Positions 1 to 64,000 of a DNA stretch of 64,000 nucleotides are shown piece by piece. Each line of letters starts with the position of its first letter. The first letter of the stretch is position 1. The translations under genes and the position numbers were made by a program. The DNA comes from Halomonas qaidamensis (GTDB lineage Bacteria > Pseudomonadota > Gammaproteobacteria > Pseudomonadales > Halomonadaceae). The stretch lies in NCBI RefSeq assembly GCF_025917315.1, contig NZ_CP080627.1, positions 3,534,001-3,598,000 on the forward strand, given 5' to 3'. The notes beneath the pieces are model-generated. The model searched no databases, had not been told where the DNA came from, and saw nothing but the letters and a program-made list of their open reading frames with translations.

Positions 1-118
1 ACTGTTTCCATTGCCCGCTCTAATTGCTGCACGCCACGCAAGCCCCGCTCTGCGAGGCTTAGCGTTGGCCAACCAAACGGTACGCTTGTTATTTGATGGC
101 GCAGCGCTTAAACCAGAC
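1..118. other. Window edge, no supported gene
   Basis: This short stretch lies downstream of moeA. On the minus strand a frame stays open from about 105 to the window edge but has no convincing start codon or ribosome binding site. It could be the start of a gene that runs off the window, but I cannot support one. Confidence 0.2.
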
Positions 119-1324
119 CTAACGCTGTAACCATAAACAGCGAACCGGCGTGCCTTTCTCTATCTGCTGGTGCGGGTCAATCACCGCTAATGCGTCAGCA
201 CTAATACACGATGAAAGCACGCCTGAGTTTTGGTCTTCAAACGCATCAGCTATGACGCCCTCCTCGCTAAACCGCAGCGCAACACGCATATAGTGCTGGC
301 GTGGGCCAGTACTCGTGTTGAAATTAGCCGTGGCCATTAGGGCAGGCAAGGCGCTCAACGCTGAGCAACCCAGTAGGCTTCCTATCAAAGGACGTAAAAA
401 CAACCACGCGCCCACAAACCCAGAAACAGGGTTACCCGGCAACCCTACAAAACGCGCCTCGCTGCCATCTTCACGTGGCAGACGGCCTAGCGCCAACGGT
501 TTTCCTGGGCGAATCGCCAGTTTCCACATATCTAATTGGCCTAGCGTTTCCAGCGCAGCCTTAACATGATCTTCTTCTCCGACGCTAACCCCACCGGTGC
601 TGACAACCACGTCAGCGACGGAGGCGGCTTGCGTTAATAATTTGACCGTCTGGGCATAATCGTCAGGCACACTAACCCGCTGTACCACCTCCGCACCAAA
701 GTTTTCTAGCAATCGTTTCAGCATCGGCCGATTAGAGTTATATAGCTGACCTGGCTTTAACGGCGTGCCAGGATCAACTATTTCGTCACCCGTCGACAGT
801 AGCGCTACCCTCGGCCGACGACGCACGCTCACCTGGGTAATTCCTTGCCCCGCCAAATGCCCCAGCGCTGCCGCCTCCAGGCGCTCGCCTGCCGCCAGCA
901 GCAGCTCCCCCTGGTGTACATCACGCCCTTGGCGGCGCACGTTGTCGCCCACCGGCAGTGCATCCGGCATCAATGCTTGGTCACCGTGCTGCGTTACCCG
1001 CTCTTGCATCACTACACAGTCGGCGCCATCAGGAATCTCACCGCCGGTAAAAATGCGCGCACAACTGCCTGGTGCCAAGGGTACAGCGGGGCTGCCCGCC
1101 GCAATACGCTGGCTGATCGGCAGCCACTTGCCCGCATCACTGGCACGAAGCGCGTAGCCATCCATTGCGCTGTTATCAAATGGCGGGACGTCTAGCTGTG
1201 CGTTAACAGCGTCGGTCAACACACGCCCAGCTGCCGCATCAAGCGGCACACGCTCAGCGCCAAGCGGAGTGACATCGGCTAGCAGCGCTTCAAGCGCGGC
1301 ACTTATCGGCTGTAACTCAGCCAT
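119..1324 (-). CDS. moeA: Molybdopterin molybdenumtransferase MoeA (copy 1)
   Basis: MoeA inserts molybdate into adenylylated molybdopterin in the last step of Mo cofactor synthesis in the cytosol. The protein has 401 residues, the usual MoeA length. It shows the family signature DNSAMDGYA from residue 50, a central STGDE segment, a VSTGGVSVGEED loop and a GLPGNPVS motif. The open frame runs further upstream inside moaB, but the ATG at 1324 has a GGGGG ribosome binding site and gives the normal N-terminus, so I place the start there; it overlaps the moaB stop by 8 bp. It is the last gene of DUF1244-moaB-moeA. A second MoeA is encoded at 12479-13732, so the two may be specialised or redundant; sequence alone does not say which. 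Confidence 0.93.
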   Translation of the reverse strand: MAELQPISAALEALLADVTPLGAERVPLDAAAGRVLTDAVNAQLDVPPFDNSAMDGYALRASDAGKWLPISQRIAAGSPAVPLAPGSCARIFTGGEIPDGADCVVMQERVTQHGDQALMPDALPVGDNVRRQGRDVHQGELLLAAGERLEAAALGHLAGQGITQVSVRRRPRVALLSTGDEIVDPGTPLKPGQLYNSNRPMLKRLLENFGAEVVQRVSVPDDYAQTVKLLTQAASVADVVVSTGGVSVGEEDHVKAALETLGQLDMWKLAIRPGKPLALGRLPREDGSEARFVGLPGNPVSGFVGAWLFLRPLIGSLLGCSALSALPALMATANFNTSTGPRQHYMRVALRFSEEGVIADAFEDQNSGVLSSCISADALAVIDPHQQIEKGTPVRCLWLQR

Positions 1325-1835
1325 GCTGCCCCCGGCCTGGAATGACGAGGTTGGCGAAGTTGCAGGGTTTGTGGCGGCTGTCGAGTTGTTCCGCCAAAAT
1401 GCCGTCCCAACCAGTGCGGCAGGCGCCGGTTGAACCTGGCAGGCAAAACATGACTGTGGCATTAGCGAAGCCACCTAACGCGCGGCTTTGAATGGTTGAA
1501 CTACCAATCTCATCACCACTCAGCTGGCGAAAACGTTCACCGAATCCCTCAATACGCTTATCCAGTAGCACGGACACCGCCTCAGGCGTCGAGTCACGCC
1601 CCGTAAAGCCAGTGCCGCCCGTGGTAATCACCACCTGAACGTTGGCATCGGCAATCCACTGGGCAACGACCGCGCGGATTTGGTAGACGTCATCTGGCAC
1701 GATGCGCTTTTCGGCTAGGGTGTGACCTGCTTCGGTTAAACGTTGTACCAGCGCTTGTCCAGAGCGGTCGGTCTCTTCCGTGCGCGTATCCGATACCGTC
1801 AATACCGCTATTTTTAAGGGCTCCATGCTGTCCAT
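1317..1835 (-). CDS. moaB: Molybdenum cofactor biosynthesis protein MoaB
   Basis: MoaB belongs to the MogA/MoaB family, which adenylylates molybdopterin before molybdenum insertion. The protein has 172 residues, normal for the family. It has the MPT-binding fold signature TTGGTGFTGRDSTPEA at residues 71-86 and a C-terminal PGSTGACRTGWD segment. The start could be the ATG at 1835 or the one three codons later at 1826. It begins 4 bp after the DUF1244 stop and overlaps moeA by 8 bp, so it is cotranscribed and probably translationally coupled with both. Confidence 0.92.
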   Translation of the reverse strand: MDSMEPLKIAVLTVSDTRTEETDRSGQALVQRLTEAGHTLAEKRIVPDDVYQIRAVVAQWIADANVQVVITTGGTGFTGRDSTPEAVSVLLDKRIEGFGERFRQLSGDEIGSSTIQSRALGGFANATVMFCLPGSTGACRTGWDGILAEQLDSRHKPCNFANLVIPGRGQHG

Positions 1836-1839
1836 GGGC

Positions 1840-2166
1840 TTACTCCTTGGCTTTTTTCTGGGCTTGGCGAGCCTCTAATGCGGCTAGCTGTTCAGGAGTT
1901 GCGGTACCTTGGTAGTGGGCTTTCCATTCGCTGTAGGGCATGCCGTAGACATACTCACGGGCAGCGTCATAGTCCAGTGCTTTACCTTGCTCATCTGCTG
2001 CCGTAACTAGCCATTTAGATAGGCAGTTACGACAGAAGTCAGCAAGAATCATTAGGTCGATATTTTGCACATCTTTATTATCGTCTAAATGTTGTAGCAA
2101 GCGGCGAAACGCGGCAGCTTCTAGTTCTGTACGCGTGGTTTGGTCTAGTTCATTGAACGATGACAT
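1840..2166 (-). CDS. DUF1244 family protein
   Basis: This 108-residue protein matches the DUF1244 family, which has no established function. The family hallmark is clear: a DVQNIDLM segment followed by FCRNCLSKW with two conserved cysteines. The C-terminus is charged and Gln/Lys-rich. An open frame extends upstream, but the ATG at 2166 has an AGAGGA ribosome binding site at good distance and gives the usual N-terminus. It is the first gene of a transcript that continues into moaB and moeA, placed just after the formate dehydrogenase terminator. A role linked to the Mo cofactor is only guilt by association. Confidence 0.82.
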   Translation of the reverse strand: MSSFNELDQTTRTELEAAAFRRLLQHLDDNKDVQNIDLMILADFCRNCLSKWLVTAADEQGKALDYDAAREYVYGMPYSEWKAHYQGTATPEQLAALEARQAQKKAKE

Positions 2167-2205
2167 TACCGATCCTCTTATCAAGTGACTGTGAAGCAGC
2201 ATAAC

Positions 2206-2231
2206 AAAAGACACCGCCCGAAGGCGGTGTC
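2206..2231 (-). terminator. Rho-independent terminator of the formate dehydrogenase operon
   Basis: A perfect 9-bp inverted repeat (GACACCGCC / GGCGGTGTC) with a 4-base loop is followed on the minus strand by a TTTT run. It lies 23 bp after the stop of the gamma subunit gene and upstream of the DUF1244 start, so it separates the two transcripts. Confidence 0.88.
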
Positions 2232-2253
2232 GAAAAGCGTTTCAGCAAACGGC

Positions 2254-3369
2254 TTAGCTAGGCTTAGTGGCGGAAACATCGCCACCACTACTGCTACCCG
2301 CTTTTTGTGCCGCGACTTCTTCTTCGCTTAGGGCTTGATCTTTGACCTCTTCGTACCACAAGTTGTGGTGCTCTTTGGCCCAGGTTTCATCGACATAGCC
2401 TGTGGTCATACCTTCCAGTGAACCTTCCGTTCCGACGGTGCCAATATAAATATGGCCTAGCGCAACCGCCGTTAAACCCAGCGCACCCACTGCGTGGATA
2501 ATATTTGCCCACTGCATAGTGTCACGGCCTTGGCCATAGTTGGGGAAGTCGAGTACAAAGCCACTGGCTACCACCACCAACCCAGCAGTTGCTAACAGCC
2601 AGTACCACGCTTTCTCACCACCGTTGGCAAAGCCTGCATCTGGGTGGCCTTTACCCACCAGCCCACCACCCATTTTGAACCACTGCAAATCGTGCTTTTT
2701 CGGAATGTTGTCTTTCAGCAATTTGAGCAGCAGCACCACCAACAGGATGCCAAACACCGGGCCGAGGTAGTTATGCAGTACTTTGGAAGCGGAGATCATC
2801 CACGCCCAAACGGCATCGCCAAACAGCGTGCGAAACACAAATTTACCAAATAGCAGATTCAAACCGGTTAACGCTAAGGTGATAAACAGCGTAGCCACGG
2901 TCCAGTGAAGCGACCGCATAAGCAACGACCAGCGAAAAAGCTTTCGCCCTGTGCGCGGTTCATCGAGGTGTTTGCGCCCAACAATAAAGTAGAACAGCGC
3001 AATCACTGCAATCATCCCACCAACCGTAATCAACCCAAACGGTGACACCCAACGGTTGCGGATCTGCCGCCAAGTTTCACCACTTGAATTAATCAGGTTG
3101 TAGTTACTGTCAAAACGCGAGTCGCGATAGTTAGGCCCTGTTTCTCCACTGCGAACCTGCCGCCACTGGTCGGCACTAATACCAGGAGCAGCGGTTACCA
3201 TTTCGCGGTCTGTATCAGCTTGGGCAACCGCTAGTTGAGACATGCCAAGACTTGCAACCACCAGCAGTAACAGGATGCCGACACGCCAACAGCGCTGGAA
3301 AAACGCCCTCAACCAAGGTGCCTGTGAAGGCACCTGAGAGGTCGTTGTTGTTATGGTCATTGATGTCAT
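2254..3369 (-). CDS. fdhC: Formate dehydrogenase gamma subunit (cytochrome b556)
   Basis: This is the membrane cytochrome b subunit that passes electrons from the periplasmic catalytic unit to quinone. At 371 residues it is longer than E. coli FdnI because of an N-terminal extension with its own hydrophobic segment (about 30-50) and a periplasmic stretch (about 55-108). A FdnI-like four-helix core follows, with helices near 112-132, 152-175, 195-220 and 257-310. Candidate heme ligands are His155 in RSLHW and His residues in the last helices. The start at 3369 has an AAGGAGG site. It is the third structural gene, 11 bp after the beta subunit. Long N-terminal forms like this are typical of FDH3-type enzymes. 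Confidence 0.9.
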   Translation of the reverse strand: MTSMTITTTTSQVPSQAPWLRAFFQRCWRVGILLLLVVASLGMSQLAVAQADTDREMVTAAPGISADQWRQVRSGETGPNYRDSRFDSNYNLINSSGETWRQIRNRWVSPFGLITVGGMIAVIALFYFIVGRKHLDEPRTGRKLFRWSLLMRSLHWTVATLFITLALTGLNLLFGKFVFRTLFGDAVWAWMISASKVLHNYLGPVFGILLVVLLLKLLKDNIPKKHDLQWFKMGGGLVGKGHPDAGFANGGEKAWYWLLATAGLVVVASGFVLDFPNYGQGRDTMQWANIIHAVGALGLTAVALGHIYIGTVGTEGSLEGMTTGYVDETWAKEHHNLWYEEVKDQALSEEEVAAQKAGSSSGGDVSATKPS

Positions 3370-3380
3370 GACACGCCTCC

Positions 3381-3995
3381 TTACCCTTTACGGGCAGCAT
3401 CGTAGGCAAGGTTGTCAGTACTGGCCTGGGGGTTATTCGACCAAGCACCATCTTTATGGCCACGATGGACGACACGCTGACGGAAAATATCGGCAACATC
3501 TTGAGCATCACCCGCTAGAAGGGCTTTGGTAGAGCACATTTCCGCGCATAGCGGCAGCTTGCCTTCCGCGATGCGGTTGGAGCCGTACTTCTCGTACTCT
3601 TCCTCTTTGCTCTCTGCTGGGCCGCCTGCACAGAAAGTGCACTTGTCCATTTTTCCGCGCTCACCAAATGCATTCTGCTGAGGGAACTGCGGTGCGCCAA
3701 AGGGGCACGCATACAGACAGTAGCCACAGCCAATGCACAAGTCTTTATCGTGCAGCACGATGCCATCGTCGGTTTTATAGAAGCAGTCGGTCGGACAAAC
3801 GGCCATACAGGGCGCGTCGTCACAGTGCATACAAGCGACTGAAATCGACATTTCATCCGCTTCGCCGTCATTAAGCGTCACTACGCGGCGTCGCTGAATG
3901 CCCCACTCTACATCATTGGCGTTTTTACAGGCGGTGACACAGCCGTTGCACTCGATGCAGCGCTCGGCGTCACACATAAATTTCATTTGAGCCAT
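3381..3995 (-). CDS. fdhB: Formate dehydrogenase beta subunit (four [4Fe-4S] clusters)
   Basis: This electron-transfer subunit carries electrons between the Mo subunit and the cytochrome b subunit. Its 204 residues contain four groups of four cysteines: 13/16/19/23, 55/58/63/67, 87/90/93/97 and 119/122/150/154, the pattern of FdnH/FdoH-type ferredoxins. It lacks the C-terminal transmembrane helix found in FdnH, as in FDH3-type beta subunits. A GAGGAG site precedes the ATG at 3995. It lies between the alpha and gamma genes in the same operon. Confidence 0.93.
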   Translation of the reverse strand: MAQMKFMCDAERCIECNGCVTACKNANDVEWGIQRRRVVTLNDGEADEMSISVACMHCDDAPCMAVCPTDCFYKTDDGIVLHDKDLCIGCGYCLYACPFGAPQFPQQNAFGERGKMDKCTFCAGGPAESKEEEYEKYGSNRIAEGKLPLCAEMCSTKALLAGDAQDVADIFRQRVVHRGHKDGAWSNNPQASTDNLAYDAARKG

Positions 3996-4067
3996 GGTGT
4001 TCTCCTCTCACCAGCGTGGCACTAGGCCACGCTGGGTTCTGTCAGGTCAGTCGAGACGTTTATTAGC

Positions 4068-6920
4068 TTAAGCGCGCTCAATTCGGCAGATGGTGCACTT
4101 GGTTTCTTGCATGAGTGTCACCGGGTCATAGCCATAGGTCGTGGCGGTGTTCGCCGCTTCACCAATAATGTACGGGTCAGACCCATCCGGATACCGATCA
4201 CGCAGGCTCTCACCTTGGAACATGCCGCCAAAGTGGAACGGCATAAAGGCGACCTTACGATCCACTCGCGGTGTCACCAGCGCTTTCACTTTCACACGGC
4301 CACCTTCGGCACCTTCCACCCATACGTCGTCACCGTCGCGTACGCCAATATCGTTGGCATCGGCTGGGTTCATCTCGACAAACATCTCTTGCTGCAGCTC
4401 AGCTAGCCAAGACATGGAGCGTGTTTCTTCACCGCCCCCTTCATACTCGACCAAACGACCTGACGTGAGAATGATCGGATAATCGGCGCTGTTATCGCGA
4501 TCCTGAATGGTTTTGTACAGCGTGGGCAGACGCATAATCGAGTCAAAGTCATCCCACGTGGGATAGCGTTCGACCAGATCACGACGGGTGGTGTAAAGCG
4601 GCTCACGGTGTTTTGGCACGGCATCTGGGAAAGTCCATACCACTGCGCGCGCTTTCGCGTTGCCATAAGGCGCACAACCTCGTCCAATCGCCACCCGCTG
4701 GATACCGCCAGAAAGATCGGTTTTCCAGTTTTTGCCTTCAGCGGCCACTTTCTCAACATCGGTCAGATCATTCCACCAACCGAGGTCTTTAAGCAGTTGG
4801 TCGGTAAATTCGGGGTAGCCGTCATCAATCTCACCACCAACCGGCGCTGAGCCTTCAGCCAGCAAATTAACGCCGTCGCGCTCAATACCAAAACGGGCGC
4901 GGAAACCCATGCCGCCTTCCATGACAGGCACACTAGTGTCATACAGGTTGGGCGAGCCGGGGTGTTTAAACTCTGGTGTGCCCCAGCACGGCCATGGCAG
5001 TCCGTAGTAATCTCCGTCGGCGGGACCACCTTGGGCACGCAGGTTCTCGAAGCTAAAGGTATGCCAGTTTTTCTGGTGTTCTTTGAGACGCTCAGGGCTT
5101 TGGCCGGTGTAGCCAACGGTCCACATGCCACGGTTAATTTCGCGCAGCACGTCTTCAATCAGAGGCTCGTTGCCGTTCATCTCAAAGTTCTTCACGAACT
5201 CATTACCGAAGCCAAGCTTGTTGGCAAACAGGTACATAATTTCGTGATCAGGCTTTGATTCAAATAGCGGCTCAATGACTTGATCGCGCCACTGAATAGA
5301 GCGGTTGGTTGCCGTCACACTGCCGGTGGTTTCAAACTGGGTCGCCGCAGGCAGTAGATAAACACCATCAGAACGGTCATGCATCACCGAGGCAACCGTG
5401 GGATAAGGGTCAACAATGACCATCATCTCAAGCTTCTGCATGGCTTTTTGCATTTCCACGCCGCGGGTTTGCGAGTTGACCGCGTGCCCCCAGTAGAACA
5501 TTGCTTTTAGCGCGGTGCGCTGGGAGATATTTTCGTCTTCTTCCAGTACACCATCTACCCAGCGGGATACGGTAATACCGCTAGAATACATCGGCTTACC
5601 ATCAGCGTATTCGGTATCGTCAAAGCGGCCTTTTAGCCACTCATAATCGACATCCCACACCTGAGACCAGTGCTGCCATGCGCCTTCGGCCAAACCGTAA
5701 TAACCTGGCAATGAGTCGCAGCCTAGGCCAAGGTCGGTGGCACCTTGTACGTTATCGTGGCCCCGCAAAATGTTGGCACCACCACCGGATTTACCAATAT
5801 TGCCCAGCGCCAGCTCTAAAATGCAGTACGCGCGAGTGTTGTTGTTACCGGTAGTGTGCTGGGTACCACCCATACACCACACCACACAGCCCGGACGATT
5901 GTCAGCAAGCCGTTTGGCCACATCAAACATCTCTGATTCCGGTACGCCAGTAATGTCTTCCACGACACTCGGCGTGAACTGTGCCACCTCTGCGCGCACT
6001 TCATCCATGCCGTAAACACGCTGGCTGATATATTCACTATCTTCCCAGCCGTTTTCAAAGATGTGCCACAGCAGACCCCAGATATAGGCAACATCCGAGC
6101 CTGGACGCAGACGTACATATTTATTGGCTTTTGCTGCGGTGCGCGTAAAGCGTGGATCCGCGACGATGATGTCGCAATTATTACGCTCTTTAGCAATCAG
6201 AATGTGCTGCATCGCTACCGGGTGAGCTTCACTCGGGTTAGAGCCGATGAACAGAATCGCCTTGCTGTTCTGCATATCATTGAGCGAATTGGTCATCGCG
6301 CCGTAACCCCAGGTGTTTGCAACACCTGCCACGGTGGTGGAGTGACAAATTCGCGCTTGGTGATCGGTGTTGTTGGTGCCCCACATGGAGGCCAGCTTGC
6401 GCATTAAGTACGCCTGCTCGTTATTGAATTTGGCTGAGCCAAGCCAGTAAACACTGTCGGGTCCGTGGGCTTCACGCAGTTCAAGCAGCTTGTCGCCAAT
6501 TTCATTAACCGCGTCGTCCCAACTCAGCCGTTGCCATTCACCCGCCACTAACTTCATTGGGTACTTGAGACGACGAGTGGAGTGGCCGTGCTGGCGTAGT
6601 GAGGCCCCTTTGGCGCAATGGGCGCCACGATTAATCGGATGGTCGAAGGCAGGCTCTTGTTTTGTCCAGATACCTTCTTGAACTTCGGCATACACACCAC
6701 AGCCCACCGAGCAGTGCGAGCAGATGGTGCGCTTAGTTTCGACGGGGGAATCTAATACGGGGGTTTTAGTCGCCGATTCAGCGCGCTGCATCATTGGCGC
6801 ACCCATAAAGCCTGCAGCTGCTACACCACCGGTGGCGACACCACTACGCTTTAAGAATTGACGACGGGAGATTCCAAGCCCTGAAGCATTGGGAGTGTTG
6901 GTTTTGCGAGTTAGACGCAT
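4068..6920 (-). CDS. fdhA: Formate dehydrogenase alpha subunit, Mo-bisMGD, Cys type, Tat-exported
   Basis: This is the catalytic subunit that oxidises formate to CO2 on the periplasmic side. The 950-residue protein begins with a Tat signal (SRRQFLK at 18-24), then a [4Fe-4S] binding set Cys67/70/74 and Cys102. The active-site position is Cys192, encoded by TGT, next to His193 in the RICHSTTV segment, where many homologues have selenocysteine. Selenium is therefore not needed. The C-terminal molydopterin dinucleotide-binding domain occupies roughly 830-945. A CAGGAG site precedes the ATG. It lies 24 bp downstream of the small Tat protein gene. Expression depends on the Mo cofactor and FdhD functions encoded nearby. 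Confidence 0.95.
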   Translation of the reverse strand: MRLTRKTNTPNASGLGISRRQFLKRSGVATGGVAAAGFMGAPMMQRAESATKTPVLDSPVETKRTICSHCSVGCGVYAEVQEGIWTKQEPAFDHPINRGAHCAKGASLRQHGHSTRRLKYPMKLVAGEWQRLSWDDAVNEIGDKLLELREAHGPDSVYWLGSAKFNNEQAYLMRKLASMWGTNNTDHQARICHSTTVAGVANTWGYGAMTNSLNDMQNSKAILFIGSNPSEAHPVAMQHILIAKERNNCDIIVADPRFTRTAAKANKYVRLRPGSDVAYIWGLLWHIFENGWEDSEYISQRVYGMDEVRAEVAQFTPSVVEDITGVPESEMFDVAKRLADNRPGCVVWCMGGTQHTTGNNNTRAYCILELALGNIGKSGGGANILRGHDNVQGATDLGLGCDSLPGYYGLAEGAWQHWSQVWDVDYEWLKGRFDDTEYADGKPMYSSGITVSRWVDGVLEEDENISQRTALKAMFYWGHAVNSQTRGVEMQKAMQKLEMMVIVDPYPTVASVMHDRSDGVYLLPAATQFETTGSVTATNRSIQWRDQVIEPLFESKPDHEIMYLFANKLGFGNEFVKNFEMNGNEPLIEDVLREINRGMWTVGYTGQSPERLKEHQKNWHTFSFENLRAQGGPADGDYYGLPWPCWGTPEFKHPGSPNLYDTSVPVMEGGMGFRARFGIERDGVNLLAEGSAPVGGEIDDGYPEFTDQLLKDLGWWNDLTDVEKVAAEGKNWKTDLSGGIQRVAIGRGCAPYGNAKARAVVWTFPDAVPKHREPLYTTRRDLVERYPTWDDFDSIMRLPTLYKTIQDRDNSADYPIILTSGRLVEYEGGGEETRSMSWLAELQQEMFVEMNPADANDIGVRDGDDVWVEGAEGGRVKVKALVTPRVDRKVAFMPFHFGGMFQGESLRDRYPDGSDPYIIGEAANTATTYGYDPVTLMQETKCTICRIERA

Positions 6921-6944
6921 GGCAGTTCTCCTGGCAGTGTGCCG

Positions 6945-7145
6945 TCAATCACGCAGCGACGCATAGTAAGCGCGGATATGGTCGGTTTCGTGGTAATTCG
7001 TTGTTTTTTTAGGCTCAACCGAGGGGGTGTTATCGGCTTGAGCTAGCGTGACGTGACCTACTGCGGCGGCCGCACCAGCAGCGGCGGTACCTAGACCAAC
7101 GGTTTTCATAAACCGGCGGCGCTCAGGGTTATGTGACGTGTGCAT
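6945..7145 (-). CDS. Small formate dehydrogenase-region Tat-signal protein
   Basis: This 66-residue protein starts with a twin-arginine signal (RRRFMK, near residues 9-14), then an Ala-rich hydrophobic stretch and a short polar tail ending YYASLRD. It resembles the 'formate dehydrogenase region TAT target' family found directly before fdhA genes. An ATG six codons upstream exists, but the GAGGAG ribosome binding site lies inside that extension, so I place the start at 7145. Its job is not established; a small accessory protein exported with the enzyme is a reasonable inference. Confidence 0.8.
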   Translation of the reverse strand: MHTSHNPERRRFMKTVGLGTAAAGAAAAVGHVTLAQADNTPSVEPKKTTNYHETDHIRAYYASLRD

Positions 7146-7224
7146 GGGTTTCTCCTCTATCATGCCCTTTTTCTTATACGTGGCCCGCAGGCCTTGCTAT
7201 TTGCTTACCACTGCGCACTGCCAC

Positions 7225-7878
7225 TCACGGTGTGACGTCGCGCGCCGCGCCGGCTGCGTCTGTCGTTGGCTCCACAAACCGCACCGGTTGATAGGCCGCT
7301 CTTTCGCTCAACGTTGCCTGTTCGCTTTCCATAAACGCGCCGCCCAACTGGCCAAGCGATGCGTAAAAAACAGTGTCTACTTTAGTAAGGTCGTCAAAGC
7401 AGTGCTTCACCCAAGGAGCAATGTGCTGTTGGAAGAAGTAAGTTTGTTCGCCGCTTTGCGCCGTAATCAGCATCGCCATGACCTCGCAGACAGCCGCCAG
7501 GTGGTCTTCTGGCTCGCGGGTATGCTCGCTGCGCTCAAACCCCAGTGCCCGAAGATCCTGACGCAGGGCCACTAGTGCGGCTTCCATTAGTTCTCCGTTT
7601 CGGTACCAAGAGGCGTAAGGCACTACTTCGCCCTGAATAACGCCAACAAGAAGGCGAAAGTGCGCGCGCTGAAGATTCTCAGGACTGCTTTGGCCAGCGG
7701 CGTGAGAAAGTGCTGCCCAGCACTCAGCCAAACGGCTACCGTCTTGTTCAATGTCTAGGTTAGCGAGCCAGGTTAATAGCTCGCAGTCAGGTGCTTGGCG
7801 TAGCAGGCTGGCTAAAAGCTGATAAATATCGGCCCGCAGTGCATCGGTATCGCTTAGTGTGGGCATTGCATCACTCAT
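7225..7878 (-). CDS. TorD/DmsD-family chaperone for formate dehydrogenase
   Basis: These cytoplasmic all-helical chaperones bind the Tat signal of Mo enzymes and hold export until the cofactor is loaded. The 217-residue protein has the family motif EPEDH at residues 122-126 and the hydrophobic helix VCEVMAMLI after it. A conserved PYASWY segment sits near 87-92. The gene follows the polyferredoxin gene by 4 bp and precedes the Tat-signal gene, so its client is very probably the FdhA encoded in the same operon. The ribosome binding site is weak; the second ATG at 7866 is an alternative start. Confidence 0.86.
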   Translation of the reverse strand: MSDAMPTLSDTDALRADIYQLLASLLRQAPDCELLTWLANLDIEQDGSRLAECWAALSHAAGQSSPENLQRAHFRLLVGVIQGEVVPYASWYRNGELMEAALVALRQDLRALGFERSEHTREPEDHLAAVCEVMAMLITAQSGEQTYFFQQHIAPWVKHCFDDLTKVDTVFYASLGQLGGAFMESEQATLSERAAYQPVRFVEPTTDAAGAARDVTP

Positions 7879-7882
7879 TGCT

Positions 7883-9601
7883 TTACACCTTCAGTTGCGC
7901 ATCAGGGTCACGGATCATGGCTTTCCACACATCTTTGACCCGACAGTCCTCGCACATTTCTAGCCGTGCTAGCGCATCGCCCGCGAAATAGGGGTGGTCA
8001 GCTAGCTTCGCTTTGATCGTCGCTACCGTACTGGCAGTAGCAAACGGCTTGCCACAGCCAATGCACTCAAAGGCCGCCTCTTCGTGGCAAATGTGCCGAG
8101 TGTCGCGTTCCGGCGCAGCCAAAAAACCAGGCAGCAGCGTAATCGCGTTTTCAGGGCACGCCTGTTCGCACAGCCCGCACTGCACACAATCAGCTTCCAG
8201 AAAGCTCAACGCTGGTGTGTCACCCCCTGCTTTTAGCGCCGGTGTTGGGCAGTTGCTAACGCAGGCATGGCAAAGCGTGCAGGCTTCACGATCGACCTCA
8301 ATGCCGCCATACGCAGCCCCTTCAGGCATGACATAACGCTCATTGCTAGGAGCCCCAAGTGCTGTGAGTGTGGCGAGCACCTGATTAAAGCGAGTGCGCT
8401 TGTGGGGTTCGGTAAAGCGTAACGCTTCGTCGGTTAGCGGCGTCAGGCTAGGTAGTGCATCGCGCTCTTCCGCCTGCTCCGGCTGCAATAACTTAACCCG
8501 CGTAGCATCATGCCCCAGTGCCTTCAGCAGCCCATGGGCTTGGGCGACTTGATGGGTGATGAACGTGGTTAAACGAGGCGGCATCTCATCGTGCAACTGA
8601 ATACGCACTTCAGCCGCTCCGTTCGCGAGTGCGGTAAGCCACTGGTCGTGGCCAGCAGCACCCAGCTCTTCAAGCGGAGCATCTAGTACGTGGCCCGGCG
8701 TAACAACACCAGCTTTGCGCTCAGTATCGAGGAAGTCATGAGTGACAAAGCGCATAACAGGCGCTTGACCACCCGCTTCGCGGTAGGCAGCCAGCCACGT
8801 CGCTAACGTGTCTTGCTGACGACGGGTTTCGGGCAGGCGGAATTCAATTGCGCCGGTTGGGCAAGCGCTGGTACAGCTGCCCACCCCTTGACAAAGGAAC
8901 GGGTCAATTTCAATGCGCGATTCAATGCGTCCCTGAACACTGGAAATAGCATCAGCTGGGCAAACATCCAAACAGCGCGTACAGCCAACGTTGCCACTCG
9001 ATGAGTGCGCACAAAGATCGCTATTAACCTGAAAATAACGTGGCTTATCGAACTCACCAACCAGCTCGACAACGCTGTCCAGAATTTCGTTGCGTTGAGC
9101 TTCCTGGGTTAGCCAGTCTAGGCGAATGTAGCCTGGCGGGGGGATTTCCCAGGATTGATCACTGTTCGATATGTCCGCAGCCGTTACGTCGAGCACCACG
9201 TCAAACGACTCACGCTCAATCAGCGCTTGCGCCAAATTAAGTGTGTCGTCGTCAGCAACGGCTACTTCAGCGCGAAAGGCACCTAAATAGCCGGTGATGC
9301 TTAGCTGTGATCGTTGAAGGTCTGTCAGCGTGTGACAGATTAGCGGCTCGCTAGCAGCTGCTATGTCGGGGGCGATATCGGTTGTCAGAAGCGTCAATGA
9401 GGCGAGGCCACGGTTTTGTAGCACGCGGGCAGCATAGCTAACCTCGTGCGCCTTACCTAGCAACAGCGCATGGCCACGACTGTGATACGTCACGTTAGCG
9501 GGCGTTAAGTTAACCGGCCACGAGATACGCTGACGCACCGCCTCACGAGCGGTGACATTGATCTGGTCATCTATCGATGCCAGTTGAATTCGTTGGTTCA
9601 T
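7883..9601 (-). CDS. Multi-cluster 4Fe-4S ferredoxin-like protein of the FDH operon
   Basis: This 572-residue soluble iron-sulfur protein opens the formate dehydrogenase operon. Cysteine groups of ferredoxin type occur around residues 197-215, 236-247, 439-450 (CTLCHACVSNCP) and 470-481 (CVQCGLCEQACP), followed by a CIGCGKPF motif and a C-terminal CEDCRVKD motif. The first 180 residues have no cysteine ligand pattern and look like a Rossmann-type domain. Such proteins accompany FDH3-type operons, but their exact role, in electron transfer or cofactor assembly, is not settled. A GTGAGAA site precedes the start. The 187 bp upstream, before the DUF3306 stop, is A+T-rich and probably holds the operon promoter. 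Confidence 0.82.
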   Translation of the reverse strand: MNQRIQLASIDDQINVTAREAVRQRISWPVNLTPANVTYHSRGHALLLGKAHEVSYAARVLQNRGLASLTLLTTDIAPDIAAASEPLICHTLTDLQRSQLSITGYLGAFRAEVAVADDDTLNLAQALIERESFDVVLDVTAADISNSDQSWEIPPPGYIRLDWLTQEAQRNEILDSVVELVGEFDKPRYFQVNSDLCAHSSSGNVGCTRCLDVCPADAISSVQGRIESRIEIDPFLCQGVGSCTSACPTGAIEFRLPETRRQQDTLATWLAAYREAGGQAPVMRFVTHDFLDTERKAGVVTPGHVLDAPLEELGAAGHDQWLTALANGAAEVRIQLHDEMPPRLTTFITHQVAQAHGLLKALGHDATRVKLLQPEQAEERDALPSLTPLTDEALRFTEPHKRTRFNQVLATLTALGAPSNERYVMPEGAAYGGIEVDREACTLCHACVSNCPTPALKAGGDTPALSFLEADCVQCGLCEQACPENAITLLPGFLAAPERDTRHICHEEAAFECIGCGKPFATASTVATIKAKLADHPYFAGDALARLEMCEDCRVKDVWKAMIRDPDAQLKV

Positions 9602-9788
9602 GCATTCTCACGGTCAGAAAATCGTTTTTTTTATAATTAAATGTCATCGTTTTTTACTTTGAGGGTATATCTTAGCGCTTTCTCTACCTTGAGCGTATGG
9701 TGCCTAGGCTTTTTTTGCCACTTTAAAGCGCTTGAGCGTCTCAACGCTTCATTGCAGAACCTACGTTAAGCTATTGTTTATAAAAAAA

Positions 9789-10421
9789 TTATTGCTTATT
9801 TATACATTCGTCTACCTCGCCACCAAATGAATCAGACTGGTCGTCTAGTCGCGAGTTTTGTACAACATTGGCATCACCTGTACAGCTATTAACATCTTCT
9901 GCTGGGGTAGCAGCATCCTCCGCCATGCGGTTTTCATCATCGGCATCTGCTGGCCGCTCTAGCGCCTCTTCTGTTTTATTTGCCCAGCGACGAAGCTTGC
10001 CTGCCAGTTCGCTGGCCATAGGCTTTAGCTGTTGACGGTAATCAGCATCGTAGTCATCTAACCCATCGCGTACGTTGTAGTTACCGGTGGCCCACAGCCG
10101 TTTCAGGGCACGACGGCGTAAGGCAGCGCTAACCCCAGGCGACATGAACGCGCTGAAGTCACTGCCTGCGGGCAAATGATCGGGGTCAGGTAAGGTGTGA
10201 TCCAAACTGCCAGGCGCAAGCGGCGCATCGTCAACAGGTGGCTCTGTCTGCAGCCCCCTCTTATGTAACGACGCCTCATCCAACGTCTCATCATCGCGGG
10301 AAGTAGTAAGCGCATTGGCCTCTGACTCTGCATTGCCGATGGAACAGTTATTGAATTCGGTGTCTGCTTCGTCGCTTTCAACGCCGCGCTTTTTACGTGA
10401 CCAGCGTTCAAATCTGCTCAC
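9789..10421 (-). CDS. DUF3306 family protein
   Basis: This 210-residue protein has the DUF3306 pattern: an N-terminal MSRFERWSRKKRG, a low-complexity acidic linker, and a conserved block with FMSPGVSAALRRRALKRLW near residues 91-112 followed by NVRDGLDDYDADY. The family occurs beside formate dehydrogenase genes and its function is unknown. Its start overlaps the DUF3305 stop by 4 bp (ATGA), so the two are coupled. The C-terminal third is acidic and poorly conserved in appearance. Confidence 0.82.
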   Translation of the reverse strand: MSRFERWSRKKRGVESDEADTEFNNCSIGNAESEANALTTSRDDETLDEASLHKRGLQTEPPVDDAPLAPGSLDHTLPDPDHLPAGSDFSAFMSPGVSAALRRRALKRLWATGNYNVRDGLDDYDADYRQQLKPMASELAGKLRRWANKTEEALERPADADDENRMAEDAATPAEDVNSCTGDANVVQNSRLDDQSDSFGGEVDECINKQ

Positions 10422-10858
10422 TGGGGTTGCTCCTTGGTCGGCGTTTCTTTGCCCCGGCCGGCTCCCTTATGCTTCTTTTTACGCCGTTCTGGCGGCGCTT
10501 CCCCATGGCGTGCCAAATAACTTTCCAGCCATATTTGAATCGCCATCGGCATCGGTGCTTCCAACACCTGCTGTTCGCCATCCAACCAGCCCGCCGCCAC
10601 ATCTTGGCTTGCGGTAATGGCATCAGGTTTGGGTGTTTGGCCGGTAAAACCAGCGCGCACAAATAACCTAGGCGTAGCCGAAGTGAGGTTAAAACGGTAG
10701 GCAGCGCGCTCGGTCATATAAAGTTGAAGGTTTAGCACATTGTCGCCTTCCCCTCCCAGGGCGAGATCAGCAATACGCCACTGCGTTAAATTAAACCCTC
10801 TGACCTGCTTGGGTTCGGCTACCAAGGTAATACTCAACGAACGCAGATTATCACTCAT
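10418..10858 (-). CDS. DUF3305 family protein
   Basis: This 146-residue protein matches DUF3305, another family of unknown function found with formate dehydrogenase operons. The recognisable part is a beta-rich domain with WRIADLALGG, LYMTERAAYRFNL and LFVRAGF segments, ending with a Lys/Arg-rich tail. It is the first gene of the DUF3305-DUF3306 pair and starts 134 bp from the divergent fdhD start. That gap is likely a shared control region for both sides of the locus. Confidence 0.82.
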   Translation of the reverse strand: MSDNLRSLSITLVAEPKQVRGFNLTQWRIADLALGGEGDNVLNLQLYMTERAAYRFNLTSATPRLFVRAGFTGQTPKPDAITASQDVAAGWLDGEQQVLEAPMPMAIQIWLESYLARHGEAPPERRKKKHKGAGRGKETPTKEQPQ

Positions 10859-10992
10859 ACGAAATAGACCACCTTAGACCTTGAACGGGTAGACAAGTAA
10901 GCCTTTTGAGCGCCATCATCGTCAACTCAGAGTGTTTTACTCAACTATTATTTCGTAGATGGTTTTTTATTAGGTTCCAACGAGGATTGCGG

Positions 10993-11850
10993 ATGCCCGC
11001 CCTTCAGTTAAGCCAAGCCCGCTTACCGGCTACAACAACAATCAATGTGATGGATGCTTACGGCGATACTCGCCAACAAGCCATCGCGGCAGAGCGCGCA
11101 CTAACGGTTTATCTTAATAAGCGCGAAATTGTCACACTCATGACCTTAGGCGATGACCCTGAAGCACTGGTGGTGGGCTACTTACGTAATCAAGGGTTAT
11201 TACGCCGCGCGGAAGATCTGAAAGTTGTCCAGGTCGACTGGGAGGTTGAAGCCGCCGCGGTGGTCACCGACTATTTACCCGACGATTTAGAAAACCGGCT
11301 GAGCACTCGTACTGTTACAACCGGTTGCGGCCAAGGAACGGTATTCGGCAAATTGCTGGAACAAACATCGCTTTCTGAGTTGCCCAAGACACCGCTTAAC
11401 CAATCGACGCTCTACCAGCTGCTAACCAATCTGAATACTTATAACGATACCTACCGCAGCGCTGGGGCAGTGCACGGCTGCGCGTTGTGTAATCAACATC
11501 AAGTGCTTGACTTCGTTGAAGATGTTGGGCGACACAACGCGGTAGACACGCTGGCAGGCCACCAGTGGCTCAATCAAGCGAAAAGCAGTAGTGCTGATAT
11601 TTTTTATACCACCGGCCGCCTGACTTCCGAGATGGTATTAAAAGTCGCTCAGATGGGCATCAGCGTGTTGGTTTCGCGTTCAGGGGTTACCCAAAAAGGC
11701 GTCGAGCTAGCGGAGCGCTTCGGGGTGATGCTGATTGCTCGTGCTAAAGGCAAAAACTTCCAGGCTATTAATACGGCTAATCGCTTAACGCTAGATGCCA
11801 TACCAGCCAAACCACCCAGCGCACGCACGTCTAAGGAGGCTGGCATATGA
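10993..11850 (+). CDS. fdhD: Formate dehydrogenase sulfurtransferase FdhD
   Basis: FdhD moves sulfur from IscS to the Mo-bisMGD cofactor, which formate dehydrogenases need for activity. The protein has 285 residues from the ATG at 10993, chosen because a GAGG site sits just upstream; the longer frame from 10906 has an unusual N-terminus. The essential CxxC pair is present as HGCALCNQ (Cys163 and Cys166), followed by EDVGRHNAVD and TGRLTSEMV, which are FdhD hallmarks. It is the first gene of a plus-strand operon and overlaps mobA by 4 bp. Its obvious client is FdhA at 4068-6920. Confidence 0.94.
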   Translation: MPALQLSQARLPATTTINVMDAYGDTRQQAIAAERALTVYLNKREIVTLMTLGDDPEALVVGYLRNQGLLRRAEDLKVVQVDWEVEAAAVVTDYLPDDLENRLSTRTVTTGCGQGTVFGKLLEQTSLSELPKTPLNQSTLYQLLTNLNTYNDTYRSAGAVHGCALCNQHQVLDFVEDVGRHNAVDTLAGHQWLNQAKSSSADIFYTTGRLTSEMVLKVAQMGISVLVSRSGVTQKGVELAERFGVMLIARAKGKNFQAINTANRLTLDAIPAKPPSARTSKEAGI

Positions 11851-12482
11851 TCACCCCGCAAACCCTCACCGGCATGATTCTCGCAGGTGGCGAAGGCCGT
11901 CGCATGGGCGGGCGCGATAAGGGGCTTGAACCCTTTGCCGGGCTACCACTTGTCGCTCATGTGGCTAAACGGTTTGATGGCCAAGTAGCCGAACTCATGA
12001 TCAATGCCAATCGCAATACTGATGCCTATGCGCTGTTTGCAACACGGGTCATTGAAGATGCGGAAGGCGGCTTTAAAGGCCCGTTGATGGGCATTTACAG
12101 TGGACTGCGCGCGGCTGAAACGCCCTGGCTGCTGGTCGCTCCCTGCGATTCTCCCGCCCTACCCCATGACCTTGTGAATCGTATGGTGGCAGGCATCAGC
12201 TCAGAGAGTGGCGAGTACGATATCGCCGTTGCGTTTGACGGCGAACGCTTACACCCTGTCGTTGCGCTGCTGCGTACCTCGCTTGCCGATGACCTAGCAA
12301 ACGCGCTAGCTGGGGGGGAGCGCAAAATCGATCGTTGGTACGCACGCCACTCCTGGTGCAAGGTAGATATGTCGGATTGCCCAGAAACGTTTGCCAACCT
12401 CAATACCGAGGAAGAAAAGTCGCGTTTGGAGCTAACCCTAACGACAACTTCCAAAGGTTTGCCATCGCAGGAAACACCATGA
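11847..12482 (+). CDS. mobA: Molybdenum cofactor guanylyltransferase MobA
   Basis: MobA attaches GMP to the Mo cofactor to make Mo-bisMGD, the form used by formate dehydrogenase. The 211-residue protein has the nucleotidyltransferase signature LAGGEGRRMGGRDKGL at residues 12-27 and a conserved APCDSPALP segment for metal binding. It overlaps both neighbours by 4 bp (ATGA with fdhD and again with the next moeA), so the operon is tightly coupled. Confidence 0.94.
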   Translation: MITPQTLTGMILAGGEGRRMGGRDKGLEPFAGLPLVAHVAKRFDGQVAELMINANRNTDAYALFATRVIEDAEGGFKGPLMGIYSGLRAAETPWLLVAPCDSPALPHDLVNRMVAGISSESGEYDIAVAFDGERLHPVVALLRTSLADDLANALAGGERKIDRWYARHSWCKVDMSDCPETFANLNTEEEKSRLELTLTTTSKGLPSQETP

Positions 12483-13732
12483 GCCTGTCGTGCTTTGAGC
12501 TTGGTGAGCAGATGCTCAGCGTTGATGACGCACGGGAAGCGCTGATGACCTTGGTGGAGCATCCCGTTGGGGTAGAGCCTATAGCACTTAGCCAAGCCTA
12601 TGGCAGGCGGATAGCGAGCGACATCATCGCGCCTATCAATGTACCCCAACATACTAACGCAGCCATGGATGGCATTGCCCTGGCTTGGCCAAGCGTGCAG
12701 CCTCATCAAACGCGCTGGCCAATTGCTGGCGATGCCTTTGCTGGTCAGGCATTTGAAGGTAATGTGCCTTCCGGCCAGTGTATCCGTATTACCACTGGCG
12801 CTCCCTTACCGCCAGGTACCGACACGGTCATCATGCGCGAGCAGCTTATTGAGCAGGGTGTTAGTGTCATGATCGACGCCCCTGACCGAGTTAGCCAGGG
12901 CCAGCATGTGCGCCAAGCAGGGGAAGATATTGCAATTGGCGAAATAGCACTGGAAGCAGGCACGCGGTTAGATGCCGCCTGCTTGGGGTTAATCGCTTCA
13001 TTGGGCTATGGTGAGGTTTGGGTGTTTCGGCGACCCAAAGTGGCTATTTTTTCCACCGGAAATGAGGTCACGCCCCCAGGCGATGCGCTGCCCAGTGCCG
13101 GCATTTACGACACCAACCGTTTTACACTGATCGGCCTACTCAGCGAGCAGGGGGCCGAGGTGATGGATCTAGGCATTCTGCCCGACGACCCCACCACCAT
13201 TCAAAACGCCCTGGCTAGCGCCGCCAAACAGTGCGATTTAGTGATTACCAGTGGGGGCGTTTCTGTCGGCCACGCTGATTACACAAGGGAAGCGTTGGAA
13301 GCATTAGGACAATTAGCTTTCTGGCGCGTAGCATTGCGACCCGGACGTCCTATGGCTTGTGGTTGGCTCGGTGAGGCTCGTAAACCGTTTGTCGGCTTAC
13401 CCGGTAACCCCGTCGCGGTCATGGTAACCTTTAGCCAATTCGTGGTGCCGTTACTGCAACGATTACAAGGGCAAATGCCCTCTCCCCCTAGGCGCTTAAC
13501 AGCCATCGCCCAAACACCGCTAAAAAGCCGTTTAAAACGCACCGACTTTATACGTGGCATTTATTCAAGCAATGCCCAAGGCGTGTTACAGGTACGTAGC
13601 ACCGGAGCTCAGGGGTCAGGAATATTGACCTCGATGGTAGCTGCCAACTGCCTGATTGAACTGGGTGACCATCAAGAAAGCGCTCAACCAGGCGAGGCAG
13701 TCTGCATTCAACCACTGACGAGGTGGCAATGA
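12479..13732 (+). CDS. moeA: Molybdopterin molybdenumtransferase MoeA (copy 2)
   Basis: This second MoeA-family protein has 417 residues from the ATG at 12479, which overlaps the mobA stop by 4 bp; the longer frame begins inside mobA and is rejected. Family motifs are present: [11 protein letters not shown] near residue 58, [25 protein letters not shown] and [13 protein letters not shown]. The signature DNSAMDGYA of the first copy is changed here to TNAAMDGIA, which hints at divergence. Both copies lie near formate dehydrogenase genes. One may serve the FDH cofactor specially, but this is inference. Confidence 0.92.
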
Positions 13733-14736
13733 CTAAACAACCAATTGCCGAAAAACTCATTGATGATTTCGGCCGCCGTGTCAGTTATGTACGCATTTCC
13801 GTGACGGACCGTTGCGATTTTCGCTGCGTTTATTGCATGAGCGAAGAGATGACCTTTTTGCCACGGGCCCAAGTGCTTACGCTGGAAGAGCTTGCCATGG
13901 TGGCCCAGGCGTTTACCGAACTTGGCGTTGAGAAAATCCGCTTAACCGGGGGCGAGCCGCTAGTGCGTAAAGGTATTGAGCAGCTGGTGGATGACATTGG
14001 CGCGCTGCCAGGGCTTGACGACTTCACCATGACCACGAACGGCGCGAGCCTACGCAAACACGCTAACCGGCTCTATCAAGGCGGGCTGCGCAGGCTCAAT
14101 ATTAGCCTTGATTCTCTTGACCCTGAACGCTTCAAACAGCTAACCCGCACCGGTGATTTAGCTAAGGTCATTGACGGCATTCACGCCGCCCAGGAAGCTG
14201 GCTTTAAACGCATCAAACTTAACGCTGTCATCATGAAAGGCCGCAATGAAGATGAAGTGCTAGACCTCGTCACATTCGCTCGCCATGAGGGGCTGGATAT
14301 CAGCTTTATCGAAGAGATGCCGCTAGGCGATGTGTCTGATCACTCACGGGCAGAGACGTTTTACTCCAGCGACGACGTACAAGCCTTGATCGAAACACGC
14401 TACCCGCTCATGCCGACCACAGAAACCACACCAGGGCCTTCGCGCTACTTTAAAATGGCCGACAGCAACAGCCGTGTTGGTTTTATTTCACCCCATAGCC
14501 ATAACTTTTGCGACAGCTGCAACCGTGTACGGGTAACCGTTGAAGGCCGTCTACTACTCTGCCTCGGCAATGAACATTCTGTCGATTTACGTGCCGTACT
14601 GCGCAGACATCCTGGCAATATGCAGGCATTGAAAATGGCCATTATTAACGCCTTACCGCTCAAGCCCGAGCGCCATCACTTCACCACCGATGGTGATGTC
14701 CAGGTGGTGCGCTTTATGAATATGACAGGGGGGTAA
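13729..14736 (+). CDS. moaA: GTP 3',8-cyclase MoaA (radical SAM)
   Basis: MoaA performs the first step of molybdopterin synthesis, rearranging GTP with a radical SAM reaction. Two codons precede the ATG at 13729 as a possible GTG start at 13723; the ATG has a GAGG site and overlaps moeA2 by 4 bp. Numbered from the GTG, the SAM cluster is Cys31/35/38 (CDFRCVYC) and the C-terminal substrate cluster is Cys263/266/280. The conserved RLTGGEP motif is at 73-79. The protein ends in a Gly-Gly pair, as required in this family. It is unusual to find moaA with fdhD, mobA and moeA rather than with moaC, moaD and moaE, none of which is in this window. Confidence 0.95.
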
Positions 14737-14739
14737 TCG

Positions 14740-15756
14740 TTGTCAGCCAATCGTGTGCCAGTACATATTATTACTGGCTTTCTCGGCAGCGGTAAAACTA
14801 CGCTTATCCACAGCCTGATCGAGCAAAAGCCTGTGGATGAAAAATGGGCCATCTTAGTCAATGAGTTTGGTCAGATCGGCATTGATCAAACAATGTTTGA
14901 GCAGCGCAATGATGTTGTCGTTAAAGGTCTGCCCGGTGGCTGCTTATGCTGCCAGCTGGCCTTTGTGCTGCAAGCTGCGCTGGTCAATTTACTCGCTCGC
15001 AATAAGCCCGATCGCGTCATTATTGAGCCTTCGGGGCTGGGCCATCCGGCCGGCTTATTAGATTTACTGCGTGGTGAGGCTTTCCAGGACGTGGTGGTTG
15101 TGCACGATATTATCGCCACGCTGGACCCGCGTCGCTTAGATGAGCCACGGGTACGCCAACACGAGACCTTTCAAGATCAACTGGCGATGGCCGATGCTGT
15201 AGCGATCACAATGGGAGAGCAAGCCAGTGCCGAACAATACGAACAGGCGCAGCAGTTTGTGACTGAACTCTGGCCACCGCGCAAATGGGTGCATTGCATT
15301 GAGCATGGCATGATACCACTAGCGCTGCTGCTGAACGGCGGCCAAACACGTACTCACGAGGGCTCAGCCATTCCTGATACACACCGCCAAGTGATAGCTA
15401 CCCCCACCTTGGAAGGCAGTTTTTTTGATATTCCCCCTCTACTTGGTCAACCTCAACAAAAAACCGCCAGCACCCTTGGGTACACCAGCACTAGCCTACG
15501 CTGGCATCCAAATGAACACTTCGACCTTGACCATTTAGCCGCTTACTTAAGCGGGCTCCCCTCTACTGCGCGCGTCAAAGGCGTATTTCATACCGAGCTG
15601 GGTTGGAAACAACTCAATCGAGCTGACGGAACGCTAACCGTTGGGAGCAGCGCTTGGCGTCAGGATTCTCGGCTTGAAGTCATTACCCCTGACAATGACA
15701 CCCATACCCACACTCACTTACTAAGAGAACTACCATCTTCAGGAGCACTGAGCTAG
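14740..15756 (+). CDS. COG0523/CobW-family GTPase, putative metal chaperone
   Basis: COG0523 proteins are GTP-dependent metal chaperones. The 338-residue protein has a Walker A motif GFLGSGKTT near residues 12-20, the metal-binding GGCLCC motif near 65-70, and a CobW C-terminal domain with a His-rich tail (THTHTH). The only sensible start is TTG at 14740, preceded by a run of six G. It lies 3 bp after the moaA stop and is cotranscribed. A role in handling a metal for the Mo cofactor or formate dehydrogenase pathway is suggested only by position; zinc is the better-known cargo for this family. Confidence 0.85.
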   Translation: MSANRVPVHIITGFLGSGKTTLIHSLIEQKPVDEKWAILVNEFGQIGIDQTMFEQRNDVVVKGLPGGCLCCQLAFVLQAALVNLLARNKPDRVIIEPSGLGHPAGLLDLLRGEAFQDVVVVHDIIATLDPRRLDEPRVRQHETFQDQLAMADAVAITMGEQASAEQYEQAQQFVTELWPPRKWVHCIEHGMIPLALLLNGGQTRTHEGSAIPDTHRQVIATPTLEGSFFDIPPLLGQPQQKTASTLGYTSTSLRWHPNEHFDLDHLAAYLSGLPSTARVKGVFHTELGWKQLNRADGTLTVGSSAWRQDSRLEVITPDNDTHTHTHLLRELPSSGALS

Positions 15757-15764
15757 GGTAAGCT

Positions 15765-15834
15765 CTAGAAGTACTGATCTAGAAATACCGAACTAGAAGT
15801 ACAGGGTTAGGAATGCTGAGCTAAGAGCGCTGCC
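15765..15834. repeat. CTAG-rich 14-bp tandem repeat
   Basis: Five imperfect units of 14 bp, each beginning CTAGAA or a close variant (15765, 15779, 15793, 15807, 15821), follow the GTPase gene. They extend into the last codons of the convergent GGDEF-EAL gene. The first three units are the most alike. It may be a small expanding repeat; no binding protein can be named. Confidence 0.6.
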
Positions 15835-18800
15835 TCAATATCTTCAGCTGGCATAGGGCGGCCAAACAAATAACCCTGGAAAGCACGACAGCCGTGAGCT
15901 AACAACCACGCTTGTTGAGCATCTGTTTCTACCCCTTCGGCAATCACATCTAAATTTAAGCTTTTCGCTAGGGCAATGGTGCTTTCAACAATCGCCGCAT
16001 TGGCACTGCTATCCAATACTTGATGGACGAATGATTGATCAATTTTCAGCTGATCAAGCGGTAACTGAGCAAGATACGCCAGTGATGAGTAACCGGTTCC
16101 AAAATCATCCAGAGAAAAACGTACGCCCTGGGCTTTCAGACTAAGCATTTTATCGCGAGCATCATCTCGCGCTTCCACAAACAGTGACTCAGTGACCTCA
16201 AGCTTTAGGCGCTCAAGCGGCGCTTTTGTGCGAATAAAAACCTGCTGTAAGCGAGACAGAAAATCGCTATCGCGAAACTGAAGTGGGCTAATATTCACAG
16301 AAATCGTCAGTTCACGCAGATGCGGCATGGTTGCCCAGCAGGCTAACTGGCGGCACGCATCCTCGATGACCCACTCACCGACCTCATTAATTAGCCCGGT
16401 ACTTTCTAATAGCGGGATAAATTCGCCCGGAGACACCATGCCACGCTCTGGGTGCTGCCAGCGCAGCAGGGCCTCAACGCCGGTAATGTGACCAGTTCGA
16501 CCAACCTGGGGCTGGTAGTGCAAGCGCCACTGCTGGCTTTCCAAGGCTTGGCCCAGGTCGGCTTCAAGCTTGACTCGCGCCAGTAGCGTTGCCTGCATGA
16601 CAGGATCAAAGAAGCGTATAACACGACGCCCGCTTGTTTTTGCCTGCGCTAAGGCCATGTCAACCTGCTGAAGATAGTCTTCGGTACTCAGTTGGCTATC
16701 GGATAAAATAGTGATGCCAACACTCGCAGTCACCATGACATGCTCTTCAGAAAAAGTAATGGGCTCATCAAGCGCCGCCAGCAGTTTTTGGGCGATATGC
16801 TCTGCTAAGCGACGTGTTTGCCGGGGGCTTCCATCAATACCTTCGATGAGCACAGCAAATTCGTCACTACCCAAACGCGCCAACGTATCGGTATCACGTA
16901 ACATTTGACCAAATCGTTGGGCTACACGCTGCAATAGCTGGTCGCCGGCGAGGTGGCCCAACGTATCGTTAATATGATTGAAACGGTCAATATCGATTAC
17001 TAACAGCGCACCGCAGCGTTGGTGTCGATTGAGCTCTTTTAGGGCCACTTCCATTCTATCCATAAACAGACGCCGGTTCGCGAAGCCTGTTAATGGATCG
17101 TAAAACGCTAATTGATGGATCTCTTGCTCAGCAGCTTTACGCTCACTAATGTCACTCATGGTGGCAACGTAATTAGTGAGGTCGCCCTCTGCATCGTATA
17201 CGGCACTAATTGTTAACCATTCAGGAAACAGTTCGCCATTTTTACGCTGATTCCAAATTTCCCCTTCCCAGCTCCCCGTTGCTGTTACCCGCTTCCATAA
17301 ACGTCTATAAAACAACGAGCTATGATGACCAGAGCTAAACATTCGCGGGTTTTTACCAATTACTTCTTCATCGCTATAGCCCGTGATACGCTTAAACGTA
17401 TCGTTGGTTTTTAAAATATTTCCCTGAGCATCGGTCACCATGATGCCCAAGTGCGCCTGGAAAGCGGCGGCGGCAATCTTCAATTCCACTTCTGCGCGCT
17501 TTGCTTCGGTAATATCACGGTTCACCGATAGTACTCCCTCAAACTGACCATCACTACTCATTAGCGGGCTAACGGTGGCATGAAAATGGTGTCGCTGTGC
17601 ATTTATAATCAATGGATATTCAAATCTTTCTACCCGGCGAAACTGCTGCACTCTTTCAAAAACAGCAGTAAAAGCGGCCGCTAACGCGCTAGGCAAAACA
17701 TGAGCAAAGTGCTTGCCTAATGCATCCTGGCTATTAATGAGCAGTTGCTCAGGGGCAACTGCGTGGATGTAGCTAAAGCGTCCATCCCCATCAAATACAA
17801 AGATCAAATCCTGGATTGAGCTTACCAGAGCATCCATACGCGCGCCGCGTGCTTGGGCTTCCGCCCGCGCTAGCTCTCGTTCTTTTATTCGCTCATGTAA
17901 CTGATAAGCTAGTGTGAGACGGTTGAGGTAGTGGCGAACCCCCCATGCACCTAGCAACGTCATTAAGATCGCGACCAAGGACAATACCAATAGTCGCTGA
18001 TACCACCCCGCCATCAGTGTACGTAGGTCAACCCCCACCACCACAAATACCGGATAGTCACTAATTCTTTGCATGTGTAATAAGCGTTTATGCCCATCGA
18101 TAGGCGAAATAGCGGTGAGTGTTTGAGAAATATCACCACTCTCCAACCACTGCTGAGTAGAGGGTGCATTCACCTGACTACCAATGGTGATCCCCCCGTC
18201 CGGTGCTGGATGCCTAGCAATTACCCGTAAATTTTCATCTATTAACGCAATAGTCTCACCGTCGTATACCCGCATTTGCCTCAGTGTATCGACCAAAACT
18301 TGCGGCATAATACGGGACATAATCACGCCCACAAGATTGTTATTATCATTTACTAAACGCTGACCATGATAAAGGTAAAAACGCTCGCTATGCATTGACC
18401 GAAGTAGCGGCGTCATTTTTTCAGCCTGTTCACCTTGCACAAACGTACGAAAAAAAACGCTATTACCTAGCTCATCTCCAACATGCTGCTCATCACCGCT
18501 GCCCAGCCATACGCGCCCTTCGTCATCCAGAATACTTACTTCATCAATCAACGGCACATACTGAGCAAGATTTTTGAACACCTGCTGAAGAGCCCTCGAA
18601 GTTTCAGCCTCTAAATGATTCTGATCTAAGGTAGTTATTTGATAAACGTCCAACAGCTCAGCCAGGCTAAATAACCCTTGACCACTTTGACCAAACACGC
18701 CTTTTACCCATTCAGAAACCACGTTGGCGCGTGCAATGATACGGGACTCAGCCGCATGGACTTCTTGGTGGTATTGGCCTTTGAGCAACCAACCAAACAA

Positions 18801-18917
18801 CGCCATCATCGTACATAGAGACACTATATAAATCGCAATAACACGACGTTTTTGACGGCGATAGACAGGGGTTAGCTGCCTGTTTTCAGTTATTTTACCA
18901 CTGCGAGAAAGCAGCAT
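15807..18917 (-). CDS. Membrane sensor with PAS, GGDEF and EAL domains
   Basis: This is a probable c-di-GMP turnover enzyme controlled by an external signal. Numbered from the alternative GTG at 18953, domains are: transmembrane helix near 36-56, Cache-type periplasmic domain about 60-310, second helix about 317-340, two PAS domains about 375-610, GGDEF about 615-780 and EAL about 795-1045. The GGDEF site reads GSDEF, so cyclase activity may be weak or lost, while the EAL domain keeps EALLRW, EVTESL, DDFGTGYSS and KIDQSF, so phosphodiesterase activity is likely. I prefer the ATG at 18917. The gene is monocistronic and convergent with the Mo cofactor operon. Confidence 0.88.
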   Translation of the reverse strand: MLLSRSGKITENRQLTPVYRRQKRRVIAIYIVSLCTMMALFGWLLKGQYHQEVHAAESRIIARANVVSEWVKGVFGQSGQGLFSLAELLDVYQITTLDQNHLEAETSRALQQVFKNLAQYVPLIDEVSILDDEGRVWLGSGDEQHVGDELGNSVFFRTFVQGEQAEKMTPLLRSMHSERFYLYHGQRLVNDNNNLVGVIMSRIMPQVLVDTLRQMRVYDGETIALIDENLRVIARHPAPDGGITIGSQVNAPSTQQWLESGDISQTLTAISPIDGHKRLLHMQRISDYPVFVVVGVDLRTLMAGWYQRLLVLSLVAILMTLLGAWGVRHYLNRLTLAYQLHERIKERELARAEAQARGARMDALVSSIQDLIFVFDGDGRFSYIHAVAPEQLLINSQDALGKHFAHVLPSALAAAFTAVFERVQQFRRVERFEYPLIINAQRHHFHATVSPLMSSDGQFEGVLSVNRDITEAKRAEVELKIAAAAFQAHLGIMVTDAQGNILKTNDTFKRITGYSDEEVIGKNPRMFSSGHHSSLFYRRLWKRVTATGSWEGEIWNQRKNGELFPEWLTISAVYDAEGDLTNYVATMSDISERKAAEQEIHQLAFYDPLTGFANRRLFMDRMEVALKELNRHQRCGALLVIDIDRFNHINDTLGHLAGDQLLQRVAQRFGQMLRDTDTLARLGSDEFAVLIEGIDGSPRQTRRLAEHIAQKLLAALDEPITFSEEHVMVTASVGITILSDSQLSTEDYLQQVDMALAQAKTSGRRVIRFFDPVMQATLLARVKLEADLGQALESQQWRLHYQPQVGRTGHITGVEALLRWQHPERGMVSPGEFIPLLESTGLINEVGEWVIEDACRQLACWATMPHLRELTISVNISPLQFRDSDFLSRLQQVFIRTKAPLERLKLEVTESLFVEARDDARDKMLSLKAQGVRFSLDDFGTGYSSLAYLAQLPLDQLKIDQSFVHQVLDSSANAAIVESTIALAKSLNLDVIAEGVETDAQQAWLLAHGCRAFQGYLFGRPMPAEDIEAALLAQHS

Positions 18918-19102
18918 TATAGTTAGACCTTGTTCAGGTACTTCACAGCACACCTAGTACAATATAAAAAAACAGACGACGATACACCACTACGTCTCTT
19001 TAGCAGCAGGGTTCAATAGTGGCGTGGCTTGTTTTTGTTGTATATCAATTTTCAGCAAAAATACTCACTAAACGACGTTATTTTACTTAACAAGAGGCTG
19101 CC

Positions 19103-20029
19103 ATGGCATCGTTAGGCCAAATGGGTGACTATGAAGTGCGCTTAGTGCGTATTTTTAAAACCGTTGTCGAGTGTGGCGGCTTTACTGCTGCGGAGACCGC
19201 CTTAGGCATCAGTCGTTCGGCCATTAGCCAACACATGAACGACTTAGAAGGCAGGCTAGGGTTTTCGTTATGTCAACGTGGCAGAGGCGGGTTTAGCTTA
19301 ACCGAAGAGGGCAAAGAAATTTACCAGGCGGGCTTAACCCTACTTACTGCGCTTGAAGATTTTAAAAGCGACGTCAATGCGCTGCATCATACTATTAAAG
19401 GTGAACTAAATATCGGTATTACTGATAACTTGGTCACCTTACCCGCGATGCATGTCACCAACGCGCTCGCCGAGCTGACAGCACCAAACCATGAAGTCAC
19501 CATTAATATTCACATGGAGCCCTCAGATGCCATTATTCGAAGTGTTATGGACGGGCACTTACATGTCGGCGTGGTTCCCGATGTAAACCTACCCGCTAGC
19601 TTAGAAACACACCATCTATACGATGAGCCGTCCTACCTCTACTGCGCAGCAACTCATCCGCTATTTACAGATACAGATAAGACTCTAACCGCTGAAAAAA
19701 TAGCATCTTATCCAGCGATAATGCCTCGTTACCCACTCCCTAACAGTGCGCGTGAGGCACATGATGCACTTAATCTACAGGCTTCCGCCTCTGATCGTGA
19801 AGGCACTGCCTTTTTGATTCTTACTGGGCGCTTCATTGGTTTTCTACCCGCGCATGTTGCTGCGCAATGGGTTAACGCAGGCAAGATGCGCGCCATTGAT
19901 GCTGCCACCCTTCGCTATCAAATACCATTTGTAATGATCACTCGCAATGACCGTCGCCCTAACCGAGTCATTGATGCATTTCTCAGGTTTGTGAAACGTT
20001 CAGCGTCAGTTAATGCCCCATCAGCTTAA
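19103..20029 (+). CDS. LysR-family transcriptional regulator
   Basis: This 308-residue regulator has an N-terminal winged helix-turn-helix (about 12-70, with GGFTAAETALGISRSAISQHM) and a LysR substrate-binding domain. The long spacing from the upstream GGDEF-EAL gene suggests its own promoter. Its 3' end overlaps the end of a broken amino acid oxidase gene on the other strand by 20 bp. Its target cannot be read from the sequence; the deleted oxidase locus or the NhaC carrier are neighbours worth considering. Confidence 0.88.
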   Translation: MASLGQMGDYEVRLVRIFKTVVECGGFTAAETALGISRSAISQHMNDLEGRLGFSLCQRGRGGFSLTEEGKEIYQAGLTLLTALEDFKSDVNALHHTIKGELNIGITDNLVTLPAMHVTNALAELTAPNHEVTINIHMEPSDAIIRSVMDGHLHVGVVPDVNLPASLETHHLYDEPSYLYCAATHPLFTDTDKTLTAEKIASYPAIMPRYPLPNSAREAHDALNLQASASDREGTAFLILTGRFIGFLPAHVAAQWVNAGKMRAIDAATLRYQIPFVMITRNDRRPNRVIDAFLRFVKRSASVNAPSA

Positions 20030-20235
20030 ACCGCGACGCGCTGAAAGGACGAATCTCCAACGGACTCTTACGCCCATGCAGTAGGTCGGCTACCAAGCGT
20101 CCCGTTGTAGCACCTATGGTTAACCCTAGCTGGCTCTACCAACGTAACCTCGAGTCCCTCTCTTTGCAGATATAACGCACAGCAAATACCAACGATTCCA
20201 CCTCCGATCACCACGGCTGGATGCGTTGTGGTCAT
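20010..20235 (-). pseudogene. FAD-dependent amino acid oxidase (DadA-like), internally deleted
   Basis: This is the remains of a D-amino acid dehydrogenase-type flavoprotein. It starts at an ATG with a GGAG site and encodes the FAD-binding N-terminus (VVIGGGIVGICCALYLQ, then GLEVTLVEPA). Right after this, near 20130, the next frame encodes what looks like the extreme C-terminus of the same family (LGLTIGATTGRLVADLLHG, then SPLEIRPFSASRF), ending at the stop at 20010. About 350 middle residues are missing and the two ends are out of frame. A single large deletion best explains it. The C-terminal stop falls inside the 3' end of the LysR gene. Confidence 0.8.
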
Positions 20236-20347
20236 TATTATTCTCCTGGAAACGCCAAGCACCCTGCCTTTAGCAGGTCAGGGTGCTGACAAATCGATAA
20301 AATGCTTACGCTAACGTTAGAACAATCGACGTCTAATTCGTTAAGAA

Positions 20348-21883
20348 TTAGCCACTTGAGCTGGAAACCGGCGTCGCGCTAGTGACAGCAGAATCAGCGG
20401 CGGCACCGAGCGCTGATGAGGAGGCGATTGCTTCTCCCTGGCTCTCCCACAAAGCACGCTCTTCATCAGTCGCTTTTGGTGAGAACCAGCCTAACTGGGC
20501 GTAAAGAATACCGAGTACCGGGGCTAGCCAGCAGGCAAAGGCCAGCGGGATATACAGCAGGTTCTCAACGTTTCCGTCGGTGATTCCCAGTCCCAGGACA
20601 CTGATGACAAAGGCGCCGCCGGCATTCCAAGGCACTAAAGGAGACATCAACGTACCGCCTTCTTCAATACCCCGTGACAGGTTAAGCGTCGAGTAGCCCA
20701 ATCCCCGGTACGTGGGCGCATACATGCGACCCGGCAGTGCAATCGATAAGTAGGGGTCGCCTGCCACTAAGTTAGTTGCAAAGGACGTGGCAATCGCAGA
20801 CGTTTGAACCCCTTTGAAAGAGCGCACTTTAGCCATAATGGCCGTAATGATCGTCTCGAGACAGCCGGTTTTCTCTAGCGCACCACCGAAACCCAGCGCG
20901 ATTAAAATCAGCGAAATTGTCCACATCATCGACTGAATACCACCACGGTTCAGCAAGCTGTCCATGGCATCAACACCCGTCTCAATGGAGTAGCCGTAGT
21001 TGGCATACGTCACAATATCGTGCAGACCTACGCCCTGAACCACCATCGCCGTTACCGCACCGGCAAGGACCCCAGCAAATAGCGAGGGGATGGGGGGCAT
21101 CTGTTTAACGGCTAAGATAATAACCAGCACGGCCGGAAGCAGTAACCATAGAGAAATCGTGAAATTTTCATCCAGAGATGCAGTAATGGCGTTGATACGT
21201 TCAAACGAGGCGGCTTGGTCATCAATCATCGTGAAACCCACCACCAGATAAATCACCAACGCAATTAGCATGGCCGGAATCGTCGTCGGCATCATGTTTT
21301 TGATGTGCGAGAAGACATTATTGCCGGTTACTGCAGAGGCTAGATTGGTAGTATCGGACAGCGGAGAGACCTTATCGCCAAAGAAAGCGCCAGACACTAC
21401 CGCGCCTGCAGTCCAATAAATGGGAATATCAAATCCAGCACCGATTCCAACCAGCGCCAAACCGACGGTACCAACCGTACCCCAGGAAGTGCCCAAGGAA
21501 ACGGACACCACCGCACAAATCAACATCGCTGCGGCAAGGAAAAAAGCAGGAGACAACAGTAAAAGGCCGTAATAGATCAGACTGGGCACGGTACCACTAG
21601 CGATCCAAACGCCAATAATCATGCCCACTAAGATCAACACCGAAACCGAGGGGAGTGAGACGTTAATAACGTGAAAAGCACCGTCTTCAATGCGCTTCCA
21701 GCGAAAACCTAGTTTGATTCCAACAAGCGACGTAATCGCTAAACCGATGGCTAGCGGAATATGAGGGGTAAAGTCGCCAAAATAGAAAATCTGCACACCA
21801 ATGGCGATGAGCGTCAATATAACAGGCGTTAGGGCAAGCCCAAGGCTGGGTTTTTGACGAACCCTTTTTGGTTTTTCTTCCAT
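20348..21883 (-). CDS. nhaC: NhaC-family Na+/H+ antiporter
   Basis: This inner-membrane carrier exchanges sodium for protons. The 511-residue protein has about 11-12 hydrophobic segments and NhaC-family blocks such as SLGTSWGTVGTVG, SGAFFGDKVSPLSDTTNLAS and GDPYLSIALPGRMY. The cytoplasmic tails are polar. Its own upstream region is long and A+T-rich. It sits close to SbtA-like and NhaD-like carriers, which suits a halophile. The family also includes malate-Na+/lactate exchangers, so the substrate is not certain. Confidence 0.87.
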   Translation of the reverse strand: MEEKPKRVRQKPSLGLALTPVILTLIAIGVQIFYFGDFTPHIPLAIGLAITSLVGIKLGFRWKRIEDGAFHVINVSLPSVSVLILVGMIIGVWIASGTVPSLIYYGLLLLSPAFFLAAAMLICAVVSVSLGTSWGTVGTVGLALVGIGAGFDIPIYWTAGAVVSGAFFGDKVSPLSDTTNLASAVTGNNVFSHIKNMMPTTIPAMLIALVIYLVVGFTMIDDQAASFERINAITASLDENFTISLWLLLPAVLVIILAVKQMPPIPSLFAGVLAGAVTAMVVQGVGLHDIVTYANYGYSIETGVDAMDSLLNRGGIQSMMWTISLILIALGFGGALEKTGCLETIITAIMAKVRSFKGVQTSAIATSFATNLVAGDPYLSIALPGRMYAPTYRGLGYSTLNLSRGIEEGGTLMSPLVPWNAGGAFVISVLGLGITDGNVENLLYIPLAFACWLAPVLGILYAQLGWFSPKATDEERALWESQGEAIASSSALGAAADSAVTSATPVSSSSG

Positions 21884-22454
21884 CTTATTATCCTCGTCAT
21901 TATTGAGCTTTTGATAGGTTTATCAGCAGCTATTATTCTCGTATTACTAGAGTTTCTTAGATTTATCGTTTAGATCACTGGCAGTAGACATGTTTTTTAG
22001 CATTGTACTGTCCTGCCTTTTTATCTATGTCAGCTGACTACTTACAATGCGTCACTACGCTTTCCACATACGAACGGCATTGCAATCACGTCCCTGTAAC
22101 AAAAGAATACGAAGGTAACGAAGACTTAACGTGTCTATTTCTCGGGTTTTCGTGCTGCATTCAGGGGAAACTCACAACGACTAAACATTCATGCTTAAAA
22201 TTAACACTTTAAGACAATTAACTTATTTACCTAAAAACTAAAGCAAACACTGTATTTTTAATAAAAAAATATCTTTTAGCAGCCTAAAAAATCTGCAGAA
22301 TAGCCAAAAAGCCAAAAAATAGACCAAGCAAAAACACCCGTCTCGCTGAAAGCGAGACGGGTGTTTAACCCCACTAAAAAATAACAAACATTACTAAAGC
22401 CGATCACATTGTGGCGATAGTGTTGAGAGAGCGGCCAATAGCGCTACCCTTTTG
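21884..22454. other. A+T-rich intergenic region
   Basis: This 571-bp gap holds the NhaC upstream region and, near its right end, the terminator of the SbtA-like gene. A 69-codon plus-strand frame at 22003-22212 has no ribosome binding site and no family resemblance, and I do not call it. I see no RNA gene. Confidence 0.6.
22332..22366 (-). terminator. Rho-independent terminator of the SbtA-like gene
   Basis: A perfect 15-bp stem (AAACACCCGTCTCGC and its complement) with a 5-base loop ends in a T run on the minus strand. It lies 89 bp after the SbtA-like stop codon. Confidence 0.85.
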
Positions 22455-23402
22455 TTAGCTAAGTAAGTACTCAATTAACCTGTGATAGAGCGGAATGCCT
22501 AACATCACATTGAGAGGGAACGTGATCCCAAGCGAAGCGAGCATGGCAAGGCCAATATTTGCCTGTGGAATAGCGGCGCGCATGGCGGCGGGAGCGGCAA
22601 TATAAGACGCACTGGCAGCCAAAGAGGCAAGTATTACGATAGACCCAATCGGCAATCCAACCAGAGTTCCTACTAGAATGCCCAGTAGCGATAACAATAG
22701 CGGTGTCACCAGAGCAAAAGTGACTAAGCGCCAGTGGTGCCAAGGCATTGGACGTAACGTTTGCGCGGCGGTTAACCCCATTTCTAACAAAAACAGCGCC
22801 AGCACACCCTTAAAAGCCCCTGTAAACAGTGCGGTGACTTCTTCTCCTTGAAACGGCCCATACAGCGTGCCGATGACGACCCCGCCAGCCAATAAAATAA
22901 CGCCACGATTGGTTAGGGTTTCATGCCATAGCTTACTGGTGCTCTCTTTAACAGCAGCGCCTTGGTGGCGTCTAAATAGAGCTATTGCCACCATAATCGC
23001 AGGCAACTCCATCGCCACTAAGTAGAGCGTCACTTCACTGCCAACCACTAACTGGCGAGCTTCCACATACGCTAACGCAACCGCAAAGGTACCTGCACTG
23101 ACGGAGCCATAGTGAGCAGCGATGCTAGCACTATCAGCGGGAGAAAGACGCACCCAACGGCGAAGCACCGGCATCAACAATAGCGGTATAAACGCCGATA
23201 GCAAGGCGACGCCAGCCAGCTCTGGTACTAACCCCCAATGAATATTGCCATGCAGCGCCATCCCGCCCTTCAAACCAATCGTAAGCATTAGTAGCAGGCT
23301 TAAGGTGTCGTAAGTAGCCTTGGGGACTTGCAGGTCTGACTTTACCGCTCCAGCAACGAGGCCTAGTAGGAAAAACATCACCACAATATCTGGCATCGCC
23401 AT
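22455..23402 (-). CDS. sbtA: SbtA-type sodium-dependent bicarbonate transporter
   Basis: The protein has 315 residues, about ten transmembrane helices and the SbtA (DUF897) pattern: LTIGLKGGMALHG near residue 42, AHYGSVSAGTF near 96-106 and a second half with FLLEMGLTAAQ. In cyanobacteria SbtA imports bicarbonate with sodium. In a heterotroph such as this it could supply bicarbonate for carboxylation reactions, which is inference. A LysR gene is transcribed divergently 131 bp away and is its likely regulator. Confidence 0.85.
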   Translation of the reverse strand: MAMPDIVVMFFLLGLVAGAVKSDLQVPKATYDTLSLLLMLTIGLKGGMALHGNIHWGLVPELAGVALLSAFIPLLLMPVLRRWVRLSPADSASIAAHYGSVSAGTFAVALAYVEARQLVVGSEVTLYLVAMELPAIMVAIALFRRHQGAAVKESTSKLWHETLTNRGVILLAGGVVIGTLYGPFQGEEVTALFTGAFKGVLALFLLEMGLTAAQTLRPMPWHHWRLVTFALVTPLLLSLLGILVGTLVGLPIGSIVILASLAASASYIAAPAAMRAAIPQANIGLAMLASLGITFPLNVMLGIPLYHRLIEYLLS

Positions 23403-23479
23403 TGCTCCTTAGGATCAAAAAGAGGCTGCATTTTGCGAGCGACTACACTAGATAACTAATAATATATTGAAAGAAACCC

Positions 23480-23495
23480 ATAGATAATTTTCTAT
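23480..23495. promoter_or_regulatory. Candidate LysR operator
   Basis: A perfect inverted repeat ATAGA-N6-TCTAT lies between the divergent SbtA-like and LysR genes. LysR proteins often bind such dyads between themselves and their targets, so it may control both genes. Confidence 0.5.
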
Positions 23496-23533
23496 ACTTA
23501 TCTTTAATACGTTTCTAGGAGTAATGAGCCACT

Positions 23534-24508
23534 GTGAATATTCGCCATCTGACCTTCAGGTTGTTACAGGTCTATGTCACCGTTGTTCGATGCGGCTCCA
23601 TTAGCGAAGCCGCACGCCAGCTCCACCTTACCCAGCCAACGGTGTCACAACAGCTAAAAAGGCTAAGAGAGGCAGTGGGTAGCCCATTGTTAGAACAGCA
23701 CTCCCAGCGACTAGCGATGACTGCAACCGGGCAAGCTCTTTATCAGGCAAGCCGCGATGTGCTGGGACGCTTTGACGATTTTGCCGACCAGCTAAGCGAC
23801 TTACAACACGGCAGTAAAGGCCGTTTTAGTATTGCTCTAGTGAACACTGCTCAGTACGTGCTACCGCGCCTGCTTGGTCCCTTTAGCCAAGCGTTCCCAG
23901 AAGTGGATGTCACTGTCCATATCGGCAATCGACGCCAAGTACTTGCCCGCTTTGAGCGTCAGGAAGATGACCTTTATGTTTTTAGCCATCCCCCCGCCCT
24001 CGCGCACGCGGTCGCTTCACGCTTTATGCGTAACCCCTTAGTTGCCATCGCTAGTGTTGACCACCCGCTTGCCCAGCAGGCCAGCGTTTCTATGGAACAG
24101 CTCCTCACTGAACGCTTACTGCTGCGTGAACCTGGTTCAGCTACGCGCATGCTGTTAGACAGCTGGCTTCAGGAGCACGGGCTAACCATGCAAAAAACGT
24201 TGCAGATGGCAAGTAACGAGGCTATTCGAGTCAGTGTTGCCGCTAATATGGGCGTTGCAGTGTTATCCGAGCACGTTTTGCCCAATGAACACCCTGACCT
24301 AGTGGTTTTACCCGTTGAAGGGTTACCTATTGAAAGCCACTGGCAATTTATTGTGCGTAATGACCAACGCTTGCCACAATCAGCACAACGCTTTTTGCAT
24401 TACGTTCATGAACACCTAACACAATGGATAGAACCACGCTTTATCTGTAACGAGCTGGCTAAGCTGCTGGGAGAATACCCCTCATTTCCTTTGCGAACAT
24501 CGTCATGA
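23534..24508 (+). CDS. LysR-family regulator, divergent from sbtA
   Basis: This 324-residue protein has a LysR winged helix-turn-helix (GSISEAARQLHLTQPTVSQQ near residues 21-40) and a co-inducer domain from about 90. The helix-turn-helix and overall look are like CbbR/CysB-type regulators. The start is GTG at 23534 with an AGGAG site about 12 bp upstream; no ATG fits. Divergence from the SbtA-like gene, with a dyad between them, argues that it controls bicarbonate uptake. Confidence 0.87.
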   Translation: MNIRHLTFRLLQVYVTVVRCGSISEAARQLHLTQPTVSQQLKRLREAVGSPLLEQHSQRLAMTATGQALYQASRDVLGRFDDFADQLSDLQHGSKGRFSIALVNTAQYVLPRLLGPFSQAFPEVDVTVHIGNRRQVLARFERQEDDLYVFSHPPALAHAVASRFMRNPLVAIASVDHPLAQQASVSMEQLLTERLLLREPGSATRMLLDSWLQEHGLTMQKTLQMASNEAIRVSVAANMGVAVLSEHVLPNEHPDLVVLPVEGLPIESHWQFIVRNDQRLPQSAQRFLHYVHEHLTQWIEPRFICNELAKLLGEYPSFPLRTSS

Positions 24509-24803
24509 ACCTAACCGTTGCTTGAACGCAAGAGCTCACGCTCGACACTCAATCGACGCTGGGCTTTCACCTCACTGATACGGTTATTTAGTTTGGAAAT
24601 GACTCTTGGATGAAAATGTCTCTTTACACCGTTTTTTTAACATTGCTATTAGCGAAACGATTAATTTATAAAAAAAGTCTCTTTTAGCTTCTTATTTAGC
24701 AGTTTCATTCGCTTTTATTACATATTGCGTTGCAATACGGGCTGCTACAATATCGCGGCTTCTACACCACTTTCATCCACTTAACCATGGGGAATAACGT
24801 CGC

Positions 24804-26282
24804 ATGCTTACCTTGCATAATGACTCAAGTCAGCCACGATCCTATCGTCGCTGGCTTTTTTTATTAGTAGCTTTACTACCCTTGCTTGGCACACCGGCGT
24901 TCGCTGTAACAGGCGATATTGATCTCACTACGTCTGCTGTTGGTTTTTTCGCTGTTGCCATCTTCGTACTGGCCTATGGGTTGGTCATGGCAGAAGAAAA
25001 AATCCACATGCGTAAGTCTAAGCCCGTCTTGGTAGCCGCCGGTATTATTTGGGGACTCATTGGCTGGGTGTACGTCCAAAATGGCATGTCGGAAACGTCA
25101 GAGTATGCGTTTCGTGTGACACTTTTGGAGTTCACCGAGCTAATGCTGTTCCTACTCGTTGCTATGACCTATATCAACGCCATGGAAGAGCGCCGCGTCT
25201 TTGATGCCCTTCGCTCATGGATGCTGCGCAAAGGCTTTAGCTATCGTCAGTTATTCTGGCTAACGGGTGGCCTGGCCTTCGTGCTGTCTCCCATTGCTGA
25301 TAACTTAACCACGGCACTGTTGATGTGCGCAGTTATCACCAAGGTGGCTGAAGGTGATAAGCGCTTTATTAATCTCGCTTGTATTAACGTTGTGGTGGCT
25401 GCTAACGCTGGTGGTGCCTTTAGCCCCTTTGGTGACATCACTACGCTGATGGTTTGGCAAGCAGGACTGATCCAATTCCAGGAATTTTTCATCCTATTCC
25501 TGCCCTCCTTGGTTAACTTCCTGATTCCTGCTGTCATTATGAGCATATTTATCAAGGATCAGAAGCCCAGCAGTGTGTATGAAGATGTCTGGCTAAAGCG
25601 CGGTGCACGGAGAATTATTGCGCTATTTTTGATCACCATTGCCACCGCTGTGATGTGCCATACACTACTGCACTTGCCGCCTGTACTCGGCATGATGACA
25701 GGCCTTGGCTATCTGCAATTTTTTGGCTATTACCTACGTCGCAGCCTTCCCCGTTCACTGGAGCGCAAGCGTGAACGCTACAGTCGCCGGGGCGACAACA
25801 AGAAGCTTGAGCAGTTAGGTGGCGTAGTACCGTTTGATGTTTTCAACCGTGTTGCTCGTGCCGAGTGGGACACCCTGTTGTTCTTCTACGGGGTGGTGAT
25901 GTGTGTCGGCGGCCTAGGCTTTATGGGCTACCTTGGGCTGCTTTCCGAAGCGCTTTACACCGGTTGGAATGCCACCTGGGCCAATATTGTCTTGGGGGTT
26001 GTTTCAGCGGTTGTCGATAACATTCCGGTAATGTTTGCTGTACTTACCATGGAGCCAGAGATGTCTCACGGCCATTGGTTACTGATTACGCTGACAGCAG
26101 GTGTAGGGGGTAGCTTGCTCTCAATTGGTTCAGCAGCGGGTGTTGCTGTGATGGGCCAAGCACGAGGCGCCTACACGTTTATGGGCCACCTGCGCTGGGC
26201 ACCGGTGATTTTCCTTGGCTACGTTGCCAGTATCATCGTGCATATGTGGCTTAACGCTGACAGCTTTGCCGTCTTTGGCTAG
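24804..26282 (+). CDS. nhaD: NhaD-family Na+/H+ antiporter
   Basis: NhaD antiporters expel sodium at alkaline pH and are typical of marine and halophilic gammaproteobacteria. The 492-residue protein has a cleavable-looking N-terminal hydrophobic segment and about 12 further helices. Conserved ion-transport blocks include LSPIADNLTTALLMCAV near residue 160, NAGGAFSPFGDITTLM near 198 and VVDNIPVMFAVLTME near 407. The gene is preceded by about 295 bp of noncoding DNA and followed by a strong terminator, so it is transcribed alone. Confidence 0.92.
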   Translation: MLTLHNDSSQPRSYRRWLFLLVALLPLLGTPAFAVTGDIDLTTSAVGFFAVAIFVLAYGLVMAEEKIHMRKSKPVLVAAGIIWGLIGWVYVQNGMSETSEYAFRVTLLEFTELMLFLLVAMTYINAMEERRVFDALRSWMLRKGFSYRQLFWLTGGLAFVLSPIADNLTTALLMCAVITKVAEGDKRFINLACINVVVAANAGGAFSPFGDITTLMVWQAGLIQFQEFFILFLPSLVNFLIPAVIMSIFIKDQKPSSVYEDVWLKRGARRIIALFLITIATAVMCHTLLHLPPVLGMMTGLGYLQFFGYYLRRSLPRSLERKRERYSRRGDNKKLEQLGGVVPFDVFNRVARAEWDTLLFFYGVVMCVGGLGFMGYLGLLSEALYTGWNATWANIVLGVVSAVVDNIPVMFAVLTMEPEMSHGHWLLITLTAGVGGSLLSIGSAAGVAVMGQARGAYTFMGHLRWAPVIFLGYVASIIVHMWLNADSFAVFG

Positions 26283-26301
26283 CAAGCAGCTGTCATAAAA
26301 C

Positions 26302-26342
26302 AAGCCCGCGTCATGCGCTTACGAGCACTACGCGGGCTTTTT
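26302..26342 (+). terminator. Terminator after nhaD
   Basis: A 10-bp stem (AAGCCCGCGT / ACGCGGGCTT) with an 18-base loop is followed by a T run. It touches the stop codon of the convergent GGDEF-EAL gene, so it may serve both strands. Confidence 0.8.
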
Positions 26343-28944
26343 AGTACGCTTCAAATAAGTACTCAATAGGCGTAGGACGCCCAAACAAATAGCCCTGGTA
26401 ACGGTAGCAGCCATGGCCTTTCAGCCAGTCAAGCTGCTCTTTTTTCTCAACACCTTCTGCAACCACCGTTAAGCCCAGGCTAACCGCTAGCAAAATAGTG
26501 GTATCTACTATCGCCGCATCGGTCTTGTCAGTTAATAGTTCACGAATAAACGACTGGTCAATCTTTAACTCGTCTAAAGGCAAGCGTTTTAAATAGCTCA
26601 GCGACGAGTAGCCAGTACCAAAATCATCTAATGCAAACCGAATGCCTTGGGCGCGAAGCTTCAACATCGTGCTGCGCACTCGCGCAGGCTCATTCATTAA
26701 CAGACTTTCCGTGACTTCCAGCACCAAACGGCCAGGTGGGGCCTGAGTGTGTGCCAGTAAACCTTCTAGATTACGCACAAACTCAGGCTGCTGAAACTGA
26801 ACGGAACTTACGTTAACCGAAATGGTAAGTGACGAATACGCAGGATGCTCTGCCCACTTTGCCAATTGTTCACAGGCTGATTTCAGTACCCAGTGACCGA
26901 TAGGCAAGATCAGGCCGTTTTCTTCTGCAAGCGGAATAAAAGTGGCTGGCGACACCCACCCACGCTGGGGGTGGTACCAGCGCAACAGCGCTTCGACGCC
27001 CGTGGTAGCACCGTGATGATCTACTTGTACTTGGTAATGCAACGATAGCTCATTACGCTCTAGCGCTTGATGCAGGTCACCTTCCAAGCTGGCCCGCTCA
27101 AGCACACTGATTTGCATATCCATATTAAAAAAGCGCAACGTGTTGCCGCCTGCCGCTTTCGCTTGTTGTAATGCCATATCGGCCTGCTGCAGAACGCTGT
27201 TCACACTTTGTCCAGTACCCTCAAACAACGAAATGCCGATACTGGCACTAACCGGTAGAGCACGATCATTACGCAGCTTAGTAATCGTCTCTAAGAATTG
27301 CCGTGCAAGGCGTTCAGCCCTATGGGTAGCATCCCCTTGCTGCTCGTCTAACACCTTAAGTAATACAACAAACTCATCGCTACTAAAACGTGCAACCATG
27401 GCTTCTTGTGGGAGCTGTTGCTGCAACTGATCAGCCACCTTAATTAGCAATTGATCGCCGCTCTCATGGCCTTGTATATCATTCACCAATCTAAAACTGT
27501 CTAGGTCAAGAATAAAAACAGCGCTATACCTGCTTAAATGGCTGTCTTGTTCAGTAACTTCTGCTAGCGATTCCATTAATAAACGACGATTAGGAAGTCC
27601 TGTTAACGCATCATAAAATGCCAGACGATGGGTTTTTGTTTGCATTTCCAGGTATTCGGTCAATTCTGTTGAAACGCCACATAAACAAGGTGCTTCTCCT
27701 GCCACCATAGTGAGTGGCATCTTAATTGAGAGAAAGGTACGCACATGCTCCTCTCCTTGGAGCTTATGGTGTTCTTCAACCGTCATCTTAGTGCCAGTTT
27801 CTAAAACTTTTTGATCAATTGCCTTAACGGCTGCTGTACTTACTTCATCAAAAAAGTCATCGTCGCGCTTCCCAATAATATCTTTAGCTGGGCAGTTAAA
27901 AAGTTCACTTATTTTTCGATTCACATAACGATACTTTAAAGAAGGTGATTTAATATAAATATACGCATCAACGCTATCTAAAATAGTCGACAATAGTGCT
28001 TCATTAGTATTCAACTGTTCACGATTAATTTTCATACGTCGCTTAAGCAGAAAATTAACTAAAAGTGCTAATAGAAGCAGTAAAAAAAGTAAGCTGACAC
28101 TCCACCATAACCACGTAGGGATTGCTTGATGTGGCTTTGGATTAGCCCGCCATAAACTTAACGTTTCATAATAAATAGAGCCATTATCCTGCTTCCAGCG
28201 ACGCAGGACATCATCGATACGGCTGAGAACTTCTTCAGAAAGCTGCGGCGATGCCGCATAAAAAAGCCTTACTGGTTGAAAAATGACGGGAGTAGCGCGC
28301 AACCCATAATCGTGTGCACGCCAGTCACCAAATAGATGATTTGCAGCCACTATGTCTGCTTCACCATCAGCCACAGCCTGAAACCCTTTTGCAAAGCTAT
28401 TTACTGGTAGCCAGGTAACATTAATATCAAAACGTTCGGTTACCGATGCTAAATAGCGTTGTTGAACAGAGCCTGACACCACGGCTACTCGACGCTGCTC
28501 AAGATCAAAAATAGCCTCAATCTCAACACCTTCTCGCTGATAAAGTTGTGACCAGCTATGCAGCACAGGCTCTTCATGAAAGGCAATATCTCCAGCACGA
28601 CTTTCGCTCCAGGCAACATCAGGAAGCACGTCGATATCACCCTGCTTTAACAGCGTCAGGCAATGCTGGAAGTCGCATTGATAACTTTCAAGCTGCCACT
28701 GCTCTTCCTTAGCAATCTCCTGTAATAGATCACCTAATACGCCTCTAGGCCGCCCCTCGTCGTCAGCAAAAAGTTTAGGAGGATTATGGTAAACGCCAAC
28801 TGTCAGGGTCTCAGCCATTAACTGGAAGGGCGCTAAACAGCCTCCCAACAATAGCGTTCTGAGTACTAGACGGAGCAGACTACACACACCTTTCTTGTGC
28901 ATAGAAGATGAGCATGTACTCAAATAGCCCAGCGTCTTCGACAT
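26341..28944 (-). CDS. Solute-binding sensor with PAS, GGDEF and EAL domains
   Basis: This 867-residue membrane protein has a signal sequence, a periplasmic family 3 solute-binding domain (about 45-270), one transmembrane helix (about 275-300), a PAS domain (about 310-425), a GGDEF domain (about 430-595) and an EAL domain (about 605-860). It probably senses a small molecule such as an amino acid and alters c-di-GMP. The GGDEF site is SSDEF, suggesting loss of cyclase activity. The EAL side keeps EALLRW, EVTESL and DDFGTGYSS. It is the same output module as the 15807-18917 protein with a different sensor. Confidence 0.88.
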   Translation of the reverse strand: MSKTLGYLSTCSSSMHKKGVCSLLRLVLRTLLLGGCLAPFQLMAETLTVGVYHNPPKLFADDEGRPRGVLGDLLQEIAKEEQWQLESYQCDFQHCLTLLKQGDIDVLPDVAWSESRAGDIAFHEEPVLHSWSQLYQREGVEIEAIFDLEQRRVAVVSGSVQQRYLASVTERFDINVTWLPVNSFAKGFQAVADGEADIVAANHLFGDWRAHDYGLRATPVIFQPVRLFYAASPQLSEEVLSRIDDVLRRWKQDNGSIYYETLSLWRANPKPHQAIPTWLWWSVSLLFLLLLLALLVNFLLKRRMKINREQLNTNEALLSTILDSVDAYIYIKSPSLKYRYVNRKISELFNCPAKDIIGKRDDDFFDEVSTAAVKAIDQKVLETGTKMTVEEHHKLQGEEHVRTFLSIKMPLTMVAGEAPCLCGVSTELTEYLEMQTKTHRLAFYDALTGLPNRRLLMESLAEVTEQDSHLSRYSAVFILDLDSFRLVNDIQGHESGDQLLIKVADQLQQQLPQEAMVARFSSDEFVVLLKVLDEQQGDATHRAERLARQFLETITKLRNDRALPVSASIGISLFEGTGQSVNSVLQQADMALQQAKAAGGNTLRFFNMDMQISVLERASLEGDLHQALERNELSLHYQVQVDHHGATTGVEALLRWYHPQRGWVSPATFIPLAEENGLILPIGHWVLKSACEQLAKWAEHPAYSSLTISVNVSSVQFQQPEFVRNLEGLLAHTQAPPGRLVLEVTESLLMNEPARVRSTMLKLRAQGIRFALDDFGTGYSSLSYLKRLPLDELKIDQSFIRELLTDKTDAAIVDTTILLAVSLGLTVVAEGVEKKEQLDWLKGHGCYRYQGYLFGRPTPIEYLFEAY

Positions 28945-28952
28945 AAAGAAAC

Positions 28953-29624
28953 CTATTCACCCGGCATCGTAAGGGGGCCAGCACGCTCAACAACTCGTTG
29001 CCAGGCAGGATCGTTTTCGATACGTGATACAAACGACGCAATAGCAGGATAAGAGGTCAACGATTGTGTCGCGGCAATCGCTTGTAGAGGAAAACTCATT
29101 TGTATATCGGCACCACTTGGCCAAACACCGGCAAAATTACCGTGTTTCTCTAGGTGCGTCTCTACCAGATGCAAGTGCTGCTTTAACTGGGGGTTAATAA
29201 AACGCTGCTGTACCGTTGAGCTGATTCCTTTTGCCAAAGGCCTGATTAGCCAAGGGGATTGTTTAGGTATCTGGCTAAACACTAGCCCCATCACTAAGAG
29301 CGGCATTAACGACCCTTCTGCATAGTGAAGCCAATAGCGATAATTGACCCACTCATTGCGGCGCTCATCAATAGAGTGCTCTTTACTTTCACCATAGCAG
29401 TTGACGAGATAATCAATAATGGCCCCTGACTCTGCCACCACCAGCTCGCCATCGGTAATAATAGGCGATTTACCTAGTGGGTGAATTTTTTTAAGTGATT
29501 CCGGAGCTTGTTGGGTTTTACTATCTCGTTGATAGACCTCAATCTCATAATCAAGGCCAAGTGTTTCTAAAAGCCATAAAATGCGATGAGAGCGGGACTT
29601 TTCAAGATGATGAACGCGGATCAT
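28953..29624 (-). CDS. Glutathione S-transferase family protein
   Basis: The 223-residue protein has a thioredoxin-like N-terminal domain with SRSHRILWLLETLGL near residues 10-24 and a glutathione-binding AESGAIIDYL near 64-73, then an all-helical C-terminal domain. Substrate cannot be predicted. It ends 8 bp before the start of the GGDEF-EAL gene and may be cotranscribed with it. Confidence 0.87.
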   Translation of the reverse strand: MIRVHHLEKSRSHRILWLLETLGLDYEIEVYQRDSKTQQAPESLKKIHPLGKSPIITDGELVVAESGAIIDYLVNCYGESKEHSIDERRNEWVNYRYWLHYAEGSLMPLLVMGLVFSQIPKQSPWLIRPLAKGISSTVQQRFINPQLKQHLHLVETHLEKHGNFAGVWPSGADIQMSFPLQAIAATQSLTSYPAIASFVSRIENDPAWQRVVERAGPLTMPGE

Positions 29625-29861
29625 AACGACTCCATGGGGCGACTTGTTACGCTAGCATTGCGCTAACGCCAATTATCCTTTTTGCGATAAGCGTGTTTAG
29701 CTTAGCACTATTACGGCGTTGAACCCCATGAAGAAGCTTAGGAACTATTTACCTTAGTAATCAGCCTACTAGCAGAAAAAATGCTTAACGCAGCGATTGA
29801 ACGATAACACCTTGATTTTAATTGTTTTTAACAATACACACTGCTGTTACTTATTTATCAA

Positions 29862-30440
29862 TTACATTCTATGTTCATGGCGCCAGCGCGCCAAACTACC
29901 TAATGGAGACCATTTTCCTTCCAGCCAAGGAGCAAGTAGCCGTGTAGAAAGCGGGATGAATAAAAACACCATGACAGGCGTCAGCATCATTGTACTAACC
30001 ATTACACGGGGCACCATCGGCCAGTCCGCTAAAGCACTGCCAAATACCCAATTGAATAGCAGTGAGATTGGAAAGAAAGCCAACCATACAGCGACGGCCT
30101 GTTTCCAGCGTGGCGGTGTCGAGCCAGAGCTAGACTGAAACCAAGCATCTAAGCCAGTGGCACGGTGCTCATGGGGCGCATCATATAGCCCTTTACCTCG
30201 CTGTAGCCATGCATTCCGCGAAGCCGAATGCTCCCAGGCATTTAGTGTGTCACTGCTGCTAAAGCGGAAAATGATCTGATATTCGTCATCGCTATTGGGA
30301 GGTGCCAAAACACCAGAGCCTAAATAGCCAGGAAAATCAGCCGCCAACTCGCGGCCTTCGTTTAACCAACGGTTAAAATCTTGATAACGACCGCTTGCTA
30401 CTCGGCGAGCGACCATTAACGTGACAGGTGAGGCAGACAT
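29862..30440 (-). CDS. Antibiotic biosynthesis monooxygenase-like protein with membrane tail
   Basis: The N-terminal half (about 1-100) resembles the ABM ferredoxin-like fold, with VTLMVARRVASGRYQDFNRW and YQIIFRFSSSDTLNAWEHS. The C-terminal half has two or three hydrophobic helices (about 116-175). The frame is open back to 30605, but the ATG at 30440 has a GGAG site and gives the normal domain start. The architecture matches small membrane proteins of this family whose function is unknown. It follows two small genes on the same strand, but a 130-bp gap makes cotranscription uncertain. Confidence 0.75.
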   Translation of the reverse strand: MSASPVTLMVARRVASGRYQDFNRWLNEGRELAADFPGYLGSGVLAPPNSDDEYQIIFRFSSSDTLNAWEHSASRNAWLQRGKGLYDAPHEHRATGLDAWFQSSSGSTPPRWKQAVAVWLAFFPISLLFNWVFGSALADWPMVPRVMVSTMMLTPVMVFLFIPLSTRLLAPWLEGKWSPLGSLARWRHEHRM

Positions 30441-30570
30441 GATATATCTCCTAATGTGGTCACAGCGAATTGCCGGGTAGGCAAGCTGTTTGCTTTCAGG
30501 TGGGTAAACCCAAAGGCTACGATACACATTATACAAGCAATCATGATGCCATGTGACGATAAGGTGGTTG

Positions 30571-30954
30571 CTAACGGCTAGGAATTGGCTGTCGACGTTC
30601 GCCACGCTGAAAAGCTCTTACGTGCAGATAGATATCAATGGCGCTATTAATCGCTTCAGCCTCCTGGGCATCCGGCATAATCACAGGGCCGTCCATTTCT
30701 CTATCTTTGTTTAAAATAGTTTCAACATCAGTACGATAGCGTTCTAAAAGATGTTCTAGGTTGATACGGATACGGTGTATTTCTAGCGAAAAAGCATGTT
30801 TTTGTTCGTTACGTTGAAACACGTCTAACGGGTTTTCTGACGCATCAATTAAGCTTTCCAGGGTATTCAGTACTAATTTTTCTGCACTATTTAAATTGGG
30901 TATAACGGAATAGACGAGTTCATGGAGCGTTAGTTTTGAATCACTATGGTGCAT
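30571..30954 (-). CDS. Hypothetical helical protein
   Basis: I do not recognise this 127-residue protein. It is largely helical and charged, with no membrane segment or signal peptide. It follows the DUF2835 gene closely (9 bp after that stop), so the two are probably one transcript. A TTG start four codons upstream would overlap DUF2835, but the ATG at 30954 is the more usual choice. Confidence 0.6.
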   Translation of the reverse strand: MHHSDSKLTLHELVYSVIPNLNSAEKLVLNTLESLIDASENPLDVFQRNEQKHAFSLEIHRIRINLEHLLERYRTDVETILNKDREMDGPVIMPDAQEAEAINSAIDIYLHVRAFQRGERRQPIPSR

Positions 30955-30962
30955 ATGCCAAG

Positions 30963-31190
30963 TCAACTCCCTGGGAGAGATTGAATGTTGATAAAACGGC
31001 CTTGGTCAGAAAACTCAAGGCGAAAAACGCCATGAACACCTTCTTGCCCTACCACACGGCGCAGCGCTTCAGCCGGAAAAATGACCCAGCGACCATCAAC
31101 ACTGCGCGTACGAACATTGCTGTAACGCCCTTCGTAATGCGCTAGGCACTCACTTTTTGATAGATGAATAACAACATCAATTATGGGCAT
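30963..31190 (-). CDS. DUF2835 family protein
   Basis: This 75-residue protein fits the DUF2835 family of unknown function: a short beta-rich domain with YYEG-like and VDGRWVIFPAEALRRVV segments and a C-terminal GVHGVFRLEFSDQGRF block. It is the first gene of a small minus-strand pair. The ribosome binding site is poor. Confidence 0.75.
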   Translation of the reverse strand: MPIIDVVIHLSKSECLAHYEGRYSNVRTRSVDGRWVIFPAEALRRVVGQEGVHGVFRLEFSDQGRFINIQSLPGS

Positions 31191-31307
31191 GTGAATGATT
31201 AACCAAATAATAGCTAAGCGGTCGTTTTAGACACGACGATTACGTGCTGCGATTCTTTCATAGATGCTCTATGCTAACGCAAACAGCTTATCCTTCGGTA
31301 ATTGCTT

Positions 31308-31922
31308 ATGGATCTTTCTACTCTAAACCCTTTTGTTTCTTCATATACGTTACCGCAGCCTAAGGTAAGCAGCGCGCAGGCTAATCGGATGCAGCCGGAA
31401 GAGCAGAAGGCTCACTCCTCTGAGACTGCACAAGCCAGTGAAGAGACGGACTCCTCCGCCAGTAGTGAAACGACTGGTCCTACGCGCCCCGACGGTACGC
31501 CGCTAGCACCTGAGGAGATCCAGCATTTAGAGCAGCTTAAGCAAACTGACAGGGAAGTTCGCCAACATGAAATGGCCCACCAGACAGTAGGCGGCCCCTA
31601 CACTGGCGGCGCTAGCTATGAGTACGAAGTTGGGCCAGACGGCAAACGCTATGCAGTTGCGGGTGAAGTACCTATTGATTACGGCCCCGTACCAGGCAAT
31701 CCCACAGCGACTATTGAAAAAATGCAAACCGTCATCGCGGCAGCGTTAGCGCCCGCAGAACCGTCTTCTAAAGATATACAGGTGGCTTCTCAGGCAAGAC
31801 AGTATTTATTGGAAGCCAAGCTGGAAGCCGCTCGCGAGCAAAGCGAAATGAATGCCGCACGAAGTGCTGGGGAAGCAACGACAGAAGATGTGACAGCAAC
31901 GCCTAATGAGCAAGCAGCCTGA
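31308..31922 (+). CDS. Putative metalloprotease-related protein (HEMAH motif)
   Basis: The 204-residue protein has a disordered Ser/Glu-rich N-terminus (about 1-75), then a conserved domain with LKQTDREVRQHEMAHQ near residues 82-97, GPYTGGASYEYEVGPDGKRYAVAGEV and a helical tail. This is the pattern of the 'putative metalloprotease CJM1_0395/SprA-related' family. HEMAH resembles a zinc-protease HExxH motif, but activity has not been shown to my knowledge. An in-frame TTG at 31302 exists; I choose the ATG at 31308. It is transcribed alone. Confidence 0.75.
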   Translation: MDLSTLNPFVSSYTLPQPKVSSAQANRMQPEEQKAHSSETAQASEETDSSASSETTGPTRPDGTPLAPEEIQHLEQLKQTDREVRQHEMAHQTVGGPYTGGASYEYEVGPDGKRYAVAGEVPIDYGPVPGNPTATIEKMQTVIAAALAPAEPSSKDIQVASQARQYLLEAKLEAAREQSEMNAARSAGEATTEDVTATPNEQAA

Positions 31923-31973
31923 TCCATTGCTTTTCCCACATTGGAATCAGTTTATTAATCCTATTGATGCCGC

Positions 31974-32453
31974 TTAGGGTGCTGGTGAAGCAGCACCTAA
32001 AAAGCGCTGATTCCAGTAATCGATATCCAATGGCACACTGACCACGGCTCGGCCGCTGCCGGGTGCATGAATCATCTGACGATTACCGCCATAAATACCT
32101 ACATGCGTGGCTTTAGCGCCCTCCCCAAAAAACAGTAAATCGCCTGGGCGAGGCGCATCTACCTGTGGCAGCGCGCGAAACTGATCATCAGCGGTGCGTG
32201 GCACGCGGATACCCGCAGCGCGATAAGTCATTTCTACAAGCCCCGAACAATCCAGCCCCTCCGGTGTATTGCCGCCAAAGCGATACGGAGTGCCAATCGC
32301 TTGCTGGGCATGAGAGAGAATTAGTGCGCGCTCCATTGAAATGCCCGCCTGAGCACTTGGTTCAGGAAGGGTGGTGGTCTCTTTGCTGGCACATCCTGCC
32401 AATAGAAGCAGCGTAAATAGCGTTAACAATGAAGATAGACGGATAAACGGCAT
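31974..32453 (-). CDS. NlpC/P60 cell-wall peptidase lipoprotein
   Basis: This outer-membrane lipoprotein cuts peptidoglycan stem peptides. The 159-residue precursor has a signal peptide with lipobox LLAGC (Cys21) and a C-terminal NlpC/P60 domain. Catalytic residues are visible: Cys in LDCSGLVEM, His in THVGIYGG and His in MIHAPGSG. It is like E. coli Spr/MepS or NlpC in size. Confidence 0.9.
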   Translation of the reverse strand: MPFIRLSSLLTLFTLLLLAGCASKETTTLPEPSAQAGISMERALILSHAQQAIGTPYRFGGNTPEGLDCSGLVEMTYRAAGIRVPRTADDQFRALPQVDAPRPGDLLFFGEGAKATHVGIYGGNRQMIHAPGSGRAVVSVPLDIDYWNQRFLGAASPAP

Positions 32454-32552
32454 ACATCGCTCCGGCTCAGCACGTAAGAAGTGCTTTTATCATGGCCTAT
32501 GCGCAGCTTACCCGCTACTGATTCGTAGGTTGTTATTACTAACGCACTGTAA

Positions 32553-33182
32553 CTAACGCCCTATCCACTCTATAAAGGTGGTTTCGCCCAGCGAATGGCG
32601 CTCATGGCGCAAACGGCTCATCGCGGCGTAGGGCAAGTCCATCACTAAGCCGTTACTAAGCGGCTGCTCCAGCACTTGGCGCAGCAGCGCATTGCAGACA
32701 AACAGGTGTGCCACCACCAACACGTGTTGACCGGGCGGATTGGCTAGCAGCCGTTGCCAGGATTCGCTGACCCGCGCATCCAGCGCGGCCAGCGTTTCCC
32801 CTTCCGGCGGCGCGGCTTGGCAGGGGTTAAACCAAAACGCACTCATTTGCTCGCTGCCCTCATCGGCAAATACCTGAGCATGGGTTTTGCCTTCCCAGCG
32901 CCCCAAATAAAGCTCGGCTAAGTCGTCATCGACTTGCACAGGCACATCAAACTCCTCGCCTAGCCACAGCGAAAATTCGCGACAACGCAGCAGCGGCGAA
33001 CTGACAATCGCATCGTAAGGTGGCCTGCCATCTTCGCTGTGGCGCATAACGGCATCGCTCACTTGCTTCCAACCTGTTTCACTCAGTGGATGGTCGGTGC
33101 TGCCACGTAACATACGCCCGCCTACTGGTTCACCATGGCGCATAATATCGATGGTGGTGATGTCTGCATTTGGAAAGCGCAT
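32553..33182 (-). CDS. Histidine phosphatase family protein in the phn operon
   Basis: The 209-residue protein has the histidine phosphatase catalytic motif IMRHGEP at residues 13-19 and a second conserved region with LGRWEGKTHAQV, and a late His in VVAHLFVCN. It resembles CobC/PhoE-type phosphatases. It starts 24 bp after the second phnE stop, so it is the last gene of the phosphonate transport operon. That position suggests it processes a phosphate ester imported by this transporter, which is inference. Confidence 0.85.
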   Translation of the reverse strand: MRFPNADITTIDIMRHGEPVGGRMLRGSTDHPLSETGWKQVSDAVMRHSEDGRPPYDAIVSSPLLRCREFSLWLGEEFDVPVQVDDDLAELYLGRWEGKTHAQVFADEGSEQMSAFWFNPCQAAPPEGETLAALDARVSESWQRLLANPPGQHVLVVAHLFVCNALLRQVLEQPLSNGLVMDLPYAAMSRLRHERHSLGETTFIEWIGR

Positions 33183-33206
33183 GGTTTCTGTTCCTCGACA
33201 GGCTGA

Positions 33207-34022
33207 CTAGATGATCGCGTGGCGCACACGGGCAGAGACCCACTCGGACACCAGTACCGTGGCAAAAATCATCACAAAGATGACGCTCACCTGATTCCAG
33301 GCGAGGCTGTTAATTGAGGCATTGAGCTGCAAGCCAATACCACCAGCGCCCACTAGGCCCAGCACGGTAGACTCACGAATATTGATGTCCCAGCGATACA
33401 CGCTGATACCCGCGAAAGCCGGCATAACTTGGGGCAATACACCGTAGTTCATCACCTGCAGGCGGCTGGCGCCGGTGGCGCTAATCGCTTCCACAGGCGT
33501 TGGGTGGATCTCTTCAATGGCTTCATAAAGCAGCTTGCCCACAAAACCAATGGAACGTAGCGCAATGGCGATAATGCCCGCCAAGACGCCAGGGCCAAGA
33601 ATGGTGACTAGCAGCATGGCCCAAATCAGCGAGTTGATAGAGCGTGACGACACAATAATAGTGAGCGCTAGGCTACGCACCAGTGGATGTGGCGTGGTGT
33701 TACGTGCTGCTAAAAACGCCACAGGAAAGGCCATGGCAATGCCTAGCGCCGTTCCTAACGTAGCAATGTTTAAGGTATCCCACATGGGCTTCCATAGCAC
33801 GTTGGCGTACTCCCAACGCGGCGGCATCATACGGCTGATTAAGTCGCTGCCCTGGCGGCCAGCATCTTCAACAAACACCCACATGGTGTTATCAGAAATC
33901 ACTTTCCAGCACAGCAGAAACAGGCTGATGCCGACAAGCCAGGCGGCGAACTGCAGCCACTGAGCACGGGTAGTACGCCGCTGCCACAGCGGCGCCCCTT
34001 GGGAGGAGGTTGAAACAGGCAT
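33207..34022 (-). CDS. phnE: Phosphonate ABC transporter permease PhnE (second copy)
   Basis: This inner-membrane permease has 271 residues and about six helices. The permease signature EAISATGASRLQVMNYGVLP is present near residue 170, and INIRESTVLGLVGAGGIG follows. The frame opens upstream inside the first phnE, but the ATG at 34022 with an AGAGGA site is the proper start. Two different permeases with one ATPase suggest a heterodimer. Confidence 0.9.
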   Translation of the reverse strand: MPVSTSSQGAPLWQRRTTRAQWLQFAAWLVGISLFLLCWKVISDNTMWVFVEDAGRQGSDLISRMMPPRWEYANVLWKPMWDTLNIATLGTALGIAMAFPVAFLAARNTTPHPLVRSLALTIIVSSRSINSLIWAMLLVTILGPGVLAGIIAIALRSIGFVGKLLYEAIEEIHPTPVEAISATGASRLQVMNYGVLPQVMPAFAGISVYRWDINIRESTVLGLVGAGGIGLQLNASINSLAWNQVSVIFVMIFATVLVSEWVSARVRHAII

Positions 34023-34053
34023 AACGTTTCCTCTTATGACAAGTGGCGCGCCG

Positions 34054-34881
34054 TTACTGTGTCCAGCGGCGAACATAGCTGGAGGCATACTCACTCATCA
34101 GTACAATAGCGATGATGATCAGCAGGATGGCAGCAGATGTGCCGTATTCGTAGCGGCTCAACGAGGTGTTCAGGGTGGCACCGATACCACCTGCACCAAC
34201 AATGCCAATCACTGACGACTCGCGGAAGTTGATATCCAGACGGTACATAGAGAGGCCAATTAAGCGCGGCATCACCTGAGGTTGAATGGCATGATTCATG
34301 GTTTGCCACCAGCTCGCCCCGGTGGCACGTACGGCCTCTACCTGGCGCCAGTCGAGATCTTCAATATCTTCTGCCAGCAGCTTGGCCATAAAGCCAATGG
34401 TGGCAAACGCCAGGGTCAACATGCCCGCAAACGGTCCGAAGCCGAACATCACCACAAACAGAATGGCGATGATAATTTCCTGGAAGGTCCGTGAAACGGC
34501 AATAATCGCGCGGCACACGGCATAAATCGGTAATGGCGAGATATTGCGTGCCGCCCCCAACCCCACCGGTATGGCCAATAACACGCCAATCACTGTAGAG
34601 GTTAACGTCATGGTCAGACTTTCCAGCAGGCCAGCGATAATGTCACTCTGGCGGCTAACGAAGTCCGGCTGCAGAAATGCGCCAAGAAAATTGAGTGCGC
34701 GCCCAGCCCCTTCCGCCACACGCGCCCAGTTCACTTCCACAGAAGCGAGTGCAAGTACCAGATAAACCATGGCACCTAGCACCAACCCCCAACGCACACG
34801 TGGGTTATCAATCAGGGGCAAGCGCCGCCATTGGCCATCACGTGCGGCCTGTTGGCGCGCCAACGAACCGCTACCACTCAT
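34054..34881 (-). CDS. phnE: Phosphonate ABC transporter permease PhnE (first copy)
   Basis: This 275-residue permease pairs with the second one at 33207-34022. It has about six helices, the coupling-loop signature [20 protein letters not shown] and the following [18 protein letters not shown] block. Its start overlaps the phnC stop by 4 bp, so translation is coupled. Family members carry phosphonate, phosphite or phosphate esters; which is meant here cannot be read from the permease. Confidence 0.9.
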
Positions 34882-35759
34882 CGTGTGCCTCCACTCGTCA
34901 GGCTTGCGAGCGGAGGCAGCTCACGGCCAGCGTGAGGGCGATGTGCTTCGCTCTCTTTCGCTTTCACTTTTGCTTTCTCTTCCGTTTCATCATCGTCGGA
35001 GTGTTCTGGGGTGGTATCCCAATCCTCTTCACCATAGATGGTGGTGAGTATCTCGCTGGTAAGCTCGCTAGGCTGCCCGTCAAAGACGATTTCCCCAGCC
35101 CGCAACCCTACGATACGGTCAGCAAACTGCTTCGCCAACGCGACATCATGAATGTTGATAATCGCGGCCAACTCTCGCTCGGCGCATAGTTCACGAATCA
35201 GTCGCATGATCTGGCGCGACGTTTTCGGATCGAGACTGGCAGTGGGTTCATCAACTAGCAGTAGCTTTGGGCTTTGTAACAGCGCACGAGCAATACCGAC
35301 CCGCTGGCGCTGCCCACCGGAAAGCGCATCAGCGCGCTTATCAATGGCGTGTGGTAAGCCAACCCGTTCCAGCAAGCGAAAGGCTTCGGCCACCGCTTCT
35401 TGTGGGTAACGGCGCAAAAAACTACGCCAAAAACCCACATAGCCTAGCTGGCCAGACAGCACGTTTTCCATCACGGTTAATCGATCAACCAGTGCATACT
35501 CCTGAAAAATCATCCCCATGGAGCGGCGTGCGTGGCGCAGACGATTGCCCGAAAGTTTGGTCAGCTCTACATCTTCCAGGCGAATGCTGCCTTGGGTGGG
35601 TTCTACCAAACGGTTCACGCAACGAATCAGCGTACTTTTCCCTGCACCGGATGGCCCAATCAGCGCCATCACTTGGCCCTTAGGTAGCGTCAGTTGTATA
35701 TCGGTTAACGCACGATCCCCAGTGGGGTAACGTTTGCCAACGCCGGTAAGAGTTAACAT
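34878..35759 (-). CDS. phnC: Phosphonate ABC transporter ATPase PhnC
   Basis: This is the ATPase of the transporter. The 293-residue protein has Walker [10 protein letters not shown] near residues 36-44, the signature [16 protein letters not shown] and Walker [13 protein letters not shown]. The last 45 residues are an acidic, Lys-rich tail (from about 250) not seen in typical PhnC, probably a cytosolic extension. It follows phnD and precedes the two permease genes. Confidence 0.92.
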
Positions 35760-35798
35760 GAGAGTGCCTCATTAACGAATAGTCAGGTACATAGCAAT

Positions 35799-35826
35799 TC
35801 GGCCAGAAAGTTGCCTTCCTGGCCGA
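35799..35826 (-). other. Hairpin between phnD and phnC
   Basis: An 8-bp perfect stem (TCGGCCAG / CTGGCCGA) with a 12-base loop lies between phnD and phnC and has no T run. It may stabilise the phnD message or reduce readthrough so that the binding protein is made in excess, as is common in ABC operons. Confidence 0.55.
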
Positions 35827-35850
35827 TAGGGTTTTAGAACGACTAGCGTA

Positions 35851-36828
35851 TTAATCGCAGTCGTAGGTCACGCCATTGGCATCGGCGATGGTGCGAATGA
35901 CCGACCAGTTTTCCTGGTAGGTAATCGGGATAAACTGCGCTTCACCGGAATTGGTAAACTCAGCCTCAAGAGCGGTGCCTTCCCAGTCATAACTGAAGAA
36001 GGCATCTTGAATTTTCTCGGCAAGTTCAGGGTTCAAGTTGTTGGCCAGCCCATAGGCGGTGGTGGGGAACGTTTCGGAGGTGTAGATAATCTCGTAATCG
36101 CCTTCATTGACAACGCCACGAGAGATCATCCGCGTGCCAACAGAGTTAGCAATAGCGGCAGCGTCGTAGTCTTTGTTCACCACGCCTAAAATGGAGTTGT
36201 CGTGGGAACCGGAGAACGCGGTTTCAAAATCTTCACCAGCCTCTAGACCGTACTCGGAACGCAGTAGCGCAGATGGCGCGCGGAAACCAGAGTTAGACGT
36301 TTCAGAGGTAAATGCCAGCTGGCGCCCCGCCAAATCCTCAACCGACTCAATGCCGCTGCCAGGATAAGTGATGATTTCCATCTCATAACCGAAGCTGCCA
36401 TCTTCAGCGGCCATCATGGCAAAGGGGCGGAATCCCCCACAGTTAACCGCAACCGGTACGCCACCTGTGTTGAAACCAGCCACATGCAAGCGGCCTGCAC
36501 GCAGCGCTTCTTGTTGAGCCGCATTGGACTGAACCGGGAAGAACTGTACCCGCTTGCCGGTGGCATCGCTTAAGTGTTCGAGAAAATCAGCCCAAACATC
36601 GGCGTATACGGCTGGATCTTCAACCGGCGTGTAGGCAAAAACCAACGTGTCCGGGTCAACCCACTGGGACTCGTCGCTGGGCACATCAGCCACCATGTCG
36701 CCGTCATTATCAACATAGCGCGAAGAGAGGTCAGCGGAGGCGCTAACGGCCGCCAGCGAAAACGCACTCACCACAGCAGCACTAATTAACGTACGAGTAA
36801 ACGATTGAGACAGACAGAGGGGTTGCAT
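35851..36828 (-). CDS. phnD: Phosphonate ABC transporter substrate-binding protein PhnD
   Basis: This periplasmic binding protein has 325 residues with a Sec signal peptide (cut near residue 32). PhnD-family blocks include LVFAYTPVEDP, FNTGGVPVAVNCGGFRP and AFTSETSNSGFRAPSALL, the last being the ligand-binding region. It is the first gene of phnDCEE-phosphatase. An array of five PHO-box repeats lies upstream, so it is very likely induced by PhoB under phosphate starvation. No C-P lyase genes are in this window. Confidence 0.92.
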   Translation of the reverse strand: MQPLCLSQSFTRTLISAAVVSAFSLAAVSASADLSSRYVDNDGDMVADVPSDESQWVDPDTLVFAYTPVEDPAVYADVWADFLEHLSDATGKRVQFFPVQSNAAQQEALRAGRLHVAGFNTGGVPVAVNCGGFRPFAMMAAEDGSFGYEMEIITYPGSGIESVEDLAGRQLAFTSETSNSGFRAPSALLRSEYGLEAGEDFETAFSGSHDNSILGVVNKDYDAAAIANSVGTRMISRGVVNEGDYEIIYTSETFPTTAYGLANNLNPELAEKIQDAFFSYDWEGTALEAEFTNSGEAQFIPITYQENWSVIRTIADANGVTYDCD

Positions 36829-36878
36829 ACATCACCTAAGCGGGTTGTTTAACAATGCCGCTATGGTGATACCCAACC

Positions 36879-36929
36879 ATGACAGTGAAAGGACACTAAA
36901 ATGACAAGGCGATGACCTCTCAGTGACAG
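36879..36929 (-). promoter_or_regulatory. PHO box array of five repeats
   Basis: Five 7-bp units occur at an exact 11-bp period (36879, 36890, 36901, 36912, 36923). On the minus strand, in transcription order, they read CTGTCAC, AGGTCAT, TTGTCAT, GTGTCCT and CTGTCAT. This is the direct-repeat layout bound by PhoB. It lies about 50 bp upstream of the phnD start. Confidence 0.85.
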
Positions 36930-36960
36930 TCCTGTAATTGAAGACTCAACAACTGAAAAC

Positions 36961-38727
36961 TCAGCGTTGCCTATTTCCCGCTGGGACCACACAGCATCCT
37001 CGGCGCTCGACGAACAAACTGTTGCCCGCTATTTTTTTTGCTTGGTGCTTTAATTCGGAAAGTTGGGCGGCAATATCTAGTGCCTTGCATCTGGCGGTAT
37101 CGGTAACAGGCTTAACGGCAATAGAAACGCTCACAAAGGGAATAAAAGCCACTGCTCCCTGGCGGTTTTCTATGTGGATTCCGCCCTGCTGACGGTCTGC
37201 ATCTTCATAAAACCCAGGCGCCATCACTTCAAAAGAGTGCAATATTTGCTGGCAGACGCCCTCCCATTGCTCTAAGGGAAGCAGCATCATAAAGTCATCG
37301 CCGCCAATATGACCGATAAACCCGCCAGCACTCTCTACCTGCGCCTGAAGCAACCGTGACAGAGAAATAATCACGTGGTCTCCGCGGGCATAGCCATAAG
37401 CATCGTTAAATGCTTTGAAATTATCTAAATCGACGTAGGCGGCCGCGAATCCTTCGCTCTGATCGAGATAAGTGACCAGCGTTTCGTTAATTAGAATATT
37501 ACCCGGCAAACCGGTAAGCGGGTTGGCATGACGAGCTTGGCGCACCTGGATGGCGGTAATCTCTCGCAACAGGTCAACAATATTGCCCATCCCCAGATAG
37601 CGGCCGTGACTATCTACAATCACGAAATCTTCCTGTTCGATATCGCGGCTATCGGTTAGTTGCTGGCTCAGCGCCTCCAGAGACAAATCTGCCTCGGCCA
37701 CTAACATTTTAGGATCTGCAATCTCCAGCACACGACGCTTGGCATACAGCGCATGGCTGTAGGGGTTGGTAAATAGGGTTAAGAACGCATTGCGGCGTAC
37801 CACAGCGATAGGCACGCCTTCATCTACCACTGCAACACAGCGCAGGCTTGTCATGTCACGAAATCGTTCGGCGAGCTCTGGCACAGAGCACGCCGGAGTG
37901 ACAGTACTTATTGAACGTAAAATAGAGTGGGCAGTGCGCCCCGCTGGGCTTTTTAGCTGTGTCGTGGCAGGCAACAGCATATGTAACTGCAAGGGCGGAT
38001 GGGGGCTTGGTCGTGCAAAATAAAACCCCTGTAATAACGCCAGCCCACGGTCTAATTCCCACAAACAAAGGTGCTCGGCGGCAGTCTCAACTCCTTCAGC
38101 AATCAGCTGGCAGTCTAAGCTGCGCGCCACATCTAGAATCGAGCGTAAAAACTCACGCTTAGCCGGCTCTTGATCAATGCCAGAAATAAAATGACGGTCG
38201 AGTTTGACGAAATCAGGACGAAGTTCAGACCAATGCCGCAAGCTGGAGTGGCCAGCCCCTAAGTCATCCAATGCCACTTGAAAGCCCATGTCTCGATAGT
38301 GGGCCACTGCTTGGCGCATTAGGTCGTAATCGTGAATAGGCACATGTTCAGTGAGTTCAATCACCACCCGTTCGGCGGGCAGGCCGCTCTCTTGGATGAA
38401 ACTCAGTGTTAAGCCTTCACGAAAGTCCCGCTCAACAATCGTCAGCGGCATCACGTTCAGAAACAGCAATCCTGGCAGCTCAAGCTCTGCAAAACGCTGA
38501 ATCGCTAACCGTCGACACAGTAAATCAAGATCGACTAACAACCCGGCCTGAGTGGCTACCTCAAACAGGCGTAATGGCGAATGCAGTGGCGATGTTTTAG
38601 GGCCGCGAATAAGGGCTTCATAGCCATAAATAGCCTGCTGATTGGCATCCACAATAGGCTGAAACAGCACATGGAGCTCTTCTGTTGCGATAATCTGGTT
38701 CAACCACTGCGCTTCTTGTGCGGTCAT
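36961..38727 (-). CDS. EAL-CBS-GGDEF protein
   Basis: This soluble 588-residue protein has an N-terminal EAL domain (about 1-245, with YEALIRG, ELTEHV and LDDLGAGHSS), a CBS-pair region (about 262-395) and a C-terminal GGDEF domain (about 405-588, with GHIGGDDFMM). Both catalytic motifs look intact, unlike the two larger c-di-GMP proteins in this window. CBS domains usually bind adenine nucleotides, so it may tie c-di-GMP to energy status. It has no membrane segment. It lies just upstream of the phnD PHO box on the same strand; a functional link is not shown. Confidence 0.88.
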   Translation of the reverse strand: MTAQEAQWLNQIIATEELHVLFQPIVDANQQAIYGYEALIRGPKTSPLHSPLRLFEVATQAGLLVDLDLLCRRLAIQRFAELELPGLLFLNVMPLTIVERDFREGLTLSFIQESGLPAERVVIELTEHVPIHDYDLMRQAVAHYRDMGFQVALDDLGAGHSSLRHWSELRPDFVKLDRHFISGIDQEPAKREFLRSILDVARSLDCQLIAEGVETAAEHLCLWELDRGLALLQGFYFARPSPHPPLQLHMLLPATTQLKSPAGRTAHSILRSISTVTPACSVPELAERFRDMTSLRCVAVVDEGVPIAVVRRNAFLTLFTNPYSHALYAKRRVLEIADPKMLVAEADLSLEALSQQLTDSRDIEQEDFVIVDSHGRYLGMGNIVDLLREITAIQVRQARHANPLTGLPGNILINETLVTYLDQSEGFAAAYVDLDNFKAFNDAYGYARGDHVIISLSRLLQAQVESAGGFIGHIGGDDFMMLLPLEQWEGVCQQILHSFEVMAPGFYEDADRQQGGIHIENRQGAVAFIPFVSVSIAVKPVTDTARCKALDIAAQLSELKHQAKKIAGNSLFVERRGCCVVPAGNRQR

Positions 38728-38873
38728 ATACCTGCTGCCCTATCAAACGTCGCCTGTTCCTTTGATGTTTATAGCTCCATCTGATTTTTAAAATTCCATC
38801 AGGAAAGCATTCGGGCAGCAATCGTGCGACATTTCTGTGTCGTTTGTATGACAAGACAACCAACAGCGGCCGA

Positions 38874-40793
38874 CTAAGGACGAGAGAGCTCGGGGGGCGG
38901 AAACACCACATCGCCGCCATCGACGTCTAGCTGGCGAATATCCGTCGGGTGGCCCTGCTCATCCAGGCTTACCAGCCCAATCCCACTAGCATTCCATAGC
39001 CGCTCTCCGGCGCTGGCCCGGTCCGGGTCGCGAGGATGAATGCTCAGCTTGCGGCGCTTGGTAAACCAGTTGAGCGGCGATAACGGCGCATAGAGCCAAC
39101 GGTTCAAGCGGTCGAACGTATTCAGCAGCTGTTTGGGGAACGTATTTTTGATCCCGCTGGAGGTGATTTGCCAAAGGTGTGGTGCCTGCTTTTGTCGGCG
39201 TACAACAATATCGTAGGCAAACGAATAGTGGACGTCGCCAGATAAAATCACGTAGTTACCTGGCGTTTTTGAGTGTCGCCAAATATGCAGTAGCACATTG
39301 GCAGCCCCGCGATGCGCCATCCAGTTTTCAGCGTCCACCACCAACGGCTTGCCCGCTAGGGTAAATAGCTTTTGAATGATCTCTATCAGCTTGACCCCAA
39401 ACATCGGGGCAGGAGAAACGATAACGGCGCTTTTAGTACCCAATAACGCCTGCTGCATTTCCATCAACGCTTCCCAGTCCATTAAACCCGAAGGGCGGTT
39501 AGGGCTACGTTCGCTGCGCCAACGGCGGGTACGCGTATCCAGCACAATTAGGGCAGGCGTGCCAGGCACCTGGTACTCCCAACCCTGAAAGCGGAGTAAT
39601 CGCTCAATGAAATTATCCTGGACGCTCGCATTAAGCGGGCCATCCCCTTCAAAGAGTGTCGAGGCTTGAAGCAACAGCGGATTAAGCTTATCCGGCGCAT
39701 TGCCCCATCCCTGGCACAATAAATAAGCCACTAACGCATTGCCGATAATTCGCTTTGAAAACGGATGGCCGTAGGCACAACGCTCCCAGTCAGCCGTCAA
39801 GTTCCAGTCATCGGTGACATCGTGGTCATCAAAGATCATCAGACTGGGAATGTGAGCCATTAGCCTTGCACACTGAGGCAACCCGGCAACAAAGTCATCA
39901 ATCACCACCTGCTCTTGCTGGTAGGCATCAGTTTCTTTGTTGCCCAGTACAGGGGGGGCAACGGCAATGAGTCGCCATGGCGTTGGGGACCATACCAAGC
40001 AGTACATGGCGAGCATTTCCGCCAGTGTCATCAAGTGGTTTTGCGCATTGGCGGAGGTAAATACGGGCTTTTTGACACCGCCAAAGAAACGCTCCCGTAG
40101 CGCAGCATTACTGGTTACATCCGGTAACAGCGCTTCACGGTGATAATAGCTTTCGCGGGCGGAGTAAAGCGCTTGGCTATCATCTACCGTGGCTCCTTCC
40201 AACTGCTCATCTACCAACCCCAAACGCTCAATCAGTGCGTGCACGGCGCGCAGCATCGGGCCGGCAACGTCATCAACGTAGACCTGGTCTCCGGTCATTA
40301 GCAGCCAAGCTGGCCACTCTTCTGGAGTTGATTGGCGTTCGGCTAACCATGTATCTGCCCGCACCAAGCCATCGGCGCTGTTGTGATGAGGCTTACGGCA
40401 CGAACCGTGCATTAGCCGGTGATGCCGAGAGGCCAATACAAAGCCTGGGTACATCTCGCTTTCATGACATAACCAGGGAGCCCAATCCGGCAAGCGTTGC
40501 CATTCGCCTTGCGTATTCTGCACCTGCAGGTCGTAGGCAATTCGCTCATCGGTGGGCAGCGCGGTCGGCAAACTCAGGTCAATAAAATGAATATAGGCGT
40601 GCTGACCAATCGCCACACATTGATGCGACTTATCCAATGGGTACGTCTGGGCACCCATTTGCTCAGGGTAAAGTACCAGCTGCATCGTTAGCGGACGCGA
40701 AGCGACTAGCCACAGTACTAGCCGCGAAGGCGAAAGTCGGCGCAGCAGTGGCCCCACCAGCACGTCTGGCAATGTCTTGGCGATTTGCGTCAT
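38874..40793 (-). CDS. PhoD-like metallophosphatase
   Basis: The 639-residue protein resembles alkaline phosphatase D/PhoD-like metallophosphatases. Metal-binding segments are visible: MTGDQVYVDD near residue 165, LMIFDDHDVTDDW near 330 and VILSGDVHYSF near 528. There is no signal peptide, so it probably works in the cytoplasm, unlike secreted PhoD. It is 33 bp after the sensor kinase stop, on the same strand, so it may belong to that operon. Confidence 0.82.
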   Translation of the reverse strand: MTQIAKTLPDVLVGPLLRRLSPSRLVLWLVASRPLTMQLVLYPEQMGAQTYPLDKSHQCVAIGQHAYIHFIDLSLPTALPTDERIAYDLQVQNTQGEWQRLPDWAPWLCHESEMYPGFVLASRHHRLMHGSCRKPHHNSADGLVRADTWLAERQSTPEEWPAWLLMTGDQVYVDDVAGPMLRAVHALIERLGLVDEQLEGATVDDSQALYSARESYYHREALLPDVTSNAALRERFFGGVKKPVFTSANAQNHLMTLAEMLAMYCLVWSPTPWRLIAVAPPVLGNKETDAYQQEQVVIDDFVAGLPQCARLMAHIPSLMIFDDHDVTDDWNLTADWERCAYGHPFSKRIIGNALVAYLLCQGWGNAPDKLNPLLLQASTLFEGDGPLNASVQDNFIERLLRFQGWEYQVPGTPALIVLDTRTRRWRSERSPNRPSGLMDWEALMEMQQALLGTKSAVIVSPAPMFGVKLIEIIQKLFTLAGKPLVVDAENWMAHRGAANVLLHIWRHSKTPGNYVILSGDVHYSFAYDIVVRRQKQAPHLWQITSSGIKNTFPKQLLNTFDRLNRWLYAPLSPLNWFTKRRKLSIHPRDPDRASAGERLWNASGIGLVSLDEQGHPTDIRQLDVDGGDVVFPPPELSRP

Positions 40794-40826
40794 GTCATTG
40801 TCTCTTGGTTAGGTCATGCATAGTGA

Positions 40827-42191
40827 CTACCGAGCAACTACAGGTAACTCAATAACCACATCCAATCCACCTGCTTCGGCGCGTTGCAGGTGCATTTGCC
40901 CTTGATACAGCGCGACAAGATCCGTCACGATGGCTAAACCAAGCCCACTACCAGAACGTTGCTCATCGAGACGTTTCCCGCGCTGCACGGCAGCTTGGCA
41001 CTCCTGTGCAGACATACCCGGACCGTCATCACTCACCCGCAGTAACAGCCTTTGACCATCCGCTTGTAAGCCAATGCTTACCTCGCTTGTCGCCCAGCGA
41101 AGTGCGTTGTCTAACAGGTTACCGACGATTTCCTGAAGGTCCTGCCCATCCATATGGACGCGCATGCTGCTGTCTACGTTTTGCCGCAGGCGAATATGAC
41201 GTCGCTGCGCCAGACGCGTAAGTCCAGCAATCAGCGCCGCCAGCGTATTCTGCACAGCAATAGGGGCGAAACGCGCACCCTCACCAGCAGCGGATGCCCG
41301 CGCTAAGTGGTGGCGCACCGCGTTGTCGATGCGCGAAAGCTCAACCTCCCAACGAGCGCGGCTTTCGCTGGGTAATTGCTTGACCAGTAGCCGCATAACA
41401 CTCAGCGGGGTTTTTAACGCGTGAGCAAGGTTGCCTGCGGTATGGCGGCTTCGTTCAATTAAGCGCTGATCACGTGCAAGCACGGCATTCATTGACTCCG
41501 CCAGCATGGCTAGCTCATCGGGTAGATGCGTATCAAGCCGTTCAGACGTCCCCTGCTCAACCTCACGTAAATTAACATTCATACGCCGCAGCGGCGCCAA
41601 ACCCCAGCGCACCTGCAATGCCAGCACGCCTAGCAACAGCGCACCCAGGCCCCCCAGCCCTAGCCATAAAGCTTGTTGAAACTGCTGAATATCTTCTCGC
41701 AACGCGTTGTCACGGGCGGCAACGCTAACATGCAACGGGGTTTCCAACGGGGCAAGATAAATGTCTCGCTCGACAATGCGCAACTGCTGGCCTCGCGGGC
41801 CCCTCAACGTGCGAGCCGATACGTTTTTATTATCGATAACCGGTAGGCGCTGATCCCACAGCGAGCGCGACGTTTTCGTAAGGTGGTCATAGTCGGTAAT
41901 TTGCCAATACCAGCCGGAATAAACCTGTTCAAAACGCGGATCACCCAGTGATCGATCGAAACTTATCTGCTGGTCGATCGGGTCAAAGGTAACGCCCGCA
42001 ATGATCACATTCAGCGTTGTCTCCAAGCGTTCATCAAAGGCATGTATGGCTGACGTACGATAATGATGGGTGAGCAAGCAGCCCGCCAATGGCAACGCTA
42101 GCAACACCATTAATAGTACCGCTAGCAGAAGACGCAACGTAATCGAACGGGTCGACCAACGTTGGGCCCAGCGGATAATTGCTGACCTCAT
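40827..42191 (-). CDS. Sensor histidine kinase
   Basis: This inner-membrane kinase has 454 residues: a transmembrane helix near 18-40, a periplasmic domain about 41-170, a second helix about 178-195, HAMP, the phosphorylated His in AHALKTPLSV, and the catalytic domain with NLLDNALRWA, DDGPGM and GSGLGLAIV. The arrangement is like QseC/PhoQ. Its start overlaps the response regulator stop by 4 bp. With PepSY genes beside it, the signal may be a metal, antimicrobial peptide or envelope stress, as in related systems; this is inference. Confidence 0.9.
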   Translation of the reverse strand: MRSAIIRWAQRWSTRSITLRLLLAVLLMVLLALPLAGCLLTHHYRTSAIHAFDERLETTLNVIIAGVTFDPIDQQISFDRSLGDPRFEQVYSGWYWQITDYDHLTKTSRSLWDQRLPVIDNKNVSARTLRGPRGQQLRIVERDIYLAPLETPLHVSVAARDNALREDIQQFQQALWLGLGGLGALLLGVLALQVRWGLAPLRRMNVNLREVEQGTSERLDTHLPDELAMLAESMNAVLARDQRLIERSRHTAGNLAHALKTPLSVMRLLVKQLPSESRARWEVELSRIDNAVRHHLARASAAGEGARFAPIAVQNTLAALIAGLTRLAQRRHIRLRQNVDSSMRVHMDGQDLQEIVGNLLDNALRWATSEVSIGLQADGQRLLLRVSDDGPGMSAQECQAAVQRGKRLDEQRSGSGLGLAIVTDLVALYQGQMHLQRAEAGGLDVVIELPVVAR

Positions 42192-42862
42192 GCGCCGGTG
42201 GGCTCTTCAGCCAGTAAGCGATATCCCTGACCACGCAACGTGGCAATCCGCCACGCACCTAATTTACGCCGCAACCGGCTCACTTGAACATCAATTACGT
42301 TGGAGTCGGGCTCATGATCACGGTCATAAACATGTTCAGAGAGCTCGCTGCGGCTAACCACGCGAGGAGCAGCATGCATTAAGTAGCTGAGCAGACGCGT
42401 TTCCTGAGCAGTGATGCTAACCGGCCGGCCCGCCAACGTGACATGCTGGGTATGGGTATCTAAGCGTAATTCACCCACTTTCAGAACGGGATGGGCATGA
42501 CCATGACTACGGCGCACCAGAGCACGCAGCCGAAACAGAACCTCGGCAGGTTCAAAGGGTTTCGTCACATAGTCATCGGCCCCTGCGGTAAAGCCCGCCG
42601 CTTTATCCGCCCAGCGCTCGCGTGCCGTTAAAATCAGTACTGGCAGATCAATACCATCTTCACGCCATGCAGAGAGCCAACGTGTGCCTTCACCATCGGG
42701 CAGACCCACATCGAGAATTACCGTGTCATAGGCTTCCGTGCGCACCAGAAAATCTGCTTCCTGACCATTTTCAGCATGCTCTACCAGCCAATCGCCCTCA
42801 CGTAGCGCTTGAATAAGCTCGCGGGCGAGCGCCTGGTCGTCCTCTACCAGTAAACACTTCAT
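42188..42862 (-). CDS. OmpR-family response regulator
   Basis: The 224-residue regulator has a receiver domain with the phospho-acceptor Asp in TVILDVGLPDGEG, a conserved Lys in DDYVTKPFEP, and a winged-helix DNA-binding domain from about 125 (SDRDHEPDSNVIDVQVSRLRRKL-like block). It is 11 bp after the PepSY gene and cotranscribed with it and the sensor kinase. The direct-repeat site at 43293-43310 fits binding by this regulator. Confidence 0.92.
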   Translation of the reverse strand: MKCLLVEDDQALARELIQALREGDWLVEHAENGQEADFLVRTEAYDTVILDVGLPDGEGTRWLSAWREDGIDLPVLILTARERWADKAAGFTAGADDYVTKPFEPAEVLFRLRALVRRSHGHAHPVLKVGELRLDTHTQHVTLAGRPVSITAQETRLLSYLMHAAPRVVSRSELSEHVYDRDHEPDSNVIDVQVSRLRRKLGAWRIATLRGQGYRLLAEEPTGA

Positions 42863-42873
42863 GAATAGCTACC

Positions 42874-43269
42874 TTATTGGCGGCGCATCTCATTAATGCG
42901 CACACCTTCTATTTTCATTAACTGCCCGCTATGGCCATCAAACTCAAACTCAACCACTTGATTTTGAGCACCCAGCAGCTTGATCTCATACTCCACATGG
43001 CCATCCTCACGCTCTATCTCTACTTCTATTACCTCGCCGATATAATTAGCCTCCAACCAATCTAGGATGGACTCTAAGGGCACGACGTCTCCGCGCCGCA
43101 CTTCACTGTGCAACGTTTCCCAGTGCTGGTCAGCAATGGCGGCACTACCGGCCAGTGCAATGGCAAACACCGTTGCAACGACGCACACAGGTACCACCTT
43201 GCACAAGCGCATGTGTGGCAGACGCTGCCAATAATGTGAAAGGGTTGGCATGAGGGGCATTTTATTCAT
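42874..43269 (-). CDS. PepSY domain protein, operon with the two-component system
   Basis: This 131-residue protein has an N-terminal hydrophobic signal or anchor (about 25-47) and a PepSY domain with LDWLEANYIGEVIEVEIER and YEIKLLGAQNQVVEFEFDGHSG. PepSY domains are small periplasmic modules with regulatory or inhibitory roles. It is the first gene of the PepSY-regulator-kinase operon. The start could also be an internal Met; ribosome binding sites are weak. A second PepSY-like gene is divergent. Confidence 0.82.
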   Translation of the reverse strand: MNKMPLMPTLSHYWQRLPHMRLCKVVPVCVVATVFAIALAGSAAIADQHWETLHSEVRRGDVVPLESILDWLEANYIGEVIEVEIEREDGHVEYEIKLLGAQNQVVEFEFDGHSGQLMKIEGVRINEMRRQ

Positions 43270-43292
43270 TCTACTAGAATGCCAAAGGCAAC

Positions 43293-43310
43293 ATGAACGT
43301 TAGATGAACG
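43293..43310. promoter_or_regulatory. Direct-repeat site, candidate OmpR-type operator
   Basis: ATGAACG occurs twice 11 bp apart (43293 and 43304), between the divergent PepSY genes. OmpR-family regulators bind such 11-bp-period direct repeats, so the adjacent response regulator may act here to control both directions. Confidence 0.55.
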
Positions 43311-43380
43311 GCTTTGTCAGCTTACGGAAAGAACCGCGGTGTTATAACTTCATTGTCTTACTGCGAATGCTGTCTCATTC

Positions 43381-43442
43381 AACAGACCAAGTCATTTAAC
43401 AAACCAAGTCATTCAACAAACCAAGTCATTCAACAAACCAAG
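43381..43442. repeat. 17-bp tandem repeat in the leader of the second PepSY gene
   Basis: Three full units of 17 bp (43381, 43398, 43415) and a partial fourth run up to the ribosome binding site. Core is AACAAACCAAGTCATTC. The period is not a multiple of 3, so it is not coding. It lies within the probable 5' untranslated region and could affect translation or regulator binding. Confidence 0.8.
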
Positions 43443-43454
43443 AAGGAATTTGAC

Positions 43455-43931
43455 ATGAACGCTATGAAAAAAATGTTGCTGATTCCGGCCTCAGCGTTGC
43501 TGCTCACTGCAGCTGCAGGTAGCGTGCAAGCTGACTCGTTACCCGTTGATCAGATTGATAGTGTACTAACCCATGCCACTGACTATGGGTTCACCCATTA
43601 CGAAGAGATCAGTATTAAAAGCCGTGGCCGCGCCGAGGTAGAAGGCTGGCTAGACGACGAATGGTACGCTGACATTGAATTTTCCATCGATAGTGGCGAA
43701 ACACTAAAAGAAGAGCGTGAGCGCCTAATTACCGGTGCCTGGGGCATGAGCGAAGATGATATCCGCCAGGCATTAGAAGTAGCGAGCCAAGAAGGCATGG
43801 TCGAATTTGAAGATATCGACATTGATAAAAGCGGCATGATCGATGTTGAAGGCCGTGATGAAAATGGCCATGAACTAGAAATCAGTCTACGCCAAGGCTC
43901 CTTTCAAGTGAGCGAAATTGACCGCGATTAA
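43455..43931 (+). CDS. PepSY-like secreted protein
   Basis: The 158-residue protein has a Sec signal peptide (cut near residue 25, after VQA) and two acidic PepSY-like repeats, the first with HYEEISIKSRGRAEVEGW and the second with EFEDIDIDKSGMIDVEG. The ATG at 43455 has an AGAAGGAA site; the longer frame starts in the upstream repeats and is rejected. It is strongly acidic, as expected for a periplasmic protein of a halophile. Likely controlled by the two-component system across the divergent promoter. Confidence 0.82.
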   Translation: MNAMKKMLLIPASALLLTAAAGSVQADSLPVDQIDSVLTHATDYGFTHYEEISIKSRGRAEVEGWLDDEWYADIEFSIDSGETLKEERERLITGAWGMSEDDIRQALEVASQEGMVEFEDIDIDKSGMIDVEGRDENGHELEISLRQGSFQVSEIDRD

Positions 43932-43972
43932 CTGAATAGCACAATCCGGCATTAACTAACGCAAAACATCAT

Positions 43973-43997
43973 GCGGGCCTTCACGGCCCGCTTTTTT
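43973..43997 (+). terminator. Terminator after the second PepSY gene
   Basis: A 7-bp G+C stem (GCGGGCC / GGCCCGC) with a 5-base loop precedes six T. It ends the PepSY transcript. Confidence 0.85.
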
Positions 43998-44118
43998 GTG
44001 TTAGCACTGTAAAGGATTTCTTGTAAAGGACGTTGTTAACGTCGCATTGTAATGTGCATAACATAGCCATTAGCCACCTAATGCGTACTCTCAGCATAGA
44101 CGTATGTAACCAAGGGAG

Positions 44119-45114
44119 ATGCCTTTGCTACCCACCACCGACGAGGGCGTAAGCGACCGTTTAGAACACGCAGTACTGCGTGACCTTGCGTGGTTGCTGG
44201 TCACGCCTGATGTAATTGAACTATCGGGACCTATTACCTATTCAGGCAGGCCAACACGCCAGGAGCTTGGCTTAGTAGATTCAGTTGATGACTGGTTGGC
44301 GAGTCTTTCAACACTGGTGAATGCGCTAGATGGCAAGCTGGCGACGCGCATGGGGCACTACCATGAGCGACTGTGGCACCTAATGTTAGATAACGCACCT
44401 AACACTCGACTGCTCGCCAAGAACCTGCGCATTACCCAACGGCGTAATACCCTGGGCGAGTTGGACATGCTCTATCGAACGCGGAATAACCCCAACCCTA
44501 TCCATCTGGAAGTAGCGATAAAGTTCTACCTTGGACTACCAGAAGGCCCTGGAGATGCCACCAGCCAAAGCCGCTGGATTGGCCCTGGCGGGCTGGATAG
44601 CCTAGCACTGAAATGCAGCCATCTTCGCCATCATCAGTTGCCGATGTCGAGCACTGCCATCGCGCAAGCGATCATCGCCCAATGGCTATCCCCTAGAGAT
44701 CTCGGCCATGCACTACCCCATTATCCGCTGACACAGCGCCTAGCCATGCCCGGCGTGTTGTTTTATCCCTGGCACACGACAATGCCACCGCCCATCGGGG
44801 CAACGGTCGATCATCGGCGTGGTAAGTGGTGTTATTTAAACGATTGGCCAGCGCTTGCGGCCGAAAAAGGCGAGTCATTACACATGGCGTGGTTAGAAAA
44901 ACCTCACTGGCTGGCGCCACCCCAACAGGCAGCTTTTCAGCCAGCCAACGAGGAAATGGCCATGGTAATGCCGCTGATTGAACGCTACGGGCCACAGCAG
45001 GTGATGCTCTACGACTCGGAGGCAGAAACAAAGAAACAGCAAATGGAGCGTCTTATCATTGTCCCCAATGACTGGCCACGCCAAGTGCCGCTACCACCCC
45101 GTGCGCGCGGTTAA
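44119..45114 (+). CDS. DUF1853 family protein
   Basis: The 331-residue protein matches DUF1853, a family of unknown function in gammaproteobacteria. Recognisable parts are the N-terminal DLAWLLVTPDVI, the central RTRNNPNPIHLEVAIKFYLG and LDSLALKCSHLRHHQL, and the C-terminal GKWCYLNDW. The pattern of acidic and Lys residues around LEVAIKFYL resembles a nuclease-like fold (E-x-K), but this is only a suggestion. It is transcribed alone, convergent with proB. Confidence 0.85.
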   Translation: MPLLPTTDEGVSDRLEHAVLRDLAWLLVTPDVIELSGPITYSGRPTRQELGLVDSVDDWLASLSTLVNALDGKLATRMGHYHERLWHLMLDNAPNTRLLAKNLRITQRRNTLGELDMLYRTRNNPNPIHLEVAIKFYLGLPEGPGDATSQSRWIGPGGLDSLALKCSHLRHHQLPMSSTAIAQAIIAQWLSPRDLGHALPHYPLTQRLAMPGVLFYPWHTTMPPPIGATVDHRRGKWCYLNDWPALAAEKGESLHMAWLEKPHWLAPPQQAAFQPANEEMAMVMPLIERYGPQQVMLYDSEAETKKQQMERLIIVPNDWPRQVPLPPRARG

Positions 45115-45142
45115 ACAGCCATCTCGTTAGGCAACTATCTCG

Positions 45143-46348
45143 TTAAACAACCACCAGATTATCGCGATGGATCAGCTCGTGAGCCTCCACATAACCCAGA
45201 ATGGCTTCAATCTGGTGGCTCGGCTGGCCCGCCAGCTGACGGGCTTCATCCGCACCGTAGTTGACCAATCCTTTGGCCACGCGTGCGCCCTGCTCATCCA
45301 CGCACAGCACCATATCACCGCGCTTAAAGCTGCCCTGCACGTCACGTACGCCCACCGCCAAAAGGCTAGAGCCTTTGCCACGCAGCACATTCACCGCCCC
45401 GGCATCCAGCACCAAGGTGCCACGCACCTGCAACTGACCTGCTAGCCAGCGCTTACGAGCAGCAATGGGCGCTTGGTCTGGGCGCAACAGGGTGCCCAAC
45501 GCTTCACCTGCCATGATGCGGGAAATAACCTCCGGCTGACGGCCACTCGCGATCACCGTAACCGCGCCAGAGCGGGCAGCCAGCTGTGCAGCACGGATTT
45601 TGGTGCTCATGCCACCGCGCCCCAAAGCACCGCCACTGCCTGCCACAGCGGCTAAGCGCGGGTCGTCGGCACGGCCTTCAGCAATCATCTGAGCATTGGG
45701 ATCGTGACGAGGGTCAGCGTCAAACAGCCCTTCCTGATCGGTGAGCAGCAGCAGCGCATCGGCTTCTAACAGGTTAGCCACCAGTGCGCCAAGCGTATCG
45801 TTATCGCCAAAGCGAATCTCGTCGGTGACCACGGTATCGTTTTCGTTAATCACCGGCACCACGCGCATCTCAACCAAGGTACGCAGCGCCGACAATGCGT
45901 TGAGATAGCGCTTTCGGTTAGAAAGGTCATCGTGAGTAAGCAGAATCTGAGCCGTTAACATACCGTGGCGAGCAAAATGCTGCTCATAGCACTGGGTAAG
46001 GCCGTTCTGGCCTACCGCCGCGGCCGCCTGAAGCTCATGAACGGCACTAGGGCGCGCCTGCCATCCTAGGCGCACCATGCCCGCGGCTACTGCGCCAGAA
46101 GAGACCAGCACGACCTCTTTGCCCTGCTGATGCAGCGTGGCAATCTGGTCAACCCAGCCGCCAATGGCCGCCTCATCCAAACCACGACCATCGTTGGTGA
46201 GCAGCGCGCTACCAATTTTCACCACCACCCGACGGGCTCCGCTTAACGCCTCACGGCCGGGCAACTGCTCATTGCTTTCCACGTCGCGACTCTCCCAAGC
46301 CATCCCGCTCACGCGATTAAATCCGTCAACCTTGCTGACGCTCCCCAT
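45143..46348 (-). CDS. proB: Glutamate 5-kinase ProB
   Basis: ProB makes glutamyl-5-phosphate, the first step of proline synthesis; proline is also a compatible solute in halophiles. The protein has an amino-acid kinase domain ([13 protein letters not shown] near 42-54, [19 protein letters not shown]) and a C-terminal PUA domain from about residue 310. An N-terminal extension of about 35 residues precedes the kinase domain; the start may be at 46348 or at the ATG at 46303, and neither has a clear ribosome binding site. It follows obg by 16 bp on the same strand. Confidence 0.93.
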
Positions 46349-46364
46349 TCGGCCGACGGATCGG

Positions 46365-47585
<1,221 letters not shown>

Positions 47586-47634
47586 CTAACTGCAATATCT
47601 CACCCGTTAGTAACGGGCAAAAGGGATCGAAAAG

Positions 47635-47662
47635 ACAAAAAAGCCCCGCCATGGCGGGGCTT
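47635..47662 (-). terminator. Terminator of rplU-rpmA
   Basis: A 10-bp stem (AAGCCCCGCC / GGCGGGGCTT) followed on the minus strand by a T run lies 38 bp after the rpmA stop. The stem is nearly symmetric with A and T runs on both sides. Confidence 0.85.
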
Positions 47663-47699
47663 TTATTTCGTCATCTTCGTCCTGCGCAACAAGTGTTGC

Positions 47700-47957
47700 T
47701 TAGGCAGAAACGATGCTAACGAATTTACGGTTGTTCGGACCTTTGGTCTCGAACTTCACGAAGCCGTCGTTCAAAGCGAACAGCGTGTGATCACGGCCTA
47801 AGCCAACGCCAGTGCCAGCATGAAAACGTGTGCCACGCTGACGAACGATGATGTTACCCGCAGTTGCCGCTTGGCCACCAAAGAGTTTCACACCTAAGCG
47901 TTTGGACTCGGAATCGCGACCGTTACGCGTGGAGCCGGCTGCCTTTTTATGTGCCAT
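47700..47957 (-). CDS. rpmA: 50S ribosomal protein L27
   Basis: L27 sits at the peptidyl transferase centre of the large ribosomal subunit. The 85-residue protein has the normal [17 protein letters not shown]-terminus and the [13 protein letters not shown] block. It follows rplU by 30 bp and has an AGGAGG-type site. The pair is a conserved ribosomal operon placed next to obg. Confidence 0.97.
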
Positions 47958-47987
47958 TGCAAAATCCTCCTAAAGGAAATCAGCTGC

Positions 47988-48299
47988 TTACGCAGAAATT
48001 CCAGTAATTTTGACTTCAGTGAACCACTGACGGTGGCCCTGACGCTTCATATGGTGCTTCCGGCGACGGAACTTGATGATCGTTACTTTATCGCCACGGC
48101 CGTGGGAAACGATTTCAGCAGACACTTTAGCGCCGCTTACTAAAGGCGCGCCAACGTTGACGTCATCGCCGTCTGCAACCAGCAGCACTTCATCAAACTC
48201 AATCGTTTCGCCGGTAGCGACTTCGATTTTTTCGAGCTTGAGGGTTTGACCTTCTTGAACGCGGTACTGTTTGCCACCGCTTTTAATAACTGCGTACAT
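47988..48299 (-). CDS. rplU: 50S ribosomal protein L21
   Basis: L21 binds 23S rRNA in the large ribosomal subunit. The protein has the usual 103 residues, the N-terminal [14 protein letters not shown] and the C-terminal [15 protein letters not shown] typical of L21. It is the first gene of rplU-rpmA. The divergent gene ispB begins 285 bp away, as in many gammaproteobacteria. Confidence 0.97.
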
Positions 48300-48583
48300 G
48301 TCGCTCTCCGGACTTGTCGTTAATGCCGGTTACGCCCCGCGTAACCAACGCTCATCGCCTTCCGCTCTTATCGACCTGCTGCGAGTGGCGCCCCTTTTGG
48401 CAGCCATCTGACAGGGAGCATGATGAGTGGGTCGCGAATTATAGCGACTATCACTGCTTACCACAAGACTATAGGGCATTGTCAATCATACACCGCGCCA
48501 CGAACGCCTATCGCTACCTTGACGCCTCACAGGCAGCCCCATAGCATGGCCCCAACTACCCCACCCCGCGATGAACGGAACCC

Positions 48584-49588
48584 ATGACAGCCAACGTCTC
48601 TCAAACCCCGCCTGCCAGCCCAACGCCTTCACCGCTGCACGCCGTGGTGGCCGATGACTTTGACGCCGTAAACCGCACCATTGTTGCGCAGTTGAATTCC
48701 AAGGTGCCGCTGGTAGAAACCATCGGCCAATATATTATTGAAAGCGGCGGCAAGCGCCTGCGTCCTTTGCTCGTGCTGCTAGCGGCCCGATCACTGGGCT
48801 ATCAGGGCGACAAACACATCACCCTCGCCACGCTGATCGAATTTATGCACACCTCGACGTTGCTGCACGACGACGTGGTCGATGAGTCGCACATGCGGCG
48901 TGGCAAAAAAACCGCCAACGATGCCTGGGGTAACGCACCATCCGTACTGGTGGGTGACTTCCTCTATTCGCGCTCATTCCAAATGATGGTGGACGTAGGA
49001 TCAATGCGCATTATGGCAATTCTGTCCGGCGCAACCTGCGTGATTGCCGAAGGCGAAGTACTGCAGCTCACCAATATCGGTAACCCGAGCATTTCTGAAG
49101 CGGATTACTTTGAAACCATTCAAGGTAAAACAGCGATGCTGTTTGAAGCCGCCTCCCACAGCGGTGCCGTGCTGGCCGATGCCACCCCTGAGCAAGAGCG
49201 CGCCCTGCAGTATTACGGCCGCTATTTAGGCCTCGCCTTCCAGCTCATCGATGACCTGCTGGACTACCAAGGCGATGCCGAGGCCATGGGCAAAAATGTC
49301 GGCGACGACCTGGCAGAGGGCAAACCGACACTACCACTGATACATGCCATGGAACGCGGCACGCCTGAACAAGCCAAGTTAATCCGCCAAGTGATTCGCA
49401 AAGGCGGGCTGGAACAGCTCGACGAAGTGCTTGAGATCATCAACGCCACCGGCGCGCTGGAGTACACCCGCGCACGCGCCGTTGAGATGGCCGATAAAGC
49501 CCTGGCCGAACTGGATGCCCTACCGCCCAGCCCCTACCGCGATAGCATGGCGAATATCGCCCGGTTAGCGGTTGATCGCAAAGCATAA
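48584..49588 (+). CDS. ispB: Octaprenyl diphosphate synthase IspB
   Basis: IspB makes the long isoprenoid side chain of ubiquinone. The 334-residue protein has both Asp-rich motifs: LLHDDVVDE near residue 98 (DDxxD type) and LIDDLLDYQGD near 218. GGKRLRPLLVLLAAR near 54-68 is the other conserved region. The N-terminal 20 residues are Pro/Thr-rich. It is divergent from rplU. Confidence 0.95.
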   Translation: MTANVSQTPPASPTPSPLHAVVADDFDAVNRTIVAQLNSKVPLVETIGQYIIESGGKRLRPLLVLLAARSLGYQGDKHITLATLIEFMHTSTLLHDDVVDESHMRRGKKTANDAWGNAPSVLVGDFLYSRSFQMMVDVGSMRIMAILSGATCVIAEGEVLQLTNIGNPSISEADYFETIQGKTAMLFEAASHSGAVLADATPEQERALQYYGRYLGLAFQLIDDLLDYQGDAEAMGKNVGDDLAEGKPTLPLIHAMERGTPEQAKLIRQVIRKGGLEQLDEVLEIINATGALEYTRARAVEMADKALAELDALPPSPYRDSMANIARLAVDRKA

Positions 49589-49714
49589 AGTCAGTACTAC
49601 AAAGCAATGCAGCGCGTAAAAAGGGACTTGAAAAAAACCCTTCGCCTGCGTATGATTCGCTCCGTTGTTAAGCACTGCTCGGCTCGTTTTTAACGGCACT
49701 GTTTCAACAACCTT

Positions 49715-49791
49715 CGGAATATAGCTCAGCTTGGTAGAGCGCTGCCTTCGGGAGGCAGAGGTCGTAGGTTCGAATCCTGCTATTCCGACCA
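49715..49791 (+). tRNA. tRNA-Pro (anticodon CGG)
   Basis: The 77-base sequence folds into a cloverleaf: acceptor stem CGGAATA / TATTCCG, D arm TAGCTCAGCTTGGTAGAG, anticodon stem CTGCC / GGCAG with loop TTCGGGA, and T arm GTAGGTTCGAATCCTGC. The encoded end is ACCA. The anticodon CGG reads the proline codon CCG. Confidence 0.95.
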
Positions 49792-49802
49792 AGAACACTA
49801 TC

Positions 49803-49842
49803 AAAAACGGCCACTTAGCTAATACAGCTAGTGGCCGTTTTT
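49803..49842 (+). terminator. Terminator after tRNA-Pro
   Basis: A 12-bp stem (AAAAACGGCCAC / GTGGCCGTTTTT) with an inner short stem lies 12 bp after the tRNA and ends in T residues. Confidence 0.85.
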
Positions 49843-50011
49843 GGTTGTGCTTTTTCTAGTTGACACGCCTAAGTGACAAATAGGCTCCAAACGGCCAAAC
49901 ACGCGTGATTTTCTTGACCGCCACCAGCTTAGCCTCGTTTTTAAGTATTGCTATTTGCAATTGATAAAGAGACTCGTTTAAATAGCGCACTTACTGCCAG
50001 GTTTGGATCCT

Positions 50012-50902
50012 ATGTGCCTTTTTCCCCTACGACATACCCTACACAGCGCTGTACTTGTTGTGGGCTTACTGTTATCGGCTGTTAGCCATGCTCAGTGGGC
50101 AACCGTTGACTGGACCATTGCAGAAACATTACTGGCAATAGATGCCCCTGTCAGCAGCGTTGCCCAGCACAGCGATTACCACACCTGGGTCAGCGAGCCT
50201 CGGATACCCAGTAGCGCCACTGACATGGGGTTACGTTCCCAGCCTAACCTGGAACTACTAGCACAAGCGCCTCCGAAACAGATACTGATATCTCCTATGT
50301 TTGCCGGATTAAGACCCCGACTAGAGCGAATTGCGCCTGTCAGCACCTTTTCGCTCTATTCGCCGGAGACCGATACGTGGCAGGAGATGCAAACACTGAC
50401 GCGCCAGCTGGGTGAACTAACCGACCGTGACGCCCAGGCAGAAAGGCTGATCAACAACACTCGGGCTCTAATGACTGAATTGCGAGGCCAGCTTCCCGAG
50501 AGCGCACCATTACTCCTAGTGCAGTTTATGGATGCCCGCCATGTCCGAGTGTTTGGGGAAAGCAGCCTCTACAACGCCGTCCTAGAGCAACTAGCACTGC
50601 CTAACGCCTGGGATCAGCCGACCAACGCCTGGGGCTTTTCGTTAGTCGGGATTGAAGCCCTAGCCCGCTACCCAGAGGCAACGCTTGCCATCATCGAACC
50701 GCTTCCTGAAGGCGTTGCGTCACAGCTCGAAAGCAGCGGTTTATGGCAGCATTTACCCAGTGTAAAGAACGCCCAGCTATTGCACCTACCGCCGGTCTGG
50801 AGCTTTGGAGCACTCCCTTCTGCCCAGCGCTTTGCTCGGGAACTGTCCGCTGCCCTTGTGACACGTGACACAACTCAAATAACTGATTTAATTGTTAACT
50901 AA
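50012..50902 (+). CDS. Periplasmic iron-siderophore/cobalamin-type binding protein
   Basis: The 296-residue protein has a signal peptide (about 1-28) and the helical-backbone fold of FhuD/BtuF-type binding proteins, with APVSSVAQHSDY, a PNLELLAQAPPKQILIS segment and a C-terminal NAWGFSLVGIEALARYP. It looks most like FhuD. Start is the ATG at 50012 (a TTG three codons upstream is possible). Permease and ATPase genes would normally follow, but the next gene is the interrupted comM, so the protein stands alone or works with a transporter encoded elsewhere. Confidence 0.82.
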   Translation: MCLFPLRHTLHSAVLVVGLLLSAVSHAQWATVDWTIAETLLAIDAPVSSVAQHSDYHTWVSEPRIPSSATDMGLRSQPNLELLAQAPPKQILISPMFAGLRPRLERIAPVSTFSLYSPETDTWQEMQTLTRQLGELTDRDAQAERLINNTRALMTELRGQLPESAPLLLVQFMDARHVRVFGESSLYNAVLEQLALPNAWDQPTNAWGFSLVGIEALARYPEATLAIIEPLPEGVASQLESSGLWQHLPSVKNAQLLHLPPVWSFGALPSAQRFARELSAALVTRDTTQITDLIVN

Positions 50903-50988
50903 GGTTGTCTTTCAGGGTGCACGCTATTTTTAAACGTTCCAGTTAACGTAGGGTTACGTCAGGAATTTAAAACTAGCGAGGGAGCGCC

Positions 50989-51837
50989 ATGACACTAGCC
51001 ATTGTGGCCACACGCGCCGGCGTGGGGCTGGAAGCACCCGCCGTGCATGTTGAGGTCCATTTAGCTAATGGGTTGCCTGGGCTAACACTGGTGGGTCTGC
51101 CAGAAACCGCCGTCAAAGAGAGCCGCGAGCGGGTGCGCAGCGCGCTCATCAATGCTGGGTTTGATTTCCCCAACACCAAACGTATTACCCTCAACCTTGC
51201 ACCCGCCGATCTGCCCAAAGAGGGCGGTCGTTTTGATTTACCGATAGCGCTCGGCATTCTGGCCGCCTCCGGCCAAATCCCAGTGGATGCGCTAGAAGGC
51301 ATGGAGTGCGCTGGTGAACTGGCGCTGGATGGCAAACTACGCGCCGTGCCTGGCGTACTGCCTTTTGCACTTGCCACACGGCGCGCCAATAAAGTACTGA
51401 TTATTCCCCGCGCTTGCGCTGATGAAGCTGCTCTAGCGGGTGATTTGCCCGTTCTACCAGCCGACACCCTTTGGCAGGTCGTTGCTCATTTGCTAGGGCA
51501 AGAGAAAATCCCGCCCCACCAACTGTCTGCCTCAGTGAGATCCACCGCTCCCATGGCCGACTTAGCCGACGTGCGCGGCCAGCACCAAGCGCGCCGCGCG
51601 TTGGAAGTAGCGGCCGCTGGTGGCCATAATTTGCTGTTAGCAGGGCCACCGGGCACCGGTAAGACCATGCTCGCTAGTCGCTTACCGGGCATTCTGCCAC
51701 CGCTTTCCGAAGACGATGCGTTGCAGGTGGCTGCCGTGCGTTCGGTATGCGGGCTGCCCCTGGAAGCAGACTGGGGCCAGCGGCCATTTCGCCAACCCCA
51801 CCACAGCGCCAGCGCCGCCGCGTTAGTGGGAGGAGGC
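50989..51837 (+). pseudogene. comM: comM/yifB (Mg-chelatase-like AAA ATPase), 5' part, interrupted
   Basis: ComM is a DNA helicase that helps branch migration in natural transformation; the family is about 500 residues. Here 283 codons are intact: the N-terminal ribosomal-S5-like domain (LPGLTLVGLPETAVKESRERV), Walker A AGPPGTGKT near residue 219 and FRQPHHSASAAALVGGG at the break. After that the frame continues only four codons, within inserted DNA, to a stop at 51850-51852. The remainder of the AAA domain is missing from the window, so the product should be inactive. The insertion is at the same protein position as the AbaR islands of Acinetobacter. Confidence 0.92.
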
Positions 51838-51890
51838 TGTCATTTACAGTAATTGTTGCGACAATTTAATAATAGCTGCGACATAATCTA
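51838..51890 (+). mobile_element. Left end of a Tn7/Tn402-superfamily-like element
   Basis: The junction begins TGTCATTTACAG, like the TGTCRTTTTCAG start of Tn402/Tn5053 ends. Two repeats with core TGCGACA follow at 51857 and 51877, 20 bp apart, as expected for transposase binding sites; the first lies in a palindrome AATTGTTGCGACAATT. The comM reading frame is cut exactly at this point. A 5-bp duplication (GAGGC, 51833-51837) is expected at the far end, outside the window. Transposase genes are not in the window. Confidence 0.75.
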
Positions 51891-52162
51891 AACAAGTAAT
51901 ACCCTTTAGCACTGAATTGGTAATCGCACTATCAAAGCTGCGGTAACGTCGAAGTCGCGACGGCAAGAAGAGAACAGTAAAACATCAGATAGTAAGTGCC
52001 CGTGTCACTCGAAAACGTAGCAGCCTCTCGACCCTAAAAAAGGAGGTGCAAGGCCCGCGCCTGCAAGGAATCCTAAAGCCGTATCATTTCGAACAAGAGT
52101 GCCCGGTTTGAAAAACCGGGCACTCTCATCAAAGACGTGGCATTCAAGTCGGGATTTAAACG
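51891..52162. other. Noncoding left border region of the island with hairpins
   Basis: This gap of about 270 bp holds no supported gene. It contains an imperfect inverted repeat at about 52041-52080 and a perfect 14-bp stem with a 3-base loop at 52096-52126 (arm AGAGTGCCCGGTTT). There is no long T run after the hairpin, so it is not a standard terminator on either strand. A small RNA or element-specific structure is possible. Confidence 0.4.
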
Positions 52163-52384
52163 TTAATCATCTTCAACAAAGAGCTGGCCTGTTCCTGAGC
52201 AATGATGGCAAATATCTAAGGAAACCTCACCCTCACCATAACAAGTATGGCACTGTGCAAAAGGTTTATCCTCTTCAGGGTCGTAGCCAGTCCCAAAACA
52301 GTTTGGGCACTCAATGTCCACATCAGTGCCCTGACCACTGCATTCTCGACAAATAATCATTGAGTTATCGTAATTTAGGCTCAT
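52163..52384 (-). CDS. DnaJ-type zinc-finger protein (four CxxCxGxG)
   Basis: The 73-residue protein is essentially only the cysteine-rich zinc-binding region of DnaJ: four CxxCxGxG-type repeats at Cys12/15, 26/29, 45/48 and 59/62, which would bind two zinc ions. There is no J domain or substrate-binding domain. The ATG at 52384 has an AGGAGG site and overlaps the stop of the upstream gene by 4 bp, so it is translated with that gene. Similar stand-alone modules may bind proteins or nucleic acid; function here is unknown. Confidence 0.8.
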   Translation of the reverse strand: MSLNYDNSMIICRECSGQGTDVDIECPNCFGTGYDPEEDKPFAQCHTCYGEGEVSLDICHHCSGTGQLFVEDD

Positions 52385-53283
52385 GACGCATCCTCCTGCG
52401 GCACAAACCAATCACGATTAAGGTGAAAATCATCATTTTTATCGGACATAAATTTAGAGGACAAAATATACCGACCTGTAACGCAGCCTTCGTATAGGTT
52501 GAGCTCGACTCCTTCGTCGTTTACATCTAAGAAGTAGGAGGATTCGTCCCCTGCAACACGACACTTTATAAAGCATTCAATCGTGAACACCGACTCTCGC
52601 TTCAAAAGATCCCACTTCTGACGCATCTCATTGACAACTGGCAACATGTACACTTGGTTTTCATACTTCTTTTCCATGTCGCCCATATACCGGCTGGAAG
52701 CACAGATTGAGGCATATGATTGATATCCTAATCCCTGCGCCTCAACATCTAAAAGATTGAGAAACGATTTGAGTTCCTGAAAATTGGAAAATCCATGATG
52801 CTGCGAAAAATGATTAAGTCGTCCCGCTTTTCCAAGCGTAAAATACTTGCGGTCAGCCTCAAATGCTAAAGCAGCTTCTGCTAATTCAGTCCCATCAAGT
52901 CCAAATAACTTGAACTGCTCCAGCGTGAAAGGTTCATCCTCAATTTTGAGAACAAGACGACTGCCAGCAAAGAGTCTACTCTGTTGATCGGCATTGAACT
53001 TCGTGACATAAGCTCTGAACGCCTCAATTCGCGAAGCAACGGTTTTGGAATAAGGAGCATTATCGTTTACACGCTCCTTAATAAGCCGTTCATTGAACGG
53101 ATAGATCACAAATCCATGCAATGCAGAGAAGCACACATGTCGAGGATTGTGAGCATCGAAGCAAGAAGGATGTATCAACTGAGATGATGTGAGCTCAAGG
53201 AGACACTGAATAGGGGGAATGGTGCTGTAATTGGTATAGAACTCATCGTAACCGTAAGCGAGACTATCATTAGTTAAAGACAT
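52381..53283 (-). CDS. Unknown 300-residue island protein, operon with the zinc-finger protein
   Basis: I do not recognise this protein. It is 300 residues from the ATG at 53283 (GGAG site; longer frames lack one). It is soluble-looking and mixed alpha/beta, with no transmembrane helix or known catalytic motif. Aromatic-rich N-terminus (YDEFYTNYSTIPPIQ) and a C-terminal beta-rich part around FTIECFIKCRVAGDESSYF stand out. Its last codon overlaps the zinc-finger gene, which suggests a two-protein unit. It is close to the island end, a usual place for cargo such as defence genes, but that is inference. Confidence 0.65.
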   Translation of the reverse strand: MSLTNDSLAYGYDEFYTNYSTIPPIQCLLELTSSQLIHPSCFDAHNPRHVCFSALHGFVIYPFNERLIKERVNDNAPYSKTVASRIEAFRAYVTKFNADQQSRLFAGSRLVLKIEDEPFTLEQFKLFGLDGTELAEAALAFEADRKYFTLGKAGRLNHFSQHHGFSNFQELKSFLNLLDVEAQGLGYQSYASICASSRYMGDMEKKYENQVYMLPVVNEMRQKWDLLKRESVFTIECFIKCRVAGDESSYFLDVNDEGVELNLYEGCVTGRYILSSKFMSDKNDDFHLNRDWFVPQEDAS

Positions 53284-53352
53284 TTCTTTCTCCATACGAA
53301 AACAGCGCTCCCAGGGTGGGAACGACACAGTTTTAGCTGGAGCAAGTGTCCT

Positions 53353-53790
53353 TTGCAGCACCGATTGCTAAGAGTCTTTTTCAGCACCGATTGCTGGGAT
53401 GGCGTGCTATTTATCCGCCTTAACTCGAAGCCTACCACACCGCTTTTAAATATCAAATCCTGTTTACATCTAAGGTTGTACTCGTCTTTGGGCTGTACTG
53501 CAATATGTAGAAACCGCCTTCTGGTGATCCGTCTAAGCGGTGTGCGCAAGAGCTGGATGACCCGAGATACTAATGAAGCGCTTGGGGCAATCGGCAATGA
53601 TCCCCTACGCTTTCGATATCTGATTTTCTACAACACGGCCAAGAGCGTCGATGGTCAACAGGCAAATATTAGTGCTGCTGGCGTGATGGCTCGCTACTGA
53701 AGTACCAATTGCTCAGACGCTGCCGATGATATAAGAGCTGTGTTGCGGCGCTTTAATGATGAATTTGGTGCACTGATGCCAGAACCTTGA
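53353..53790 (+). pseudogene. Decayed plus-strand gene remnant
   Basis: A plus-strand frame runs from 53353 to a TGA near 53700 and continues in the same frame after it, through DDIRAVLRRFNDEFGALMPEP, to a stop at about 53790. A strong terminator follows 40 bp later. This looks like the 3' end of a former gene with an internal stop. I do not recognise the family. An opposite-strand frame of 107 codons overlaps it, so the coding strand is not certain. Confidence 0.35.
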
Positions 53791-53828
53791 TATGGGAAAC
53801 ACTGCCTTGGGCAACGTGGCCTTACCCA

Positions 53829-53855
53829 GCCCACCACGTGGTGGGCGTTTTTTTT
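53829..53855 (+). terminator. Rho-independent terminator
   Basis: The perfect palindrome GCCCACCACGTGGTGGGC is followed by G and eight T on the plus strand. It follows the decayed gene and would insulate the TnsE-like gene downstream. Confidence 0.85.
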
Positions 53856-54071
53856 GTTTCACCTTTACCAATATGTACCCAAAACCGGCATAGTTTGAGA
53901 CTGACTTCTCTTCTGGGACCTTTATATCTCGCCCGCTGCCATGGATACAGTTTAGCGTTGCCACTAACCAATCCACTCCATCAGCCGCCCTACTACTAGG
54001 TCGCTTTCTGGAATCGTTTGCTGCTCACTAAAGATAACGCTGTAACGGGACGCATCAAAAGATTAATCCCT

Positions 54072-54121
54072 TGTGCTAAACCATTAAGCCATTGCGAATT
54101 TTCAACAATTGCTGCGACAAT
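54072..54121 (+). repeat. Second transposon-end-like motif
   Basis: A TGT at 54072 is followed by TGCGA at 54093 and TGCGACAA at 54113, 20 bp apart, in the same orientation and nearly the same offsets as at the island end at 51838. AATTGCTGCGACAAT matches the end repeats closely. It lies just upstream of the TnsE-like gene. It may be a diverged end of a related element, or regulatory sites for its transposition protein. Confidence 0.5.
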
Positions 54122-54153
54122 GCCTATGTTGAGTTTACATAGAGCGTGAGCTT

Positions 54154-55929
54154 GTGACCGTTTCTCTCAAACAATGCAGAACCTTTAGCTTCCCGGATGG
54201 CACCCTTAAAAACGAAGCTGAGCGCTTGGTCGTTTGGTGGTATGGGCCTATCGAAAAAAATACCCGCTCAGAAAGCGTCCCTAAAATTTATGTATTTTTC
54301 AGGCCTATTGATCAAAATAACAATTTAGGGGACGTGACTGATCGAACAACGGTCTTAACACATGTCGGACTAATGAGGATCGGTTCCGTCTGGGAAAAGG
54401 GGGTGAGCAACTCTCGCATCGCGTTTGATGAGAGAACATTCCCCGTTTCATTTTCTCCAGGCGGCTGGCGGATAGTCTCTCTAGATGACTTACGCAAAGC
54501 AGGGCGCAGCCTCTATACCTCCTTTCATGATGAATACTATTTGCCACTGGACAGAGAGCAAAGATCGTACCTGATCGAATTTGACCTTCCAGATGGCAAA
54601 CACTTGCTCATCCCTTGCACAGAATTTTTTACTCGCGTTTACGGCCGATCTTCTGAAATCAAGCGAGTGCTCGCCACTTACCCTTGGGAAGAAGTCAAAA
54701 AACGTCTTTATCGACCGCTTAATGCGCCTGCCTCCCCAGGTACGTGGCCTGTCAAATTTACATATCGTGTTCATAAACACGATGCCATTTTCCTCGCGCA
54801 TATGCTGTACGATCCCTATGCGGAGCAGGCTGCCAGAAAAATTTATTCGCAGCTTGAAGCCCGTTTCCCCGAAGACAGGATACTTTTTGAGGCCACTCCT
54901 TGGTTTCAGGGAAGCGGGGAACTCTCTGTTTCTGGCGTTCCGATTGATGGTGGCGACACATTTCTAGGGTTACAGATATTAGGCTGTACGCAGCCCGACG
55001 GTGCCACGATCCATCGCGAAAGAGAGAAGTCAGCGACAGTATCAGCCGCCGATGGCGATGATGCTCCCACTCAATTTCCCTATCATCAGCTTCAAGACAT
55101 CCCCGATGTCATTGACCTGACGGATGATGAAGAGCCCGACCATGGCTCTTCTTGGCTAGACCTTACTGAGGACGAATTCGTTATTTTGGGTAAGCCTCGT
55201 GCCGTCTTGGATAAGCGCTATACCCGGAAAAACGTGCCCGATACACGAGGCGTCCCCATTCCTGGCGACGAAACGATTTTCTCCACCGGAGAGCCCTATG
55301 GGTCAGGTAAGGGAGTGGGACAAGCGTCTATTCACGCCCCCATTACACTAGAGTCGCAGGGCTTTCTACGTGATATGTGGAACGCGCTTCTTTACCTACA
55401 ATCGGCCTATCCGACGGCGATACATAGCATTAGCTGGTTTACCTTTGAAGACGGCTTCAGCACTTCCCCTGATCCTCGATTAATTAGCCTCGAACCCTTC
55501 GGAATAGACGATGATGTAGAAACGTCCGTGGTCAATTGGGTCTATATGGATACTCATACGAAGGTTCTTCGCGGTGTACTCGTTATCAAGGTGCATGTGT
55601 TAGATCAAGCGCTTTATCTCATGGAACTCCAGCGACGCCCTCCGAAGCCCAGAAAGGACGGTAGAGAGGAAGGGGCAAAACCTCCGTCCTACAAAGGTTT
55701 AGTATTCACGCTGGATCACCAAGGCAGCTTAGAACACTGGTTGCGCCAAGTGCTGTCTAACGTGCGGCACGTTGAAGGTGTCGTTCAAAAACTCGTTCGT
55801 CACTGCCCAGGTTTCGCCGATACATTCAAGCACCCGAAAGCCAAAAATGAGAACGTTCCCGGCGAAGCTTCCGTGCTGAATGCTTTTAGCAAGGTCGGTA
55901 TAATGCGAGCTGACCTAACAGGGCACTAG
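54154..55929 (+). CDS. TnsE-like transposition protein (tentative)
   Basis: The 591-residue protein resembles Tn7 TnsE in layout as I remember that family: an N-terminal beta-rich region, a KHLLIPCTEFFTRVYGRSSE block near residue 150, a helix-rich FLAHMLYDPYAEQAARKIY block, an acidic low-complexity linker (about 290-350) and a C-terminal domain with VHVLDQALYLMELQRRP and YKGLVFTLDHQGSLEHWL. TnsE directs Tn7 to replicating DNA such as conjugal plasmids. Start is GTG at 54154 with a weak site; no ATG fits. No tnsA, tnsB or tnsC lies beside it. Identification is by pattern only. Confidence 0.5.
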   Translation: MTVSLKQCRTFSFPDGTLKNEAERLVVWWYGPIEKNTRSESVPKIYVFFRPIDQNNNLGDVTDRTTVLTHVGLMRIGSVWEKGVSNSRIAFDERTFPVSFSPGGWRIVSLDDLRKAGRSLYTSFHDEYYLPLDREQRSYLIEFDLPDGKHLLIPCTEFFTRVYGRSSEIKRVLATYPWEEVKKRLYRPLNAPASPGTWPVKFTYRVHKHDAIFLAHMLYDPYAEQAARKIYSQLEARFPEDRILFEATPWFQGSGELSVSGVPIDGGDTFLGLQILGCTQPDGATIHREREKSATVSAADGDDAPTQFPYHQLQDIPDVIDLTDDEEPDHGSSWLDLTEDEFVILGKPRAVLDKRYTRKNVPDTRGVPIPGDETIFSTGEPYGSGKGVGQASIHAPITLESQGFLRDMWNALLYLQSAYPTAIHSISWFTFEDGFSTSPDPRLISLEPFGIDDDVETSVVNWVYMDTHTKVLRGVLVIKVHVLDQALYLMELQRRPPKPRKDGREEGAKPPSYKGLVFTLDHQGSLEHWLRQVLSNVRHVEGVVQKLVRHCPGFADTFKHPKAKNENVPGEASVLNAFSKVGIMRADLTGH

Positions 55930-55945
55930 CTATATGAGGCACGTT

Positions 55946-56053
55946 ATGAATAAAGCCAGTATAGCGGCAAAGACAACCGGACTGAGCAATCGAAAGTTGC
56001 TCATTAATCGCTTTTGGCGCTTTGCGACTAGCATTCAGGACAGCTCAGACTGA
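55946..56053 (+). CDS. Possible small protein or leader (35 residues)
   Basis: A short frame with a good GAGG site six bases before its ATG follows the TnsE-like gene by 16 bp. The peptide is basic (NRKLLINRFWRF). A perfect 6-bp hairpin (GAGCAA / TTGCTC) lies inside it near 55985-56003. It may be a real small gene or just leader sequence of the next gene, which starts 50 bp later. Confidence 0.3.
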   Translation: MNKASIAAKTTGLSNRKLLINRFWRFATSIQDSSD

Positions 56054-56102
56054 CACAGCGCTAGACAATTCATCAAAAATTCAAACTGATAGGGCGATTA
56101 TA

Positions 56103-56798
56103 ATGGGTGACTTATACATCTCTTCTGTAGAAAAGGAAGCCTTAAAAAACATCGATTCCGACGAGCTAGACCTAGCCATCAGAGAGTGTGTCCGAAGCGT
56201 AGAGCCAAGTCAGCTCTACCGATTTAATTTAGAAAGTTGCGGCTTATATGTTTCAAACAAGTTAAGAGACTTTCAAAATTCAATTGATTCACACAGTCGG
56301 GCCAAGTCTTCTAAAAAACGTGATGAAACAGATTACTTAATGCGGCGGGCTGCTGACGATCTAGCACATGCGGTTCAGCAGATGCAGCAACGGATGGAAG
56401 AAGAAGAGAAAGACAACCTGCTGTTTCAAGTCGATGACCGTATCCTCCAACCCTTTCATTACAGTGATCGTCTGGAAGTGCGACTTGGGTACCAATGGCG
56501 TAAAAATACGGCGGATGATTGGACATATGGCACCATCACGTTCCTCTACACACCTGATCTTAGCCCCGATTACAGCTTTCCATTACCTAAGCGAAAGCCC
56601 AGTGCTTCGAAACTGGCACAGGAGCGTCAAGAAAAACTACGGCGTGAATGGGAACACCTTAAATTGTTAAGCCTTCACTCCCTAAGAAATTTTTTCAGAG
56701 AGGGAGGCGTCGGTAGTGACATCCCTAAAACCTACCATGTGACATTAGATACCTATGGTCGCGGGCTCAATAACTTCAGCGCGAATTTTTGGCGCTAA
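56103..56798 (+). CDS. Unknown coiled-coil-containing protein
   Basis: I do not recognise this 231-residue protein. The region about 75-110 is highly charged and helical (AVQQMQQRMEEEEKDN) and likely coiled coil. A beta-rich central part (LEVRLGYQWRKN, WTYGTITFLYTPDL) follows, then another helix-rich stretch about 160-195. No transmembrane segment. The ATG at 56103 has an AGGG site. It may be cotranscribed with the TnsE-like gene 173 bp upstream, with no clear terminator between, so a partnership is possible. Confidence 0.6.
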   Translation: MGDLYISSVEKEALKNIDSDELDLAIRECVRSVEPSQLYRFNLESCGLYVSNKLRDFQNSIDSHSRAKSSKKRDETDYLMRRAADDLAHAVQQMQQRMEEEEKDNLLFQVDDRILQPFHYSDRLEVRLGYQWRKNTADDWTYGTITFLYTPDLSPDYSFPLPKRKPSASKLAQERQEKLRREWEHLKLLSLHSLRNFFREGGVGSDIPKTYHVTLDTYGRGLNNFSANFWR

Positions 56799-57042
56799 AG
56801 CCCCCTGTGAGGCAATGGTAATTTGGCTTTTCTTACACCGTGCAAAACCAGGCTCTGTCTGAAAAGTGCCTGCGCTAGACAATACGGCGTTAAAAATTGG
56901 CTCAGAATACTCATTTACGTACATCAGGGACTGTTTTTTATCCTATGCTGTCTAGCAAAGAAGAATAAGTGAATACAAAACCTATACCGCCGTGACTCAT
57001 CTAACATTCGACTCCTCAAGAACTTACTAATGGTAATGAGAT

Positions 57043-57255
57043 ATGCTTAGTGCTGATGACTCAAAGCAGGAAATTACAATCGCCATCTGGAGGGCGGCTA
57101 TAGCGCTGTTTGATGGGGAACGAACTGCAGCGGACAAGTGGTTACACAGTGAAGCCATTGGGCTAGGTTGGAAGCGTCCCATTGATGTTATGCAGGAGGA
57201 CGCTCAGCAGGTGCTGGATCTGATTACGAGGATAGACAGAGGCGTTTACACATAA
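57043..57255 (+). CDS. Orphan MbcA/ParS/Xre-type antitoxin C-terminal domain (DUF2384)
   Basis: The 70-residue protein matches the toxin-binding C-terminal domain of Xre/MbcA/ParS antitoxins, with ALFDGERTAADKWLHSEAIGLGW, then RPIDVM and a C-terminal RIDRGVYT. Full antitoxins are longer and have a helix-turn-helix; that part is absent here. No RES or other partner toxin is next to it. It may be a fragment or a stand-alone decoy antitoxin. Confidence 0.7.
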   Translation: MLSADDSKQEITIAIWRAAIALFDGERTAADKWLHSEAIGLGWKRPIDVMQEDAQQVLDLITRIDRGVYT

Positions 57256-57490
57256 CCTCGCTATTCTGCGGTGACTTGATCATGGTTTTTAGCCGCTTCC
57301 AGTAATTCTGCTTAGGAGTTGGATCATTTTCAGGATAGCTATTGATGTCTTTATGCCTTAACTCGAAAGATGCCTATTCCATTTTCAGTGTGTTACCGCC
57401 CTATGTTGCACCACCTTTTCTAACCCTGGACAACCGACCAACTACTAAATCACCAAATACCTTAAATATCATAAGCTTATTTAATTATCT
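57256..57490. other. Gap without recognised gene
   Basis: This A+T-rich gap between the DUF2384 gene and the convergent small gene shows no open frame of note, RNA gene or clear terminator. Confidence 0.5.
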
Positions 57491-57757
57491 TCAATTATCT
57501 TTGAAAGGATAATTGCGTACGAGATCTGAGCAATCTGATTCGTTTTCCAGCGCCGATAATCGATCTTTCAACATTTCACGAATTACCTTCCCTATTGCAA
57601 ACCGCTCTTCCTGCGTTAGGCATATGTTGACGTTAGCAGTGGACACACTCAACTGTGAGGGTTGCCATTGCTGGTCGAGTGCGTCCCGGGTGTCCTTTAT
57701 AGCCTCATCTAATCCCATGCCGCCCAAGCCTGCGAGGATGTTCTCGTGTCGCATCAT
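57491..57757 (-). CDS. Small hypothetical protein
   Basis: An 88-residue protein (from the ATG at 57757; GAGG site about 9 bp upstream) with a helical C-terminus (EERFAIGKVIREMLKDRLSALEN). I do not recognise it. It is divergent from the frameshifted gene at 57863, and the 105 bp between them should hold both promoters; a TATAAT at 57824-57829 points to the right. Confidence 0.45.
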   Translation of the reverse strand: MMRHENILAGLGGMGLDEAIKDTRDALDQQWQPSQLSVSTANVNICLTQEERFAIGKVIREMLKDRLSALENESDCSDLVRNYPFKDN

Positions 57758-57862
57758 GGCCACTCACCTCTTGTTCATACTTGTTTAACGTAGTGATAAC
57801 CGTTGATTAACTATGTTTAAAGCTATAATAGTGTTTACCCTAATATAGACAACCTTTTAGCC

Positions 57863-58089
57863 ATGGCTCTCCGCAAAATCAGCGATCTAAACCCGTATTC
57901 ACAGGGGATAACGTAATCGAATGGCAATCGCCGAGCGGAACACGATACCGCTATGAGCGCGACCGCTGCGCCGTTGGTCAGGAAATAATACCTGGCAGCG
58001 AGACTTACGACTGGCACGTTCTGGCACAGAGCGATGTCACCCATGCCAAACGCCGCGTGTTTGAGCAAATCAACCAAGATGGATTCTAA
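57863..58089 (+). pseudogene. Small gene with a frameshift at a G run
   Basis: The frame from the ATG at 57863 (MALRKISDLNPYSQ) stops after 17 codons, but right after a GGGG at 57904-57907 the next frame continues with DNVIEWQSPSGTRYRYERD and ends with AKRRVFEQINQDGF at 58089. One extra G would join them into a coherent 75-residue protein. It may be a true mutation, a phase-variable tract or a sequencing error. Family unknown. Confidence 0.5.
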
Positions 58090-58509
58090 TACCCGCCCCA
58101 AGTCACTTATGATTTCCATATCCCTCTTCGCAAAGCGCTTATGTTTGAGAGCAGTGGTTTTAGCGATAAAGCTTACAGCTTGCCAGCGTCCTGCTTTATC
58201 CTGAATCCGACGGGGTAATTCTGCCTTCTAAGAGAAAGTGTTGAACTAGTCACTGGCCTTTATTGCTGCCAAATAGGTTAGCGACACACATGTCGCCTAC
58301 AACTTTTGGATTCACTGCATAGCGGATTGTTGTAAGCCATTGCTTACAGATACTGTGGTCGATTACTTACATAAACATAGTTTGATACACGCTAGGGTAT
58401 AGGTGTGACGCCCAGGATCGCCGCTTTAAGCATGCCGTATGCGTTACATCAGGGATGTTGAGTATTAGAAGTAAAGAGAGGCAGGTATGCCAGGGATGGC
58501 ATATCGATT
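58090..58509. other. 420-bp gap with an inverted repeat
   Basis: No gene is supported here. It contains a perfect dyad TGTAAGC-CATT-GCTTACA at 58331-58348, which could be an operator or a short RNA hairpin. The umuC stop lies at its right edge, on the minus strand. Confidence 0.5.
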
Positions 58510-59784
58510 CTATGTTTTAGCGACTGCAAGCTCTTCCCATCTGGTTGTATAGCGTGGTGTGCGGTGCTCGCAACGTAATTCCCAAGCGTTTTGTTTGCGG
58601 GGCATACCAAGACGGACGGTATTTTTTCCGTGCTCGCGATTAAGCTTGTCGAGGGTGGCCATCAATTTTTCATTACGAGCACGCTTCTCATCGCTGATCG
58701 GCTCCGCGAGCAACCCTAGTTGTTCATTGTCATGGTCGCACAGATCCATGAGCATAATCCCACATTTTTGGTACCAGATGTCTTTTTTAAAAACTCTCTC
58801 TAGACCTGCCATGGCAGATTTAATGAGCTCGCGGCTGTCATCGGTGGGGTGAGGTAGCGGAATTACTAAACGCTTACTGTAGCTCGGCAAATCTTGCCGA
58901 AAGCGATTGGTGTGAACAAACACCATCAACGCCTGCGCCAAGCCGTTTTGTCGTCGTAGCTTTTCACCAGCGCGTGAAGCGTGGGCTCGCAGGGCTTCAC
59001 GCAGATCGGTTTTGTCCGTCGTGAGTCGACCAAAAGAGCGGGACACCATGATCTGTTTTTTTGGTTGGCTCATGTCGTCCAGCGATATGCAGTTTTCGCC
59101 CCTCAACTCATAAACCAGACGTTCCATGACCACACTGAAATGGCGCCGTAAATGCTTAGGGCTGGCGGTGCGCAGCTGCCAAGCATTCTCTATGCCTAGG
59201 GTATGAAGCCGCGCTGCACTGCGACCTGCTACCCCCCATATCTCATTAACGGGTAGCTGTTCCAAGAAGGCACGCGTGTCGTTGCTATTAGGGTCCATCA
59301 TGGCCACGCCATTGAACATACTTTCTTTTTTAGCGCGATGGTTGGCAATTTTTGCCAATGTTTTGCTAGTGCTCAGGCCAACGCTAACTGGGATCCCTGT
59401 ATCCCGCCTTACTTGCTGTCGCATCACTTGGCATCGTTCTTCCAACGTGTCCGCTTCAAAGCCCTCAAACGATAGAAATGACTCGTCAATGCTATATACA
59501 TCAACGTGAGGCGTATGCTGTGAGAGAACGTCTGTTACGCGACTACTCATGTCACCGTAAAGCGCATAATTTGAGCTGAGCAAAGTGCATTTTCGGCGTA
59601 TATGGGGATCAATCTGATGGGCAGGCATTCCCATTGCCACACCTAAGCTTTTGATTTCTTGCGAACGCGCGACGACGCAACCGTCGTTATTCGACATAAC
59701 GCCGACAGCCTCGCCTTCGAGCCTCGGGTTAAAAACCCGCTCGCAGGATACATAGAAATTATTGCAGTCTACTAACCCAATCAT
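58510..59784 (-). CDS. umuC: DNA polymerase V catalytic subunit UmuC
   Basis: UmuC is a Y-family polymerase that copies past DNA lesions during the SOS response. The 424-residue protein is normal in length, with the first metal-binding Asp6 in LVDCNNFYVSCE and the catalytic pair Asp100-Glu101 in YSIDESFLSFEG. The C-terminal little-finger and UmuC-type tail are present. It overlaps umuD by 4 bp. Its place in a mobile island is common for plasmid and island-borne umuDC genes. Confidence 0.95.
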   Translation of the reverse strand: MIGLVDCNNFYVSCERVFNPRLEGEAVGVMSNNDGCVVARSQEIKSLGVAMGMPAHQIDPHIRRKCTLLSSNYALYGDMSSRVTDVLSQHTPHVDVYSIDESFLSFEGFEADTLEERCQVMRQQVRRDTGIPVSVGLSTSKTLAKIANHRAKKESMFNGVAMMDPNSNDTRAFLEQLPVNEIWGVAGRSAARLHTLGIENAWQLRTASPKHLRRHFSVVMERLVYELRGENCISLDDMSQPKKQIMVSRSFGRLTTDKTDLREALRAHASRAGEKLRRQNGLAQALMVFVHTNRFRQDLPSYSKRLVIPLPHPTDDSRELIKSAMAGLERVFKKDIWYQKCGIMLMDLCDHDNEQLGLLAEPISDEKRARNEKLMATLDKLNREHGKNTVRLGMPRKQNAWELRCEHRTPRYTTRWEELAVAKT

Positions 59785-60230
59785 ATGGCGAAACCGGGTG
59801 CTAGCGAACTGATGCTATGAGTCACCACCCCCCAATTGTGACAATCATGTCCAGAGAGGGGAATTGGCTTAAACTCTGGGTTAGAAGCCACCAGATACGG
59901 CCGACTGCCCATAATGCTTAGTTTCTTACATGTCAGCTCGCCGTCAACGCTCATGATCACTATATGTCCCGGCTGAGGGTTGAGGGACCGATCGACAATT
60001 AACAGCGCATTATCTTTAATGCCATCGTCTTCCATGGAAGTGCCTTTAGCGCGTAAAAAGAACGTTGCGCTAGGGTGCTTAATCAGATGGGCAATAAGAT
60101 CTAATTCAACCTCAATATAATCGTCGGCGGGACTGGGAAAACCAGCTCGGACTTCACCGGCAGCTAAAGGTAGCCGGAGCGGTCGAGCCATGGTGTCTAC
60201 GCGCCCGAGGATGGTGAAATGCATACTCAT
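59781..60230 (-). CDS. umuD: UmuD (self-cleaving subunit of DNA polymerase V)
   Basis: UmuD cuts itself in the presence of RecA filaments to activate polymerase V. The 149-residue protein has a cleavage site Ala29-Gly30 (in EVRAGFPSPADDY), the nucleophile Ser65 in KGTSMEDDG and the Lys pair at 102-103 (ELTCKKL). It starts at 60230, overlapping the small upstream gene by 4 bp. It belongs to the operon with a LexA box at 60470-60485. Confidence 0.94.
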   Translation of the reverse strand: MSMHFTILGRVDTMARPLRLPLAAGEVRAGFPSPADDYIEVELDLIAHLIKHPSATFFLRAKGTSMEDDGIKDNALLIVDRSLNPQPGHIVIMSVDGELTCKKLSIMGSRPYLVASNPEFKPIPLSGHDCHNWGVVTHSISSLAPGFAI

Positions 60231-60451
60231 GCCATGCTCTCCAGGACACGCCATGTGCTAGGTATATGCCCCTCAGTATTTTCAAGAGGTGTGAGCGGCA
60301 CGTCCTTTTCTGCACACATGCCCGTCAACAGTCGCGCCAATCCCTCCGTCAAATCATCAGGTAGGAGATGAAGTTCTCCGATGATAGCTGGCTGAACGTG
60401 TGGGCTACTGACTGAACGCGGGCCAAGCTGTAGATAGGTTTTCATTGACAT
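60227..60451 (-). CDS. Small leading gene of the umuDC operon
   Basis: This 74-residue protein is translated just before UmuD: its stop overlaps the umuD start by 4 bp and its own ATG has an AAGGAGG site. I do not recognise the family. It lies directly behind the LexA box, so it is induced with umuDC. It may regulate or assist polymerase V. Confidence 0.65.
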   Translation of the reverse strand: MSMKTYLQLGPRSVSSPHVQPAIIGELHLLPDDLTEGLARLLTGMCAEKDVPLTPLENTEGHIPSTWRVLESMA

Positions 60452-60469
60452 AAGTGCCTCCTTAAATAG

Positions 60470-60485
60470 CTGTCTTTATATACAG
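60470..60485 (-). promoter_or_regulatory. LexA box of the umuDC operon
   Basis: CTGTCTTTATATACAG fits the CTGT-N8-ACAG SOS box. It lies about 19 bp upstream of the first gene of the small gene-umuD-umuC operon, so LexA would block it until DNA damage. Confidence 0.88.
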
Positions 60486-60656
60486 CACCTGGGAGAGACA
60501 ATAAGCGATGAACCCGGTTAATCGCAAGCACTCTTCTTAATTCGTTGGCCTGAACGTGTTGGTAAAACCAGCATACTTGGGTGGTTGCTGGGCGGAGGCA
60601 CCGCGTTTTGGTGCGTATGCTGACGCGCATGGCCAATTCTCGACTATCCTGCAGCT

Positions 60657-61313
60657 ATGTGCGGTCGATTTGCTTTATTCACCCCCGTAAGTGAGCTGAC
60701 CAACAAGGTCGGTGCAGTTATGCCAGAGCGTGAGATACACCCGCGCTACAATGTGGCACCTGGTACCTGGGTCGCGAGCATACGGCAGGCTTCTGAAGAT
60801 TCAGCTCCTACGCTTGAGGAAATGTGGTGGGGATTTCGTCCATCGTGGGCTAAAGGAAAAGGCACGCAGCCTATAAATGCCCGTGTAGAAACCGTGGCGA
60901 CGAATAACTATTTCAAATCGGCATTTGCTAAGCACCGGTGCCTTGTACTCGCTGACGGGTGGTACGAGTGGATCAAGAACTCATCCCCCAAACAGCCTCA
61001 TTACCTGTGCCGACGGGACAGAGAGCCATTGTACTTCGCGGCTGTTTACGCAGAACGGGATGATGGAGGTCTAGGATGTGCCATTCTGACCGAGCAGGCC
61101 CGAGGCAGTGCTGCCGATGTGCACGACAGGATGCCGTTGATTTTGGACGACGATAGTCTTGAACACTGGCTTGCTCCTGACCTGACGCATAAAGAGACAA
61201 TCCACAGCATGGTGCGGCATATCGATGCGGGACTCGTCGAACATTGGTCGGTTAGCACAGCTGTTAACAAACCTTCCGAGGGCCAAGGTGACGAGCTGAT
61301 CAATCCTCTCTAG
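60657..61313 (+). CDS. SRAP-family abasic-site protein (YedK/HMCES-like)
   Basis: SRAP proteins form a crosslink to abasic sites in single-stranded DNA and protect it. The 218-residue protein has all key residues: catalytic Cys2 after the initiator Met (MCGRF), Asn32 in PRYNVAPG, Glu104 in GWYEW and His156 in VHDRMP. It is divergent from umuDC, with the LexA box between them. YedK in E. coli is not essential; here it may work with polymerase V during damage. The ribosome binding site is poor. Confidence 0.93.
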   Translation: MCGRFALFTPVSELTNKVGAVMPEREIHPRYNVAPGTWVASIRQASEDSAPTLEEMWWGFRPSWAKGKGTQPINARVETVATNNYFKSAFAKHRCLVLADGWYEWIKNSSPKQPHYLCRRDREPLYFAAVYAERDDGGLGCAILTEQARGSAADVHDRMPLILDDDSLEHWLAPDLTHKETIHSMVRHIDAGLVEHWSVSTAVNKPSEGQGDELINPL

Positions 61314-61374
61314 CGTTCCTCTGCTCAAGGTTGGCAGATTTTCACCAGCCCTTTTTCTATCCGCTAGGCTGGAT

Positions 61375-61788
61375 TTGGTTAATGAGCTGCACCAAGGCAC
61401 ATTTTCAGACGAGGCGAGCTTAGTACTGGCACCAAACGGCTTTGAGGCTGAGCAGTTACGCAGTGGATACGTGGTCATGACACTGGTGGAGCAGAGCGCT
61501 CTGGAACAATTATTCGCTGACTCGCGCAGCGTAGATGATATGTTGATGAACTTGAAGCCTAGTGCGCGCGCCATCGATGTATTTGCATACGATGATGGTT
61601 ACTTGGGGCCAACATTAAAGGCTGCTTTTCACCTGCCTGGCCAGCAATTGAACAGGTTGAGGAATAAGGTGGAGCAAGCCCGGTTGAGGATTTTTTACGT
61701 AACGGAGTTATGTAGTCAACTACGCGCTTTAGAGTGGGGCATGATAGGGATAAAGACTTGGGCGGCAATTGCATGCCTAGTAACTTGA
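61375..61788 (+). CDS. Hypothetical protein, TTG start or fragment
   Basis: A 137-codon frame with a coherent protein (SLVLAPNGFEAEQLRSG, VIDVFAYDDGYLGP-like block, ending CSQLRALEWGMIGIKTW). No ATG occurs before codon 35, and the frame stays open upstream into the SRAP gene region; the TTG at 61375 is the only plausible start. It may be a truncated gene. Not recognised. Its end overlaps the convergent membrane protein gene by 12 bp. Confidence 0.45.
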   Translation: MVNELHQGTFSDEASLVLAPNGFEAEQLRSGYVVMTLVEQSALEQLFADSRSVDDMLMNLKPSARAIDVFAYDDGYLGPTLKAAFHLPGQQLNRLRNKVEQARLRIFYVTELCSQLRALEWGMIGIKTWAAIACLVT

Positions 61789-62406
61789 ATTTTCACCCAC
61801 AAGCTCGGCAATAACGGAAGAAATAAATGCCCCTTTTTTATCTTCAGGCATTCCTTGGTAAATTACTCCACCTACTATGACGGCAAAAATTATAGCGGCA
61901 AAGACACCAGAGAAACCATTCCATTGCCACTTTACAACTCTCGGAAGAGCTTTTTCACATGGAGTTTGTTTAACCTTTGCAACAAACTCTGTCACAGCTT
62001 TTTTGCGCTCCTTGTCTATCTCTTTCTTTTGCTGACCTTTCAATCGGCTAAGCTCATCAGCTTGTCTTCTTCGATCCTCAGTGCGCTTTTTTTCAACCGA
62101 GGCAACTTGATGTTCATATTCTTCCCTTACCTCCTCTTCAATAGCCTCAGACAATTCCTGCAACAGGATCCCAGCTCTCTCACGATAACCCTCTAGCATA
62201 GACCGGCTATTCACAGCGTTTTGGTGAAATGTACTGACCTCAGCAACTATCTCTTCTTCCGATAAACCTTGCTCACGCTTTGTTTTAGCAATATCGGCTT
62301 TATTTGCTTTATACAATGCGTAAGCCACCAAGCCTTGAATGTCAGCACTTCTATCTTCTACAAGCTCATCGAAAACCCATCTCTTCCCTTGCGAACTATG
62401 CTCCAT
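61777..62406 (-). CDS. Membrane-anchored coiled-coil protein of a two-gene operon
   Basis: The 209-residue protein has an N-terminal segment with ADIQGLVAYALYKANKADIAK (about 21-41), a long charged helix likely to be coiled coil (about 75-145) and a C-terminal transmembrane helix (about 168-187), with no signal peptide. I have seen similar layouts in island and prophage proteins, but know no function. It follows a 68-residue gene by 22 bp. The region is notably A+T-rich. A small partner with a membrane effector is the layout of many toxin-antitoxin and abortive-infection systems, which is inference. Confidence 0.65.
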   Translation of the reverse strand: MEHSSQGKRWVFDELVEDRSADIQGLVAYALYKANKADIAKTKREQGLSEEEIVAEVSTFHQNAVNSRSMLEGYRERAGILLQELSEAIEEEVREEYEHQVASVEKKRTEDRRRQADELSRLKGQQKKEIDKERKKAVTEFVAKVKQTPCEKALPRVVKWQWNGFSGVFAAIIFAVIVGGVIYQGMPEDKKGAFISSVIAELVGENSSY

Positions 62407-62428
62407 CTTAACACCTTGTTATTTACTA

Positions 62429-62635
62429 TTATTTGGAGGAGCATTTTTCAGAAGCATTCAGAATAAGCTTAGAGAAGCGATTTACAGCTTTCTGAATCTC
62501 CTCATCAGAAAACTTGTGAGACCTCTTTTCGCTAGGTATTGTTCGGTAATTTACTATTTCCACATTTTTCACTGCCTTGTTAACCACTGCTTTGTGTTGC
62601 TTTTCCGTCATTTTGGGCAGTACTGTCACATTCAT
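62429..62635 (-). CDS. Small partner gene of the coiled-coil membrane protein
   Basis: This 68-residue basic protein has no recognised domain; the C-terminal half is helical (FSDEEIQKAVNRFSKLI). It has an AGAGGTG site and precedes the membrane protein gene by 22 bp on the same strand. It may control or neutralise that protein. Confidence 0.55.
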   Translation of the reverse strand: MNVTVLPKMTEKQHKAVVNKAVKNVEIVNYRTIPSEKRSHKFSDEEIQKAVNRFSKLILNASEKCSSK

Positions 62636-62845
62636 AACATCACCTCTTGTAGGAGGTTGCAGCTACATAACACCATAGCCAAATTTTGCTGAGTATACAC
62701 ACGTGCTTTCTTTAGTAAAGCAGACAATTTAAGAAATGTCAGCCCTCCGGGCTCTCACCTCCGATTCTATGCTCACAAACCTCGTAGTGACTGCATGTCG
62801 ACCCTGGACGAGTAACTGACAATTCATTTTTAGGAGGTTTAGCCC

Positions 62846-63124
62846 ATGCGAACTGTTCCAATTTTCAAAGATGATAATAGCCAGATCGTCTACCTGCCCG
62901 CTGATATGGTATATGAAGGGGTTAGAAAACTTAAGATTACTCAGGCAAAGGAAGTAATTACTCTGCGTCCTGTTCGTTCATCCTGGATATCCTATCCTGA
63001 GCTGCCTAAGGCTGATGCCGAGTTCCTTCATCAGCGTCCCGTAATCGTGGATGCTAAAGACAGGAGCGACCTTCCACACAGCAGCTCGTCAAAGTCCTCA
63101 AAATACCCCGATGGCAATTGTTGA
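62846..63124 (+). CDS. VapB-like (AbrB-fold) antitoxin, orphan
   Basis: The first 70 residues match VapB-type antitoxins with a swapped-hairpin DNA-binding fold: TVPIFKDDNSQIVYLPADM, then ITLRPVRSSW and PELPKADAEFL. The last 20 residues are Ser-rich and unusual for VapB, perhaps the result of a frameshift near the end. A strong AGGAGG site precedes the ATG. No VapC toxin (PIN domain) follows; the next frames look like parts of other genes. Confidence 0.72.
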   Translation: MRTVPIFKDDNSQIVYLPADMVYEGVRKLKITQAKEVITLRPVRSSWISYPELPKADAEFLHQRPVIVDAKDRSDLPHSSSSKSSKYPDGNC

Positions 63125-63534
63125 ATTATATCCCAGGTGCACGTAACGGCGGCATAATTGAGAGCAAAGTGCTGGAGAATTGGATAACGAAGGCCCGAAC
63201 TCTCGCCAATGCGGAGCATATTGAAGATATCGCCGACTACTGGATCGGAAAAATGCTTTCGGCATCGCCGATGGCGGGCGACGGTGTCTGTACGATAAAG
63301 CCAAAAAGTAACATGATCGATCTATTCCACAGCAATGCAATGATCGAAGGCTTCAAAATTGGCAAATCTAATCGCCGTGGTGTAACGACGCGTATGACGA
63401 GCGATGGTGGTGCCCTAGAATGCGAGGAGGAAATGAAGTACCGCGCCTGGATTGGCAGGTTTAGGGTTCCTTCAGTAGTTACAAAGTTAAGGTCAAGAGT
63501 TCGCGATTCAATGCGTATGATCGGACAGGCCTGA
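63118..63534 (+). CDS. C-terminal fragment-like protein
   Basis: A 138-codon frame starts at TTG 63118, overlapping the VapB-like gene. The protein from about residue 20 (LENWITKARTLANAEHIED, then YWIGKMLSASP, RRGVTTRMTSDGG) looks like the C-terminal part of a larger island-borne protein of unknown function, so the N-terminal part may have been lost. Confidence that it is expressed is low. Confidence 0.4.
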   Translation: MLNYIPGARNGGIIESKVLENWITKARTLANAEHIEDIADYWIGKMLSASPMAGDGVCTIKPKSNMIDLFHSNAMIEGFKIGKSNRRGVTTRMTSDGGALECEEEMKYRAWIGRFRVPSVVTKLRSRVRDSMRMIGQA

Positions 63535-63598
63535 GTAATGGGAGTATCCGAAAATCACCGTTAATACTTACACGTTCGGCCCCTCCCGCTGGTTAGTA

Positions 63599-64000
63599 AT
63601 GCTAGGTTTGACACGCCCCTGGAAGCTGACTTTGAAGAGTGGTTCGATTCATCTCCAGCGTTCCAACAGGGTCTTCACATACCCCCTCATTAACCTTCAT
63701 GAGGCCAATCTGTCTGGCAAGTCCATACACGACGTTGTAAAGCTTCAGTTTTACAACGAGCCGTCCTCCATCGGCCTTCGAGGATTAGCCCGTGGAGATG
63801 GCCAGCGACTGTTGGACAGTCTTCGGGTTGCTACGGCTGCCGCTCTAGACCCATATGAGCACTGCCTACTTGACTGGGGCCAAACTCTCTCCCGTCGCCT
63901 CGAAATACATCGCTGGCTTGGAGTCCGTGAGTGGAGCGCAATCTGTCTAGAGCGTAACGACGCCCTCCCCATCAAAGACGGCCCCACATTAGGAAGTGTG
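63599..64000 (+). CDS. Probable HelD/UvrD-like helicase, N-terminal part (runs off window)
   Basis: A plus-strand frame is open from about 63540 past the window end; the ATG at 63599 is the first in frame. The visible part has SRWLVMLGLTRPWKLTL-like and LHLQR-type blocks then an IGLRGLARGDGQRLLDSL segment, resembling the accessory N-terminal domain of HelD (DNA helicase IV) proteins as I recall it. The helicase motifs would lie beyond the window. An ATG at 63538 is out of frame, so an N-terminal frameshift is also possible. Confidence 0.35.
   Translation, partial: MLGLTRPWKLTLKSGSIHLQRSNRVFTYPLINLHEANLSGKSIHDVVKLQFYNEPSSIGLRGLARGDGQRLLDSLRVATAAALDPYEHCLLDWGQTLSRRLEIHRWLGVREWSAICLERNDALPIKDGPTLGSV

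Follow-up and report, generated by a model that had tools for sequence, protein, structure and literature searches.

An insertion in comM and its two junctions

The window analyzed here, a stretch of 64,000 nucleotides, corresponds to C1:3534001-3598000, and a coordinate on contig C1 equals the window position plus 3534000. The 5' half of comM starts at window position 50989 and runs through 283 native codons ending in ...SASAAALVGGG, with 51837 as the last native base. The first foreign base is 51838, after which the frame continues as CHLQ*, i.e. four transposon codons and a stop. A first-pass annotation had claimed 283 intact comM codons followed by a break, which is borne out, with the break at 51838. 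The features around the left junction are as follows (window positions):

50989..51837, + strand: comM 5' half (codons 1-283, Walker A motif; PF13541, E 1.1e-43)
51833..51837, unstranded: left copy of the target-site duplication GAGGC (right copy C1:3634737-3634741)
51838..64000, unstranded: part of the element within the window (whole element C1:3585838-3634736)
51838..51845, + strand: left terminal inverted repeat TGTCATTT, which the right end repeats exactly in its first 8 bases
51857..51863, + strand: first TnsB-like site TGCGACA of the left end (sequence match)
51877..51883, + strand: second TnsB-like site TGCGACA of the left end, 20 bp from the first
54154..55929, + strand: TnsE-like protein of 591 aa, close to the left end, encoded on the strand opposite to tnsABC-tniQ-tnsF

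The distal half of comM, which was to be looked for to the right, is present from C1:3634737 onward, 49 kb downstream of the break, and holds the single Mg_chelatase_C match of the whole genome. The insertion point follows codon 283 of comM and precedes codon 284; it is near the Walker B coding region, on the upstream side of LFLDE. After comM the element begins with TGTCATTTACAG at its left end, and the right junction reads ...AATGACA/GAGGC/TCAAAG. This delimits the element to C1:3585838-3634736, corresponding to 48,899 bp; GAGGC stands on both sides of it, and both of its ends begin with TGTCATTT. The first-pass annotation had described foreign DNA that starts with a transposon end and carries TGCGACA repeats 20 bp apart (at 51857 and 51877), a description that holds, and both the inverted end and the GAGGC duplication that it proposed to look for are there. 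Its 12 kb of cargo is the portion inside the window; the whole element measures 48.9 kb.

Judged by sequence, the left end contains two TnsB-like sites and the right end four, two of which have one mismatch. Exact TGCGACA/TGTCGCA heptamers number 14 in 53,001 bp overall, and 4 exact and 2 one-mismatch heptamers fall within approximately 135 bp of the element's two ends; because of this clustering we do not consider chance a serious rival. The G+C content is 48% inside the element and 56% in the fetched flanks.

For any assembly it is conceivable in principle that a gene such as comM has been joined to an unrelated mobile element. However, both comM halves are located on the same 3.77-Mb contig of a 3.8-Mb genome in two contigs, and joining them in silico gives one 502-aa frame. 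Genome G154, labelled as the same species, has an uninterrupted 502-aa comM differing by 1 aa and 11 nt, with 100% identity to the 5' half across its 283 aa. Because of the single contig, the joined frame and this near-identical uninterrupted gene we regard an assembly join as exceedingly improbable, and the 5-bp duplication as well as Tn7-like breaks of comM in 10 of the 48 other genomes of the genus with a comM match (see below) speak against it too. No TnsF match was found in G154, and its comM is a natural empty site for the transposon. It follows that the insertion is not universal in the species.

Transposition genes and type of the element

The right end, outside the window, encodes tnsA, tnsB, tnsC, tniQ and a cysteine-rich TnsF, and the tnsA/B/C-like genes sought by the first-pass annotation are thereby all accounted for. 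The TnsA endonuclease, the DDE transposase TnsB (D250, D334 and E370 by motif) and the AAA+ ATPase TnsC are encoded in one operon, as is characteristic of Tn7-like elements, and so are the ends with inverted TGT...ACA, several TnsB-like sites each and a 5-bp duplication. The tnsF gene follows tniQ in the same operon, and its product, with N-terminal zinc fingers and invariant cysteines, is homologous to an Acinetobacter protein. The TnsE likeness of the protein near the left end is confined to its C-terminal domain, and no solved relative was found by sequence for the TnsE alignment up to E 1.

Elements of the Tn402/Tn5053 kind consist of TniA, TniB and TniQ with a resolvase and are not known to have TnsA. 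The locus had been called Tn7/Tn402-like, of which the Tn7-like half stands and the Tn402-like half has to be given up, since TnsA and TnsF are present. TnsC does fall within the Pfam TniB family, and TniQ is found here as well, which would suit a Tn402/Tn5053-like element that had entered comM by accident. Against this reading stand TnsA, the location of tnsF after tniQ in one operon and the use of the same codon by 37 of 39 relatives (see below), a recurrence that accidental insertion leaves unexplained; we give it practically no credence.

The TnsF homologue and the comM halves at the borders could also point to Tsy, a tyrosine-recombinase element that splits comM and targets it via a TnsF homologue (PMC10293859). 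Tsy has a tyrosine recombinase, an HTH protein and a catalytic TnsF-like protein but no Tn7 genes, whereas the element described here carries DDE TnsB, TnsA, TnsC and TniQ at its right end, has inverted ends and has duplicated 5 bp. No Pfam tyrosine recombinase was found among the proteins scanned, which represent part of the element's frames, and we attach next to no weight to the element being a Tsy.

The best explanation is a complete Tn6022-type Tn7-like transposon in comM, and we are nearly certain of it; boundaries, inverted ends, duplication, empty site and gene set are all shown by the sequence. With Tn6022 of Acinetobacter (AjTn6022, the backbone kind of AbaR islands) it shares the combination of TnsA, TnsB, TnsC, TniQ and TnsF, a TnsE-like gene that lies towards the other end and is read in the opposite direction, the insertion in comM and the target-site duplication. 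It differs in its TnsF, which has no more than 39% identity with the homologue read from A. baumannii, and in its 48.9 kb with nameable cargo of mostly phage defence and SOS-type genes. A C-terminal part resembling a tyrosine recombinase is a trait of TnsF in the Tn6022 type. For transposons of this type TnsF has been shown to target comM; AjTn6022 was impaired in transposition when TnsA, B, C, TniQ or TnsF was left out, and 96.7% of its insertions in E. coli were in comM when no target plasmid was supplied (PMC10293859).

By analogy with these published AjTn6022 experiments, from which the protein roles and the Walker B binding are carried over, TnsB would bind each end at its repeated TGCGACA-type sites and join the ends to the target, and TnsA would carry out the remaining cuts. 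TnsC would bridge TnsA/TnsB to the target selector TniQ-TnsF, of which TnsF would recognise the Walker B region of comM. The insertion between codons 283 and 284 has duplicated 5 bp. Jumps to other DNA as well, e.g. plasmids, are probably made possible by the separate TnsE-like gene. This copy may still be mobile, and its host would presumably have lost ComM function.

Cargo

The nameable cargo is listed from left to right, in C1 coordinates unless marked as window positions.

Window 58510..59784, - strand: UmuC-type Y-family polymerase (PF00817, E 1.9e-33)
Window 59781..60254, - strand: UmuD-type S24 peptidase (PF00717, E 2.9e-27)
Window 60657..61313, + strand: SRAP, SOS response associated peptidase (PF02586, E 1.1e-60)
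Window 63599..64000, + strand: UvrD-family helicase, an 889-aa frame running beyond the window (PF00580, E 2.5e-46, later 709 aa)
3600436-3603867 (L007:2436-5867), - strand: 1,143-aa protein (matched by neither Pfam nor PADLOC at E 0.001)
3604526-3608183: Gabija GajB and GajA (PADLOC best E 1.1e-239 and 5.3e-270)
3609776-3612412: type III-A retron pair (PRTase E 1.8e-112, RT E 1.9e-166)
Right of the retron: AbiEi gene and a short AbiEii-like neighbour
Right of the AbiEi pair: DUF5131 gene and two genes of the PDC-M30A kind
Right of the DUF5131/PDC-M30A genes: WYL protein
Right of the WYL protein: type III methyltransferase and ResIII-type partner (weak PADLOC match for the partner)

The gene for the 1,143-aa protein is placed 3'-to-3' with that of the UvrD-type helicase and adjoins Gabija, and it may be a defence gene that has not been described before. 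Among the nameable cargo genes we noticed no drug-resistance gene, and no RNA or tRNA genes were found in the element (L006-L008) at Rfam gathering scores or by ARAGORN. Defence genes are well described as cargo of Tn7-like elements (PMC8649781).

Use of comM by related and unrelated elements

A sample of 50 genomes from the window's genus, to which the count of broken comM genes is restricted, gave a comM match in 49. When judged by the open frame, comM was broken in 14 of these 49, the present genome included. Eleven of the breaks are Tn7-like insertions (G000, G088, G121, G144, G156, G160, G164, G174, G176, G198 and G200; only the 5' junction was read in G121, and in G176, which has an extra break at codon 216, only the junction at the 3' half). 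The other three (G080, G158 and G184) have a serine-recombinase-like frame approximately 120 bp further on, with Pfam run on the G158 protein only. In nine other elements both junctions were fetched, and the 5-bp duplication was perfect in eight and had one mismatch in G088b. A TnsF match was encoded in 21 of 201 genomes, some matches being partial or containing stops; the stop-bearing copies L032 (G176 C2), L027 (G033), L033 (G182) and L034 (G069) are probably the remains of older elements.

Elsewhere in Vreelandella/Halomonas, and in Kushneria and Cobetia, Tn6022-type elements (e.g. L113 of V. titanicae BH1) occupy the same comM codon and have similar ends, while their sizes and cargo vary, L113 being about 11.9 kb. 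Compared with 14 such elements, TnsC is 93-95%, TnsB 86-88% and TnsA 84-85% identical. TniQ (64-69%) and TnsF (68-71%) are less so for most of these relatives and lower still to G193, the nearest TnsF being that of V. olivaria TC10 (L112) with 93%. Exchange of a TniQ-TnsF module was considered from the difference between TnsC and TniQ and rejected, since both proteins vary most in other elements too and their faster evolution is sufficient. The TnsE-like protein (window 54154-55929, set against L008:11115-17112) is 93-94% identical to that of some relatives, e.g. L113, compared with 84% for TnsA and about 70% for TnsF, and the element's left and right ends may therefore differ in history. The elements of G160 and G083 (L086, L087, L099 and L100) represent a deeply diverged lineage of TnsF transposons, with TnsF only 28% and TnsB 43% identical and ends starting TGTGAATT, and they hit the same comM base.

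Among named genomes, relatives of TnsF were found at 52 loci, with hosts including Vreelandella/Halomonas, Kushneria, Cobetia, Acinetobacter, Pseudomonas, Marinobacter, Guyparkeria, Massilia, Gallionella, a Rhodospirillales, a Deltaproteobacteria bin and Methylacidimicrobium. The comM 3' half adjoins the right end in 39 of the 52, from many phyla, and the distance from the terminal ACA to codon 284 is exactly five bases in 37 of these, L125 and L145 being off by one base. Of the other 13 loci, five show no tnsA within their stretch, L139 stops 258 bases past tnsA, and in seven (L114, L115, L117, L154, L156, L158 and L163) no comM match was found beyond tnsA; these seven either sit elsewhere or have lost the junction. 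The first-pass annotation had placed the insertion at the AbaR site, and the same 3' junction is indeed found in nine Acinetobacter loci fetched by TnsF (L138, L140-L143, L147-L149 and L155), which form the basis for this rather than A. baumannii AbaR itself. Its proposal that the target is used across distant genera is true, though already known, as insertion of an Acinetobacter Tn6022 into the comM gene of E. coli has been demonstrated (PMC10293859).

The split gene could still be used if the right end supplied a start codon and a leader that run on in frame into the 3' half. This element has an in-frame TTG 12 codons upstream of codon 284, some loci have an ATG approximately 43 codons upstream, and the comM frame is open for at least 40 codons upstream in 12 of the 39 loci, versus 0 and 6 of 39 for the other frames. 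However, the terminal TGACA itself creates stops in the other frames, and the leader is not conserved, many being stopped or without a start. We find continued use of the split gene very unlikely. A leader peptide designed for fusion was likewise rejected, the median open length over the 39 loci being 15 codons and starts often missing.

Further downstream in comM, approximately 120 bp from the Tn7-like site and at about codons 322-335, the gene is split by serine recombinase-like genes in L095, L101, L102, L104 and L105. In L101 a neighbour weakly resembles the replication protein Rep_1 (E 0.0008, below the cut-off). Large serine recombinase elements in comM/magnesium-chelatase genes have the splitting of comM within this family in common with the present element, and differ from it by a resolvase-type recombinase (one protein scanned). 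Genes for magnesium chelatase/ATP-dependent protease are the target of 12.4% of predicted site-specific integrases (PMC10083194), and comM as a new serine-recombinase target was rejected, since magnesium chelatase genes were already published as such (PMC10083194, PMC9203015).

The targeting of comM and the type of element were thus known before. New are the host lineage (the Halomonas/Vreelandella group), an example delimited in full together with its empty site, and the genus count of broken comM genes. The main text of PMC10293859 names neither Halomonas nor Pseudomonas, and among the literature matches listed for Halomonas, Tn7-like and comM, no paper had comM insertions in Halomonas as its topic by title or start of abstract. 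The picture of how such elements work is left unchanged, and the locus adds a clean halophile example with a natural empty site, a frequency for the genus and a cargo rich in defence genes. It is consistent with the published view of comM as a preferred, perhaps useful, target of mobile elements (PMC10293859, PMC11472951). Tentatively, and with more doubt than confidence, comM might be seen as a permanent slot in the Halomonas group that takes up interchangeable defence islands. Integration systems unrelated to one another (two TnsF transposon lineages that diverged deeply but share the codon, and the large serine recombinases approximately 120 bp downstream) would keep entering it, and each newcomer, by breaking ComM, would make it harder for the host to rid itself of the element by transformation.
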